Below, piece by piece: positions 1 to 41,517 of a stretch of 41,517 nucleotides of DNA. The translations under genes were made by a program, and so were the position numbers. The stretch is from a virus. How positions within the stretch are numbered: position 1 is the stretch's first letter; every line of letters starts with the position of its first letter. Below the pieces are notes generated by a model. It was given only the letters and a program-made list of their open reading frames with translations, ran no database searches and had not been told where the DNA came from. The stretch is from positions 1-41,517 of the IMG/VR virus record IMGVR_UViG_3300048589_000946. One strand, given 5' to 3'.

Positions 1-66
1 GATCGACAGCTTGCGGCCGGCGATCTCGATCTCGCGCGGCTCGGGTACGAAGGTTTCAAGACCCAT
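1..66 (-). CDS. Phage tail gene, N-terminal fragment cut by the window edge
   Basis: Only 22 codons are visible, reading MGLETFVPEPREIEIAG and onward. The ATG lies 11 bp after the stop of the tail tube gene and has a purine-rich AAAGGCGA upstream. In siphovirus-type Mu relatives the gene after the tail tube usually encodes a tail assembly chaperone or small tail protein, and the visible start fits such a protein. The product cannot be named firmly from this fragment. Confidence 0.5.
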   Translation of the reverse strand, partial: MGLETFVPEPREIEIAGRKLSI

Positions 67-77
67 TGAAGTCGCCT

Positions 78-1037
78 TTACTTGATGATGATGGCCAGTT
101 CGTCGTCGCCGGCATTGGGCAGCAGGCGCAACTCGGAACTCATCAGGTGGCGGCCCTCATAGTTTTCGGCCTGCGGATCGATCCGCTGCACCCTCGGGGC
201 AAAGATCACCACCTTGTTGCCGGCCTCGCTGCCGTGGTTGAAGCCGAGCGATGTCACCACGTTGTTGGTGATGTCGGTGCGCCAGGTAACTTCGTCGGCG
301 GCACTCAGCGCCACGCTCATCTTGCCCATCGCGTCGCGCTGGGTGATGTCGATTGCCTCGCCGCGCAGCAGCTTGATGTGGCTCAGCGTGTTGCCAAGAT
401 CGATCTCGAGCCCACGCGAGACCAGTACGGCGCCGCCGGTGACGCCGCCGCCTGCGGCCTGGGTGCCGCCGAGGCGGATGTCGCCGGAATTGGCTTCGGT
501 GATCACCTGCGGCCGCTGCCAGGCGGTGAAATCGGTGTTCACCCCATCGTGTGCCACCGCCCAGCTGTCGTAGCCCATGAACCGGAACTTCATCATCGGG
601 CGCTGATAGGCCGTCAGGTCGAGTTTGACCGAACCCCGGCAGCCGCTCGAATAATACATGACCCCATCGACCACGTACCGGATGGCGCCACTCTCGAAAT
701 TCTCGGAGATCGGTGTGTAACGTACATGCGAGGCGGCCGTGATCGTCTCGGCCAGCCCGCAGGCGCGCAGCAGTGGCCCGTAGGGCGGGGGAGTGCCGGC
801 GGCGCCGGAACCGGCGATCTCGACATCGAACTCGATCTCGGCACGCCGTGTGCCGATCAGGTGATCCGATCCGCCGAGATAGTCGCGGACCAGCTCGCGC
901 GGCACCACGTCCCGGGCGATGCGGATCCGCGGGTTGGCAACGAGGATTGCTTTGCCCGACGACCAGCCGCCGGGATTGACACCGTAAGTGACCTCGTTCA
1001 CGGCGTGGATCATGGTCTTTCGGCTGAGACGGCTCAT
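78..1037 (-). CDS. Phage tail tube protein
   Basis: A 319-residue protein expected to polymerise into the inner tube of a non-contractile tail. It begins with basic MSRLSRKTM and then has alternating beta-rich segments typical of major tail tube proteins of siphoviruses. It sits directly after the gp36, gp37 and small proline-rich genes, the place where Mu itself has its contractile sheath gene; no sheath-like protein is seen, so the tail is inferred to be flexible and non-contractile. The ATG overlaps the stop of the preceding gene by two bases (ATGA), so translation is probably coupled. The family call rests on context and overall character rather than a diagnostic motif. Confidence 0.65.
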   Translation of the reverse strand: MSRLSRKTMIHAVNEVTYGVNPGGWSSGKAILVANPRIRIARDVVPRELVRDYLGGSDHLIGTRRAEIEFDVEIAGSGAAGTPPPYGPLLRACGLAETITAASHVRYTPISENFESGAIRYVVDGVMYYSSGCRGSVKLDLTAYQRPMMKFRFMGYDSWAVAHDGVNTDFTAWQRPQVITEANSGDIRLGGTQAAGGGVTGGAVLVSRGLEIDLGNTLSHIKLLRGEAIDITQRDAMGKMSVALSAADEVTWRTDITNNVVTSLGFNHGSEAGNKVVIFAPRVQRIDPQAENYEGRHLMSSELRLLPNAGDDELAIIIK

Positions 1038-1195
1038 TTGCCGGGCTCCTTCTGTTCGGGCTTCGGTTTCGGCTCGGGCTCAGGCTCAGGCGCAGGAACC
1101 GCCGGTGCGGCGTCGATGCGCCGGCTGAGCTTGCCGGTCCTGGGGTCCAGGACGTAGGAGCCGCCGGCGCGTGGCCTTTCGGGGATCGGGGTCAT
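1034..1195 (-). CDS. Small proline-rich phage protein (gp38/DUF2635 position)
   Basis: A 53-residue protein with start and stop each overlapping a neighbour by an ATGA, which strongly supports it as real. The N-terminal half contains SYVLDPRTGKLSRR, which resembles the short 'V-DP-TG-L' core of DUF2635 proteins found between gp37 and the tail genes of Mu-like phages. The C-terminal half is a low-complexity Pro-Glu/Pro-Lys run (PEPEPEPKPKPEQKEPGK). Function unknown; probably a minor tail or connector accessory. Confidence 0.6.
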   Translation of the reverse strand: MTPIPERPRAGGSYVLDPRTGKLSRRIDAAPAVPAPEPEPEPKPKPEQKEPGK

Positions 1196-1635
1196 GTCAT
1201 CACCTCCAGATGATCGGGCAGGACGAAATCGATCTGATAGACCAGCGCGTCGCCGGCCATCGACACCAGGCGCAGGCCCCGCATTTCGAACACGCCGGTG
1301 GTGGCGGGGTCCGGGGTCCAGCCGCAGATCGCCGCCAGCACCGCGTCGATGACGCCACTGACCCCGTCGAGGCCGCGGGTGGCGGTCTTGTCGCGGCCGC
1401 GAAAGGCCAGCACCACACTCACCAGCCGGCCGACGGCCTGGCTGTAAAATCCGGTGTTTGCCGTGCGGACGCTGCCGGCGGTCATCCCCGCCGGCACCAC
1501 ATGCGCGGCCGGGGTCACCTGCGGCAACTCGCCCCGGGCCACCAGCGCGGTCAGATCGGCCGCGCCCTCGACCCGGTTCTGCAAGGCCGGCACCTGGGCC
1601 TTCAGGCGCGCGATGACATCATCGACCAGCGCCAT
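1192..1635 (-). CDS. Mu gp37-like protein (DUF1834 family), tail terminator region
   Basis: A 147-residue protein resembling the DUF1834/gp37 family of Mu-like phages, thought to act at the head-tail junction or as tail terminator. The N-terminus MALVDDVIARLKAQVPAL is the usual amphipathic helix, followed by a beta-rich body with the pattern typical of tail completion proteins. The ATG overlaps the last base of the gp36-type gene's stop (TGATG). Its position between gp36 and the tail tube supports the call. Confidence 0.7.
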   Translation of the reverse strand: MALVDDVIARLKAQVPALQNRVEGAADLTALVARGELPQVTPAAHVVPAGMTAGSVRTANTGFYSQAVGRLVSVVLAFRGRDKTATRGLDGVSGVIDAVLAAICGWTPDPATTGVFEMRGLRLVSMAGDALVYQIDFVLPDHLEVMT

Positions 1636-2063
1636 CAGATGAACCCCTTGAGATTGGTCTCGGTCAGCGGCCGCTCGCGGTCGGTGATCCGCACCCCGCC
1701 CGACCCGCTGCCTTCCGGCTCGGCCCCGGCCAGATCGAGCTTGACCCGCCCGTCGGCAATATCGCGCAGGGCGCGCAGCGCGTCGTCATAGTCGCGGCGG
1801 ATCTTCGGATCGGGATCATAGGGATGCAGCTTCCAGATCGCGATGACCTGGGCGATGTCGGCGATCAGCGCCGGGGTCGCAGTCAGCGGCAGTGCATAGC
1901 GCGCCGCCAGGTGGCCGTCGATCTGGGCGTCGGTATCGGCCAGGGCGCGGTCCACGACAGCCGTGACGATTGCCCCCGTCGCCACCTCGGCGCGGTCGGT
2001 CAGCGCGATCAGGGTGCGCGCGCCGTAGCGATCGGTCAGCTGGGCTTGCGTGGCATAGGTCAA
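1635..2063 (-). CDS. Mu gp36-like protein (DUF1320), head-tail connector
   Basis: A 142-residue DUF1320 family protein. The opening MTYATQAQLTDRYG and the following helical 'R-LADTDAQIDGHLAARYALPL' region are highly characteristic of Mu gp36, a structural protein at the head-tail interface. The start is a TTG, chosen because an AGGAG lies nine bases upstream and the family begins at this residue. It is separated from the preceding gene by about 100 bp holding a hairpin, the largest gap inside this part of the structural operon. Confidence 0.8.
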   Translation of the reverse strand: MTYATQAQLTDRYGARTLIALTDRAEVATGAIVTAVVDRALADTDAQIDGHLAARYALPLTATPALIADIAQVIAIWKLHPYDPDPKIRRDYDDALRALRDIADGRVKLDLAGAEPEGSGSGGVRITDRERPLTETNLKGFI

Positions 2064-2132
2064 GGCGGATAGCTCCTGAATTCAAGGTGCCGGTCTCTCC
2101 CGGCGGTCACGGCCTCAGTGTTCTCCGTCGCA

Positions 2133-2152
2133 GCCGGGATCAAAGCCCCGGC
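2133..2152. terminator. Hairpin between head genes and gp36-type gene
   Basis: GCCGGG and CCCGGC form a 6-bp stem with an 8-base loop just after the stop of the 94-residue gene. No T-run follows on the minus strand, so it is more likely an attenuator or mRNA processing structure than a strong intrinsic terminator. Confidence 0.3.
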
Positions 2153-2165
2153 ATCCCTCGCGGCG

Positions 2166-2450
2166 TCAGGGTTCGGCGGTCTCGATCATCTCGACACTCA
2201 GCGCCGGATCACCGGCCAGGGCGGCGATCTCCGCCTCGGTCAGATCACCCGCCGCAATGTCCACAGGTTCGGGGCCAAAATGCCGTCCGGCCCGCCAGCG
2301 GCCCCGCTTCGGCCCGGTGACCCGGACCAGCATCGTCGACGCCGGATTGGTGGCGGGGGCACTGTCCGCCCCCGCCTGCGGCAAAGAGCCGGTCTCGGCA
2401 GCCGCCTGGATGCCCTTCTCGGGCCTGGTATCTTTTGCCTTGCGGGCCAT
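2166..2450 (-). CDS. Mu gp35-like small head-region protein
   Basis: A 94-residue protein directly after the major head gene, the position of gp35 in Mu and of the HI1506-type protein in FluMu. The N-terminal half is disordered (Ala/Gly/Pro/Lys). The C-terminal half has the short folded module VTGPKRGRWRAGRHFGPEP followed by a 'LTEAEIAALAGDPALSV' helix, a layout common to proteins described as phage HI1506-like or LysM-less linker proteins that read 'R-G--F----L--L----L--DP-L-V'. Probably a minor virion protein. Identification by layout and position. Confidence 0.6.
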   Translation of the reverse strand: MARKAKDTRPEKGIQAAAETGSLPQAGADSAPATNPASTMLVRVTGPKRGRWRAGRHFGPEPVDIAAGDLTEAEIAALAGDPALSVEMIETAEP

Positions 2451-2461
2451 CGCTCAGCGCC

Positions 2462-3355
2462 TCACGCCAGCCACGGCACGACCAGCAGCTCGGCGGTGCC
2501 GCGCCAGACGTTGGTGGCCCCGGCCGCGTCGCGTTCGGCGTTGAGGATCTCCAGCCCGGCCTCGCGCAGGGCCGGCGGCACCACCAGCAGGGTGGGCTTC
2601 AGGCCCAGCGGCCGGCCGCCATCGCCCTTCATGCCCTCGATGGCGGCAAAGGCGGCCTTGTAGGCGGCGCCGTCCAGCGTCTGCTTCGATCCATAGGCCA
2701 TCTGCGGAATGCCGTAGCCGACATTGCCGCGCCAGTCGGCGCCATAGACGAAGGTGTTGGAGAAGAACACGTTGTCGTCCTCCTGCCGGTCCTTGGTGGC
2801 AAAGGTGACCGGCTTGCGCTCTTGCAGGATGATCGGCTTGACCGCCCGGTTGGTGCACAACAGGTACCAGGGCGTACCGGCGCCACCGCCGGTATTGGAA
2901 AACGTCGTGGTCGATCCGTCGGCGGCGGTGACCGGATGATCGGTGTCGAAGAAAAACTGGTCGTCCCAGCCATTGGTGGTGAACCCCGCCTTCAGCAGAT
3001 CCCAGACCAGCTGTTCGGGGTATGCCCCGGCGGCCTCGCCCAGCATCGCGAACATCGGGCCGTACTGACCCAGGTTGTCGTCCTCGATGTCGTTGCGGCT
3101 GACCTCGATGGTTTTCTCGAAATGCCGGTTGGCGATCGTGTAGCTGGCCTCGGCGATACCGTCGAGCAGCCGCGGCCCGATCCATTCGCGCATGCCGGTC
3201 ATCTGCCGCAGCCAGCCATAGGTGGCGGATGCGGTCGAGGACCGCACGGTCATGGCGACGCGGTCGCGCTGCGTCGGGGCCTCGCCCAGGGCGCGCTGGA
3301 ATTCGGTCTTGAAACCGACCCGCAGGGCGCTCAGCGATGTGGAATTCAGGATCAT
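2462..3355 (-). CDS. Major head (capsid) protein, Mu gpT family
   Basis: A 297-residue protein matching the Mu-like gpT major head subunit, which builds the icosahedral shell. Family marks are the N-terminus MILNSTSLSALRVGFKTEFQ, the TYGWLRQMTGMREWIGPR block, the 'F-KTIEVSRNDIEDDNLG-YGPMF' segment and the FFFDTDHPV motif. Length is close to the usual 300 residues. It follows the protease/scaffold and decoration genes, which is the standard capsid gene order for this phage group. Confidence 0.92.
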   Translation of the reverse strand: MILNSTSLSALRVGFKTEFQRALGEAPTQRDRVAMTVRSSTASATYGWLRQMTGMREWIGPRLLDGIAEASYTIANRHFEKTIEVSRNDIEDDNLGQYGPMFAMLGEAAGAYPEQLVWDLLKAGFTTNGWDDQFFFDTDHPVTAADGSTTTFSNTGGGAGTPWYLLCTNRAVKPIILQERKPVTFATKDRQEDDNVFFSNTFVYGADWRGNVGYGIPQMAYGSKQTLDGAAYKAAFAAIEGMKGDGGRPLGLKPTLLVVPPALREAGLEILNAERDAAGATNVWRGTAELLVVPWLA

Positions 3356-3367
3356 GGATCAGGCTCC

Positions 3368-3799
3368 TCAGGATGCTTTGGTCAGGGCTTCGTCAAGGCG
3401 CACCCAGACGCCCTGGGCGTCCACGGCCTCGATGATACCGGCGGCAGATCGGGTGTTGGTGGCATGGGTCTTGGCCACGGTCTGGTCGTCGACCGCGTAG
3501 CAGACGTCACCCACCTCGGCGATCGTGATCGCGTCGGCGGCGGTCGAGTTGGCAAAGCGGAAGCTGCCGGCGCGGTAGCGCGCGGTGATGGCGCCGTTGG
3601 CGCCTGCGGCATTGTCGGCCCGCGCATCGGCAACGCCGACGCCGACCAGGCCAGTGGCGGTCTGGCCCTTGACCAGATATCCGCCCGCATTGCGCATCAC
3701 CAGCGCCCCGGCGTAGATCACCGTCGCGGCGGCAACGCCTTCGACGCGGTAGTCGCCTTCGCGGCGCGGGGTCATGCGGTCGTCAGTCAGAGCAGCCAT
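3368..3799 (-). CDS. Capsid decoration or cement protein (DUF2190-like)
   Basis: A 143-residue, glycine- and alanine-rich, beta-strand dominated protein located between the protease/scaffold and major head genes. It shows the 'G---YAGALVMRNAGGYLVKG----GLVGVGVADARADNAAGA' style of DUF2190-like structural cement proteins, which bind the outside of the capsid and stabilise it. The ATG shares one base with the stop of the upstream scaffold gene (TGATG). Confidence 0.65.
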   Translation of the reverse strand: MAALTDDRMTPRREGDYRVEGVAAATVIYAGALVMRNAGGYLVKGQTATGLVGVGVADARADNAAGANGAITARYRAGSFRFANSTAADAITIAEVGDVCYAVDDQTVAKTHATNTRSAAGIIEAVDAQGVWVRLDEALTKAS

Positions 3800-4365
3800 C
3801 AGAGAGCCTCCTGGTCCAGCCCGTCAGCCTTCAGCTGCGCGGCGTATTTCTCGGGATCGATGCCCAGCATCTCGGCCACCTGCGCCTGCTCGGAGCTGAG
3901 CGTGGCGGTGCCGGCGGGTTGCGGCCGCTTCGACGCGGTCGCGGTTTCGCCCAACTGCGGCAGCGAGCCGACCAGCTTTTCGGCACGACCGGGGTTTTCC
4001 ATGTGCAGGGCGATATAGGTGTCGCGCTCGGCCTTCACACCGGCGCGCTTGTCGCGGATCGCCTGGTCGACAAAACCGGTCGCGGCGCGTTTCTTCTCGG
4101 CCGCTTCCATCTCGGCCACCCGGGTCTGCAGCGCGGCATATTGCTCGCCCTGCTCGCCACCGGCGGCCCGCAGGCCCTTCGCGGCGGCGACGATCTGGGT
4201 CAGCGACAATTCGCCATCAAGCCCCAGCGCGCTGCCGACCTGGCTGAGTGCCGCCAGCGGCGCCTCGGCCGGGGTCTCCAGCTTCTTGCCAAGTGCTGCA
4301 AGCACCTCGTCTTCCGAGGCATCCTCGGCCAGGCCAAGCATCCTGGCCACTTTCCCTGCGAACAT
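3799..4365 (-). CDS. Internal in-frame start giving separate scaffold protein
   Basis: Inside the protease/scaffold gene an ATG at 4365 (MFAGKVARMLGLA) is preceded by AAGGAG nine bases upstream, a far better ribosome site than the one of the full-length gene. It would give a 188-residue protein covering only the scaffold half. Mu and relatives make a free scaffold (Z) from an internal start in gene I, so this is the expected arrangement. Seen: start and ribosome site. Inferred: that it is used. Confidence 0.6.
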   Translation of the reverse strand: MFAGKVARMLGLAEDASEDEVLAALGKKLETPAEAPLAALSQVGSALGLDGELSLTQIVAAAKGLRAAGGEQGEQYAALQTRVAEMEAAEKKRAATGFVDQAIRDKRAGVKAERDTYIALHMENPGRAEKLVGSLPQLGETATASKRPQPAGTATLSSEQAQVAEMLGIDPEKYAAQLKADGLDQEAL

Positions 4366-4839
4366 GCTGTCCGTCTCCTTGCTGCTGAGCGGTGTGAGTG
4401 TGGCGACCGCCGGATCATTGGTCAGCGCGGCGCGGGCGATGGCCCGCACCACGCCGGTCTTCTTGTCAAACCCGATCACCGGCGACAGGCCCCAATAGGC
4501 GCGGTCAGACAGCAACGCGTGGCCGCGCGCCGTCCATTCGATCCGCCCCCAGATGCCATCGCCGCGCTCTTCCATCGCCTGCACATAGCCAACCGCCGGC
4601 GCGTCAAAGCCGGCCTTGCCGGCTGTGTCGGTCGAATGGTTGAGGTCGATATGGATGCGCGCCCGGGCGGCAAAGCTGTCGGTGATCAATGCCGCCGCGT
4701 CGTCATAATGCCAGGGGCCGCGACCGTCGCGGGCCCGGAACTGCCCCCTGGGCAGCAGATGCACCCACTCCGGCACCGTCCCATCAGTGGCATCGGGCAG
4801 GGCAAGCGCGGAAAGGGCGATGAAAGCGGTGTCGGTCAT
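3799..4839 (-). CDS. Mu gpI-like prohead protease/scaffold
   Basis: A 346-residue protein corresponding to Mu gp32 (protein I). The N-terminal half carries the protease, with LLPRGQFRARDGR, the HIDLNHSTD segment and the later YWGLSPVIGFD block conserved in this family; the C-terminal half is charged and coiled-coil prone (residues about 220-310), the scaffold portion that assembles the prohead before being degraded. No strong ribosome site precedes this ATG; a GTG at 4866 is an alternative start. It overlaps the decoration gene by one base. Confidence 0.82.
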   Translation of the reverse strand: MTDTAFIALSALALPDATDGTVPEWVHLLPRGQFRARDGRGPWHYDDAAALITDSFAARARIHIDLNHSTDTAGKAGFDAPAVGYVQAMEERGDGIWGRIEWTARGHALLSDRAYWGLSPVIGFDKKTGVVRAIARAALTNDPAVATLTPLSSKETDSMFAGKVARMLGLAEDASEDEVLAALGKKLETPAEAPLAALSQVGSALGLDGELSLTQIVAAAKGLRAAGGEQGEQYAALQTRVAEMEAAEKKRAATGFVDQAIRDKRAGVKAERDTYIALHMENPGRAEKLVGSLPQLGETATASKRPQPAGTATLSSEQAQVAEMLGIDPEKYAAQLKADGLDQEAL

Positions 4840-4953
4840 GGCGGCGATATTCGCCGCCAGCCGCACCCGCGTTCATGCTCAACAAGTTGTCAGCAGATAT
4901 GGCGGCGGGAACCCGGCGCCGTCGTCACAGGCTGACCCGTCTTGACGCCTGGG

Positions 4954-5472
4954 TCAAGAACCGCCGTTCAACGCAGCTTCAAGCCATTCGCCGATGATAT
5001 CCAGGACATCGTTGCGGTCGTCCTCGGACAGCCCGAGGAATGGCCGCGCCGGAATGTCGCCCCAGGGGATCGAGTGGAAATGATCGCGGCCCAACTTGTC
5101 CTTGCCGATATGGGCGCCGAACTGGCCCTGCGCCGCCCCCATCTGCATCACCGCCGCCTGGATCGCGTTCGAACCGACCTCGGCATAGTCGGGGCCGTAC
5201 TGGTGGGCAATGCCGGCCGCCATGTAGCCGTCCATGGTCAGCGGATGCGGCCCGTGTTTCTGGCCGGTCCTGGCATAGCGATCCAGCGTCACCTGTGATC
5301 GCGGCGCAAAGGCGGTACCTTCCGGGGTCACGCCCGCAGCGATGCGGGCCTTGGTCGATGCAACGAGGGCCGCTCCGATGCGGTTCATCACCGGGGTCAT
5401 GTCGGTCACACCTGTCGACATGTTGGCCAGCGCAGCGGTTACCGCGTCGTCATCGATGTCGATACGGATCAA
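4954..5472 (-). CDS. Phage virion morphogenesis protein (Mu gpG)
   Basis: A 172-residue protein of the gpG/virion morphogenesis family, involved in tail completion and head-tail joining. The opening 'IRIDIDDDAVTAALANM', the 'IG-ALVASTKARIAAGVTPEG-AF-PRS' block and the C-terminal 'IPARPFLGLSEDDRNDVLDIIGEWL' are family hallmarks. The start is a TTG that overlaps the previous stop (CCTTGATCC), with GGCGAGG upstream. A small CTTGAC/GTCAAG hairpin spans the stop codon (4941-4958). Confidence 0.85.
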   Translation of the reverse strand: MIRIDIDDDAVTAALANMSTGVTDMTPVMNRIGAALVASTKARIAAGVTPEGTAFAPRSQVTLDRYARTGQKHGPHPLTMDGYMAAGIAHQYGPDYAEVGSNAIQAAVMQMGAAQGQFGAHIGKDKLGRDHFHSIPWGDIPARPFLGLSEDDRNDVLDIIGEWLEAALNGGS

Positions 5473-5675
5473 GGTACGTCGTCCTCGCCAAAGGGGATTT
5501 TTCTGGCTGGGCCGTCCCGGAGCGCGCGGCCCAAACCTTCCGCCAACATATGGAACGCAGGGCGTTCTTGCGCTGTGGCCATTGCCCGCAAACGGGCGAA
5601 CTCTTCAAGAGGGTCCGCCACGGAATGAGGATCACGGATCAGTCGTTTGGCCCGTTCGATAGTTTCTGACATCAT
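5469..5675 (-). CDS. Small acidic protein coupled to MuF-metallopeptidase gene
   Basis: A 68-residue protein whose ATG overlaps the MuF stop by one base (TGATG) and whose stop overlaps the gpG start. It is largely helical (MSETIERAKRLIRDPHSV, then EEFARLRAMATAQERPAFHML). I do not recognise the family. Position right behind a MuF protein with an extra C-terminal enzyme domain is where an immunity or chaperone protein would sit in MuF-toxin loci, so that role is a hypothesis; a plain small morphogenesis protein is equally possible. Confidence 0.6.
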   Translation of the reverse strand: MMSETIERAKRLIRDPHSVADPLEEFARLRAMATAQERPAFHMLAEGLGRALRDGPARKIPFGEDDVP

Positions 5676-7159
5676 CCCAGCCTGTCCAGGCGCTTCAAGA
5701 AAGCGAGCAGCGATGGGTGAATGCGTTGTCGAGCGCCATCTCCGCCGCGCAGATACAGCGTAAACACTTCTGCAAAAAATTCAAAACGATCTGTTGACGC
5801 ATAGTCGCTGACCAGCAGGTGCCACCCCTCGCGAAGCATGGTATTTTCGGAAAGCAGCGCGTCGATCTCGGATGCGTTCACATCGTGCAGCCGGTGCGCC
5901 ATCTCGTGGACCATCACCGTATCCGTGTCCTGCGTCATCGACCATTGCCAATTGCGGATCAGTGCGGCGCGCTCCTGCACTTCTGGTGCTGCTCTGGTCA
6001 GATCGAGGCGCCATTTCTGTTCGCTCTCCTCAGCAAGGTCGAAGGTCAGCGACCTTGCAACCCAGGCATTGTCGCCCGTACCGGCGCGGAGCAGAACGGA
6101 TCTTGTCGTCGGAAAGTAGCCCGCCAATTCGCCCGGAACCATAGGCACCGGACCCCAGGGATGCTTTTCATATGCCCCGATGAATTTCAGCGGCGGCAGA
6201 TCAAATCGCTCCTTGACCTCCTGAGCCGTCCGCAGGATCGTCTCGATGCCGACCTTGTCCATCTCGGTCGGCATTTCGATCCAATCCGCGACACCAGCAG
6301 CCTGCGCACGCGCCACCGCCGCTGTTGTTGACCGTGCCGGGGTCAGCTTCTGGAACGGCAGTGGTTCCGACGGCGACGCCATGGCCCGAATGTAGTCGGA
6401 CAATGCCGCGCCCAGCGGTGCGGGAAGACGCGCCGCCTTTTCTATTGTCATGCGCCGGATGTCCTCAGCCACGCCCGCCCCTGGTGCATAAGCCCAGCCC
6501 TTGCCAATCCCCGGCGGCGCGCCGGTCTTGGGATCGCACCGGTCCCAGCCTTCAGGCAGCTTCTTGTCCGGGTCGCCGCCCATGCGGCGGATACCCTTTT
6601 CGCTATCAGCACCCTCAGCGAGGCAACCGCAGCCCCACCCGTTGGGTGGATAGTGGGTCTTCCAGAACGGGTGCTCCGGCGGTAGAGCGACGCCATCCCA
6701 GGACAGGTGGTCGAGACGCGGATGCGCGGCACCGCTGTGGCGATAGACCCAGAACCGGTACTTGCCGTCGACCAGCTGCGCATGTCGGCCAGCCATGTAG
6801 CTGGTGCGCATGTTCGTCTGGTAGATCACCCGCGTGCGCCATGCCTCGCCCTTGGCGCTGCCCCCGCCGGCTCCGCCGGGCCAGCCGTGCGTTTCGACGA
6901 TCTTCCGCCAGTCTCGCCGGAACTCCGCGAGCGTGGTCCCGCCGGTTATGCCCTTGTCGACCGCGGCTGCTATGTCGGCCAGAACATCCGCCTTGGCCAC
7001 ACCAGCGGCCATAAAGGCACGCTCATGGCCCTCCTGCCAGATATCATCCCAGCGCGATGTCGCCACCAGGTTGCCCAGCCGCAGACGCCAGGCGGCGACC
7101 TGTTCGGCGAATGGCTTGCGAAAAGTGGCGGCCAGCGCTGGGTCAGTCACCGGCCTCAT
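5672..7159 (-). CDS. MuF head protein with C-terminal HExxH metallopeptidase-like domain
   Basis: A 495-residue Mu gp30/MuF (phage head morphogenesis) protein. Residues about 1-200 are the MuF domain, with the IYQTNMRTSYMAGRHAQ stretch and the PPNGWGCGC cysteine motif typical of the family, which binds at the portal and may enter the cell with the DNA. Beyond the usual length there is an extra domain (about 290-495) with HEMAH at 418-422 and a downstream FEFFAEVF whose Glu464 (or Glu460) can serve as third zinc ligand, a gluzincin-type arrangement also seen in lethal-factor-like peptidases. This layout matches MuF polymorphic toxins. The start overlaps the portal gene by 17 bases. Peptidase activity is inferred from the motif only. 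Confidence 0.8.
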   Translation of the reverse strand: MRPVTDPALAATFRKPFAEQVAAWRLRLGNLVATSRWDDIWQEGHERAFMAAGVAKADVLADIAAAVDKGITGGTTLAEFRRDWRKIVETHGWPGGAGGGSAKGEAWRTRVIYQTNMRTSYMAGRHAQLVDGKYRFWVYRHSGAAHPRLDHLSWDGVALPPEHPFWKTHYPPNGWGCGCLAEGADSEKGIRRMGGDPDKKLPEGWDRCDPKTGAPPGIGKGWAYAPGAGVAEDIRRMTIEKAARLPAPLGAALSDYIRAMASPSEPLPFQKLTPARSTTAAVARAQAAGVADWIEMPTEMDKVGIETILRTAQEVKERFDLPPLKFIGAYEKHPWGPVPMVPGELAGYFPTTRSVLLRAGTGDNAWVARSLTFDLAEESEQKWRLDLTRAAPEVQERAALIRNWQWSMTQDTDTVMVHEMAHRLHDVNASEIDALLSENTMLREGWHLLVSDYASTDRFEFFAEVFTLYLRGGDGARQRIHPSLLAFLKRLDRLG

Positions 7160-8789
7160 CCTCGACCACGACCCGGCCGCCCAGATGCGCCGCCACCATC
7201 GCCGCGCCCATCACCTGCGCCAGCCCGGTCGCGTCGATCTCGCCGAAGCCGGCCAGCAGCATTTCGCGGAACTCCTCCAGCGATCCGGCGGCATTCATCA
7301 TCGCCTCGATCTGCCCCAGCATCATCGCCATCGCCGGCCGGGCCTCGATCTCCAGCCGCTCGGCCAGCAGATCGGCGGGGTCGGGGGGCGCTGAGCGGGC
7401 CGCTGAGGGGCCTTTTGCCTGCAGCGCGGCCTCGGGTCGGGGCGGGGCGATATGACCGTTGAATAGGTATTGAATGGCGCTCTGCGGGCCGGTTGCGTCC
7501 GCAGGCGCGGTCCCGGGTGGCATCTGCGGGTCCGATTTCATCGCCGGGCGCAGGATCTCGGCCCCGGCCTCGGGTTCGGCCAGGCCGAACTTCTCCAGCA
7601 CGCTGCGGGCGCTGACCCGCAGCCCGCGGTCGATCAGCGGCGCCAGCGCGCTCGACAGCGCCGCCAGGTCTTCGGGCTCCGGGCGTTCGATCCGCAGGCG
7701 CGGGTAGGTCTGCTGCGGCCCGTATTCCAGATCGATCCACGGCCGGATCAGATCGCGGTTGAGGATCGCCGCCAGCGCCCGGCAATCGGCGGTCTCGATA
7801 TCCTTCTGCACCTCGCGATGTTCCTTGCCCGATCCCAGCCCGCCGACCTGGGCGTCGGTGGTCGAGGTCTGGCCCAGCACCGCCTTCGATATCTGCTTGT
7901 CCAGCCAGTCGGCGCGACGCTCGTAATGATCGCTCGAAGCGCCGACATTGGCGCTCTCAACAAACTCGACCAGCATGCTTTCGGGGATGATCGCCGCACA
8001 GTCGCCGCCGATGTTGGCCACCGCCCGGAACAGCGTCTCGCGGTCCTCCTCCGAGGCGCCGGGGCCGTATTTGCCGACCCGGATCGGCTGGCCGTAGGTC
8101 TGGGTGAAGATCGCCCAGTCGCGCTGGGTGTAGGCCTTGAACATCCAGCTCCAGGTCGCCAGCCGCGCCAGCCCCGATCGCAACGGCAGCCCGGACTTGG
8201 CGGCCATGGTGGCAAAGATGAACTGATAGGCCGGATAGGTCACCTCGTTGCCGCCCTGGTCCAGCATCACCGGCGTCGCCAGATCGTGGCGGGCAAAGCG
8301 GAACCAGCGCGGATCGCGCCATTCCAGCCGCGCCGGCATCCATTGCAGCGTGGAGGTTTCCCAGATGATCTCGGTATGGCTGTAGCCCTTGCCGAGCGCA
8401 TCGAGGATGTTGAACAACTCCTCGGCCAGCTCGTCGCGCCTGAGCCAGTCGCGCACCATCTCGGCCATCTCGGCCGAGCGGGCATCGTCGCCGCCCTCTT
8501 CGACCGCGATGTCGATCTGGCTGACCGAGCGTTTGCGGGTACCCAGCACGCCGGTGTAATGCGGATCGCGCTCCTCGATGATCTCGGCCAGTTCCAGATA
8601 GCGGATCGGATCGCCGGCATCGGCCTCGCGCAGGATCGTGGCCAGTCGCTGCGGGTTGAGCCCGTCGGCCGGATAGCCGGTCAGCGGCGAGCGCACCCCG
8701 CCAAGGGTCGCCCCAGCCACTTCCCTGCGCAAATCTGTGCGCCTGACCGGGGTGCCCCAGCGGTCGAGCAGTTGCGGTTCACGGGCCAT
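7143..8789 (-). CDS. Portal protein (DUF935, Mu gp29)
   Basis: A 548-residue portal protein that forms the ring through which DNA enters and leaves the head. DUF935 signs include the 'LNPQRLATILREADAGDPIRYLELAEIIEERDPHYTGVL-TRK--V' N-terminal block, the 'GKGYSHTEIIWE' segment, the DWAIFTQTYGQPIRVGKYG core and the 'SKAVLGQTSTTDA' loop. Length fits the family. It lies between terminase and MuF as in Mu. Confidence 0.92.
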   Translation of the reverse strand: MAREPQLLDRWGTPVRRTDLRREVAGATLGGVRSPLTGYPADGLNPQRLATILREADAGDPIRYLELAEIIEERDPHYTGVLGTRKRSVSQIDIAVEEGGDDARSAEMAEMVRDWLRRDELAEELFNILDALGKGYSHTEIIWETSTLQWMPARLEWRDPRWFRFARHDLATPVMLDQGGNEVTYPAYQFIFATMAAKSGLPLRSGLARLATWSWMFKAYTQRDWAIFTQTYGQPIRVGKYGPGASEEDRETLFRAVANIGGDCAAIIPESMLVEFVESANVGASSDHYERRADWLDKQISKAVLGQTSTTDAQVGGLGSGKEHREVQKDIETADCRALAAILNRDLIRPWIDLEYGPQQTYPRLRIERPEPEDLAALSSALAPLIDRGLRVSARSVLEKFGLAEPEAGAEILRPAMKSDPQMPPGTAPADATGPQSAIQYLFNGHIAPPRPEAALQAKGPSAARSAPPDPADLLAERLEIEARPAMAMMLGQIEAMMNAAGSLEEFREMLLAGFGEIDATGLAQVMGAAMVAAHLGGRVVVEDEAGD

Positions 8790-9022
8790 CAGTTGTCTCC
8801 CTGCAAACGTACCGCTTCAAATCGGCCGTCAAAGAACTCACTGGCCGAACGGGCAATCGGACCGGAATGCTGGGCAGGTTCGGGGTTGTTCAGGCGGCGA
8901 TATAGAATTCCAGGCTCCCAGGTGGCCTCGATCTGGCACCGCCCTACAATCACATAGAGGTGCCCTGTCATTCTGTGCCGCCAGACCGTTCCGGCTTCGC
9001 CTCTTTCAAACATCGGGCTCAT
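8789..9022 (-). CDS. Small DUF1653-like protein
   Basis: A 77-residue protein inserted between terminase and portal genes. The core GTVWRHRMTGHLYVIVGRC, then 'ILYRRLN' and 'SEFFDGRFEAV', follows the pattern of DUF1653-like proteins ('Y-H-KG-LY-V------E-----YR-L--------P---F-----'). The ATG was chosen because it shares a base with the terminase stop (TGATG); its own stop overlaps the portal start. Function unknown; such small proteins occur in many phages. Confidence 0.6.
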   Translation of the reverse strand: MSPMFERGEAGTVWRHRMTGHLYVIVGRCQIEATWEPGILYRRLNNPEPAQHSGPIARSASEFFDGRFEAVRLQGDN

Positions 9023-10431
9023 CACAGCCCCCCTCGCAAACCCGAACCCAGCGGCGGCCGCCACCAGCCGCGGGCATCGTCGTCGTCGCTGTCGTCCCGC
9101 GACCCGACCGCCGGCACCCCGCGATAGCCGTATTCCGCCGGCCCGCTGCGCGCCGCCCCCACCGCCAGCGCACCGGCCCAGAACCGGTCGGCGTGGCCGT
9201 CGGTATCGCCATCGGCGATCAGGCGGCGCTGGCCGGTGATCCCGACCTGACTTCGGATCGCGTGCAGATCGGCGCGCAGCGCCGGATCGCCGGCCGGAAT
9301 GCGCAACCGCCGGTCCTGCATCCGCTCCTTCAGCGCCGTCGCGAGATCCAGCTTGGAACTGAGCGAAAACAGCACGCCCTCGACGCGCGACGATCCGTGC
9401 CGGCGCTTGGCATCCTCAACCGGCTTTTCGCCCATGCCGGTCTGGTCCATCGCCGCCCGCACCACACGGTAGCGGCGCATGACCTGGTCCAGCAGCGCAT
9501 CCTGTTCGGCAAAACTGATCCGGCGCCGGGCGATCACCTCGCGGGTCCACAGCACGTCGCCGACCTCTTCCACCACCCAGATCACGAACAGGTCGTTGCG
9601 GGCCGCGATATCGACGCCGACAAAGCAGTTGCCGCCCTGGTAATGCTCGGGTCGCCCGGCCGCGTCATGTTCGACCGCCGCGATCAGGTCGTAGTCGAGC
9701 CAGGCGCTGGCCTCGTCGAGCCACGTCAACTCGTATTCCTGCGCCCAGGCATCCTCGTCGGCCATGCCGGCGCGCAGCATGTCGACATCGCGGTCCAGCC
9801 CCTGCGCCACCGCCTGATAGATATCGACCACATGGCGCGACCACACCGAGCTTTCGGCGGTCATCAGCTCGAAGAACTTGTTGCCCTTGCCGTTGGGTGT
9901 CGAGATCACCCGCAGCTTCTGACCACCTTTCGAGATCACCGGAAACAGCGCCGCCCAGATCTCGCGCGACTTGGCGTGGAAGGCGAACTCGTCAAGAATG
10001 ACATTGGCCGAGAACCCGCGCGCAGTGTCGGGGTTGGCCGGCAGCGCGGTGATCCGGCTGCCGTTGGGAAACACCACCTCCAGCGCCTTGTAGACCGCAT
10101 CCGGCCCCCTGGCTTGCGGACTGCGGTATTCGCCTTCTTCAAAGCTCGGTTCACCGCCCTTCAACAGGGTGTTGAACACCGCGTAAAACGCGCGTGTGAA
10201 CGGCTTGATGACCTCGGTCATCGCCTCGGCGGCCTGGCGTTCGCCGCGCGACAGGATCACCCAGCGCGACCGGCGGTCTTCCGACCAGGCGCGGAAACAA
10301 TCGTCGACGCATTCGCCACAGGTCGAGAAGGTCTTGCCGGTCTGGCGGGCGAACATGCCGATCTTGAACCGGCTGACATCCTCGATCCAGGCTTTTTGGT
10401 AGGGCAAGAATTGAACGACGGGAGGGATCAT
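9022..10431 (-). CDS. Terminase large subunit (Mu gp28)
   Basis: A 469-residue packaging motor ATPase and nuclease. The ATPase domain shows Walker A ARQTGKT at residues 28-34 and Walker B VILDEF at about 144-149, followed by the coupling 'VISTPNGKGNKFFELM' segment. The C-terminal nuclease half contains 'FVGVDIAARNDLFVIWVVE', where the Asp of GVDIA is the expected RNase H-like metal ligand. In Mu-like phages this enzyme packages headful DNA from transposed copies together with the DUF3486 small subunit. Length is slightly below Mu gp28. Confidence 0.9.
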   Translation of the reverse strand: MIPPVVQFLPYQKAWIEDVSRFKIGMFARQTGKTFSTCGECVDDCFRAWSEDRRSRWVILSRGERQAAEAMTEVIKPFTRAFYAVFNTLLKGGEPSFEEGEYRSPQARGPDAVYKALEVVFPNGSRITALPANPDTARGFSANVILDEFAFHAKSREIWAALFPVISKGGQKLRVISTPNGKGNKFFELMTAESSVWSRHVVDIYQAVAQGLDRDVDMLRAGMADEDAWAQEYELTWLDEASAWLDYDLIAAVEHDAAGRPEHYQGGNCFVGVDIAARNDLFVIWVVEEVGDVLWTREVIARRRISFAEQDALLDQVMRRYRVVRAAMDQTGMGEKPVEDAKRRHGSSRVEGVLFSLSSKLDLATALKERMQDRRLRIPAGDPALRADLHAIRSQVGITGQRRLIADGDTDGHADRFWAGALAVGAARSGPAEYGYRGVPAVGSRDDSDDDDARGWWRPPLGSGLRGGL

Positions 10432-10583
10432 CGAAACGACCTCCAGCCCGGATACTCAAACCCGTAGAGCAGCCAGACGTTCTCGACCCAGTCGTCGCGC
10501 AGGATCAGACCGACCGGGTTCCAGTTGTGATAGCAGGCATGAATACAGATGGCATCCCAAAGCCCCAGTCGCGGACTGGTCAT
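10428..10583 (-). CDS. Tiny phage protein, 51 residues
   Basis: A Trp-rich 51-residue reading frame (MTSPRLGLWDAICIHACYHN at the start, ending EYPGWRSFR). Both ends overlap neighbours by ATGA: its start overlaps the stop of the 63-residue gene and its stop overlaps the terminase start, which is the main evidence that it is real. No family recognised. Confidence 0.55.
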   Translation of the reverse strand: MTSPRLGLWDAICIHACYHNWNPVGLILRDDWVENVWLLYGFEYPGWRSFR

Positions 10584-10771
10584 CGGTCAACCTCCTCGAT
10601 GCGCCATCCCGCCCGTTCAAGCGAGCGCCAGAGCAGCACGCATTGAGCCTCGTCTTCGACCGGCCTGCCGCCACGGGCGTGGGACACCGCGCCATCCTCG
10701 GCCGCGGCGCGGGTCGCCTCCATCGGCCCCACCCGGCGCGTCAGCCCGGGCTCGATCCACCGCCAGCCCAT
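10580..10771 (-). CDS. Small hypothetical phage protein, 63 residues
   Basis: A 63-residue protein starting MGWRWIEPGLTRRVG and containing 'EAQCVLLWRSLERAGWRIEEVDR' at the end. The start shares a base with the upstream stop (TGATG) and its stop overlaps the next start, so it belongs to the chain of coupled small genes before the terminase. No function can be assigned. Confidence 0.6.
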   Translation of the reverse strand: MGWRWIEPGLTRRVGPMEATRAAAEDGAVSHARGGRPVEDEAQCVLLWRSLERAGWRIEEVDR

Positions 10772-11058
10772 CAGCAGGCCTCCCAGTAACCGTCGCGCAA
10801 CCAGCCATGCCAGCCGCAGAGCAGGTTGTGCACAGATGGCGACAGCGTCGGCTCGGACAGCGACCCGTTCCACGACCAGGACGGTGAGATCACCGGCTTG
10901 GCGTTCCGCCCTACGGGTATGCGCGACGGGCCCTCGCAGCCGCAGGGACAGAAGAACCACATCGCTGCCGGATCGGAGGTCACGTCGAAATACACCGACC
11001 CCGGGATCGCCGCCTGGCGGAACTCGCGATGATCCCGGTATCGGATCGCCCGGATCAT
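10771..11058 (-). CDS. DUF6527-like zinc-binding protein
   Basis: A 95-residue protein with the pattern of DUF6527: 'PGSVYFD', then WFFCPCGCEGPSRIPVG, then 'PSWSWNGSLSEPTLSPSVHNL' and a closing 'CGWHGWLRDG'. The CPCGC cysteines and the C-terminal Cys/His are likely metal ligands. DUF6527 proteins are common in phages and mobile islands; their role is unknown. Coupled to both neighbours by overlapping start and stop. Confidence 0.65.
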   Translation of the reverse strand: MIRAIRYRDHREFRQAAIPGSVYFDVTSDPAAMWFFCPCGCEGPSRIPVGRNAKPVISPSWSWNGSLSEPTLSPSVHNLLCGWHGWLRDGYWEAC

Positions 11059-11246
11059 GACCGCGCCTCGCGCAGGCCGATCAGGTAGGGCCGGTCGCGC
11101 CACCAGGTGACGGTGCAGTCCAGCCCAAGATGGGTAAACCGCTGGCGCCGGCCAAAGGCCCAGGCACAAACCGCCTGCCAGACCGGGGCGCGGCGCCAGT
11201 TTGCATCGCCACCCAGGACGATGGCGCCGATTGCCGCGTCATCCAT
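11055..11246 (-). CDS. Small hypothetical phage protein, 63 residues
   Basis: A 63-residue protein rich in Trp and Arg (for example WRRAPVWQAVCAWAFGRRQRF and VTWWRDRPYLIGL). Its ATG shares a base with the DUF3486 stop and its stop overlaps the DUF6527 start. No family recognised. Confidence 0.55.
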   Translation of the reverse strand: MDDAAIGAIVLGGDANWRRAPVWQAVCAWAFGRRQRFTHLGLDCTVTWWRDRPYLIGLREARS

Positions 11247-11806
11247 CAGCCGAACCCCAGAATGCGCCGCGCCTCGGCGGCGGCCGCAGCCTCGGCACCA
11301 CCGGCGGCGGTGGCCGCGTCCAGCCGTGCCTCCAGGACGGCCCGCTCGGCATCGCGCGCCTCGGCAGCGACGCGGCGGCGTTCGTCCTCGCGCAGTTTCT
11401 CGCGGAACCCCGCCGACTGCATCAGATCCTTCAGCATCCGCCCCAGCGCCATCAGGTCCTTGGGCTCCAGATGCCCGTCGTCCTCGCGCACCGCCTTCAT
11501 CATCTGCACCGCCGAGGCGGCGATCATCTGCATCAGGGCGCGGTGCATGTTGCTTTCCTGCTCGATGTCCATGTCCGACAGCAGGGTCTCGGCCAGCGCA
11601 AAGGCGTCGCGCTGGTCCTTCAGCAGCTTCGAGAACTCGCCCACCGCCGTCTTGCCGATGCGCAGCTCGCAGCCGGTCTCGTCAAGCCAGACGTTCAGAT
11701 CCTCGGTCACCGCCAGGATATTGGCAAAGCCGTTCGCCGCCAGCGTCCTGGCCAGGCGGTCGCGCAACTCGTGCGGGATCAGGTCGAGCTTGCGGGGGCT
11801 GGGCAT
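11246..11806 (-). CDS. DUF3486 protein (Mu gp27), probable small terminase
   Basis: A 186-residue DUF3486 family protein. The opening 'PSPRKLDLIPHELRDRLARTLAANGF' is a small DNA-binding helical module, followed by long charged helices (residues 60-160) expected to oligomerise. In Mu-like phages this protein, with gp28, recognises the packaging site. It sits two bases after the gp26-like gene. Confidence 0.82.
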   Translation of the reverse strand: MPSPRKLDLIPHELRDRLARTLAANGFANILAVTEDLNVWLDETGCELRIGKTAVGEFSKLLKDQRDAFALAETLLSDMDIEQESNMHRALMQMIAASAVQMMKAVREDDGHLEPKDLMALGRMLKDLMQSAGFREKLREDERRRVAAEARDAERAVLEARLDAATAAGGAEAAAAAEARRILGFG

Positions 11807-11807
11807 C

Positions 11808-12107
11808 TCAGGACCGTGGCGCCGGACGGCGCACGCCCGGGTGGCGGGCGATGCCCTGGGCGACCTCGACGCCGCGCACGGTCGCCGTGGCGATGACCAG
11901 GCCGGCGGTCGCCTCGGTTGTGATCAGCCCCTGTTCGGCCAGCCAGGCCAGTTCGCCGGCGATCTGGTCGCGGGTCATGTCGAGCCCGCATTGCGGCAGC
12001 AGCGTGGCCAGCACCGACAGGTTCGAGGTATAGCGCGGCGCATCCTCCAGGAACCGCAGGATGGCGATCCGGGCGTGCTCGCGAAAGGTCGTTTCACGAT
12101 AGGTCAT
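11808..12107 (-). CDS. Mu gp26-like winged-helix protein (VpaChn25_0724 family)
   Basis: A 99-residue protein with the typical start MTYRETTFREHARIAILRFL and a winged-helix core ('YTSNLSVLATLLPQCGLDMTRDQIAGELAWLAEQGLITTE'). This family is regularly found beside the terminase genes in Mu-like phages and may help regulate or assist packaging. The ATG overlaps the DUF2730 stop by four bases. Confidence 0.78.
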   Translation of the reverse strand: MTYRETTFREHARIAILRFLEDAPRYTSNLSVLATLLPQCGLDMTRDQIAGELAWLAEQGLITTEATAGLVIATATVRGVEVAQGIARHPGVRRPAPRS

Positions 12108-12466
12108 TTGCGGCCTCCGCCGGACAGAAGATGATCCTCATGGCGGGTGACGATGGTCTCCAGCCGTACCATCACGTCGTTGTTGCCGCGGATCACCGCG
12201 CGCAACTCGCGCATGTCGCCGGCCATCGACGTCAGGCTGATCTGCAACTGATGCATGTCGTCCTTGGCCGGCATCGCCTGCACCATCTGCTCAAGCGATG
12301 CGACGCGACGATCCTGCCCTGCCTGCTGGGCCGTCAGCGCCACAATCCGGGCCTCGTTCTTCTTGGTGCCGGAATTCATGATCGCCCAGAGATTGGTGCC
12401 AAGGTTGAGCAGGGTCAGGACAACTGCTGCCCAGACCATCAGCGGTGCGATATCAAGCGCCTCCAC
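12104..12466 (-). CDS. DUF2730 membrane-anchored phage protein
   Basis: A 120-residue protein with one N-terminal membrane helix (PLMVWAAVVLTLLNLGTNLW) and a long coiled coil afterwards, the DUF2730/gp25 layout of Mu-like phages. It lies in the lysis-to-packaging boundary and could be a spanin-like or virion accessory protein. The start is a GTG, chosen because it lies just after the previous stop and gives the correct family N-terminus. Confidence 0.72.
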   Translation of the reverse strand: MEALDIAPLMVWAAVVLTLLNLGTNLWAIMNSGTKKNEARIVALTAQQAGQDRRVASLEQMVQAMPAKDDMHQLQISLTSMAGDMRELRAVIRGNNDVMVRLETIVTRHEDHLLSGGGRK

Positions 12467-12469
12467 GGA

Positions 12470-12826
12470 TCAGGCCCCGTTGCCCGATTGGCCGGTGCCG
12501 CGCAGCTTCTGGATCTTGGCGCGTGCCAGACCCACCAGCACGTCGGGCCGCGCCCCCAGGGCCTCGATCGCGTCGGGAACGCTGCGGCGGGCGTAATCGA
12601 CCACCTGCGGCACCAGATCCTCCAGCGATCCGCCAGCACCGGTGGCATCCACCTGAAGCGCGCCGCTGTCGATTGCCGAATGCAGCGCCTCGCGCCAGAT
12701 GCGTTCTGCCTGCAGACCCAGCACCCGCATCAGCGCCCGACCGACCAGGGCGAAGATCGTGGTCAGGACCAGGGAAACGAGACCGACGATATGCGGCTCG
12801 AAGGTGGTCAGGATGGTGTCGAACAT
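12470..12826 (-). CDS. Putative holin-like membrane protein
   Basis: A 118-residue protein with a strong N-terminal membrane segment (about residues 12-36, IVGLVSLVLTTIFALVGRAL) and a soluble, mildly basic tail. Its position between the exported lysis-region protein and DUF2730, downstream of the endolysin, suggests a holin or holin partner, but no holin family signature is seen. Confidence 0.5.
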   Translation of the reverse strand: MFDTILTTFEPHIVGLVSLVLTTIFALVGRALMRVLGLQAERIWREALHSAIDSGALQVDATGAGGSLEDLVPQVVDYARRSVPDAIEALGARPDVLVGLARAKIQKLRGTGQSGNGA

Positions 12827-12851
12827 GTCAGTCAGTCCTTGCAGTCAGGTG

Positions 12852-13181
12852 TCAGTTCAAGGTTCCGCCGGGAATGGCGGGCGCGGTTGGAGCGGTCGCT
12901 CCGGTCCAGTCGCGGCCCTCGGCCGCCAGGCAGGCCACACCCGACGGGGTGACGCCCAGCATGGTCCAGGTGGCGCCATCGGGCGATGCGGTGACCACGA
13001 CCAGCGTACCGTCCGAGCTGATACCGGCACCGACGACCGCCTCGCCGTGTTTCTCGGCCAGATACATGCGGACCTGGGCCCAGCCGGCGCATTGCACGCC
13101 CTGGGCGAAAGCCGGCCTGGCCGCCGGCATGGCGGCAATGATCAGGGCCAGTACGGCGGCGATGCGGGAGAGAATGCTCAT
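12852..13181 (-). CDS. Exported lysis-region protein
   Basis: A 109-residue protein with a clear signal peptide (basic MSILSR, hydrophobic core, cleavage after ARPAFA). The mature part has two Cys (VQCAG and VACLA) and a beta-rich middle with 'DGTLVVVTASPDGATWTML'. It lies four bases after the endolysin gene. Possibly a periplasmic lysis helper; no family recognised. Confidence 0.6.
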   Translation of the reverse strand: MSILSRIAAVLALIIAAMPAARPAFAQGVQCAGWAQVRMYLAEKHGEAVVGAGISSDGTLVVVTASPDGATWTMLGVTPSGVACLAAEGRDWTGATAPTAPAIPGGTLN

Positions 13182-13185
13182 GTGC

Positions 13186-13860
13186 TCAGGCCTCGTTGCG
13201 CGACAGCGGCTGGCCACTTGCGGTCAGCCGGATGGTGGTCAGCGGCTGCGACACACCGACGGGCCAGCGCGCGGCCAGCAATCTGCCCCTGGCGACCCGG
13301 GTCACGGTGACGGCGTCAGACTGATTGCCGCCCAGCACATGAAAGGCCGCGTCGTCCTCGCCCCAGTAAAACCCCACATGCCCGGCCCAGCCGCCGGGCG
13401 AGCCGCGCCAGAACACCAGCACCGCGCCCAGTTGCGGCCGCGCCGCCGCGCCGAACCCGGCCCAGTTGCGCGCCCCCAGCGGGTTTTCCGGCAGGGCAAT
13501 GCCCGGCTGCCATTTGCGCAGCACGGTGGCCACGAAGGCGCCACACCAGGGGATTTCGCGGGGATCGATCCAGGCCACCGGTGCGTCGAACCAGGCGCGC
13601 AGCGCGCCCGTATCGCGGGTCTCGTGCAGCCCCTTGATCCGGATTGCCTCGGCCAGCCAGGGAATGTCGGTATCGGGCGCCGGCGCCATCAGCGCGGCCA
13701 GGGTCAGCGGGCCGAGATACGGTCGCGCCCGAAACCCGATCGACCGCTTGAACGCGACAATCGCCGCCTCGGTGCGCGGGCCGACAATCCCGTCCACCGG
13801 CCCCGGGTTGAAACCCAGGCTCGCCAGCCGCTCCTGCACCGCCCTGATGTCGATATCCAT
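13186..13860 (-). CDS. Endolysin: peptidoglycan-binding domain plus amidase/peptidase
   Basis: A 224-residue lysis enzyme. Residues about 5-58 form a PG_binding_1 module ('VQERLASLGFNPGPVDGIVGPRTEAAIVAFKRSIGF'). The rest is a CHAP/NlpC-P60-like domain of the TIGR02594 kind, with catalytic Cys106 in PWCGAFV and His161 in GHVGFY, and a final GGNQSDAV motif. It degrades the cell wall at the end of infection. The ATG at 13860 was chosen over an upstream in-frame start because the domain begins there. It is the first gene after the Mor-type activator, so it should be under the middle/late promoter. Confidence 0.85.
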   Translation of the reverse strand: MDIDIRAVQERLASLGFNPGPVDGIVGPRTEAAIVAFKRSIGFRARPYLGPLTLAALMAPAPDTDIPWLAEAIRIKGLHETRDTGALRAWFDAPVAWIDPREIPWCGAFVATVLRKWQPGIALPENPLGARNWAGFGAAARPQLGAVLVFWRGSPGGWAGHVGFYWGEDDAAFHVLGGNQSDAVTVTRVARGRLLAARWPVGVSQPLTTIRLTASGQPLSRNEA

Positions 13861-13927
13861 GATTGCCCCCGTGGCGCAAAACCGCGCGACAGGGTCAGAA
13901 TGGCATTTGCAGGGGGGGCAGGGCATG

Positions 13928-13941
13928 GCCAACATGTTGGC
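13928..13941. promoter_or_regulatory. Perfect 14-bp palindrome upstream of the lysis/late operon
   Basis: GCCAACATGTTGGC lies in the 105-bp gap between the Mor-type activator gene and the endolysin gene. Mor and C proteins of Mu bind dyad sites near -43 of promoters that lack a good -35 box, so this is a candidate binding site for the adjacent Mor-like protein. The palindrome is seen; the role is inferred. Confidence 0.45.
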
Positions 13942-13965
13942 AGGTCGGGCCGGCAGGTCGGGCGC

Positions 13966-14355
13966 TCAGAACAGCCGCAACTGGCGGTCGTCGGGCGCGG
14001 CCCCGGTCGGGCGCGACGATCCGTCGGGGGCGTCGCGCAGGTATTTCCAGATCGCCACGTCGGTCACATGCAGTCTGCGCGCGATTTCGTTGACCGACAA
14101 GCCCCGGCATTTGAGAACATGCGCCAGCCAGCGCCGGCAGGTCGGCACCCGGATCACCTCGCCCGGGCGCAGCGAACACAGCGCCTCCATCCCGTCGCGA
14201 CCCAGCAGCGCCTCGGCCTCGCTGCGCCCGCCCGGGTCACGCGCCAGATAAAGCCGCGATCCGCCGAAACTCAGCAGCAAGGCCACCGCCCGCTCGGGGC
14301 CGAGCAGATCGACATAGGGCGCCACATGCGCCGGCGGGCGCGGCAGGGCTGTCAT
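13966..14355 (-). CDS. mor: Mor-type transcription activator
   Basis: A 129-residue protein with the architecture of Mu Mor/C activators: an N-terminal dimerisation part ('YVDLLGPERAVALLLSFGGSRLYLARD' and 'EAEALLGRDGMEALCSLRPGEVIRVPT') and a C-terminal helix-turn-helix (about residues 85-110, 'RGLSVNEIARRLHVTDVAIWKYL' with CRGLSVN at its start). It should switch on middle or late phage genes. It is the last gene of the early/middle operon and directly precedes the lysis genes, the same place as mor/C in Mu. The ATG overlaps the previous stop by four bases. Confidence 0.85.
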   Translation of the reverse strand: MTALPRPPAHVAPYVDLLGPERAVALLLSFGGSRLYLARDPGGRSEAEALLGRDGMEALCSLRPGEVIRVPTCRRWLAHVLKCRGLSVNEIARRLHVTDVAIWKYLRDAPDGSSRPTGAAPDDRQLRLF

Positions 14356-14606
14356 TCCGGGCGCTCGCGCCGCACCCGGCCGAGGCGCGGATCGGGGCGG
14401 TTGACTTGCAGGACCGTCGTTACCACCCCGTCCCGGATCTTGTAGGAGAACCCCGCCACCACCACGCCACAGGCGCCGGGATGGTCCTGCGCCAGATCGA
14501 CCTTGTGGCCGATCTCGCGGCGCACCGCCTCCACGTCCAGCCCGAGCACCCGTTCGAGGTAACGCAGCACCGCATGGTCCGAGACCGGGGTCAGCGGCTT
14601 TTTCAT
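14352..14606 (-). CDS. Small Mu-like phage protein between GemA and Mor
   Basis: An 84-residue protein, starting MKKPLTPVSDHAVLRYLERV. The 'HAVLRYLERVLGLDVEAVRREI' segment is widespread in small phage and toxin-like proteins of this position, followed by a beta-rich half ('GVVVAGFSYKIRDGVVTTVL'), which gives a compact BrnT/RelE-like impression. Function unknown. Overlaps both neighbours by ATGA. Confidence 0.6.
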   Translation of the reverse strand: MKKPLTPVSDHAVLRYLERVLGLDVEAVRREIGHKVDLAQDHPGACGVVVAGFSYKIRDGVVTTVLQVNRPDPRLGRVRRERPE

Positions 14607-15079
14607 CGCGGGGTCTCCCCGGTCTTGCGTTCCGTGGCGATACCCTCGCGCCGGCACCAGTCCTTCAGCGCCCGGGTCACGTCGCTGATCTGGCGGGCAT
14701 CGCGCAGCGCGTCGATGTCGATCGGCACCGACTGCCAGGTGCCCTCGAACCGCGACCGCACGAAGGCGTTCAGCCCGGCCCGCGAGGGCGAGGTCAGCTT
14801 GCCCGCCCGCCCCAGCAGCCCCCACAGCACATGCACATAGCGCAGATCGCCGCGCGGCGCCGGCGGGTGGGCTTCACGCCCCGTTGAACCATGCTTGAAG
14901 CCGTCGGCTTTCAGCCGCTCCAGCAGGCGCCGCAGGTCGGCCTCGTCCATGTCGGACATGCTGGATTTGCCAGTCACCACCAGTTGCAGATCGCGCCGCG
15001 CCTCGCCGTCGATCCCCAGATCGCGGCAGGCCACATGCACCGTGCGCTGCAAGGCGCGGAGTTTCGGGGGGACGGTCAT
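14603..15079 (-). CDS. gemA: Mu gp16-like GemA regulator
   Basis: A 158-residue GemA/gp16 family protein (DUF1018). Typical features are the N-terminal helices 'KLRALQRTVHVACRDLGIDGEARRDLQLVVTGKSSMSDM', the following ERLKADGF segment, the 'YVHVLWGLLGRAGKL' block and the C-terminal 'ALKDWCRREGI'. In Mu, GemA alters host gene expression and DNA topology during lytic growth. It lies at the usual place before mor. Confidence 0.85.
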   Translation of the reverse strand: MTVPPKLRALQRTVHVACRDLGIDGEARRDLQLVVTGKSSMSDMDEADLRRLLERLKADGFKHGSTGREAHPPAPRGDLRYVHVLWGLLGRAGKLTSPSRAGLNAFVRSRFEGTWQSVPIDIDALRDARQISDVTRALKDWCRREGIATERKTGETPR

Positions 15080-15148
15080 GCCAGCGTCCTCGCCTTGCGA
15101 GGGCGCGCTGCCCGGCAGGGGCTTCGCTTGAGAAGCTCCCGAGAGGAT

Positions 15149-15172
15149 GCGGCCCCCCTTGCAGGGGGCCGC
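15149..15172. terminator. Strong hairpin upstream of GemA gene
   Basis: GCGGCCCCC and GGGGGCCGC form a 9-bp GC stem with a 6-base loop in the 114-bp gap between the 65-residue gene and gemA. No T-run follows on the minus strand. A transcription attenuator or Rho-assisted stop is likely. Confidence 0.4.
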
Positions 15173-15193
15173 GTCAGATCTTGATTGTGCGCG

Positions 15194-15391
15194 TCAGCCC
15201 TGGGCGCGGAAGTGCTGCAACGCCTCGGTCGCCGGCTCCAGCCGGTCGTAAACCAGCCGCAGCATGTATTCCAGCCCGCGCCGGTCGCAGGGCTCGTCGC
15301 ACATCGACAACAGGCTGACGATGCCGCCAAGCGCCAGCGTCGCCTCATGCGCCTGGTCGCGGGGATCGGGGCTGTCGTTACACATCGCCAT
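15194..15391 (-). CDS. Small helical phage protein, 65 residues
   Basis: A 65-residue protein (MAMCNDSPDPRDQAHEATLA at its start) that overlaps the stop of the preceding gene. A second in-frame ATG at 15385 is equally usable. The body is helical with three Cys. Probably a small early regulator; no family recognised. Confidence 0.5.
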   Translation of the reverse strand: MAMCNDSPDPRDQAHEATLALGGIVSLLSMCDEPCDRRGLEYMLRLVYDRLEPATEALQHFRAQG

Positions 15392-15614
15392 GGTCTCCGC
15401 CCATGAACTCCAGCGCATGGCGCGTGATGTCGCCGCTGATGGCCGTGCACAACTTCACGGCCTCTTCTTCCGACCGGCAATGCTTGGCCACCAGCGCCCC
15501 GAGCGTGACGCAAAGCGCGACGTTGACCGCATTGGCCTCTTCGCCGTTGAGGATCGGCATCATCTTGTGCATCAGTTCCAGGCCGCGCAACTGGCTGGGG
15601 GTGAAATCGTCCAT
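15378..15614 (-). CDS. Small helical phage protein, 78 residues
   Basis: A 78-residue protein starting MDDFTPSQLRGLELMHKMMP and ending 'ALEFMGGDHGDV'. It starts directly after the stop of the ORF6N gene and overlaps the next gene. Helical, acidic. Function unknown. Confidence 0.55.
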   Translation of the reverse strand: MDDFTPSQLRGLELMHKMMPILNGEEANAVNVALCVTLGALVAKHCRSEEEAVKLCTAISGDITRHALEFMGGDHGDV

Positions 15615-16292
15615 TTACGCCTCCAGTCCCAGCAGCAACTGCCGGGTGTCCTCGGCGTGATCGTCCAGCCACGCCTTGTTGTCCGCCAGCTTGCGCAGGA
15701 TGTATTGCGGCACCGGCACGGCGGTGAGCGGGATGTAGCCGCGCGCGCGGATGGCCTGCACCTCGGTCACCAGTTCCGGGTTCGAATAGCCGAACCGTTC
15801 CCGCAGCGTGGTATAACTCCACCCCTCGGCCGCAGCGGTCATGATCCGCGACCGGATCCGACGGGCCTCGATATCGGCGTCGCGGTCCACCGCCAGTTCG
15901 CGGCGCATGGCGGTTATCAGCGCCTCGCGCTGCTCGATGAAGGCGCCGATCACGACAACGCCGATCTGTTTGGATCGCTGCGACTTGAGCAGAAGCGGCA
16001 CAATCATCGCCGCCAGTTCCGTGAAACCGTAATGCGTCAGATCCGTGCGTTTTCCTTGGGAAGTGGTGCCGCTGCGGCACCACTTCTCTGCATACTGTTG
16101 CTCTGTCAGTTCGATCAGAGACCCGCCCGGAAACAGGTCCCAATTGCCGCGGACGCGGCGCATCAGGTTCTTGGCCGGGGTCTCGAAGACCTCGGCAACG
16201 TCCGGTGCCAGCATGATCGGCGGCAGATCGGCCAGGGTGGAAATGCGGGATTGAACCCCCGCAATGGTGGGAAGTGTGGTGTCCGTAGACAT
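15615..16292 (-). CDS. ORF6N-domain phage regulator
   Basis: A 225-residue protein with an N-terminal ORF6N/KilA-like domain: 'PPIMLAPDVAEVFETPAKNLMRRVRGNWDLFPGGSLIELTEQQ' follows the family's pattern of a strand, a helix and the F-x-x-x-x-x-x-LT end. A second half ('FGYSNPELVTEVQAIRARGYIP') looks like an additional DNA- or protein-binding helix bundle. Such proteins are early phage regulators or antirepressors. AGGAG lies nine bases before the ATG. It is the first gene after the plus-strand insertion at 16564, so a new promoter may lie in 16293-16560. Confidence 0.7.
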   Translation of the reverse strand: MSTDTTLPTIAGVQSRISTLADLPPIMLAPDVAEVFETPAKNLMRRVRGNWDLFPGGSLIELTEQQYAEKWCRSGTTSQGKRTDLTHYGFTELAAMIVPLLLKSQRSKQIGVVVIGAFIEQREALITAMRRELAVDRDADIEARRIRSRIMTAAAEGWSYTTLRERFGYSNPELVTEVQAIRARGYIPLTAVPVPQYILRKLADNKAWLDDHAEDTRQLLLGLEA

Positions 16293-16563
16293 GGTGGATC
16301 GCTCCTGTGGTTACGCGGAAGAAAGTCTCCCGGGTGGTTGCAGACCTGCCACAGGACAGGTGGGCGCCTTTAGGCCGAAGCCCTGGACATGCGCGCCCGT
16401 TAAACACCCGGAAGCTGGTCATCTCGTCTGAGAAGCCGTCTCGGGGCGTAACCGCCTGTGGTTGGTCTGTTCGCCGCGCAGCTGCAACACCGCTCGGGAA
16501 CGCCTCCACATTGCGGCGGTTCGCCGGAAATGTCAAACTGCTCGTGAAGCAGGAGTTCCAGTC
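16293..16563. other. Divergent intergenic region
   Basis: This 270-bp stretch lies between the minus-strand ORF6N gene and the plus-strand exported-protein gene and must hold divergent promoters. GGTTACGC at 16309 and GCGTAACC at 16446 form an inverted pair, and CCTGTGGTT occurs twice (around 16305 and 16454). No coding frame is convincing here. Confidence 0.4.
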
Positions 16564-16872
16564 ATGAAGCTGACAGCAGTCGCCACAGTCGCCGCCCTCT
16601 TTGCCGGAACGGTTCCCCTTCCCGCCGATCCGTGGGACGAAACCAAAGAGGCGGGCTGCCTTGGTCTGTTGGTCGCACTCGATGAAGCAAACCTGCTTCG
16701 ACCGGAAATCGTCACCTACATGACCGGTCTCTGGGACGGCGCGCTTGCGAGTGGTCGTTTCGACGAACATGCCCTCGAAGTCGCCTATTGGAAGCTCTGC
16801 AAGGAAAACCCCGGGCGAAACATCTACGAGACGTTCACCGCAGCAATAAAGGCGGCTGAAAACCTTCCCTGA
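16564..16872 (+). CDS. Small exported protein with HdeA-like features
   Basis: A 102-residue protein with an N-terminal signal peptide (MKLTAVATVAALFAG, cleavage probably near LPADP) and two Cys (AGCLGLL and KLCKENP) spaced as in HdeA/HdeB-type periplasmic proteins, which use one disulfide. AGGAG lies seven bases before the ATG. It is on the plus strand, against all surrounding phage genes, and is flanked by its own promoter region and a hairpin (16890-16924), so it looks like a moron gene expressed from the lysogen. The HdeA-like relation is a tentative reading. Confidence 0.6.
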   Translation: MKLTAVATVAALFAGTVPLPADPWDETKEAGCLGLLVALDEANLLRPEIVTYMTGLWDGALASGRFDEHALEVAYWKLCKENPGRNIYETFTAAIKAAENLP

Positions 16873-16889
16873 CGTCGAACCCTCTCCCG

Positions 16890-16924
16890 CCGCCGGGGAA
16901 TGCGCGCAGCACTCGACCCGGCGG
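16890..16924. terminator. Hairpin after the exported-protein gene
   Basis: CCGCCGGG and CCCGGCGG form an 8-bp stem with a 19-base loop, 17 bases after the plus-strand stop. No T-run. It may end both the plus-strand moron and the minus-strand AcrVA2-like transcript. Confidence 0.35.
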
Positions 16925-17052
16925 GGGACAGGGATGTTCACGATGTCAAACAGCGGCTCCAGCCCCCGACAGACCACACCGCCCGGCCCGCGATCAACAT
17001 CAGATCGCGCTTGACAGCCCTGTCCGGCGGCGAATCGCGGGTCGGCCATGGC

Positions 17053-18177
17053 TCAGTGCCTCCTCTTTGTGTGATCGCCGGAAACACTGTAAATGCTGGC
17101 CTCTGCCATCGGGCCAGCCTCCAGACTGACCAGCACTGGTCTGATCCATTTCGGTCGATAAGCCTGAGCCCCTTTAGGTCCGTAGGGCTGGCGGCGCCAA
17201 TGGCCGCGCCGCCAATGAGTGCGGCTCGATTTTCGCGCGGCGGCTTCCAAATTCTCCTGCCCTGCTGACCGGCATGTTTTCCCGGGGTATTCCAGATGCC
17301 GGACAGGCAACTCACCGCGTTGGAAGTGCTCTTTCTTGTTCTTTTTCGTGACCTGAAACCTCGTTCCCGACCAAACCGTTTTTCCGATCATCTCGGCCGG
17401 GGCAGACGACAAAAGGCACAGCACATTGCCCGCGAGTTGGAGCGCATCTGACAGAAATGGCCCCGCTGATTTCAATTCGTCGAGAAGTCTCTCCTGGCCG
17501 GTGGTCTCCACCGCGTGCGCAACCGAAGCTATTGTTCCAGTCGCGGCACTCGCTGCCTGTTCGATGACCTGCCGAACTTGTGGGATGCGCCGCTCCACGG
17601 CCTCGATCTGCGAGCCAAGTGCTGCGTTCAGCTTGACTCCCGGCTCTCTATCGAGTTCAAACGAAAATCCCAGATAAGGCGAGAACTCGACGCATTCATC
17701 TTGCAGCGTGGAGAAACACAGCCTGAATTGCAGACGTTCGTCATTCTGTCTTGCCCAAATCCCAACGAGATCACGCCCAGGCGCCAACGGTACCGGCGTT
17801 GCAAACGCCGCGTAGAGCATGGGATATGGCAACCTGATGTCCGATACTTCCACGTCACCGAGCCCTGAACGCCGCAGGTCGCCAACGATGCTGTCTGACA
17901 AAACGAAACACTGGCGGCCGAACCTCGTGAACGCCGCTACGCGCTCGATTTCTTCAAGGTACTCGAAAAGGAAATCCACCCGGGCGGGCCGCTGCTCGAC
18001 GGGAATGGTATCGAGGCGACTGTTCCACGCGGTCGCGATCTCAGATAAACTGAGTTGAAGAAGGCCGAAGCCCATGCTCTGGAGTGTCGCATCGCCGCCC
18101 ACCTCATCAGCGAGAACCAGTATCAGCCTGCGGAACTCCGGAAACACCTTGAGCAATCGTGCTGGAATGATAGTCAT
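17053..18177 (-). CDS. AcrVA2-like protein, candidate anti-CRISPR or host-takeover factor
   Basis: A 374-residue protein in the early operon, eleven bases after the DUF3164 gene, with GGAGGG before the ATG. Its C-terminal tail reads THWRRGHWRRQPYG and then KWIRPVLV, very like the conserved 'H-RRGHW----G-----RW-P--VN' tail of AcrVA2 and its plasmid and phage relatives. The middle also has the expected 'LPYPMLYAAF' and 'GIWARQNDERLQFRLCF' order (AcrVA2: LPDWCVYV, then GFWAIYD). AcrVA2 triggers loss of Cas12a mRNA by binding the nascent chain. The gene is more AT-rich than its neighbours, a sign of separate acquisition. Homology is from remembered motifs, so target and activity remain inferred. 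Confidence 0.6.
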   Translation of the reverse strand: MTIIPARLLKVFPEFRRLILVLADEVGGDATLQSMGFGLLQLSLSEIATAWNSRLDTIPVEQRPARVDFLFEYLEEIERVAAFTRFGRQCFVLSDSIVGDLRRSGLGDVEVSDIRLPYPMLYAAFATPVPLAPGRDLVGIWARQNDERLQFRLCFSTLQDECVEFSPYLGFSFELDREPGVKLNAALGSQIEAVERRIPQVRQVIEQAASAATGTIASVAHAVETTGQERLLDELKSAGPFLSDALQLAGNVLCLLSSAPAEMIGKTVWSGTRFQVTKKNKKEHFQRGELPVRHLEYPGKTCRSAGQENLEAAARKSSRTHWRRGHWRRQPYGPKGAQAYRPKWIRPVLVSLEAGPMAEASIYSVSGDHTKRRH

Positions 18178-18188
18178 CGTCCCCTCCC

Positions 18189-18842
18189 TCACGCCTTCGC
18201 CAGGTCGATGGCGATCGGTGCCCAGGCCCCGTCCGGGGTCTCGCGGCGATAGCAGCGGACATAGACCCGGCTGCCCACCACCCGCATCGCGGCGCGGATC
18301 GCATCCATCGCCCGGCGCCAGCGCGGATCCTCGATTTCCAGCCTCAACAGCATGAAAACCTGCGAGCGATTGATCTGGCCGGCCCGGTCGGTATTGAAGG
18401 CCTGCGTCACCAGTACCCGCACTTCGTCGCGGGCATCCGCCGACCATTCGTTCAGGCACTCGTCGACCAGTTCCTTGGCGATCTGCAATTGCGGGCCGAA
18501 GTCGATGCAATCGGCGACCTGCACCTGCACCTTCATCAGCCCGTCATGGCTGAGCAGGGTCTTGTTGCCCTTGGCGCCGCCCTTGGTGGCGCCGTATTCC
18601 TGCGCCAGGATCGCCTCGAACGCGCCGATATCCTCGAAGGTATGGGCCTTGAACCGCGCCACCTGGTCGGACAGCGCCAGAGCGTAGCCGATGATCCTGC
18701 GCACCGTCTCGTCCTCGAGCTGATCCTCGGGCCGCACCAGATCGACCGGCACCAGCCCGCCCTTGGCATCGGCCATGTAGATGCGCCCGTTGACCTCGAT
18801 CCGGCCATCGGGCACCGGATGCGGTTGGAATTCACTGGTCAT
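18189..18842 (-). CDS. DUF3164 early phage protein
   Basis: A 217-residue DUF3164 family protein. Family features are 'GRIYMADAKGGLVPVDLVRPEDQLEDETVRRII' near the N-terminus, the YGATKGGAKGNKTLLSHDG loop and the C-terminal 'DPRWRRAMDAIRAAM-VVGSRVYVRCYRR' block. It is common in the early region of Mu-like phages next to the transposition genes; its role is not established. AAGGAG lies upstream of the ATG, which overlaps the preceding stop by four bases. Confidence 0.82.
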   Translation of the reverse strand: MTSEFQPHPVPDGRIEVNGRIYMADAKGGLVPVDLVRPEDQLEDETVRRIIGYALALSDQVARFKAHTFEDIGAFEAILAQEYGATKGGAKGNKTLLSHDGLMKVQVQVADCIDFGPQLQIAKELVDECLNEWSADARDEVRVLVTQAFNTDRAGQINRSQVFMLLRLEIEDPRWRRAMDAIRAAMRVVGSRVYVRCYRRETPDGAWAPIAIDLAKA

Positions 18843-19060
18843 GGTTTTGGTCTCCTTGTGGTTCTGAACATCGGGGTTTCGTTTACGTCTGCGGCCTGTC
18901 CCGGCTGCGGCAGCAGGCCCGACAGCACGGCGACACCGGCCAGCGCGTCGATCTCGTCCATCGAACACAGGGTGGTGCCGCGCGGGCCCAGCAGATCGAC
19001 CTTGTGGACCGCACTGGCGGCCAACCGCAGCATCTGGTCGCGATCAAAGCGTTCGGTCAT
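18839..19060 (-). CDS. Small early phage protein, 73 residues
   Basis: A 73-residue protein starting MTERFDRDQMLRLAASAVHK, overlapping both neighbours by four bases. Mostly helical with a polar tail. No family recognised. Confidence 0.55.
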   Translation of the reverse strand: MTERFDRDQMLRLAASAVHKVDLLGPRGTTLCSMDEIDALAGVAVLSGLLPQPGQAADVNETPMFRTTRRPKP

Positions 19061-19425
19061 GGCAGCTTCCTCGCATTCACCGGGCAGCGGGTGCAGGCGC
19101 GGTACATCCGCACCCGTTGCGAGTTGCGGCCGGAAAAGTCGCGCGCCTTGTCGCGCCACTTCTGACACTGGTCGGTGGCGATCTCGCCGAGCGCCGGGCA
19201 GTCCACGGTGGCCTGCATGAAGGCGCCGCGGACCAGTTCCTCGACCGCGTCCAGATCGCCGAGATACTTGCCATGCAGCACCTGGCTGACCAGCGAGGCA
19301 TGGCGCCCGATCCGGGCCGCCACCTTGGATTGCGATGTCGCGGCCGAGGCTTCGGCCAGCGCCTCGACCCAGTCGGGGATATCGGCGCCCCAGGCAGCGC
19401 GCGCGACAGCGACCGGCCCGCTCAT
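19057..19425 (-). CDS. Small early helix-turn-helix protein
   Basis: A 122-residue protein with a plausible HTH ('SQSKVAARIGRHASLVSQVLHGKYLGDLDAVEELV', XRE-like, residues about 30-65), then ALGEIATDQCQKWRDKAR and a C-terminal 'CTRCPVNARKLP' with a CxxC. This layout, an XRE-like domain plus short Cys tail, is frequent in early regions of alphaproteobacterial Mu-like phages. Probably a regulator of transposition or replication genes. Confidence 0.65.
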   Translation of the reverse strand: MSGPVAVARAAWGADIPDWVEALAEASAATSQSKVAARIGRHASLVSQVLHGKYLGDLDAVEELVRGAFMQATVDCPALGEIATDQCQKWRDKARDFSGRNSQRVRMYRACTRCPVNARKLP

Positions 19426-20015
19426 GCCCGGCCCTCCAGCGGATGCACGGTGCCGGTGTTGGGATCGAACACCTGGCGGACGCGCTGGATCATCGGCGGC
19501 TGCGGCCCGGTGTTGCGCGCCAGCCGGTAGATCGCCTGCGACCGCCCCGGCACCGCCTTGCGCACCACCCGCAGGAAGCGGGCGCGAAACAGCATGCTGC
19601 AATAGCTCCGGGCCGTTGCCTCGGTGACCGACACCGCGTCGGTGCACGAATACGCGGCGATATCGCGCGGCGAGAACTGCGCCAGCATCCGCATCGACCG
19701 CCACATGTTCTCGACGCCCGCTCCTTGCGTGACCGGCTGGCCGGCGCGGTTCAGGCGCGGCGCGTGACGCGGCAGGGCCTCCCGGGTCAGCCGGTACGCC
19801 CAGGCCCCGTGGTCGCCCTCGGTGCGCTCGCCATAGCCGCCGGCGACCAGGCATTGCAGGTAGCTGGCGATGGTGCGCCGATCCATGTCGGTGGCGGCAT
19901 GCAACTCGGCCACGGTAAAGGACCGGTCGGCAAGCCCGAGCATCACCTCCCACAGCGCCTGCCGGTCGGCCGGCTTGCCGGAACTGGCCACCACATGCGC
20001 GGGTGCGCGGCTCAT
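19422..20015 (-). CDS. Early DNA-binding protein with two winged-helix segments
   Basis: A 197-residue protein right after MuB. The N-terminal 'LADRSFTVAELHAATDMDRRTIASYLQCLVAGGYGERT' is a winged helix; a second comes later ('SPRDIAAYSCTDAVSVTEATARSYCSMLFRARFLRVVRKA'). Proteins like this follow MuB in many Mu-like phages of Rhodobacterales. Regulatory role is inferred. Overlaps both neighbours by ATGA. Confidence 0.65.
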   Translation of the reverse strand: MSRAPAHVVASSGKPADRQALWEVMLGLADRSFTVAELHAATDMDRRTIASYLQCLVAGGYGERTEGDHGAWAYRLTREALPRHAPRLNRAGQPVTQGAGVENMWRSMRMLAQFSPRDIAAYSCTDAVSVTEATARSYCSMLFRARFLRVVRKAVPGRSQAIYRLARNTGPQPPMIQRVRQVFDPNTGTVHPLEGRA

Positions 20016-20758
20016 GACGTGAACCCCTTGCGCGGCCCCGGCGCCTGGCCGTTGAACACCGGGCGGTCGCCCCAGTCGGCGCGGCTGACCCGGTCCGAAC
20101 CCTGTGTGCGGGCAAGATCCAGAACCTCCCCGAGAAGGCCGGAAATCCGGCGGATCGACCAGCGCGACTGCTCCAGCAGATGCTGGGCCAGCGCCTGGTC
20201 GATGGTGACGCCAGGGCAATAGATCGGCGCCAGAAAGCCGACGTCTTCAAGTTCGGCCCGCTCGGCCCCGACCCAGCTCAGCACCCGCCCGTGAAACCGT
20301 TCCCAGCGTGACAGCGCGGTCGGCAGGAACTCCTCGCCGATCAGGATGATGGTGGCGCCCGAGCTCTCATAGATGTCGCGCACGATCTCGACCATGTTGT
20401 GCGAGACCAGGTAATCGGCCTCGTCGATCAGCAACGGGCGGTCGTTGCGGGCCAGTTCCTCGGCGATCTGGTCGACCATGTCGGCGGTGTCGCGCGCCGG
20501 CTTGATCGCCATCTCCTTCAGGATTTCCTGGCACAACTTCTTTGGCCGCCAGACCGATTTCATCTGCACCTGCCAGGCGCGATAGACGTTGGCGGCATAG
20601 GTGCCCGCCCAGGTCTTGCCATAACCCGACGGGCCGTAATAGACGCCGATGCCGGGCAACCCGGGCGCGCGGCCATGCACCGTCTCGATCAGCGTCACCA
20701 TCGACGCCACGTTCCTCAACAGCGCGATCTGGTTGCGCGGAACTCTGCTCTCTGTCAT
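20012..20758 (-). CDS. MuB-type AAA+ ATPase, target-DNA activator
   Basis: A 248-residue ATPase with Walker A GPSGYGKT at residues 42-49 and Walker B LLIDEAD at 109-115, followed by 'ATIILIGEEFLP' and a helical C-terminus. MuB-type proteins bind target DNA as ATP-dependent filaments, deliver it to the transposase and give target immunity. It is shorter than Mu B (312 residues), lacking most of the N-terminal HTH, as is usual in this phage group. It follows the transposase gene after a 70-bp gap with a hairpin. Confidence 0.88.
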   Translation of the reverse strand: MTESRVPRNQIALLRNVASMVTLIETVHGRAPGLPGIGVYYGPSGYGKTWAGTYAANVYRAWQVQMKSVWRPKKLCQEILKEMAIKPARDTADMVDQIAEELARNDRPLLIDEADYLVSHNMVEIVRDIYESSGATIILIGEEFLPTALSRWERFHGRVLSWVGAERAELEDVGFLAPIYCPGVTIDQALAQHLLEQSRWSIRRISGLLGEVLDLARTQGSDRVSRADWGDRPVFNGQAPGPRKGFTS

Positions 20759-20791
20759 CTTGTCCTCACTTTCCGTACTTTGTTGTCGTTG

Positions 20792-20822
20792 ACCGCCGGG
20801 GGCCTCTCACGTCCCCGGCGGT
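20792..20822. terminator. Hairpin between transposase and MuB genes
   Basis: ACCGCCGGGG and CCCCGGCGGT form a perfect 10-bp stem with an 11-base loop. There is no T-run, so partial termination or mRNA end protection, setting the ratio of transposase to MuB, is more likely than a full stop. Confidence 0.4.
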
Positions 20823-20828
20823 TCTTCC

Positions 20829-22967
20829 TCAGCCGAACATCGCCCAGCCATGCCCGTCGAACAGGATGCGATGCGCCCGGTACTCGCTGCCCGCCTGGTA
20901 GCGGCGCAGCCTGGTGACGGCGTCCTCGTCCACCGCCTCGCCCCGCGCCAGCCGCTCCTCGACCAGCAGCGCCTGGCGGAACCGCTCGCGCGGATTGTCG
21001 GGCTTGGCGATGACGTTGCTGCGGCCGGCATGGGCGGCGACGAAGGCCGCGTGATCGGCGTCCGACACCCGGCCCGACGGCGCCGCCGGCCGCGGCTTTC
21101 CGGCAGCCTCTGCGGCGGCAGCCAGGGCCGGAGTGGAATAGCTGTCCGCCGGGCGCGGGAAGGCAACGATCCCGGTCCGCTCGCTGGCGTCGCGGCGCAA
21201 CGCATCGACGATGTCGCGCGGCTTGAGGCTGCGCATGCTGCGCCGGATATCGACCAGCTGCTCGGCTTCCTGCGCCTTCTGCATCGCCTTGGCCCGGGCC
21301 ACGACCTCGGCCGGCGCCACACCGGCCAGCCCGGCGTTGATCGCCTCTCCCAGGTAATCCTCGGTTTCCGGATCGAACAGCATGATCCGGCCCATGTCGG
21401 CAGGATCCATCCGCACCAGCACCTCGCGCCCCGGCGTCACCGACATCGGCAGGTAGAGCGCACCCTGCACCCGAACGCCCTGCTTGCCGACCCGGCGCAG
21501 CCCGCCGCCCGACGCGATCGGTGCCAGCAGCACGTCCAGTGCCGCCTCATGCTCGATCCGCCGCACCGTGCCGGCAAAACCTGCGGCCATCGCCACCGGC
21601 GACCGACCCGACAGGGCGCTATGCGGCGTCTGGCCGTAAATCTCGTCGGCCCAGGCATCGCACCAGGCCTGGAACTCGGCGATATCCATATCGACGCCGA
21701 ACGCGTCGTCGTCGCTCTGGCCCAGCCGGGCGTTGAAGGCTCGTCGCTGCTCGATCACCTTGCGGTCGGCAACCGAATGGCCGATGAACCCCGGACAGAC
21801 CGCCAGATCGCGCTGGAAGGTGCCGATGGCGCGCTCGACGATGCCCTTGCTCTTGGGCTGGAACGGCGGGCTCAGCTCGACCCGGATACCCAGGGCGGCA
21901 AACAGCCGCCTGGTCTGATGGGCGATGAAATCCGACCCGTTGTCGGTCTTGATGCACTCGGGAACGCCCCATCTGATCAGGCATTTGCGCACCAGGAGGC
22001 CCACGGCCGAGGCCCGCGGCGTCGGGCTGACCAGCACCAGCAACCGCCGCGAATAGACGTCGGCGGCGACATAGACCGAATGTCGGCCACCCTTGAGCAT
22101 CACGTCGGCCGGGCTGGCGTCGATCTGCCACATCTCGTTCAGACGGTCGGCCCGCTGGCTGCCGGTGGCAGTGAACTCGACCTTGGATCGGTACCCGTCC
22201 GGATCGGTCAGCCGCATCAGCTCGTTGCGGAACTCGACCCGCCAGCGCGACAGCGCGATCTGGAACACCCGCACGCCCGGCAATGCGATCACCCGAACCT
22301 CGCCGGTCTTCTCGCAGGTCACCTCAAGCTGGCGCCCGAACCGGTCCCGGACCAGGGCGCGCACATGCTTTGCGCACAGGAACGACTGCTTGGCGATCGC
22401 CGCCAGGATCAGGCTGCGCACCGCGCCGCCCGCCGCCCGGTCCAGTACCCCGGACCCTTTGGGGCGACCACGCCGTGCCGCCCGCGCGCCCTCGGTCACC
22501 GCCCGTCGCCAGCGCGCCAGCGTCCGCGCCGACAGGCTGGGAACCGTCGCCGTCACCCACTCTGGAAGACCGATTGAACCGCCGTTGAACAGCTCGCAGA
22601 ACAGCGCGTCGGCGACACTCTGCGCCAGCGCGTTCTCGGACTGGAACCGCGCCAGCAGGCGCAGCATCACGCCGCGCGCATCCGCCGCCGCATCGACCGG
22701 CCCGTCGCTTGAACAGGGCCGCAGATCGGCCTCGCTGACCTGCAGATGCTGGCCGATCCACGCCGCCCGTGCCACCGAAGGCAGCAGGTCGATATGGTAT
22801 TCCAGCCCGCCGCCGCCCTCCCGCCCGTCGCACTTGCGCGCCTTGCCGCTGACGGCCCAGCCCTCGCGCGCCGCCAGCATGCCAACGCCGCGCCGGGTGG
22901 TCGGCAGGCCGGGCAGCAGCCCCGCCGCCGCCGCCTCCGCGATCTGCTGTGCCGACAGCCAGAGCAT
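20829..22967 (-). CDS. Mu-type DDE transposase (MuA)
   Basis: A 712-residue transposase that cuts and joins phage ends during integration and replicative transposition. N-terminal HTH_Mu module (residues 1-90, with LWLSAQQIAEAAAAGLLPGL and RGVGMLAAREGW), then helical end-binding domains, the RNase H-like catalytic core with Asp283 (WQIDAS), Asp342 (KTDNGSD) and Glu378 (GIVERAIG), a D-D-35-E spacing, and the Mu transposase C-terminal beta barrel. The ATG shares a base with the ParB-like stop (TGATG). Length is typical for MuA relatives. Confidence 0.93.
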   Translation of the reverse strand: MLWLSAQQIAEAAAAGLLPGLPTTRRGVGMLAAREGWAVSGKARKCDGREGGGGLEYHIDLLPSVARAAWIGQHLQVSEADLRPCSSDGPVDAAADARGVMLRLLARFQSENALAQSVADALFCELFNGGSIGLPEWVTATVPSLSARTLARWRRAVTEGARAARRGRPKGSGVLDRAAGGAVRSLILAAIAKQSFLCAKHVRALVRDRFGRQLEVTCEKTGEVRVIALPGVRVFQIALSRWRVEFRNELMRLTDPDGYRSKVEFTATGSQRADRLNEMWQIDASPADVMLKGGRHSVYVAADVYSRRLLVLVSPTPRASAVGLLVRKCLIRWGVPECIKTDNGSDFIAHQTRRLFAALGIRVELSPPFQPKSKGIVERAIGTFQRDLAVCPGFIGHSVADRKVIEQRRAFNARLGQSDDDAFGVDMDIAEFQAWCDAWADEIYGQTPHSALSGRSPVAMAAGFAGTVRRIEHEAALDVLLAPIASGGGLRRVGKQGVRVQGALYLPMSVTPGREVLVRMDPADMGRIMLFDPETEDYLGEAINAGLAGVAPAEVVARAKAMQKAQEAEQLVDIRRSMRSLKPRDIVDALRRDASERTGIVAFPRPADSYSTPALAAAAEAAGKPRPAAPSGRVSDADHAAFVAAHAGRSNVIAKPDNPRERFRQALLVEERLARGEAVDEDAVTRLRRYQAGSEYRAHRILFDGHGWAMFG

Positions 22968-23845
22968 CAGAAGGTCCACCCCTTGGCCCGGGCGACATCC
23001 ATGATCTCGCGCTTGTGCTCCTCGATCCACGCATCCCGGGTCTTCTTGGCCATCCGCGCCCAGTTCGACTGCAAGCGCAGATAGAACTTGTCATCCGGCC
23101 GTGGCAGCAGCCGGCCCTGCGCCAGCAGCACCGCATCCGCCACGCTGGTCGCCCCCGGCGGATCGGACAGCAGCAGATCGCAGACCTTCGCCTGCGTCTC
23201 GGGGTCAAGCCGCGCCAGCACCTGCAACCCGGCCTGGTGATCGCCCAGCCAACTGTCGCGGATGCGGTCCCTGATCTCGTTGGAAATGCCGTTGGCGATC
23301 TCGATGGCGATGAAGAACGACCGGCGGGACAGCCCCACTTTCTCGGCGATGTCGGAACAGAGTGCAAACACTGCACTCTGGTTTTCTCTCGCGTTTTCCG
23401 CCTCTTTCACCAGCCGCACCCTTGCACTGCGCCGGTCGCCGCCGTTCTTTGCCGACGGGTTCATCGCCTCCCAGGCGGATTTCAGCGCCGCCAGATGCTC
23501 GGCCCGTTCCAGCTTGGTCAGATCCTCGCGATCGACGTTCTCCATGATCGCCGCGAACCGCAGTTCCGCCTCGGGCGTGTCCTCGGGCAGCACCAGCGCC
23601 GGGATCTCGACCCAGCGCAGCGCCCGCACCGCCGCCAGCCGCTGCAACCCCGCCACCAGCCCGAACCGCTGGCCCCGCCGCACCACCACGATGGGCTGCA
23701 ACAGCCCCTGCATGTCGATGTCCTGCTTCAGGGTCTCGACCCGGGCTGGCCTCAACGGTCTCAATCGCGCACCGGCGTCGATCAGTGCCGTCAGCACCGG
23801 CATCACCGGATGCGGGGATTGCGGGTCGGGAACACTCTCGCTCAT
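22967..23845 (-). CDS. ParB-like nuclease/regulator domain protein
   Basis: A 292-residue protein with an N-terminal ParB/Srx fold ('LRPLRPARVETLKQDIDMQGLLQPIVVV', 'FGLVAGLQRLAAVRALRW', then IPALVL) and a helical DNA-binding middle ('LTKLERAEHLAALKSAWEAM', 'IAEKVGLSRRSFFIAIEIANGI'). It lies upstream of and coupled to the transposase gene, an arrangement known in several alphaproteobacterial Mu-like phages. A function in DNA binding near the phage end or in early control is inferred; classical ParA partners are absent. Confidence 0.8.
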   Translation of the reverse strand: MSESVPDPQSPHPVMPVLTALIDAGARLRPLRPARVETLKQDIDMQGLLQPIVVVRRGQRFGLVAGLQRLAAVRALRWVEIPALVLPEDTPEAELRFAAIMENVDREDLTKLERAEHLAALKSAWEAMNPSAKNGGDRRSARVRLVKEAENARENQSAVFALCSDIAEKVGLSRRSFFIAIEIANGISNEIRDRIRDSWLGDHQAGLQVLARLDPETQAKVCDLLLSDPPGATSVADAVLLAQGRLLPRPDDKFYLRLQSNWARMAKKTRDAWIEEHKREIMDVARAKGWTF

Positions 23846-24102
23846 CTCTCTGCCTCGTCTCTCTTGGTTGCTATTGGCGCGGCCGGGCCGCGCAGCATGG
23901 TGTAGAAGAACCGCCACTTGCCCCCGACCAGCCGGCGCTCGCAGGTGATCTCGGCCCCGTGGTGGCGCAGTTCCGCCACCACCGCGCTGATCGCCAGCAC
24001 ATGGGTGCGCCGCGCGATGTCCCGCGTCGTATGCGCCCGCCCGTCCGACAACAGCTCCAGCACCCGCTGCAACCGGTCCGATGTCAGCGGCGCCGCATGC
24101 AT
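23842..24102 (-). CDS. Small winged-helix early protein
   Basis: An 86-residue protein with a winged-helix pattern: 'TSDRLQRVLELLSDGRAHTTRDIARRTHVLAISAVVAELRHHGAEITCERR' and a wing 'GGKWRFFYTML'. Probably an early DNA-binding regulator. The ATG shares a base with the previous stop and the stop overlaps the ParB-like start by four bases. Confidence 0.65.
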   Translation of the reverse strand: MHAAPLTSDRLQRVLELLSDGRAHTTRDIARRTHVLAISAVVAELRHHGAEITCERRLVGGKWRFFYTMLRGPAAPIATKRDEAER

Positions 24103-24335
24103 CACGCGCTCCTCTGCCGGCAATGGTTGCACAGCCGGTGGTGCGGGCCTTCCGACAGGATTTCCGCCTCGCAGCACAGGCACTTGCGCCGCCGCACCTT
24201 CGCCGCCTTGGCCCGCGTCGCCGCGATCTCGTCGCGCCGCCGCTGCGTCGCAAACAGGCTGCCGATCCCGCTGATCGGCGTGTCGCCCTCGAACACCGCA
24301 TAGCCGTAACGGTAGGCTCTCACGCTCAGGGTCAT
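24102..24335 (-). CDS. Small zinc-finger early protein
   Basis: A 77-residue protein with a C-terminal zinc-ribbon: two CxxC-like pairs in KCLCCEAEIL and LCNHCRQRS, plus a basic helix before them (QRRRDEIAATRAKAAKVRRR). Likely nucleic-acid binding. Start and stop overlap neighbours. Confidence 0.6.
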   Translation of the reverse strand: MTLSVRAYRYGYAVFEGDTPISGIGSLFATQRRRDEIAATRAKAAKVRRRKCLCCEAEILSEGPHHRLCNHCRQRSA

Positions 24336-24565
24336 CCCGGCTGCCCCCCGTAAGTGGCCAGCAGGAACGCCCTGATCTCGGGGATTACCTCCGGCCGCGC
24401 CAGCAGATGCGACCAGGCGTCGAACACCTCGACCATCACATCCTCCAGCCGCGGCACCACCGCATCCATGGCGTCGGGATTGGCATGCGCCATCGCCAGC
24501 AGGGCACAACCCCGCGTCAGCGCCGCGTCGAGCGCCGCGAAGGCCGCTATCGGTGACCGGCTCAT
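24332..24565 (-). CDS. Small helical early protein, 77 residues
   Basis: A 77-residue protein starting MSRSPIAAFAALDAALTRGC and containing 'LEDVMVEVFDAWSHLLARPEVIPEIRAFLLATYGG'. Helical throughout. Coupled to both neighbours. No family recognised. Confidence 0.55.
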   Translation of the reverse strand: MSRSPIAAFAALDAALTRGCALLAMAHANPDAMDAVVPRLEDVMVEVFDAWSHLLARPEVIPEIRAFLLATYGGQPG

Positions 24566-24789
24566 GACAGCACCGCCGCGACAATCGCCATCCCGCCAAC
24601 CAATGCCACCAGCAGCGCCGCAGCCCCGATCGCATCGCCCAGCAGGCTCTGCTCCAGCCGCTGCCAGCCGGTATCGCCGCCGTCATGCACCGGCGCGGAC
24701 GCGTCCTCGTCGAAGGCCAGCCGCACCACCTCGCCGACGATCCTCGGATCATCGGCGCGGGCCGGGGGAACGATACGGGTTTCCATCAT
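24562..24789 (-). CDS. Small membrane-anchored early protein
   Basis: A 75-residue protein with a polar N-terminal half and one C-terminal membrane helix (IGAAALLVALVGGMAIVAAV). AGGAG lies five bases before this ATG and eight before the next in-frame ATG at 24786; either may be used. A tail-anchored early phage protein; function unknown. Confidence 0.55.
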   Translation of the reverse strand: MMETRIVPPARADDPRIVGEVVRLAFDEDASAPVHDGGDTGWQRLEQSLLGDAIGAAALLVALVGGMAIVAAVLS

Positions 24790-24995
24790 CCGCACTCCTG
24801 CTCGAACCGCGCCCGCACCAGGTCATGCGCCACCAGCGCCGCCACCCGTTCCAGCCGTGTCAGGTGAAAGGCGCAGTCCGGGTCGGTGATGTCGCGCACC
24901 AGCTCGATCGCGAACGCGATCCGCTGCGCCTGGCTCAGCCCGGCACAGGCCGCGCGGGCCATCGCCACACCGGCGGGAATGGGATTATCGGCCAT
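24786..24995 (-). CDS. Small early phage protein, first gene of the transposition operon
   Basis: A 69-residue helical protein starting MADNPIPAGVAMARAACAGL. A very strong AAGGAGG lies a few bases upstream, which fixes the start. It appears to be the first gene of the operon that leads to the transposase, so its promoter should lie in 24996-25160, divergent from the plus-strand pair. Confidence 0.6.
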   Translation of the reverse strand: MADNPIPAGVAMARAACAGLSQAQRIAFAIELVRDITDPDCAFHLTRLERVAALVAHDLVRARFEQECG

Positions 24996-25061
24996 TATTC
25001 GGCCTCCTTTGTCCTGAACTGACGGGGAAATGTGGGGGCGGGTCATGCCGCGCGCCCCACT

Positions 25062-25089
25062 TTGAACGCCACGCAAACCCTGCTATCCT
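25062..25089 (+). promoter_or_regulatory. Sigma-70-like promoter for the plus-strand pair
   Basis: TTGAAC and TATCCT separated by 16 bases, about 80 bases upstream of the 55-residue gene. This would let the plus-strand pair be expressed in the lysogen independently of phage early transcription. Confidence 0.5.
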
Positions 25090-25166
25090 GTTGGCACCGG
25101 AGGGCGTCGTACCGCCCCCCGGCGCCTGTCATCCCCAAGTGCAACAACCACCCGAGGACAATACCG

Positions 25167-25334
25167 ATGAGCAAGAAGACCGACGAAACGGAGATCGCGC
25201 GCGGCATCCGCAAACCCGACCAGGCCATTGAAATCCTGTCGATGGGTCCGCGCCAGCCAGAGACATCCGTTGGCCCCAGACAACCCGTTCCGGCCGCACC
25301 GGCAAAACCGGCGCCGCCACCGAAGAAAGGCTGA
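25167..25334 (+). CDS. Small proline-rich protein preceding a two-TM protein
   Basis: A 55-residue protein starting MSKKTDETEIARGIRKPDQA and ending in a Pro/Ala/Lys run (PAAPAKPAPPPKKG). GAGGA lies nine bases before the ATG. It is eight bases upstream of the two-TM gene, so both form one plus-strand operon opposite to the phage early genes. No family recognised. Confidence 0.55.
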   Translation: MSKKTDETEIARGIRKPDQAIEILSMGPRQPETSVGPRQPVPAAPAKPAPPPKKG

Positions 25335-25342
25335 CCATACCC

Positions 25343-25897
25343 ATGACCGACCGGGAAAACATCCGCTTCAACGCCTTGCGCAATGCGCTCTACCACACCG
25401 CCCGGCGCAGATCGCTCGAACGGATGAACCGGGTCTTCAACTTCCTGATCATCCTGCTCGGCGCCGCCGCCGTCAGCGACCTGACGGCGCTGGTTGCAAC
25501 CGGCCATCTCTGGATCGGTGGTGCCGTCGCCGTGATCGGCGCCCTGCAACTGGTCTTCGACTTCGGGCGTCAGGCCCGCGATCACCAGACCCTGCAACGC
25601 GACTACTACGCCCTGCTGGCCGACATCGAGGCCAGCGCCGGCGACAGCCCCGACCTCTGCCGCGACTGGCAAAGCCGGATGATCCGCATCACCGCCGATG
25701 AACCGCCCGTCCTGCGCGCCATCGACGCCAAGGCCTACAACGACGCCCTCGATGCCCTCGCCACCTTCCCCGCCGGAGAACGCCTGCTGATCCCGTTTCA
25801 CCATCGCCTGCTCGGCGCCTGGTTGCCCTTCGAAGGCCATAGCTACCGCAAGGTCGCCGAGGCCCGCAGCCTCGCCGCGCCGGCCAGCCAGACCTGA
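25343..25897 (+). CDS. Two-TM protein, SLATT-like candidate
   Basis: A 184-residue protein with two adjacent membrane helices (FNFLIILLGAAAVSDLTALV and IGGAVAVIGALQLVFDF, residues about 34-80) followed by a cytosolic helical domain ('RDHQTLQRDYYALLADIEAS'). This order, basic helix then 2 TM then a helical domain with a conserved Tyr/Leu pattern, resembles SLATT-family effectors associated with nucleotide-signal and phage defence systems. No sensor or cyclase gene is adjacent, so it is either a solitary moron (superinfection exclusion or lysogenic conversion) or an unrelated membrane protein. It converges with the minus-strand gene at 25921. Confidence 0.6.
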   Translation: MTDRENIRFNALRNALYHTARRRSLERMNRVFNFLIILLGAAAVSDLTALVATGHLWIGGAVAVIGALQLVFDFGRQARDHQTLQRDYYALLADIEASAGDSPDLCRDWQSRMIRITADEPPVLRAIDAKAYNDALDALATFPAGERLLIPFHHRLLGAWLPFEGHSYRKVAEARSLAAPASQT

Positions 25898-25920
25898 TCC
25901 CACAGACGCGCCCGGCCCGG

Positions 25921-26289
25921 TCATGCCACGTCCTTCTTGTCGGAGGGGCGGGGGATCGACGGTGGCCAGGCGAGGTCGCTGGGCCATGTCTGATCGAAGA
26001 AGCGCATCAGCCGCTCCGCTGTGCGGATGTGGCAACCGGCACCCGGGCGAGTCAGTCTCTTGAAGAAATCGCCCTTGCCGAGCGCGCGCATGGATATGGC
26101 GAAATGCGTTACCCCCTGATGCGTGGCCAACGTCTCCGCCAGAGTGATGAGCGCGGCCTTCTGATCCATGGCAGCGCCACATTTGCTGGCCACTTCAGCT
26201 TCGAGCGGCAACGCTGGTGACACCGCCGGCGTCACCGCCAATGCCAGGTCCGGGCACAGCCACAAGGCAAGCTTTCGGCGCCAGTCCAT
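25921..26289 (-). CDS. Early DNA-binding protein, paralogue of its upstream neighbour
   Basis: A 122-residue protein starting MDWRRKLALWLCPDLALAV with a hydrophobic N-terminus, then an HTH-like helical region ('FAISMRALGKGDFFKRLTR' and 'TAERLMRFFDQTWP') and the ending DLAWPPSIPRPSDKKDVA. The last 75 residues align with the next upstream protein, including LITL near the start and WP-DL-WPPSIPRPS-KKD at the end, so the two arose by duplication. The start shares a base with the previous stop. Possibly a Cro/Ner-like regulator; the extra N-terminus may anchor it to the membrane. Confidence 0.6.
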   Translation of the reverse strand: MDWRRKLALWLCPDLALAVTPAVSPALPLEAEVASKCGAAMDQKAALITLAETLATHQGVTHFAISMRALGKGDFFKRLTRPGAGCHIRTAERLMRFFDQTWPSDLAWPPSIPRPSDKKDVA

Positions 26290-26531
26290 CAGGCGGCATC
26301 CTTCTTTCTGGAGGGTCGGGGGATCGACGGCGGCCAAACGAGGTCGTCAGGCCAATGAGCATCGAACCAGCGCAGCACCTGATTGTAGGTATCTACGCGG
26401 CACCCTTTGTTTTCGCGCAGGCGCGTTACCAGCCTCGCGTGGGCGCCTGTCCATTTGGCGACAGTGGTCTCCGACCGATCAACATGAGCGGCGTAACGTT
26501 CGAAGAGCGTGATGAGGTGTTCGTATTCCAT
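26289..26531 (-). CDS. Ner/Cro-like early regulator
   Basis: An 80-residue protein beginning MEYEHLITLFERYAAHVDRS, with an HTH-like core ('SETTVAKWTGAHARLVTRLREN', then 'TYNQVLRWFDAHWP') and the ending DLVWPPSIPRPSRKKDAA shared with the downstream paralogue. It is divergent from the repressor, the position of ner in Mu, so it probably shuts down early or repressor transcription. The ATG at 26531 has no clear ribosome site; a GTG at 26555 is an alternative but would run into the operator-like repeat. Confidence 0.65.
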   Translation of the reverse strand: MEYEHLITLFERYAAHVDRSETTVAKWTGAHARLVTRLRENKGCRVDTYNQVLRWFDAHWPDDLVWPPSIPRPSRKKDAA

Positions 26532-26537
26532 GCCGTC

Positions 26538-26606
26538 ATTATGGAAATTTTCCACCTGCCGTCAATGGTAATAATACACTTTTTCGAAACGGACAATTTC
26601 CATTAT
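26538..26606. promoter_or_regulatory. Repressor/early divergent promoter with paired operator-like repeats
   Basis: The AT-rich gap between the Ner-like gene and the repressor holds ATTATGGAAATT (26538-26549) and its near inverted copy AATTTCCATTAT (26595-26606), about 45 bases apart. TATTAT-like -10 boxes for the minus strand lie between. This is the expected operator region for the S24 repressor and Ner-like protein. Repeats are seen; binding is inferred. Confidence 0.55.
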
Positions 26607-26648
26607 TCGCCGCTTGTGCGGGCGGGTAGTTTGGTGCATTTTTAATCC

Positions 26649-27338
26649 ATGTACGACGCGGCTGAAATCTACGAACTTGTCGAGGCACGCCGTAGAGCGA
26701 TGGGCCTCACACAAGCGCAGGTCGGCCTTCTCGCGTTCGGGAAAGAGGACAACACCGCTATCCAGAGCCTCAAGAAGGGTTCATCCCCGGCAATGGATCG
26801 CATCGCTGAGATGGCTCGTGTTCTCGACTTGGAGCTTTATCTCGGCCCGCCACGCACCACGCCCCAGCTGGCCGAGATCGCCCTCGACGGCGAGGATTTC
26901 GCCGCCCTGCCGCTCCACGCCGCCCAGGCCTCGGCCGGGCCCGGCGCCGTCGATGGTGATGATGAGATTGTCCGCCACCTGCTGTTCCGCCGCACCTGGT
27001 TGCGCGACATCGGCGTCAGCCCCCGCGATGCCCGCCTGCTGCACGTCCGTGGCGACAGCATGCAGCCCGTCATCCACCATGGCGACATGGTGATGATCGA
27101 CACCTCGCGCACCGTGCCGCCCGTCGCCACCGGACGCCGCCGCAAACAGATGTACGTGCTGCGCGATCCCGACGACGGCATCCGCCTGAAATGGGTCGAA
27201 CGCCCCGAGGACAACAAGCTTGTCGTCTGGTCCGAGAACATCGCCGCCTACGGCCCCGAGGTGTTCCGCAAATCCGAACTCGGCGCCCTCGGCTTCATCG
27301 GCCAGGTCGTCTGGTGGGGCCACACCGTCAGGGACTGA
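26649..27338 (+). CDS. Phage repressor, HTH plus S24 (LexA-like) peptidase
   Basis: A 229-residue prophage repressor. N-terminal XRE-like HTH (residues about 8-60, 'YELVEARRRAMGLTQAQVGLLAFGKEDNTAIQSLKKG'), C-terminal S24 domain with Ser137 in RGDSMQP and Lys181 in GIRLKW forming the Ser/Lys dyad. It should keep the lytic operons silent and be inactivated by RecA-driven self-cleavage. No ribosome site precedes the ATG, which may be leaderless. It is transcribed toward the phage end, as c in Mu. Its 3' end is duplicated 752 bp downstream. Confidence 0.88.
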   Translation: MYDAAEIYELVEARRRAMGLTQAQVGLLAFGKEDNTAIQSLKKGSSPAMDRIAEMARVLDLELYLGPPRTTPQLAEIALDGEDFAALPLHAAQASAGPGAVDGDDEIVRHLLFRRTWLRDIGVSPRDARLLHVRGDSMQPVIHHGDMVMIDTSRTVPPVATGRRRKQMYVLRDPDDGIRLKWVERPEDNKLVVWSENIAAYGPEVFRKSELGALGFIGQVVWWGHTVRD

Positions 27339-27361
27339 CCGGCATCCGCATATAGAATGCC

Positions 27362-27391
27362 AGGACCGGCGCCTTGCAAGGCGCCGGTCCT
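27362..27391. terminator. Bidirectional hairpin after the repressor gene
   Basis: AGGACCGGCGCC and GGCGCCGGTCCT form a perfect 12-bp stem with a 6-base TTGCAA loop, between the convergent repressor and the 53-residue gene. No T-run, but the stem is strong and well placed to end both transcripts. Confidence 0.5.
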
Positions 27392-27407
27392 GTTGCTTCG
27401 AGCAAGC

Positions 27408-27569
27408 TCAGCCTTCCGCTGCCTTCGCCAGTTCTTCATCGGCCAATCGCGCGGCCCTCTCAATTTCCGGCTGCAATTCCTCAACAAGGTCAGCGGGCAG
27501 CCAAGCCGCGACGTATCGCAGCCCGGCCCTTTCGAGAATGCGCGCCTTGCGGGGGCGGGTCAGGGTCAT
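27408..27569 (-). CDS. Small protein of the repressor-adjacent cassette, 53 residues
   Basis: A 53-residue protein starting MTLTRPRKARILERAGLRYV and containing 'VAAWLPADLVEELQPEIERAARLADEELAKAAEG'. The N-terminal basic part plus 'VAAWLPADLVEEL' faintly resembles ribbon-helix-helix proteins. The ATG overlaps the stop of the 97-residue gene by four bases, so the two are a unit. It could be an antitoxin-like or autoregulatory partner; unproven. Confidence 0.5.
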   Translation of the reverse strand: MTLTRPRKARILERAGLRYVAAWLPADLVEELQPEIERAARLADEELAKAAEG

Positions 27570-27859
27570 TGAAGCTCTCCACCCATGACCTTCCATTCAA
27601 TGTACTGGAAGACAGTCCCGGCGCTGTCATTGTCCATCCCGCTTTCCCATCCGTCCGGCACATCGCCAAACGCATCCCACGGCTCGTCGGTGTATTCCTC
27701 GCCTTCCGGCTTGCAGTCATCGGGGTACGCGACGGTCAGCATCACATAGCCGTCGCCATCCTCGTCAGTCTCGGACTTGACGCTCCAACCCCAGTCGTCA
27801 TGCGACGGCAAAGCTGCAATTCGGGCGTTCAGTACTTCGATCAGGCTGTCGGTGGTCAT
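27566..27859 (-). CDS. Acidic small protein of the repressor-adjacent cassette, 97 residues
   Basis: A 97-residue, strongly acidic protein (starts MTTDSLIEVLNARIAALPSH; contains 'ETDEDGDGYVMLTVAYPDDCKPEGEEYTDEPWDAFGDVPDGWESGMDNDS'). AGGAG lies about ten bases before the ATG, and a 71-bp inverted repeat lies 36 bases upstream. Small, acidic and in an insertion next to the repressor, it has the profile of DNA-mimic or anti-defence proteins, but no family is recognised. Confidence 0.55.
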   Translation of the reverse strand: MTTDSLIEVLNARIAALPSHDDWGWSVKSETDEDGDGYVMLTVAYPDDCKPEGEEYTDEPWDAFGDVPDGWESGMDNDSAGTVFQYIEWKVMGGELQ

Positions 27860-27895
27860 TTTCTCTACTCCTGGTGGGCTGAACCCATTTCCGCC

Positions 27896-27966
27896 CTACA
27901 GTGTTACGTTACGCGTAACGACGCGCCATTGCAACAACAATCGTAACGCGTAACGTAACACTGTAG
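27896..27966. repeat. 71-bp inverted repeat with 26-bp arms upstream of the small cassette
   Basis: Left arm 27896-27921 and right arm 27941-27966 begin CTACAGTGTTACGTTACGCG and match at 25 of 26 positions, around a 19-base loop. Each arm contains repeated GTTACG/CGTAAC units, the left one a perfect GTTACGCGTAAC palindrome. Its place just upstream of the minus-strand two-gene cassette suggests an operator bound by a dimeric regulator at several sites, or a recombination site. Confidence 0.65.
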
Positions 27967-28022
27967 GCTCAACATCGCCTCGCCAGTCTTGGCGGCATCC
28001 CGCCTTTCTAAAATGCTCCGCT

Positions 28023-28096
28023 AATCCGTACTCGGCGCCCTCGGCTCCGTCGGCCAGGTGGTCTGGTGGGGCCACACCGTCAGGGATTGACCGGCA
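28023..28096 (+). pseudogene. Second copy of the repressor 3' end
   Basis: About 74 bp match the repressor's end (27271-27344) with roughly five differences and the same reading: SVLGALGSVGQVVWWGHTVRD and stop. The two copies are exactly 752 bp apart and flank the small cassette. The rest of the gene is missing here. This is a remnant left when the cassette was inserted, or of an exchanged repressor allele. Confidence 0.75.
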
Positions 28097-28510
28097 GGTT
28101 TCGCCGGGCTTTGAAGCGGGTACCTTGCCCCTTTCAACACCCCCTTGAAACGCCCTTCAACGCCCCTTCGCCAGTTCCTACCTCAACCCCTCGCCGGAAC
28201 CGCCGGTTTTGACCTAAGTCTTTGTCTGCATTGCGGTATTCCGAGGTAGGAACAAAACCGCCAAACCGCGTTTTCAGTTCCCACCTCAAAACCGCCCCAC
28301 CATTGATTTCATTACCTTTTCCATTTCGCCCCTCCCGCGAAATCGCCCTCCGGCCACCGCCCTGCGAAAAGAATGTGGCAGTACCGCCCGCGCCGCCAAA
28401 ACCCGCCGCGCCGTCATTCGCCATATAAACAAGGCGTTTCGCCAAGCCGGATTAACCGCCACCTACCGCCGTCTTCCGGCCCGCACTGCCATCATTACCT
28501 TCGCTTTACA
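28097..28510. promoter_or_regulatory. Predicted phage end with transposase-binding-like repeats
   Basis: No gene is seen. CAGTTCCTACCTCAA (28172-28186) recurs with one change as CAGTTCCCACCTCAA (28275-28289), and GTTCCTACCTC occurs inverted at 28243-28253. TCATTACCTT occurs at 28309-28318 and 28492-28501. The last copy is followed by CGCTTTACA, so on the minus strand the phage would begin 5'-TGTAAAGCG at 28510, fitting the 5'-TG..CA-3' rule of Mu-like ends. The flanking CGTTG (28511-28515) would be the 5-bp target duplication. Confidence 0.5.
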
Positions 28511-28715
28511 CGTTGGTTGAAACCATATGGAGGCTGGCATGTTGCTCAGCGTGATGGGGATTTGCGGCCCCGATACCGCATACTTTTTCGTCCAACTGGC
28601 GTATCAGACCGCGTTCGAAGGCCGTGATGGCTTCGGGCGCTTTTTTGTGTTCCGGCAGTTGCTGATCCGTTATGTGTGGATTGGTGGCGATCTGATCGAA
28701 ATCGTTTTCGATCAT
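28506..28715 (-). pseudogene. Gene fragment probably cut by phage insertion
   Basis: An open frame with coding-like codon choice (mostly C or G in third position) reading MIENDFDQIATNPHITDQQL and 'PEAITAFERGLIRQLDEKV', ending only because the presumed phage terminus supplies a TAA. The upstream start is not certain. I do not recognise the family. If real, its 3' part should lie on the far side of the prophage. Confidence 0.35.
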
Positions 28716-28824
28716 CTGGAAGTGTTCGTCGCGTAAGGCGATCTTGCGTGTCCGGGTTGTCCGGGCACGCGTCCAACCTGAAACGCGGCCGAAAAGTGGC
28801 TGCACAAACTTAGGACAGTATATC

Positions 28825-30639
28825 ATGACTATCGAAGCAAAGATTGAAACCCCGAAATCTGATCTCGACAAGCAGAAAGCTTATGCCGAGAGCCTTTCGG
28901 CAAAAGGTTTCAAGTATACTTTCGCTGTTGGGACGGCCTTTGTCGAAAGTATGCGAAACACTCACTACAAACACACCGGTACGGCACTCGACGAGCTGAT
29001 TGACAACTCCATCGAAGCTGGAGCCTCGCAAGTGGGCATAGCGCTTGGGTATAGTGGCAAGAGCACCGCTACGCCCGACGCACTTGCCGTGATCGATGAT
29101 GGTCATGGCATGCCTAAAGGAATGTTGCAGCCAGCGGCCGCTTGGGGTGGCACTCATCGTCACAATGAAGAGAACCGGAGTGGCTTCGGACGCTTTGGTT
29201 TCGGCTTGCCTAGCGCGTCCGTTAACCAAGCTCGTCGCTACTCGATTTTCTCGATCACCGAGGACGGAAACTGGCGGTCTCTTACCGTTGATCTCGATGA
29301 CATCGCTGCAGGAAAATATACGGACAACACGGATACCGTGCGCATGCCCGAAGAAGTAGAGGGCACCGAACCACCGAAATGGGTCATGGAACATATTGCG
29401 GAACACATGCCCGGCGGCAAACTCACGCACGGAACCATCGTGTTGTGGGAAAAAATGGATCGGATCAAGTGGAAGACCACAAAGGGGATGCGCGACAACC
29501 TCCTGCAGCACTTCGGGGTGATGTTTCGGAACTACCTCCAGCAAGTCGGTCTAAAGTTTGATGGCACCTCTATAGAGCCGCTTGACCCACTCTTCCTCAC
29601 GCCCGGTTTCCGCTACTTCGATGAAGACGAAGATCGTGCGAAAGCGTTGGAGCCAGCCGAAATTGAAGTGAAATCCAAGCGCAACCCAGACAAGAAGGTC
29701 AAGATCGCCATCCGTTATGCACTGTTTCCGCATCGCTTCTTTTCTCGGGACAAGGAGAAAGATGCTCAGCACGGGAACTCCAATAACCGTTTCAAGGTAG
29801 CGAATGATCATCGTGGCGTCATTGTGTGCCGTATGGGGCGCCAGATCGACGTGGTTGAGCGCACGCCTTGGCGGGGATTGGAAAAATTCCGTAACGATGA
29901 CCGCTATTGGGCGCTTGAAATCGACTTTCCAGCGGAGCTTGACGAAGAATTCACGATTGCGAATTCAAAGCAAGGCGTTGTCATGTCCGACCGGATCTGG
30001 GATTTGCTGCAGGACGCGGGCGTGGAGCGTGTCATTCGCACTCTACGTAAAGAGGTGTCTGCAATGCAGAAAGCTGATGCCTCTAAGCCCGAGGACCCCG
30101 AAAAAGATCGAGCCTCTGAGGCTTCGATGAAGGAAAGCGAGAAATTCCGCCGCACGCGCGCTGGTGGGACTTCGGCTGAGCGTGAAGCCAAGGCACGGGA
30201 GCAGTTCGAACAGTACGTCAAGCAGAAAGCGAAGGAGCAGAAACGCCCTGAGGAGACGGTTCGCAACGAGGCGAAGGAAGAGGAAGCGAAGCATCCGTAT
30301 AAGGTGGAGTTCGCGAGTCACCCAAATGCCCCATTCTACAGGGTCATTCAGCGCGGCGCGATGAAGGTGCTCGAAATCAATATGGCACACCGTTTCTATA
30401 CCGACCTTTATGCGTCGGCTGCCGCGAACCGGTTTCTGCGCCCTGGCCTTGAGGTGATGCTTTTCTCGGTGGGCGAAGCTGAACTCGATGCCCTGGGCAA
30501 TCAGGACAAGTCCAACTTCTATCACGTGGAAAAGATTGCATGGTCTGAAAGATTGGAAGTCGCCCTCGACGTTCTGCATCGCTTCGGTCACGACGAAGAT
30601 GTTGTGGACAGCGAAGACGACAACATCGCGGCAGAATAA
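28825..30639 (+). CDS. GHKL (MORC/MutL/Hsp90-like) ATPase, candidate defence protein
   Basis: A 604-residue protein with a full GHKL ATPase core: ALDELIDNSIEA (N-box, residues 54-65), DDGHGMP (91-97) and FGRFGFGLPS (121-130), then the usual transducer part (about 200-400, with IANSKQGV). A highly charged coiled-coil linker follows (about 414-490), then a conserved-looking C-terminal domain. Such ATPases clamp on DNA or drive conformational switches and occur in several phage-defence loci. AGGA lies nine bases before the ATG. The gene is visibly more AT-rich than the phage genes and is 63 bp upstream of the DruA-like gene in the same direction, so the two form one unit. Confidence 0.85.
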   Translation: MTIEAKIETPKSDLDKQKAYAESLSAKGFKYTFAVGTAFVESMRNTHYKHTGTALDELIDNSIEAGASQVGIALGYSGKSTATPDALAVIDDGHGMPKGMLQPAAAWGGTHRHNEENRSGFGRFGFGLPSASVNQARRYSIFSITEDGNWRSLTVDLDDIAAGKYTDNTDTVRMPEEVEGTEPPKWVMEHIAEHMPGGKLTHGTIVLWEKMDRIKWKTTKGMRDNLLQHFGVMFRNYLQQVGLKFDGTSIEPLDPLFLTPGFRYFDEDEDRAKALEPAEIEVKSKRNPDKKVKIAIRYALFPHRFFSRDKEKDAQHGNSNNRFKVANDHRGVIVCRMGRQIDVVERTPWRGLEKFRNDDRYWALEIDFPAELDEEFTIANSKQGVVMSDRIWDLLQDAGVERVIRTLRKEVSAMQKADASKPEDPEKDRASEASMKESEKFRRTRAGGTSAEREAKAREQFEQYVKQKAKEQKRPEETVRNEAKEEEAKHPYKVEFASHPNAPFYRVIQRGAMKVLEINMAHRFYTDLYASAAANRFLRPGLEVMLFSVGEAELDALGNQDKSNFYHVEKIAWSERLEVALDVLHRFGHDEDVVDSEDDNIAAE

Positions 30640-30660
30640 GTTTTCTTTCAATTTGCAGCG

Positions 30661-30680
30661 CGGGCCATTTAGGTGGCCCG
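30661..30680. terminator. Hairpin between the GHKL and DruA-like genes
   Basis: CGGGCCA and TGGCCCG form a 7-bp stem with a 6-base loop, 21 bases after the GHKL stop. No T-run follows. It may protect mRNA ends or lower expression of the second gene. Confidence 0.35.
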
Positions 30681-30702
30681 TGCACTCTGTTATGAACGCC
30701 AC

Positions 30703-32835
30703 ATGAAAAATCAAGAAAAAACCAATGCCTTGATCTACTTCTTCCCTTCGAAGATATCTGAAGGAGGAAGGAAACGTATCCAACAGAAAGTTGAAGACAC
30801 TAAGAATATTGATTTCGAGGAGAGGGCAAGCGAGTTCCGTCATTGCGCAGATGAATTCAGCATGCTTGCGACGGATACGGACGCATGTGGCAACCTGCGT
30901 ATGGCCGTAGCTTACTCAATTCTATCCGACCTTATCGCGCAAGGTTGGAAAATCGACTTTAACGATTTCGGAATTACTGTGGAGTCTGCCTCGTTTGCGC
31001 CACTTGAAGGCGAGACCGTTGATCACGCCAAAAAACGCATTCGGGCCGGCCTTCAAATTGCGAGTAATCGCCAACTTGGCGAGGCGTCGGTTCAAGATTT
31101 TATTGAGCGAATGGAGCGGGAACGACCCTTCAAAGGAAAGAAGGTGTCAATCCTTTCGTTGATTGATAATGGAGTGGACTTGGCGACTGCGCTGCAACAA
31201 GCGCAGAACACGCAAACGCGGGGTGCCCGAATAAACGCACTGGGAAAAATCGTTCGGCCTGTTTTGCAGGAGTGTGCTACCGATGCAAGGTGCGAGTTCA
31301 CTGGCCTCAAGCTTCAGGACATCTGGCGTTACTTTAGATACACGTGGTCTCTTGAGTATAATCCCCTGCCGGGGCGAACGCAGAGATTCCTATTGCGAAA
31401 CGGGGCGCGAAAAAACAACCCTGTCATAGGCATTGCCATGCTCGCAAGTCCAACTGCAAACTTGGGCAGCCGGGACAAATGGATCGGGTGGCAGATTGAT
31501 GCGCTTGCTCAGAAGATTATGGCTGGTGAGTACGAAGCGGCGCATGTGGGAAAACGCCTTCTAGTTGCACTTGAGAACGCGATAAAAGATATTCGCCACG
31601 ATGATCTGATCACAGACGATGAGATTGCACATCCGACATTTGACACTTTAATCCGCTTAGATCGTAGTGCCGCTGAGGGTGCCGCACAAAGAAAGCGAGA
31701 CTTATCTTCGGTGGAAGACAATGAGCCAATTGACATAAGAGGCTACAAGAAAGAGGAAATAGGCGACGACGAATGGCGACGCCTTTCAGAAACAGGGCTA
31801 TTCCGCAAAAAGAGGGCTGAACAACTAGCCCCCTTAATCAAAGCTATGCAAACTCTTGTCCAATTGGGGATACGGAAGGAGCCAGCGGCTGCTACTTATC
31901 TCGCATTCACCGATAAGGATGGGCAGAGCGCTGTTCGTATTGCACTCAATGAGATAAAGAAACGGCACCTAGCGACCGAGGTGGCTGACTTGGCTGTGTG
32001 TGGTGCAATCGCGCCTTATAATACTCTTCTTAGTGGAAAGCTGGTTGCGCTCGCGATGGCTTCACGCGAAGCACGAAAGCTTTATTGTAAACGGTATTCA
32101 AACCAAGTCAGTGAAATCGCATCCCAAATTGCAGGGCGCTCGATTGTGAGAAGTTCAGATCTTAAGCTAATCACCACTACCAGCCTATATGGTGTTGGTA
32201 GTAATCAGTATTCTAGTCTTGCACTGCGGCGCAAACGGTTTCAGCGCCTCAACGCTGATGTGGTCTGGAAAAAGCTGGAAAGCGGAACAGGTGTAAGCAT
32301 TACGCATTTGAGTGAGCAGACGGTGACGCTCATGCGCCAATTGGGTACTGCCGTCTATGGTCGTCGTAGGATCAATAGCGTTTTCGGCGAAGGTAGTAGT
32401 CCGCGGATGCGCCAGATTCGTGAGGGCCTAAACCTTTTAGGCATCAACGACGACTCTCTTTTGAAGCAGTCGCATGGGCGTAAAGTGTATGGATGTGAAC
32501 TATATGAAAATGCTAAAGATGATATGCTGGGATTTGGTGACCGATCCAAAAGGAGATCTTCGTCTTCACTTCGAAGCATCTCAAACTGCTGGATCGATCG
32601 CTGGCTAAGTCCACGGATCGACAAGCCAGGTATCTTGGAAGCAACAAAAAATCTCGGGCCGCATTCAATCAGTGAGAGTCTGAAGCTCCGTGCCGTTAAC
32701 GGCGGTCTCGTGGCTCAACCCTCACCAGTGGGTGAAGCAACCCGCTCCAAGACGCTGTCGATTAGCGACAGTAACTCGGCCGTGTCGAGCTCCTCGCCTG
32801 CTCTCAAGGATGCTGCGACGGTATCCAAAACATAG
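30703..32835 (+). CDS. DruA/DUF4338-like large protein, candidate defence protein
   Basis: A 710-residue protein. Residues about 190-265 carry the features I associate with DUF4338, the DruA family of Druantia systems: 'LQDIWRYFRYTWSLEYNPLPGR' (PGR at 223-225), FLLRNGA, VIGIAMLASP and RDKWIGW at 257-263. The second half keeps blocks such as 'KVYGCELYENAKDDML' and 'NCWIDRWLSPRIDKPGILEA'. No DruE-type helicase is nearby, so this is not canonical Druantia. An ATG at 30703 is used here; a GTG at 30673 falls in the hairpin. The last 40 residues overlap a minus-strand gene and look unstructured, so the natural C-terminus may have been altered. Confidence 0.7.
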   Translation: MKNQEKTNALIYFFPSKISEGGRKRIQQKVEDTKNIDFEERASEFRHCADEFSMLATDTDACGNLRMAVAYSILSDLIAQGWKIDFNDFGITVESASFAPLEGETVDHAKKRIRAGLQIASNRQLGEASVQDFIERMERERPFKGKKVSILSLIDNGVDLATALQQAQNTQTRGARINALGKIVRPVLQECATDARCEFTGLKLQDIWRYFRYTWSLEYNPLPGRTQRFLLRNGARKNNPVIGIAMLASPTANLGSRDKWIGWQIDALAQKIMAGEYEAAHVGKRLLVALENAIKDIRHDDLITDDEIAHPTFDTLIRLDRSAAEGAAQRKRDLSSVEDNEPIDIRGYKKEEIGDDEWRRLSETGLFRKKRAEQLAPLIKAMQTLVQLGIRKEPAAATYLAFTDKDGQSAVRIALNEIKKRHLATEVADLAVCGAIAPYNTLLSGKLVALAMASREARKLYCKRYSNQVSEIASQIAGRSIVRSSDLKLITTTSLYGVGSNQYSSLALRRKRFQRLNADVVWKKLESGTGVSITHLSEQTVTLMRQLGTAVYGRRRINSVFGEGSSPRMRQIREGLNLLGINDDSLLKQSHGRKVYGCELYENAKDDMLGFGDRSKRRSSSSLRSISNCWIDRWLSPRIDKPGILEATKNLGPHSISESLKLRAVNGGLVAQPSPVGEATRSKTLSISDSNSAVSSSSPALKDAATVSKT

Positions 32836-33071
32836 AGCATGTCTGGCGCGGCTCGAATGAGTGTAAGGCTCCTCTCGAAGCGATCTAGCTTGCTTCTGCT
32901 GCCCGAAATAATTGTCCCAACATGATAACCGCTCTGCGGGTCAATGCTGAATAGATTTTTTCGTGTGCTGGAAACGGTGTCCGTGATCTGCCATTTTCCG
33001 TAACTCTTCCGTGACGCATCCTTAGCAGGAGCAGGCGACAAAAGTCCTTTCGGTTTTTCAGGTTTTCTCAT
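32715..33071 (-). CDS. Hypothetical element protein, 118 residues
   Basis: A 118-residue protein with a basic, Lys/Pro-rich N-terminus, a middle beta part ('KWQITDTVSSTRKNLFSID') and a C-terminal helical part ('LIRAAPDMLYVLDTVAASL') of a type common in small phage and island proteins that carry 'LI-AAPDLL--L'. It overlaps the 3' end of the DruA-like gene by about 120 bp on the opposite strand. Four bases after the 79-residue gene, so the two are one operon. Confidence 0.55.
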   Translation of the reverse strand: MRKPEKPKGLLSPAPAKDASRKSYGKWQITDTVSSTRKNLFSIDPQSGYHVGTIISGSRSKLDRFERSLTLIRAAPDMLYVLDTVAASLRAGEELDTAELLSLIDSVLERVASPTGEG

Positions 33072-33075
33072 TGGT

Positions 33076-33315
33076 TCACTTGCTCTTTTTGCCTTGGTCT
33101 TCTGCTACTGGGGCACAATTGGAAAGAGCTTTTCTGGCTTCCTTCTCGGCTGCTGACCCCTTGACCCACTGCCACGGGGTGCGCGGCTTCCTTGCCTTCG
33201 CCAATTCGGGGTTCGCCTTGGCGTCGCTGGCAGCGGCACGTAGGCGTTCACGGGCCTCGCGCGGGTCGATCTTGAGTTCGTCGCAGATGGCCTTGAGCGT
33301 CACGATATCGGTCAT
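33076..33315 (-). CDS. Small basic element protein, 79 residues
   Basis: A 79-residue protein starting MTDIVTLKAICDELKIDPRE, with an HTH-like opening ('TLKAICDELKIDPREARERLR') and a basic, Lys-rich tail. TAGGAG lies upstream of the ATG. Possibly a small DNA-binding protein. It belongs to a two-gene minus-strand operon convergent with the defence cassette. Confidence 0.6.
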   Translation of the reverse strand: MTDIVTLKAICDELKIDPREARERLRAAASDAKANPELAKARKPRTPWQWVKGSAAEKEARKALSNCAPVAEDQGKKSK

Positions 33316-33629
33316 GTCGATCTCCTAAGTTGCTGATGAAGATCGATAAGACGAAGGCTGGCAGCGTGTCAGGGATAACCCCAGAACATCTTTAGCTTTT
33401 CTCGATCTGCAGCTATGACTGATCTCGACGCGGCAGACGCAGCCGTGTTGGGGCGTGGAAACCCCTCTCTGACTAGGCCGGGCAACCGGCTGAACACCTT
33501 TGACCTATGGTCGGGGTGCCTGTGTTATACAACAGGCCGCCCGGCTAAAGGCACAGGGTCCGTGTCAGAGCGGATTTCCAACACCCCGATCACCAGTCAA
33601 TTGCGAGGGCGCTCGCAGATCGGGGTTTG
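33316..33629. other. Intergenic stretch with weak promoter-like element
   Basis: No convincing gene. TTGACC at 33500-33505 and TTATAC at 33525-33530 (19-base spacing) are a weak promoter-like pair for the GIY-YIG gene, and GCCTGT/ACAGGC (33518-33537) forms a small hairpin over the -10. An open frame from 33415 has poor codon use and no ribosome site. Confidence 0.35.
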
Positions 33630-34010
33630 GTGGAACTGGTGCTGTCCCATCCCGTCGCGTGGACCGACCGTGCAAGCCTGCCTGACCGCGCAGGCGTGTA
33701 TCTGATCGGGCGTGGCGAACCGGGAAACACCGTCTACATCGGTCGGACATGGGGCGCGAAGGGAATACGCCACAGGATAAGGACGTTCCACAGGTCAGCG
33801 ACCACCGGGCAGAAAGGCCATGCCGGGGGCGTGACGTTCCACGGCGTGTTCGATGGCGACACGAGTGGTTTGTTCGTTTCGGTTCACCTGCCAGACGGCA
33901 TCGACCCCAAGCCGGACATCCTGCACCCCTACATCGCCTATGCCGAGCGACGGCTGATCTGGGAGCATGTCGAGGCGCATGGTGGGCTGCCGGTGTGCAA
34001 CTCGGAATGA
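33630..34010 (+). CDS. GIY-YIG domain protein
   Basis: A 126-residue protein with the GIY-YIG nuclease signature: AGVYLIG (GVY at residues 22-24), NTVYIGRT (YIG at 36-38) and a following basic helix GIRHRIRTFH. The C-terminal 'YIAYAERRLIWEHVEAHGGLPVCNSE' supplies a candidate catalytic Glu. Small GIY-YIG proteins are DNA nucleases in repair, homing and mobile elements. The start is uncertain: GTG at 33630 is given, no strong ribosome site is seen, and the frame stays open upstream. Confidence 0.65.
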   Translation: MELVLSHPVAWTDRASLPDRAGVYLIGRGEPGNTVYIGRTWGAKGIRHRIRTFHRSATTGQKGHAGGVTFHGVFDGDTSGLFVSVHLPDGIDPKPDILHPYIAYAERRLIWEHVEAHGGLPVCNSE

Positions 34011-34279
34011 CCTGCAACTAACCCCGAGCATCGAGAGCGAAACGCGCGCGCGGCGGCGTTGTGTTGAGCCAGCAGCGCCGGGGCGTGCTTCGCGCATGGT
34101 GACACCGTCGCAATCCCGGCTGGCGCGCTAACGGCGATCATCCCGGCATCTGCACGGACACGGCGCATCGGCACGGCTACCCCCTGTGGTCTCCCGCGAC
34201 GGAACGGGAATTACCCTGACGGGCGATGGTCGCCGATCTTATTGCGCTGGCATCGAAACCAACCAGCGAGGAAATCGGC
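34011..34279. other. Intergenic stretch, no gene seen
   Basis: GC-rich sequence between the GIY-YIG and small membrane protein genes. GAGGAAA near 34267 serves as ribosome site of the latter. Nothing else is supported. Confidence 0.3.
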
Positions 34280-34510
34280 ATGACGATCAAGGCAACATGG
34301 GCCTTCAACGGCCAGACGAAAACCATCTTGGGCAACTGGCACCGGCTGTGGTGCCTGCTGTTCGGCCCGTTCTACTACCTGTTCAAAGGCATGTTCTGGT
34401 GGGCGCTCTTGTCGCTGATCACGGCCAACGGCCTGTGGATCGGCTTCCCCCTGTTCAACCGCGCCATCGTGCTGCGCCATTACCATCGCAAGGGGTGGGT
34501 GCAAGAATGA
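34280..34510 (+). CDS. Small membrane protein, DUF2628-like
   Basis: A 76-residue protein with a polar start (MTIKATWAFNGQTKTILGN), a membrane segment rich in aromatic residues (LWCLLFGPFYYLFKGMFWWA) and a second hydrophobic stretch (LLSLITANGLWIGFPLF). The 'FGPFYYLFKGMFWWAL' block is like DUF2628, small inner-membrane proteins often carried on islands. GAGGAAA lies nine bases upstream of the ATG. Confidence 0.6.
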   Translation: MTIKATWAFNGQTKTILGNWHRLWCLLFGPFYYLFKGMFWWALLSLITANGLWIGFPLFNRAIVLRHYHRKGWVQE

Positions 34511-34904
34511 CCGCCCGAGCAGTTTGCCACCCGAGTGGAACCCGGCGCGCGATACCGAAACCTAGCGCGAATGCGGACTGCATGAAAAGGCACGACAATT
34601 CGGGTCCGGCTCGCATCCGACAGACTGATAGATAGTCAACGGGTCGCTCCGAGGAGTTCCGCGCGGCGCTGTCACAGGGAAACCACAGGGGGGATGGGGG
34701 AGGCGTTTTTTTATCGGCGCGTGCTCTGTGGACGGACAAGGGATCATACATACTGCCGAGATTTTCGGCCCCTAGCCGATTTCAAGACCGTCAAGAACGC
34801 CAAGGCCGTCATGCATGTTCGTGACGATGTTGAGGGAGCAAAGTGCGCCAACAAACACGATGGCGCTGTTGGCGTTCTTGGCGCACTTCATATCCTACCT
34901 GTGG
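34511..34904. other. Intergenic stretch with nested inverted repeats
   Basis: No gene is seen in 394 bp. CAAGAACGCCAA (34792-34803) pairs with TTGGCGTTCTTG (34869-34880), and AAGTGCGCCAA (34841-34851) pairs with TTGGCGCACTT (34878-34888). The two pairings share bases and exclude each other. The block lies just after the RepA-like stop and may act as terminator, replication origin part or operator. Confidence 0.5.
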
Positions 34905-35891
34905 TCATTCTTCGTCTGGCAGCGACAGCACCCAGCTTTTGCCCTTCTTCTTCGACACCACGCCCAAGGATCGCCGGGCGCGTTCCAGCGTCTTCTCGGA
35001 AATGTCGCGCGCGGCTGCCTCCTTCTCGACCTTGGTCGTTGCCTGTGGCCCATTCTTGAGGAACACGCGCAGGAACTGGATCGCCTCGTCGAGCGCCGAC
35101 ATCTTGGGCGTGCCACCCTCGGACGAAATCAGGTCATCGATGGTGATGTCTGACGGCCCCAGCCAGTTCAACGTCGCCATGCCCCCGTCATCGGCGTAAA
35201 TCTCGTAGCTCTGGGTCTGACCGCGCTTCGCGATGTTGTGCTTGATGTGAACCACCAGCTTGGTCGAACTGTCGTTCGGATGTTCGCACACCAGAAACGC
35301 CGACCGCGCCGCGCCGATCACGTCCATGGACCCACCACCCCGATAGATGGCCTTGTCGTGCTTGGCCTTGGTCAGGTGTCGGACGATCAGCACGGCCGTC
35401 TCGCCGGTTTCGGCGATGTCCTTGAGGAACGACAAAAGCTGCCGGATCACGTTCGGCTTATACATGTCCTGCCCACTGGGCACGTAAGCGAACAAGGGGT
35501 CGAGGATCAGCAGGTCCGGTGGCTTGCGCCTCACCTCCCGCATGAGGGCGTTTAACCCCTTCTCGTCGAGGGACAGGAAATCGCCCTGCACGCGGATGCG
35601 CGTCGGGTCGCCTCCCATCGCATCGATGCGCGGCCTGATCGTGTAGGCTGCGTCATCCTCGGCGCTGAGGTATAGCACCCGGCCGCGATCCAGCTTTTGC
35701 CCCTCGGGCAGTTCGCCACCGATGCTGATTTGCGCGGCTAGCTGCATGGCGAGGAACGACTTACCCACGCCAGGGTCGCCCTCCATAATCGTTATCATGC
35801 TGAACGGGATGAACGGCTCCCACAGCCATTCGACCTCCTTCGCATCGATGGTGTTTAGATCGACGAACAAATCCTTTTTCTTGGAGGTCAT
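34905..35891 (-). CDS. RepA-like AAA/RecA-fold ATPase (replicative helicase type)
   Basis: A 328-residue ATPase with Walker A GDPGVGKS at residues 38-45, 'VLYLSAEDD' and Walker B 'DLLILDPLFAYVPSG', followed by 'VLIVRHLTKAKHDKAIYRGGGSMD'. This is the AAA_25/RepA layout of plasmid RSF1010 and of many satellite elements. The last 80 residues form a winged-helix-like tail. It overlaps the primase stop by four bases, so helicase and primase are made together and should start replication of the excised element. Confidence 0.85.
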   Translation of the reverse strand: MTSKKKDLFVDLNTIDAKEVEWLWEPFIPFSMITIMEGDPGVGKSFLAMQLAAQISIGGELPEGQKLDRGRVLYLSAEDDAAYTIRPRIDAMGGDPTRIRVQGDFLSLDEKGLNALMREVRRKPPDLLILDPLFAYVPSGQDMYKPNVIRQLLSFLKDIAETGETAVLIVRHLTKAKHDKAIYRGGGSMDVIGAARSAFLVCEHPNDSSTKLVVHIKHNIAKRGQTQSYEIYADDGGMATLNWLGPSDITIDDLISSEGGTPKMSALDEAIQFLRVFLKNGPQATTKVEKEAAARDISEKTLERARRSLGVVSKKKGKSWVLSLPDEE

Positions 35892-36841
35892 TGCGCTGCC
35901 TCCAATTTTGCAATGATGCGCGATACCTCAATTTCCAGCGCGTTCTGGTCATCGCCGTATTTGTCTCTGAAGTATGGGCTGGACCAGATGACGCTGGCGA
36001 TCTCGTCGAGCGTCGCTCCGGCTTCGTGCAGACCCGCAATCATTGCGTATCGCCGTGCAGATCGATCATCGGCCAACACCTTATTGTGCCTGATTAGATG
36101 GCGCGTGGAGGTGTCGAGTTTCGAGCGGTATTTCTTCAGGACAGCGAGCCGATCATGCGAATGCGGGTTCATGTCCATCGCCTCGGGTTCAGCGTGTTGG
36201 ATGCCCGGCAAAATTTCCGGGCGCTCGGACGTCTTGCGCCAGTTGCGTGAAGCCAGCCGAATGATCGGCTCATCATACTTGGGCTTGTGATTGATGGAGC
36301 CGGGGATGCGCAGCATTTTCGTGATCGACCAGCCGTTATCGCCACCGTGCCGCGCAGCCAACGCACGGGAAAACGCCTCGGCCTCGCTGACATCGTAGCG
36401 CGCATCCCAGAGCCAGAGGGCTTGGAAACGACCGGGCGATGTCTCCCACACATGGTTGGGCTGTGGTCTGTAGGCGTCGGGGTCGCTGTCGTCCATGTCG
36501 CACCAGCCCAACCGGGATCGCAGGGCGAACGCCCTTCTTCGACCGGCGCGCGAAAACGGGTTCGGGCAGAAATAGAGGTTGTAATCCCAGCGCGAATGCG
36601 CCCGGAAAAACCTATTTAGCCCCACGATCATCTTGTCGGCACTGATCGCATGTTCGCGCCACCGTTCACCATCTGGGTCGGACGTGGCGACGAAGAGGAA
36701 GCTGTCCTTCGCCGCGCCCGTCCAAATATCGTGGAGAAAGCCCACCATGCTCTGGTGGATAGCGAAATCGTCGTCGTAGTTCTTGAACGCATAGGGGTGC
36801 CCGAAAAGCGGGCGACGTTGTGCTTTCACGCTGGAAGGCAT
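35888..36841 (-). CDS. RepB-like DNA primase
   Basis: A 317-residue protein of the RepB primase family (archaeo-eukaryotic primase fold). Active-site signs are LGWCDMDDSD (acidic metal ligands), 'VWETSPGRFQALWLWD' and 'RIPGSINHKPKY' with the catalytic His region. The C-terminal 130 residues are helical. AAAGGA precedes the ATG. Together with the RepA-like ATPase it forms the replication module of the element. Confidence 0.85.
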   Translation of the reverse strand: MPSSVKAQRRPLFGHPYAFKNYDDDFAIHQSMVGFLHDIWTGAAKDSFLFVATSDPDGERWREHAISADKMIVGLNRFFRAHSRWDYNLYFCPNPFSRAGRRRAFALRSRLGWCDMDDSDPDAYRPQPNHVWETSPGRFQALWLWDARYDVSEAEAFSRALAARHGGDNGWSITKMLRIPGSINHKPKYDEPIIRLASRNWRKTSERPEILPGIQHAEPEAMDMNPHSHDRLAVLKKYRSKLDTSTRHLIRHNKVLADDRSARRYAMIAGLHEAGATLDEIASVIWSSPYFRDKYGDDQNALEIEVSRIIAKLEAAQ

Positions 36842-36903
36842 GTTTTGTCCTTTCGGAAATCTGAGAGGGGTGGCAGGGCGCTTATCGCCCCACCGAATTG
36901 TTA

Positions 36904-37110
36904 TCAGCAGTCGCAGGTCGATCTTTGGGGACGGATGCCGGTGACAAGCTCAAGCCAGTCGTCAACCTCGTCCGCGTCCCACATGAGAGGCGAGACACGA
37001 CGAGGGAACTTACCTTGGGCTTCGAGAACCTTGAGGTGATCAGGGCTATTCAAGACGCCAAGTTCTACGAGGCACTTGGGGCAGTAACCCCTTTTCATGA
37101 TGATCTTCAT
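36904..37110 (-). CDS. AlpA-like regulator/excisionase, second copy
   Basis: A 68-residue protein with the AlpA/MerR-like winged pattern: 'YCPKCLVELGVLNSPDHLKVLEAQGKFPRRVSPLMWDADEVDDWL'. A Cys pair (CPKC) and a Cys-rich end (STCDC) are unusual for AlpA and might bind metal. It follows the first AlpA-like gene by seven bases and precedes the primase gene by 62 bases. Likely role: activating integrase or replication genes, or acting as excisionase. Confidence 0.75.
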   Translation of the reverse strand: MKIIMKRGYCPKCLVELGVLNSPDHLKVLEAQGKFPRRVSPLMWDADEVDDWLELVTGIRPQRSTCDC

Positions 37111-37117
37111 GGCTGGT

Positions 37118-37345
37118 TCATCCCGCGTCTGCGTAATGCGTGCGGGCACGCTCGGCAGCGCGTTCATCGAGCCAGTCTTCGATCTCGGACAGGAACCACG
37201 CAACGCTGGTCCCGGCCATCCTGATCCGCCGAGGGAAGCGTCCATGGGCCTCCCAGCGCAGCAGGGTCGTATTGCTTACATTGATGCCAAGGCGCTTGAG
37301 GTCAGCGCGCGTAGCCAAGGTCTTGCGACTGTCGTCGATTTTCAT
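37118..37345 (-). CDS. AlpA-like regulator/excisionase, first copy
   Basis: A 75-residue protein of the AlpA family: 'LATRADLKRLGINVSNTTLLRWEAHGRFPRRIRMAGTSVAWFLSEIEDWL'. GGAGGA precedes the ATG. In P4-like elements AlpA-type proteins control excision and the lytic switch. Being first in the leftward operon it is the likely main switch; the second copy may have a different target. Confidence 0.85.
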   Translation of the reverse strand: MKIDDSRKTLATRADLKRLGINVSNTTLLRWEAHGRFPRRIRMAGTSVAWFLSEIEDWLDERAAERARTHYADAG

Positions 37346-37440
37346 GATGGTCCTCCATCCGTTAGATGAAGGGGTCGACCCCAAGGGGTGCATGCAGACT
37401 CAGGTTAGCAGGGGCGAAGCAACTGTGCGCGGGACACAAA

Positions 37441-37986
37441 TCAGGTGTTTTCGTCCCAAATCCCATCAGACTGAACGCCGAGGCTTTCGAGCAATTCGAG
37501 AATAATTATGATTGTTCTGGTGCGCGGCGCATCGGGATCGAACAGAGACTCGATCTCGGCCATTTCCTTTGTAGTGAATTGTGTCCGTGCTTTCCGGCGC
37601 AGCCGATGCTCGACGGTATCAGGCGCAACGTTTTCACTTGTTCCAGCCAAATCTGAGAAGTGCCGCGCAGCCTCCCGAACTTTCATCGGCTCGCGTGCGA
37701 TTTCAGCTTCCCACTCGGGCGATTGCAGCCTCGCGTCTTTCTTCGCGATGCCCCTTCGCATCCCATCGAGTTCGCGTTTGCGCACTTCGTCGAAGAGCTT
37801 GAACAATGCCAGATCGTCGAATGCATCTGTCCGCCCACGGCCACGTTTTTCGCCAAATAAGGCCTCGCGGGCCGTCGCTAAGCGGTCTGCTTCACTTTTG
37901 CCTTTGGGATGGTCGTATGCGCGAATGATGCTGAGAAGCAGGAGGTCAACCTGACGCTTGCGCAATTTCGGTTTCGGTGGCGTCAT
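37441..37986 (-). CDS. Hypothetical element protein overlapping the integrase gene
   Basis: A 181-residue basic protein starting MTPPKPKLRKRQVDLLLLSI, helical, with 'DAFDDLALFKLFDEVRKRELDGMRRGIAKKDARL' and 'FTTKEMAEIESLFD'. It overlaps the integrase 3' end by 41 bp in the same direction. No family recognised; perhaps an element-specific regulator or DNA-binding protein. Confidence 0.6.
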   Translation of the reverse strand: MTPPKPKLRKRQVDLLLLSIIRAYDHPKGKSEADRLATAREALFGEKRGRGRTDAFDDLALFKLFDEVRKRELDGMRRGIAKKDARLQSPEWEAEIAREPMKVREAARHFSDLAGTSENVAPDTVEHRLRRKARTQFTTKEMAEIESLFDPDAPRTRTIIIILELLESLGVQSDGIWDENT

Positions 37987-39145
37987 TGCTTGACCTGACC
38001 AGTTTAATCACGTGTTGCGACCAAGCGCCGAGGGCCTCGCGCTTTTCGTCCGCGTATGAATAGACATTGTAGATAGCGGCCACGCCTGAGACCACACCCG
38101 TTTTGTGGTTCAATAGGGCCTCGGTCACGGGCTGAGGGACGCCCAGCATCGCCATGTTCGTGGACATCGTGCGGCGCAGGTCGTGGATGATCCACGGTCC
38201 CGTGCCTTCGGGCAGCGCCTTGTCGAGCCGGTCTTTCAGACGACCGAACCCAGAGACGGGCGATTTGCCGGTGGTCGTGAACACGTAATCCGAACCGAGG
38301 AACCTCGGCACCCTGCGCAGGACGTCCAGCATCGCGTCGGTGATCGGAACCGTGTGCTGCCTGCCGTTCTTGGCGCGCTGCGAAGGCAGGGTCCACAGGC
38401 GTTTTTCGAGGTCGATTTCCGACCAGCGCATCTCGGCGACCTCGGCGCGTCTCTGGCCGCTCAGTATCAACAGCTTCATGCAATCCCCGAAAGGATAGCC
38501 TTCGGCGTCACAGGCCACCCACAGCGCGCCCAGCTCATAATCGGTCAGCACGCGCTCGCGCGACCGTTCCTTCGATAGCGGTTTCATCCCGGCGATGGGG
38601 GAGGCATCGATCATCCCTCGTTCGACACACCAGCCCATGAGGTGCTTGAGGTGGGCAAGCGCGCGGTTGGCGCTGACCGGCGCGGATTTGTGGATCACGT
38701 CGCAGGCTTTCACCACATCGGCGCGCTTGATCTCGTCGATCCGTTTGCCGTGCAGGGTGGCGAACTTCGCCAGCAGGGCTTCCTTGCGCTTCCAGTCGCG
38801 GTTGTGAACCTTGGCGTGCTTCTCGATGTAATCGGGGATCACATCGCCCAGCGTGGGCTTCGTTTCGACCTCCACGCCGGTGCGATCTTCGAACCGGCCC
38901 GTCTCGATTTCGTAGAGAACCTGTCGCACCCGTTCGCGCGCCTCGGCCAACGAGACGACGCCAAACCGACCGATGGTCAGGCGGCGCATCTTGCCGTTGA
39001 TGCGCTTGTGCAGGCAGAACGTCTTGGTGCCGGACGTGCTGATGCGCAGGACCAGACCCGGCATCAACTCGTCACGGAAATCGAGACGTTTCGACGGGCT
39101 GGGCTTCTGGCCTTCGATAAACTTGGTGGTGAGTTTGCGTTTCAT
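37946..39145 (-). CDS. int: Tyrosine integrase of the tRNA-Phe element
   Basis: A 399-residue P4-type integrase. N-terminal arm-binding domain (residues about 1-90, 'MPGLVLRISTSGTKTFCLHKRINGKMRRLTIGRFG'), SAM-like core-binding domain (about 100-190), catalytic domain with Arg in SGQRRAEVAEMRW, His-x-x-Arg in HDLRRTM, His in LLNHKTG and Tyr359 in IYNVYSY. It catalyses insertion at a tRNA site, here the tRNA-Phe fragment 266 bp upstream. Start: the ATG at 39145 gives the usual family N-terminus; a longer frame upstream has poor codon use. Confidence 0.9.
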   Translation of the reverse strand: MKRKLTTKFIEGQKPSPSKRLDFRDELMPGLVLRISTSGTKTFCLHKRINGKMRRLTIGRFGVVSLAEARERVRQVLYEIETGRFEDRTGVEVETKPTLGDVIPDYIEKHAKVHNRDWKRKEALLAKFATLHGKRIDEIKRADVVKACDVIHKSAPVSANRALAHLKHLMGWCVERGMIDASPIAGMKPLSKERSRERVLTDYELGALWVACDAEGYPFGDCMKLLILSGQRRAEVAEMRWSEIDLEKRLWTLPSQRAKNGRQHTVPITDAMLDVLRRVPRFLGSDYVFTTTGKSPVSGFGRLKDRLDKALPEGTGPWIIHDLRRTMSTNMAMLGVPQPVTEALLNHKTGVVSGVAAIYNVYSYADEKREALGAWSQHVIKLVRSSNDATETEIAQASG

Positions 39146-39410
39146 AAGCCCATGATAAGATGGGCGGATGAGCCGCGTCAGGGACAACCCTAGAGGGTTT
39201 GTAGGCTTTTGGATCAACCTGCGCTGGATCGAGATACCCGTGTGGGCTTCGGCGTCCTCGGGTATCACTGGGGTAGCAGGAACGGTGAGCTTGAATGCTC
39301 CGGCGTGAGACGGATCGAGACGATCTGCCATGCGCAAAGATCAAGGTTTTCAAACGTCTACGTTACAGATTGAGCGATCCTGAGACAGCGCGCATGGATC
39401 AACAGGCCAA
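39146..39410. other. Integrase leader and attachment flank
   Basis: No gene is seen. The segment between the integrase start and the tRNA-Phe fragment should hold the integrase promoter and arm-type binding sites, but no clear repeats stand out by eye. Confidence 0.35.
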
Positions 39411-39455
39411 TTGAAAATCCTCGTGTCGGTGGTTCAATTCCGCCCCCGGGCACCA
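39411..39455 (+). other. Attachment site: 3' part of a tRNA-Phe gene
   Basis: The 45 bases run from the anticodon loop (TTGAAAA, anticodon GAA) through the T arm (GGTGG, TTCAATT, CCGCC) to the acceptor CCCGGGC and ACCA. Matching 5' sequences (GCCCGGG acceptor, D arm, 5' anticodon stem) are absent upstream, so this is a truncated copy created by integration. It marks the right end of the element with the 37946-39145 integrase and the left end of the next one. Confidence 0.85.
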
Positions 39456-39574
39456 CAATAACTTTCCAGTTGGTATCATAACGTATCAGGTGAACGGGTT
39501 ATTCCCTGTTTTCATGGGTTTACGGTATCATAAGGTTTCACAACCGCACTTTGCCCCCGAAAATCGCTGACTAA

Positions 39575-39660
39575 AACACGTTAAAAACACGTTAAGGTTC
39601 CAACCTTTCGGTTGATAAATCGTCGCTTAACGTGGCACAAGTTGGAAAACACGTTAAGCG
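39575..39660. repeat. AACACGTTAA repeats upstream of second integrase
   Basis: AACACGTTAA occurs at 39575-39584, 39586-39595 and 39648-39657, with TTAACGTG inverted at 39627-39634. The last two form an 11-bp perfect inverted repeat (CGCTTAACGTG at 39624-39634, CACGTTAAGCG at 39650-39660) with a 15-base spacer, next to the ribosome site. Candidate arm-type integrase sites or autoregulatory operator. Confidence 0.6.
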
Positions 39661-39669
39661 GAGGAAACT

Positions 39670-40890
39670 ATGGCTCTCACAGAATCCCAGATCAAACAGG
39701 CCGCACCCGGCCCGAAACCCTACAAACTGTCAGATGGGCGCGGGCTGTACCTGCGAGTCGCGGTTTCCGGCAGCAAGACATTCGTCCGTGAGTACCAGTT
39801 CCAGGGCGCTCGACGCACCGCGGTCCTCGGTGAGTTCCCCGCGCTCAAGTTGGCTCTGGCCCGGGTCGCTGCGGTCGAGATCGGCGCCAAACTGAAAACG
39901 GGGATCGACCCCCGGCCTGCACGCGCCGAGCCGTCCGTGCGTAAATCTGCGCCCGTCGAGGACGACGAGGTGCCCCCTGAACGCAGATGGGCGACCCTAT
40001 GCGACCAGTTCCACGCCAAGCGGGTCGCCGAAGGCATCGCGCCCGCAACCCAGAACAAGATGCGCTGGAAACTCGGCAAAACGTTTGACGAGTTCGGGGG
40101 CCGGGACGTCGGTTCGATCACCGGACCGGAGATCCTGGCGCTGATCGAGCGGATACAGGAAACCGGCAAGCTGGAAACTGCGAAGGACGTCCACCGGAAA
40201 ATGTCCCAAGTGTTCCAGTACGCCGTCGGGCGCGGCCTAGTCCAGCACGATCCGGCCCAACTGGTCAAACGCGCCGTGGTCAACCGGAAAGGCGGCAGAC
40301 ACCCCGGGCTGACCAAGCCCGACGAGGTGGGCGAGTTGATGCGGGCGCTGCGAGGGTTCCGAGGCGAGGCCACAACCCGGGCCGCGCTGCTGCTCTCGGC
40401 CTATACGTTCCTGCGATCCACAGAACTGCGCGGCGCGCACTGGTCGGAGATCGACCTGACCAAACGGCTGTGGACGGTCCCCGGCGAGCGGATGAAGGGG
40501 CACTACGGCGAGCATCTGGTGCCGCTCTCGACCCAGGCGGTCGGGGTGCTGGAGTGGTTGCGCCCGTGGACAGGCCACGGCAAGTTCGTATTCGTCTGCT
40601 CGTTCGACAAGACCCGGCATTTGTCGGAAGCCACGCTGAACGCAGCCCTGCGCCGGCTCGGCTACAACACCCGGACGGAGCATTGCCAGCATGGATTCCG
40701 AACGACCTTCTCAACCAACATGAACGAGATGGGGTGGAACCGGGACTGGATCGAACGGCAGCTTTGTCACGTTGACCGAGACGAGATTCGGAGCGCCTAC
40801 AACAAAGCCCTCTACCGGGAGGACCGGGTGCGGATGATGCAGGCGTGGGGGGACTGGCTGGATGCGCGCGAGGGGGTTGGCCGGGCGTAG
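39670..40890 (+). CDS. int: Second P4-type tyrosine integrase
   Basis: A 406-residue integrase. N-terminal arm-binding domain (residues about 1-85, 'YKLSDGRGLYLRVAVSGSKTFVREYQFQGARRTAVLGEFP'), core-binding domain (about 105-200), catalytic residues Arg in FLRSTELRGAHW, His/Arg in HGFRTTFST, His in LCHVD and Tyr377 in SAYNKALY. GGAGG lies six bases before the ATG. It sits 215 bp right of the tRNA-Phe fragment and points away from it, as expected for a second element inserted at the same site, extending past the right edge. Confidence 0.9.
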   Translation: MALTESQIKQAAPGPKPYKLSDGRGLYLRVAVSGSKTFVREYQFQGARRTAVLGEFPALKLALARVAAVEIGAKLKTGIDPRPARAEPSVRKSAPVEDDEVPPERRWATLCDQFHAKRVAEGIAPATQNKMRWKLGKTFDEFGGRDVGSITGPEILALIERIQETGKLETAKDVHRKMSQVFQYAVGRGLVQHDPAQLVKRAVVNRKGGRHPGLTKPDEVGELMRALRGFRGEATTRAALLLSAYTFLRSTELRGAHWSEIDLTKRLWTVPGERMKGHYGEHLVPLSTQAVGVLEWLRPWTGHGKFVFVCSFDKTRHLSEATLNAALRRLGYNTRTEHCQHGFRTTFSTNMNEMGWNRDWIERQLCHVDRDEIRSAYNKALYREDRVRMMQAWGDWLDAREGVGRA

Positions 40891-40956
40891 GAGGAGCAGT
40901 AACGGTGCAATCAGACAAAATCTGGCCGGTCTCTGCAAGGACAATATCACGGCCCC

Positions 40957-41115
40957 TTATGCCGCGCCGAGTTGGCGCCACTCGGCAAGAGTGGCGGCGC
41001 GTTTCAGCATGAAATCGGCACGCGAGTAGAGGTGGCGCTCCTGGTTGAAACGATTACTGACCGAAGCGTGAACGGCGGAGATTTTCTGCAGACTTCGCGT
41101 GCTGCGAAACCCGGG
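40957..41115 (-). pseudogene. IS6-family-like transposase, C-terminal remnant
   Basis: The last 52 codons of a transposase: 'FRSTRSLQKISAVHASVSNRFNQERHLYSRADF' and AALAEWRQL-like ending (AATLAEWRQLGAA). The VHASV-N-FNQERHL pattern is typical of IS6-type transposases of alphaproteobacteria. Upstream codons lose the family sequence, and no catalytic domain remains, so it is a truncated relic. Confidence 0.6.
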
Positions 41116-41296
41116 CTGCGCGCGCCACGCTGATCCGGCCACCAATTCCAGTAACATCCAGCCAGCCGTTCCATGGGCATCCGGCCATTCTCGCGAAGGG
41201 CCTGCGGGGCAATCTGAAGCCGTCTATTCTGCCACGTTTCGAAACGGGCAGAAGGCGAGTTGTTGTTGAGCGGCAACCATCTTGGCCTGTCAATGA

Positions 41297-41338
41297 GCGT
41301 TGAAAACTGACCCGGTTTCAGCGTTTGATTTTGACCCG
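41297..41338. repeat. Paired direct repeat resembling an IS21-type end
   Basis: GCGTTGAAAACTGACCCG (41297-41314) and GCGTTTGATTTTGACCCG (41321-41338) share 14 of 18 positions at 24-base spacing, with the TGACCC pattern common in multiple terminal repeats of IS21-family elements. No istA or istB gene is visible. Confidence 0.4.
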
Positions 41339-41394
41339 TCGTTCAGAGGGCAAAGCCCCCAGGCGGGCCGCCCTCATATAGCGAGTCCGTCTAG

Positions 41395-41517
41395 CAGGGT
41401 GCTGAAATAGTCGACTCTCGACCTGGTTTACGGAACATGATTCACTCTCTGCACGGCAATGGCGAGGGTGAAGATGCGTGGGACGGATGAGGCAAGCGGA
41501 TCGCTGTTCAGCTTTGT
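41395..41517 (+). mobile_element. Left end of an IS5/IS1182-like insertion sequence
   Basis: CAGGGTGCTGAAATAGTCGA at 41395 resembles the common CAGGGTGCTGAAAAAGTC terminal repeat of IS5/IS1182-like elements, and the transposase start follows about 80 bases later. The element continues past the right edge. Confidence 0.5.
41474..41517 (+). CDS. Transposase N-terminus, cut by the window edge
   Basis: Fourteen codons read MRGTDEASGSLFSF, a very characteristic N-terminus of IS5/IS1182-like transposases (usually followed by V-LE-R-P--HPLR). Only the start is in the window, so completeness is unknown. Confidence 0.65.
   Translation, partial: MRGTDEASGSLFSF

Follow-up and report, generated by a model that had tools for sequence, protein, structure and literature searches.

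The window analysed here is a 41,517-nt stretch of DNA taken from an IMG/VR virus record. It contains two adjacent genes on the plus strand, separated by a gap of 63 bp. The first gene (positions 28825–30639, from ATG start codon to stop codon) encodes a MORC/paraMORC-like GHKL ATPase of 604 residues, consisting of an ATPase part with intact motifs, an S5-like middle part, a coiled linker and a C-terminal domain. The second gene (30703–32835, again from ATG to stop) encodes a long-form DruA protein (DUF4338) of 710 residues, which contains the sequence blocks PGR, VIGIAMLASP and RDKWIGW and of which the last ~40 residues are disordered. The GC content of both genes is ~0.50–0.55, compared to 0.60–0.70 in the surrounding DNA, in agreement with the AT-richness noted in the original prediction. 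At its 3′ end druA is overlapped over 121 bp by a convergent ORF of 118 residues (32715–33071, minus strand).

The ATPase core is complete, as had been predicted: the 604-residue ORF contains the N-box ELIDNSIEAGA and the motifs DDGHGMP and GFGRFGFGLPS, and the motif columns are invariant or nearly so in an alignment of the relatives. The protein matches the Pfam family HATPase_c_3 with an E-value of 9e-17. A Foldseek search with its predicted structure (pLDDT 86.5) returned MORC2, MORC3 and MORC4 among the best solved structures, and MORC2 ranked first in a profile search (E 2e-15), matches that uphold the earlier description of the protein as a MORC/MutL-like ATPase. The motif columns, the model and the MORC matches together reveal the combination of GHKL motifs and an S5 domain by which MORC proteins are recognized. 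Compared by eye, the MORC S5 signature GhXhhpXXRhl is followed in all but one position, the window sequence being GVIVCRMGRQI, with Q in the place of h. Because of this deviation the ATPase is, from its sequence, best called paraMORC-like rather than MORC proper. Models of MzaB and MutL match the protein weakly and only in its N-terminal part, with an MzaB score of 89.6 bits that is below the curated cut-off of 850 bits. At E≤1 PADLOC gives no DruB or DruC match for the GHKL protein, and in phage records only weak GHKL matches are observed.

The second protein proved to be the DruA that had been proposed. The PADLOC model DruA1 (PDLC00001, 675 positions) matches residues 58–668 of the protein with an E-value of 3.8e-186 and a score of 618 bits, and the Pfam DruA family matches with an E-value of 6.3e-28. 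The predicted structure of DruA is confident (pLDDT 87.9, pTM 0.87) but has no solved structural relative in the PDB at E≤0.001 (Foldseek). The DruA model is matched by a predicted protein of a giant virus (Faunusvirus, structural E 2e-8), and a phage GNAT protein is present among the structural matches at low significance. Others have described proteins in which DUF4338 is fused to DndF and have interpreted it as a GNAT domain (PMC10853773). In a profile-profile comparison of DruA with 30 GNAT domains from four genomes the probability remained below 1%, as against 99.8% for a split-half GNAT control. This comparison did not confirm DruA as a GNAT protein, for which the structural hints are weak. 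DruA may be a GNAT-type transferase, as others have proposed for DUF4338. No nuclease was recognised in either the ATPase or DruA. Phage records contain no DruA match, and viral scans with the ATPase or DruA as single sequence also returned no match.

From position 28511 onwards the window is collinear, at ~90% identity, with DNA of Maritimibacter sp. HL-12 (locus L010), with the exception of a divergent stretch at 36190–36866. In L010 the same DNA forms an island of ~11.3 kb, flanked by 46-bp direct repeats of which the first is the 3′ end of a tRNA-Phe(GAA) gene. The portion of this island that is present in the window extends over 28511–39455 and ends with the distal attachment repeat (39410–39455), which differs at a single position from the 46-bp repeat of L010; a tRNA search in the window found no tRNA gene, only the 3′ repeat being present. 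The proposal that the two genes are cargo of a tRNA-inserted element is thus supported by the repeats in L010. On the minus strand the island carries genes for a tyrosine integrase (37946–39337), a RepB-type primase (35888–36841) and an AAA_25 ATPase of the replication module (34905–35891). The further suggestion that the element is satellite-like is tentative: like phage satellites it has a tRNA attachment site, an integrase and a replication module, but no packaging or capsid gene was identified by Pfam searches of the main ORFs of the island, a PHROGs search of one ORF, and Pfam and PADLOC searches of two small ORFs.

The region upstream of the island portion (1–28510) contains Mu-like genes, identified with PHROGs, for a transposase, a terminase, a portal protein, a protease and minor head proteins. 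These phage genes form a separate Mu-like prophage, and the gene pair is not part of the phage. The breakpoint between prophage and island, at 28510/28511, is located about 315 bp upstream of the start codon of the ATPase gene. Loci L010–L013 resemble each other for ~85 bp further upstream of the equivalent position, and only the window diverges exactly there. From these alignments the Mu-like prophage therefore appears to be inserted into the island, upstream of the ATPase gene, and for the same reason 28511 was rejected as the left end of the cassette itself.

To establish how commonly the two genes occur together, 84,980 species genomes (genome_contigs collection) were scanned with a DruA alignment, i.e. 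without any information on the ATPase, and 80 loci were kept. A GHKL gene lies directly upstream in 67 of the 75 long-DruA loci with at least 1.5 kb of upstream sequence, and in 64/66, distributed over nine phyla, if loci with Ssp genes are excluded. In addition, ATPase and DruA distances are correlated over 59 loci with a Mantel r of 0.927, a value reached by none of 2000 permutations and to which shared descent of whole loci contributes. Both genes are under strong purifying selection, with dN/dS values within the near clade of 0.03–0.05 for the ATPase and 0.09–0.12 for DruA, and are thus not chance ORFs. The GHKL gene and the long druA gene form a real, widespread and nearly obligate pair, and the conserved pairing anticipated in the original prediction is thereby established. 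Of 391 genomes searched in the order, only four carry DruA, and the family is therefore rare there.

Most relatives of the pair are the front end of larger loci related to Druantia type I. Among the 43 well-flanked loci, which have at least 8 kb on each side of the pair, 25 contain DruE within the locus, often together with DruD and a protein of ~975 residues. Loci L040 and L052 show the gene order GHKL, DruA, ~975-residue protein, DruD1 and DruE1, and a Nitrosococcus plasmid has the order short DruA, 955-residue protein, DruD1 and DruE1, in which the 955-residue protein is 39% identical to the ~975-residue protein of the pair loci. The matching gene orders and the homology of the two large proteins indicate that GHKL and long DruA occupy the position that in type I belongs to the short DruA. 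The pair is therefore less isolated a novelty than originally envisaged, although a helicase-free clade does exist, as described below.

The closest known system is Druantia type I (Doron et al. 2018; PADLOC DruA1–DruE1), with which the window pair has the DUF4338 protein DruA in common and many relatives of the pair also have DruD1, DruE1 and the ~975-residue homologue of the short-DruA locus. According to another description, type I comprises DruA, DruE and three proteins to which no domain has been assigned (PMC7251935), and its DruE has been predicted to contain an inactivated nuclease in a study of YprA helicases that does not mention GHKL, HATPase or MutL (PMC12458937). Unlike in type I, the DruA of the pair is of the long form and has a GHKL ATPase of its own, for which none of the Druantia models in PADLOC gave a match, and the clade of the window lacks DruD and DruE nearby. 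Since these two proteins were looked for and not found there, the pair is related to type I but falls outside the type in its present definition.

Other defence systems share single aspects with the pair. Prokaryotic MORC and paraMORC proteins occur with SF2 helicases in restriction loci, and the consulted part of their description does not include DruA partners (Iyer et al. 2008, PMC2292703); such proteins and MzaB of the MZA system likewise have a GHKL and S5 ATPase in defence-type loci, often with SF2 helicases, but the window ATPase differs from MzaB in the partial, low-scoring match given above. In DndFGH/SspFGH systems that include DUF4338 (Rakesh et al. 2024, PMC10853773), found in several phyla, other long DruA proteins precede SspF/G/H-like proteins or form a fusion with them, and a GHKL gene is mostly absent. 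In contrast, the window pair and L010 have no SspF/G/H-like gene nearby. Druantia type III (PMC13192584, PMC13316683) is likewise a small defence unit of only two genes within the Druantia group, but it is made of DruH and the helicase-nuclease DruE, whereas the window pair lacks DruE. Neither PADLOC nor the literature searched, outside of which fall most subscription journals and all supplements so that a prior description is possible, describes a GHKL partner of DruA, and the same literature contains no co-mention of Druantia with GHKL or MORC, or of DruA with HATPase. To this extent the original statement that no described system has exactly these two partners stands.

In a quick tree, the DruA proteins of the window and of loci L010–L015 form one clade of seven loci with an SH-aLRT support of 99. 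No DruE was found among the window ORFs or in loci L010–L015, of which L011–L013 are short on the downstream side; DruD gave no match in L010–L015, and SspF/G/H genes gave none in the window or L010–L015. The genomes of L010, L013 and L014 yielded no DruE when searched as a whole, although these are drafts, whose gaps could conceal the gene. In the genome of L015 a full-length DruE lies on the DruA contig at a distance of ~22 kb, and the genomes of L011 and L012 have more distant helicases of the DruE family elsewhere. In a wider set, 14 of the 24 pair-carrying genomes (6 of them titled isolates) have no DruE-like protein at 1e-10, again with possible gaps in drafts, and several genomes without DruE in the flanks carry it elsewhere. 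A search of five genomes with one DruB1 model was negative, as was its control. As far as seen, the clade of the window is helicase-free.

On balance, we favour the interpretation that the two genes constitute a module for defence against invaders, which is related to Druantia type I but lacks the DruE helicase. Its parts differ in strength: the identity of the module is highly probable, a role in defence is likely, and the specific functions suggested here for the two proteins are speculative. On ATP, ATPases of the MORC and MutL families are known to form dimers that clamp DNA. By analogy, the ATPase might bind invading DNA and mark or trap it by closing as an ATP-dependent dimer clamp, upon which the clamped ATPase could recruit or license DruA, the constant component, as effector and pass the DNA on to it. 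In the larger loci DruE would add DNA unwinding and so help rather than execute, while in the clade of the window the pair would act alone. In its strongest form, which we regard as a possibility somewhat short of even, this would make GHKL and long DruA a self-sufficient core module of defence that has not been listed before, in which a MORC-like protein clamps DNA and DruA is the effector, with DruE or DruD as additions that vary between lineages. If so, DruE would be an accessory of this branch of Druantia rather than its central component.

Alternatively, the pair could be a remnant or a split Druantia, i.e. the front or sensor half of a DruE system whose helicase has disappeared in this lineage, and would then work only with DruE supplied in trans, or not at all. 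The frequent presence of DruE near well-flanked relatives, the distant DruE on the L015 contig and the flank-negative genomes with DruE elsewhere would all fit this explanation. Against it, both genes retain intact motifs under strong purifying selection, the whole clade has the same shortened layout with its own conserved 118-residue gene, and three genomes of the clade have no DruE at all. We consider a remnant unlikely, at perhaps a chance in four.

It is still less probable that the pair serves its carrier island by managing DNA topology, replication or the exclusion of competitors. The island does have its own primase and integrase, and related pairs are found on plasmids and virus-like contigs, a search of plasmids with the cassette DNA itself giving no match. 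However, relatives of the pair adjoin genes for DruE, DruD and NERD helicases, and L011 and L013 have different DNA downstream of the cassette, which is thus not confined to a single element. A unit of several genes, in which DruA/GHKL is an abortive-infection toxin and the convergent 118-residue protein its antitoxin or regulator, is very improbable, for although the ORF is kept at the same place in 7/7 clade loci and its codon changes favour its frame outside the overlap, its product has no family match and relatives outside the clade lack the gene.

The descriptions of DruA that were found give it no known function or, in the case of DUF4338, propose a GNAT domain; its long form now gains a constant, testable partner of known chemistry, a MORC-like ATPase. 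Expression and dissection are much simpler for a two-gene unit of ~4 kb than for a Druantia of many genes that includes a helicase of 2000 residues, so that the role of DruA becomes directly testable. This branch of Druantia exists without the hallmark helicase, and the data suggest that current detection models miss a near-obligate component.

The two small ORFs beside the pair, like the prophage breakpoint at 28510/28511, are additions to the original prediction. The 118-residue ORF, whose product has no match in Pfam or PADLOC, has its changes concentrated at third codon positions outside the druA overlap. Upstream of the ATPase gene a likely ORF of 69 residues (28527–28736, plus strand) has start, stop and length conserved in five loci, with moderate coding evidence; a minus-strand gene at 28546–28776 was also considered, but the codon changes fit the plus frame better.

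In many of the relatives' loci the pair formed by the GHKL ATPase and DruA genes is accompanied by a second, related GHKL gene, which codes for about 600-680 aa and is present in L003, L004, L023, L027, L028, L030, L031, L033, L038, L040, L048, L054, L064, L067, L082, L086, L088, L090 and L091. A sigma-70 region 4-like small gene lies directly upstream of the ATPase gene in L041 (7600-7959) and L042 (6513-7208), and related upstream ORFs are observed in L014, L015 and L086.

On the haloarchaeal plasmids carrying L005, L006 and L008, a long DruA is found in the same locus as SspF/G/H-like genes, together with a divergent DruE-like helicase and a weak DruD-like protein. In L044, L045, L085, L092 and L093 DruA is fused to an SspF-like domain within a single long protein of about 1190-1310 aa. 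The type I-like loci contain a recurring protein of about 955-980 aa between DruA and DruD (L040:12161-15088, L052:11872-14814 and L159:7134-10001), which matches no PADLOC or Pfam model and is possibly the intact form of DruB/DruC, or their replacement. DruA-like proteins may also occur in giant viruses, since the predicted structure of the window's DruA (model ma231b5daf2e0) matches the uncharacterised Faunusvirus protein A0A3G4ZXG3 (E 2e-8).

A short way upstream of the cassette, a Mu-like prophage (window 1-28510) appears to be inserted in the tRNA-Phe island, with one end inside the window and the other beyond it. It encodes a 733-aa transposase, a ParB-like protein, an S24 repressor, terminase, portal and head genes. 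A 127-aa ORF (33627-34010, + strand) appears GIY-YIG nuclease-like by eye (GVYLIGRGE...VYIGRT), without a Pfam match. Just past the attachment repeat lies a second tyrosine integrase gene (39670-40890, + strand), perhaps a sign of another element adjoining the island.
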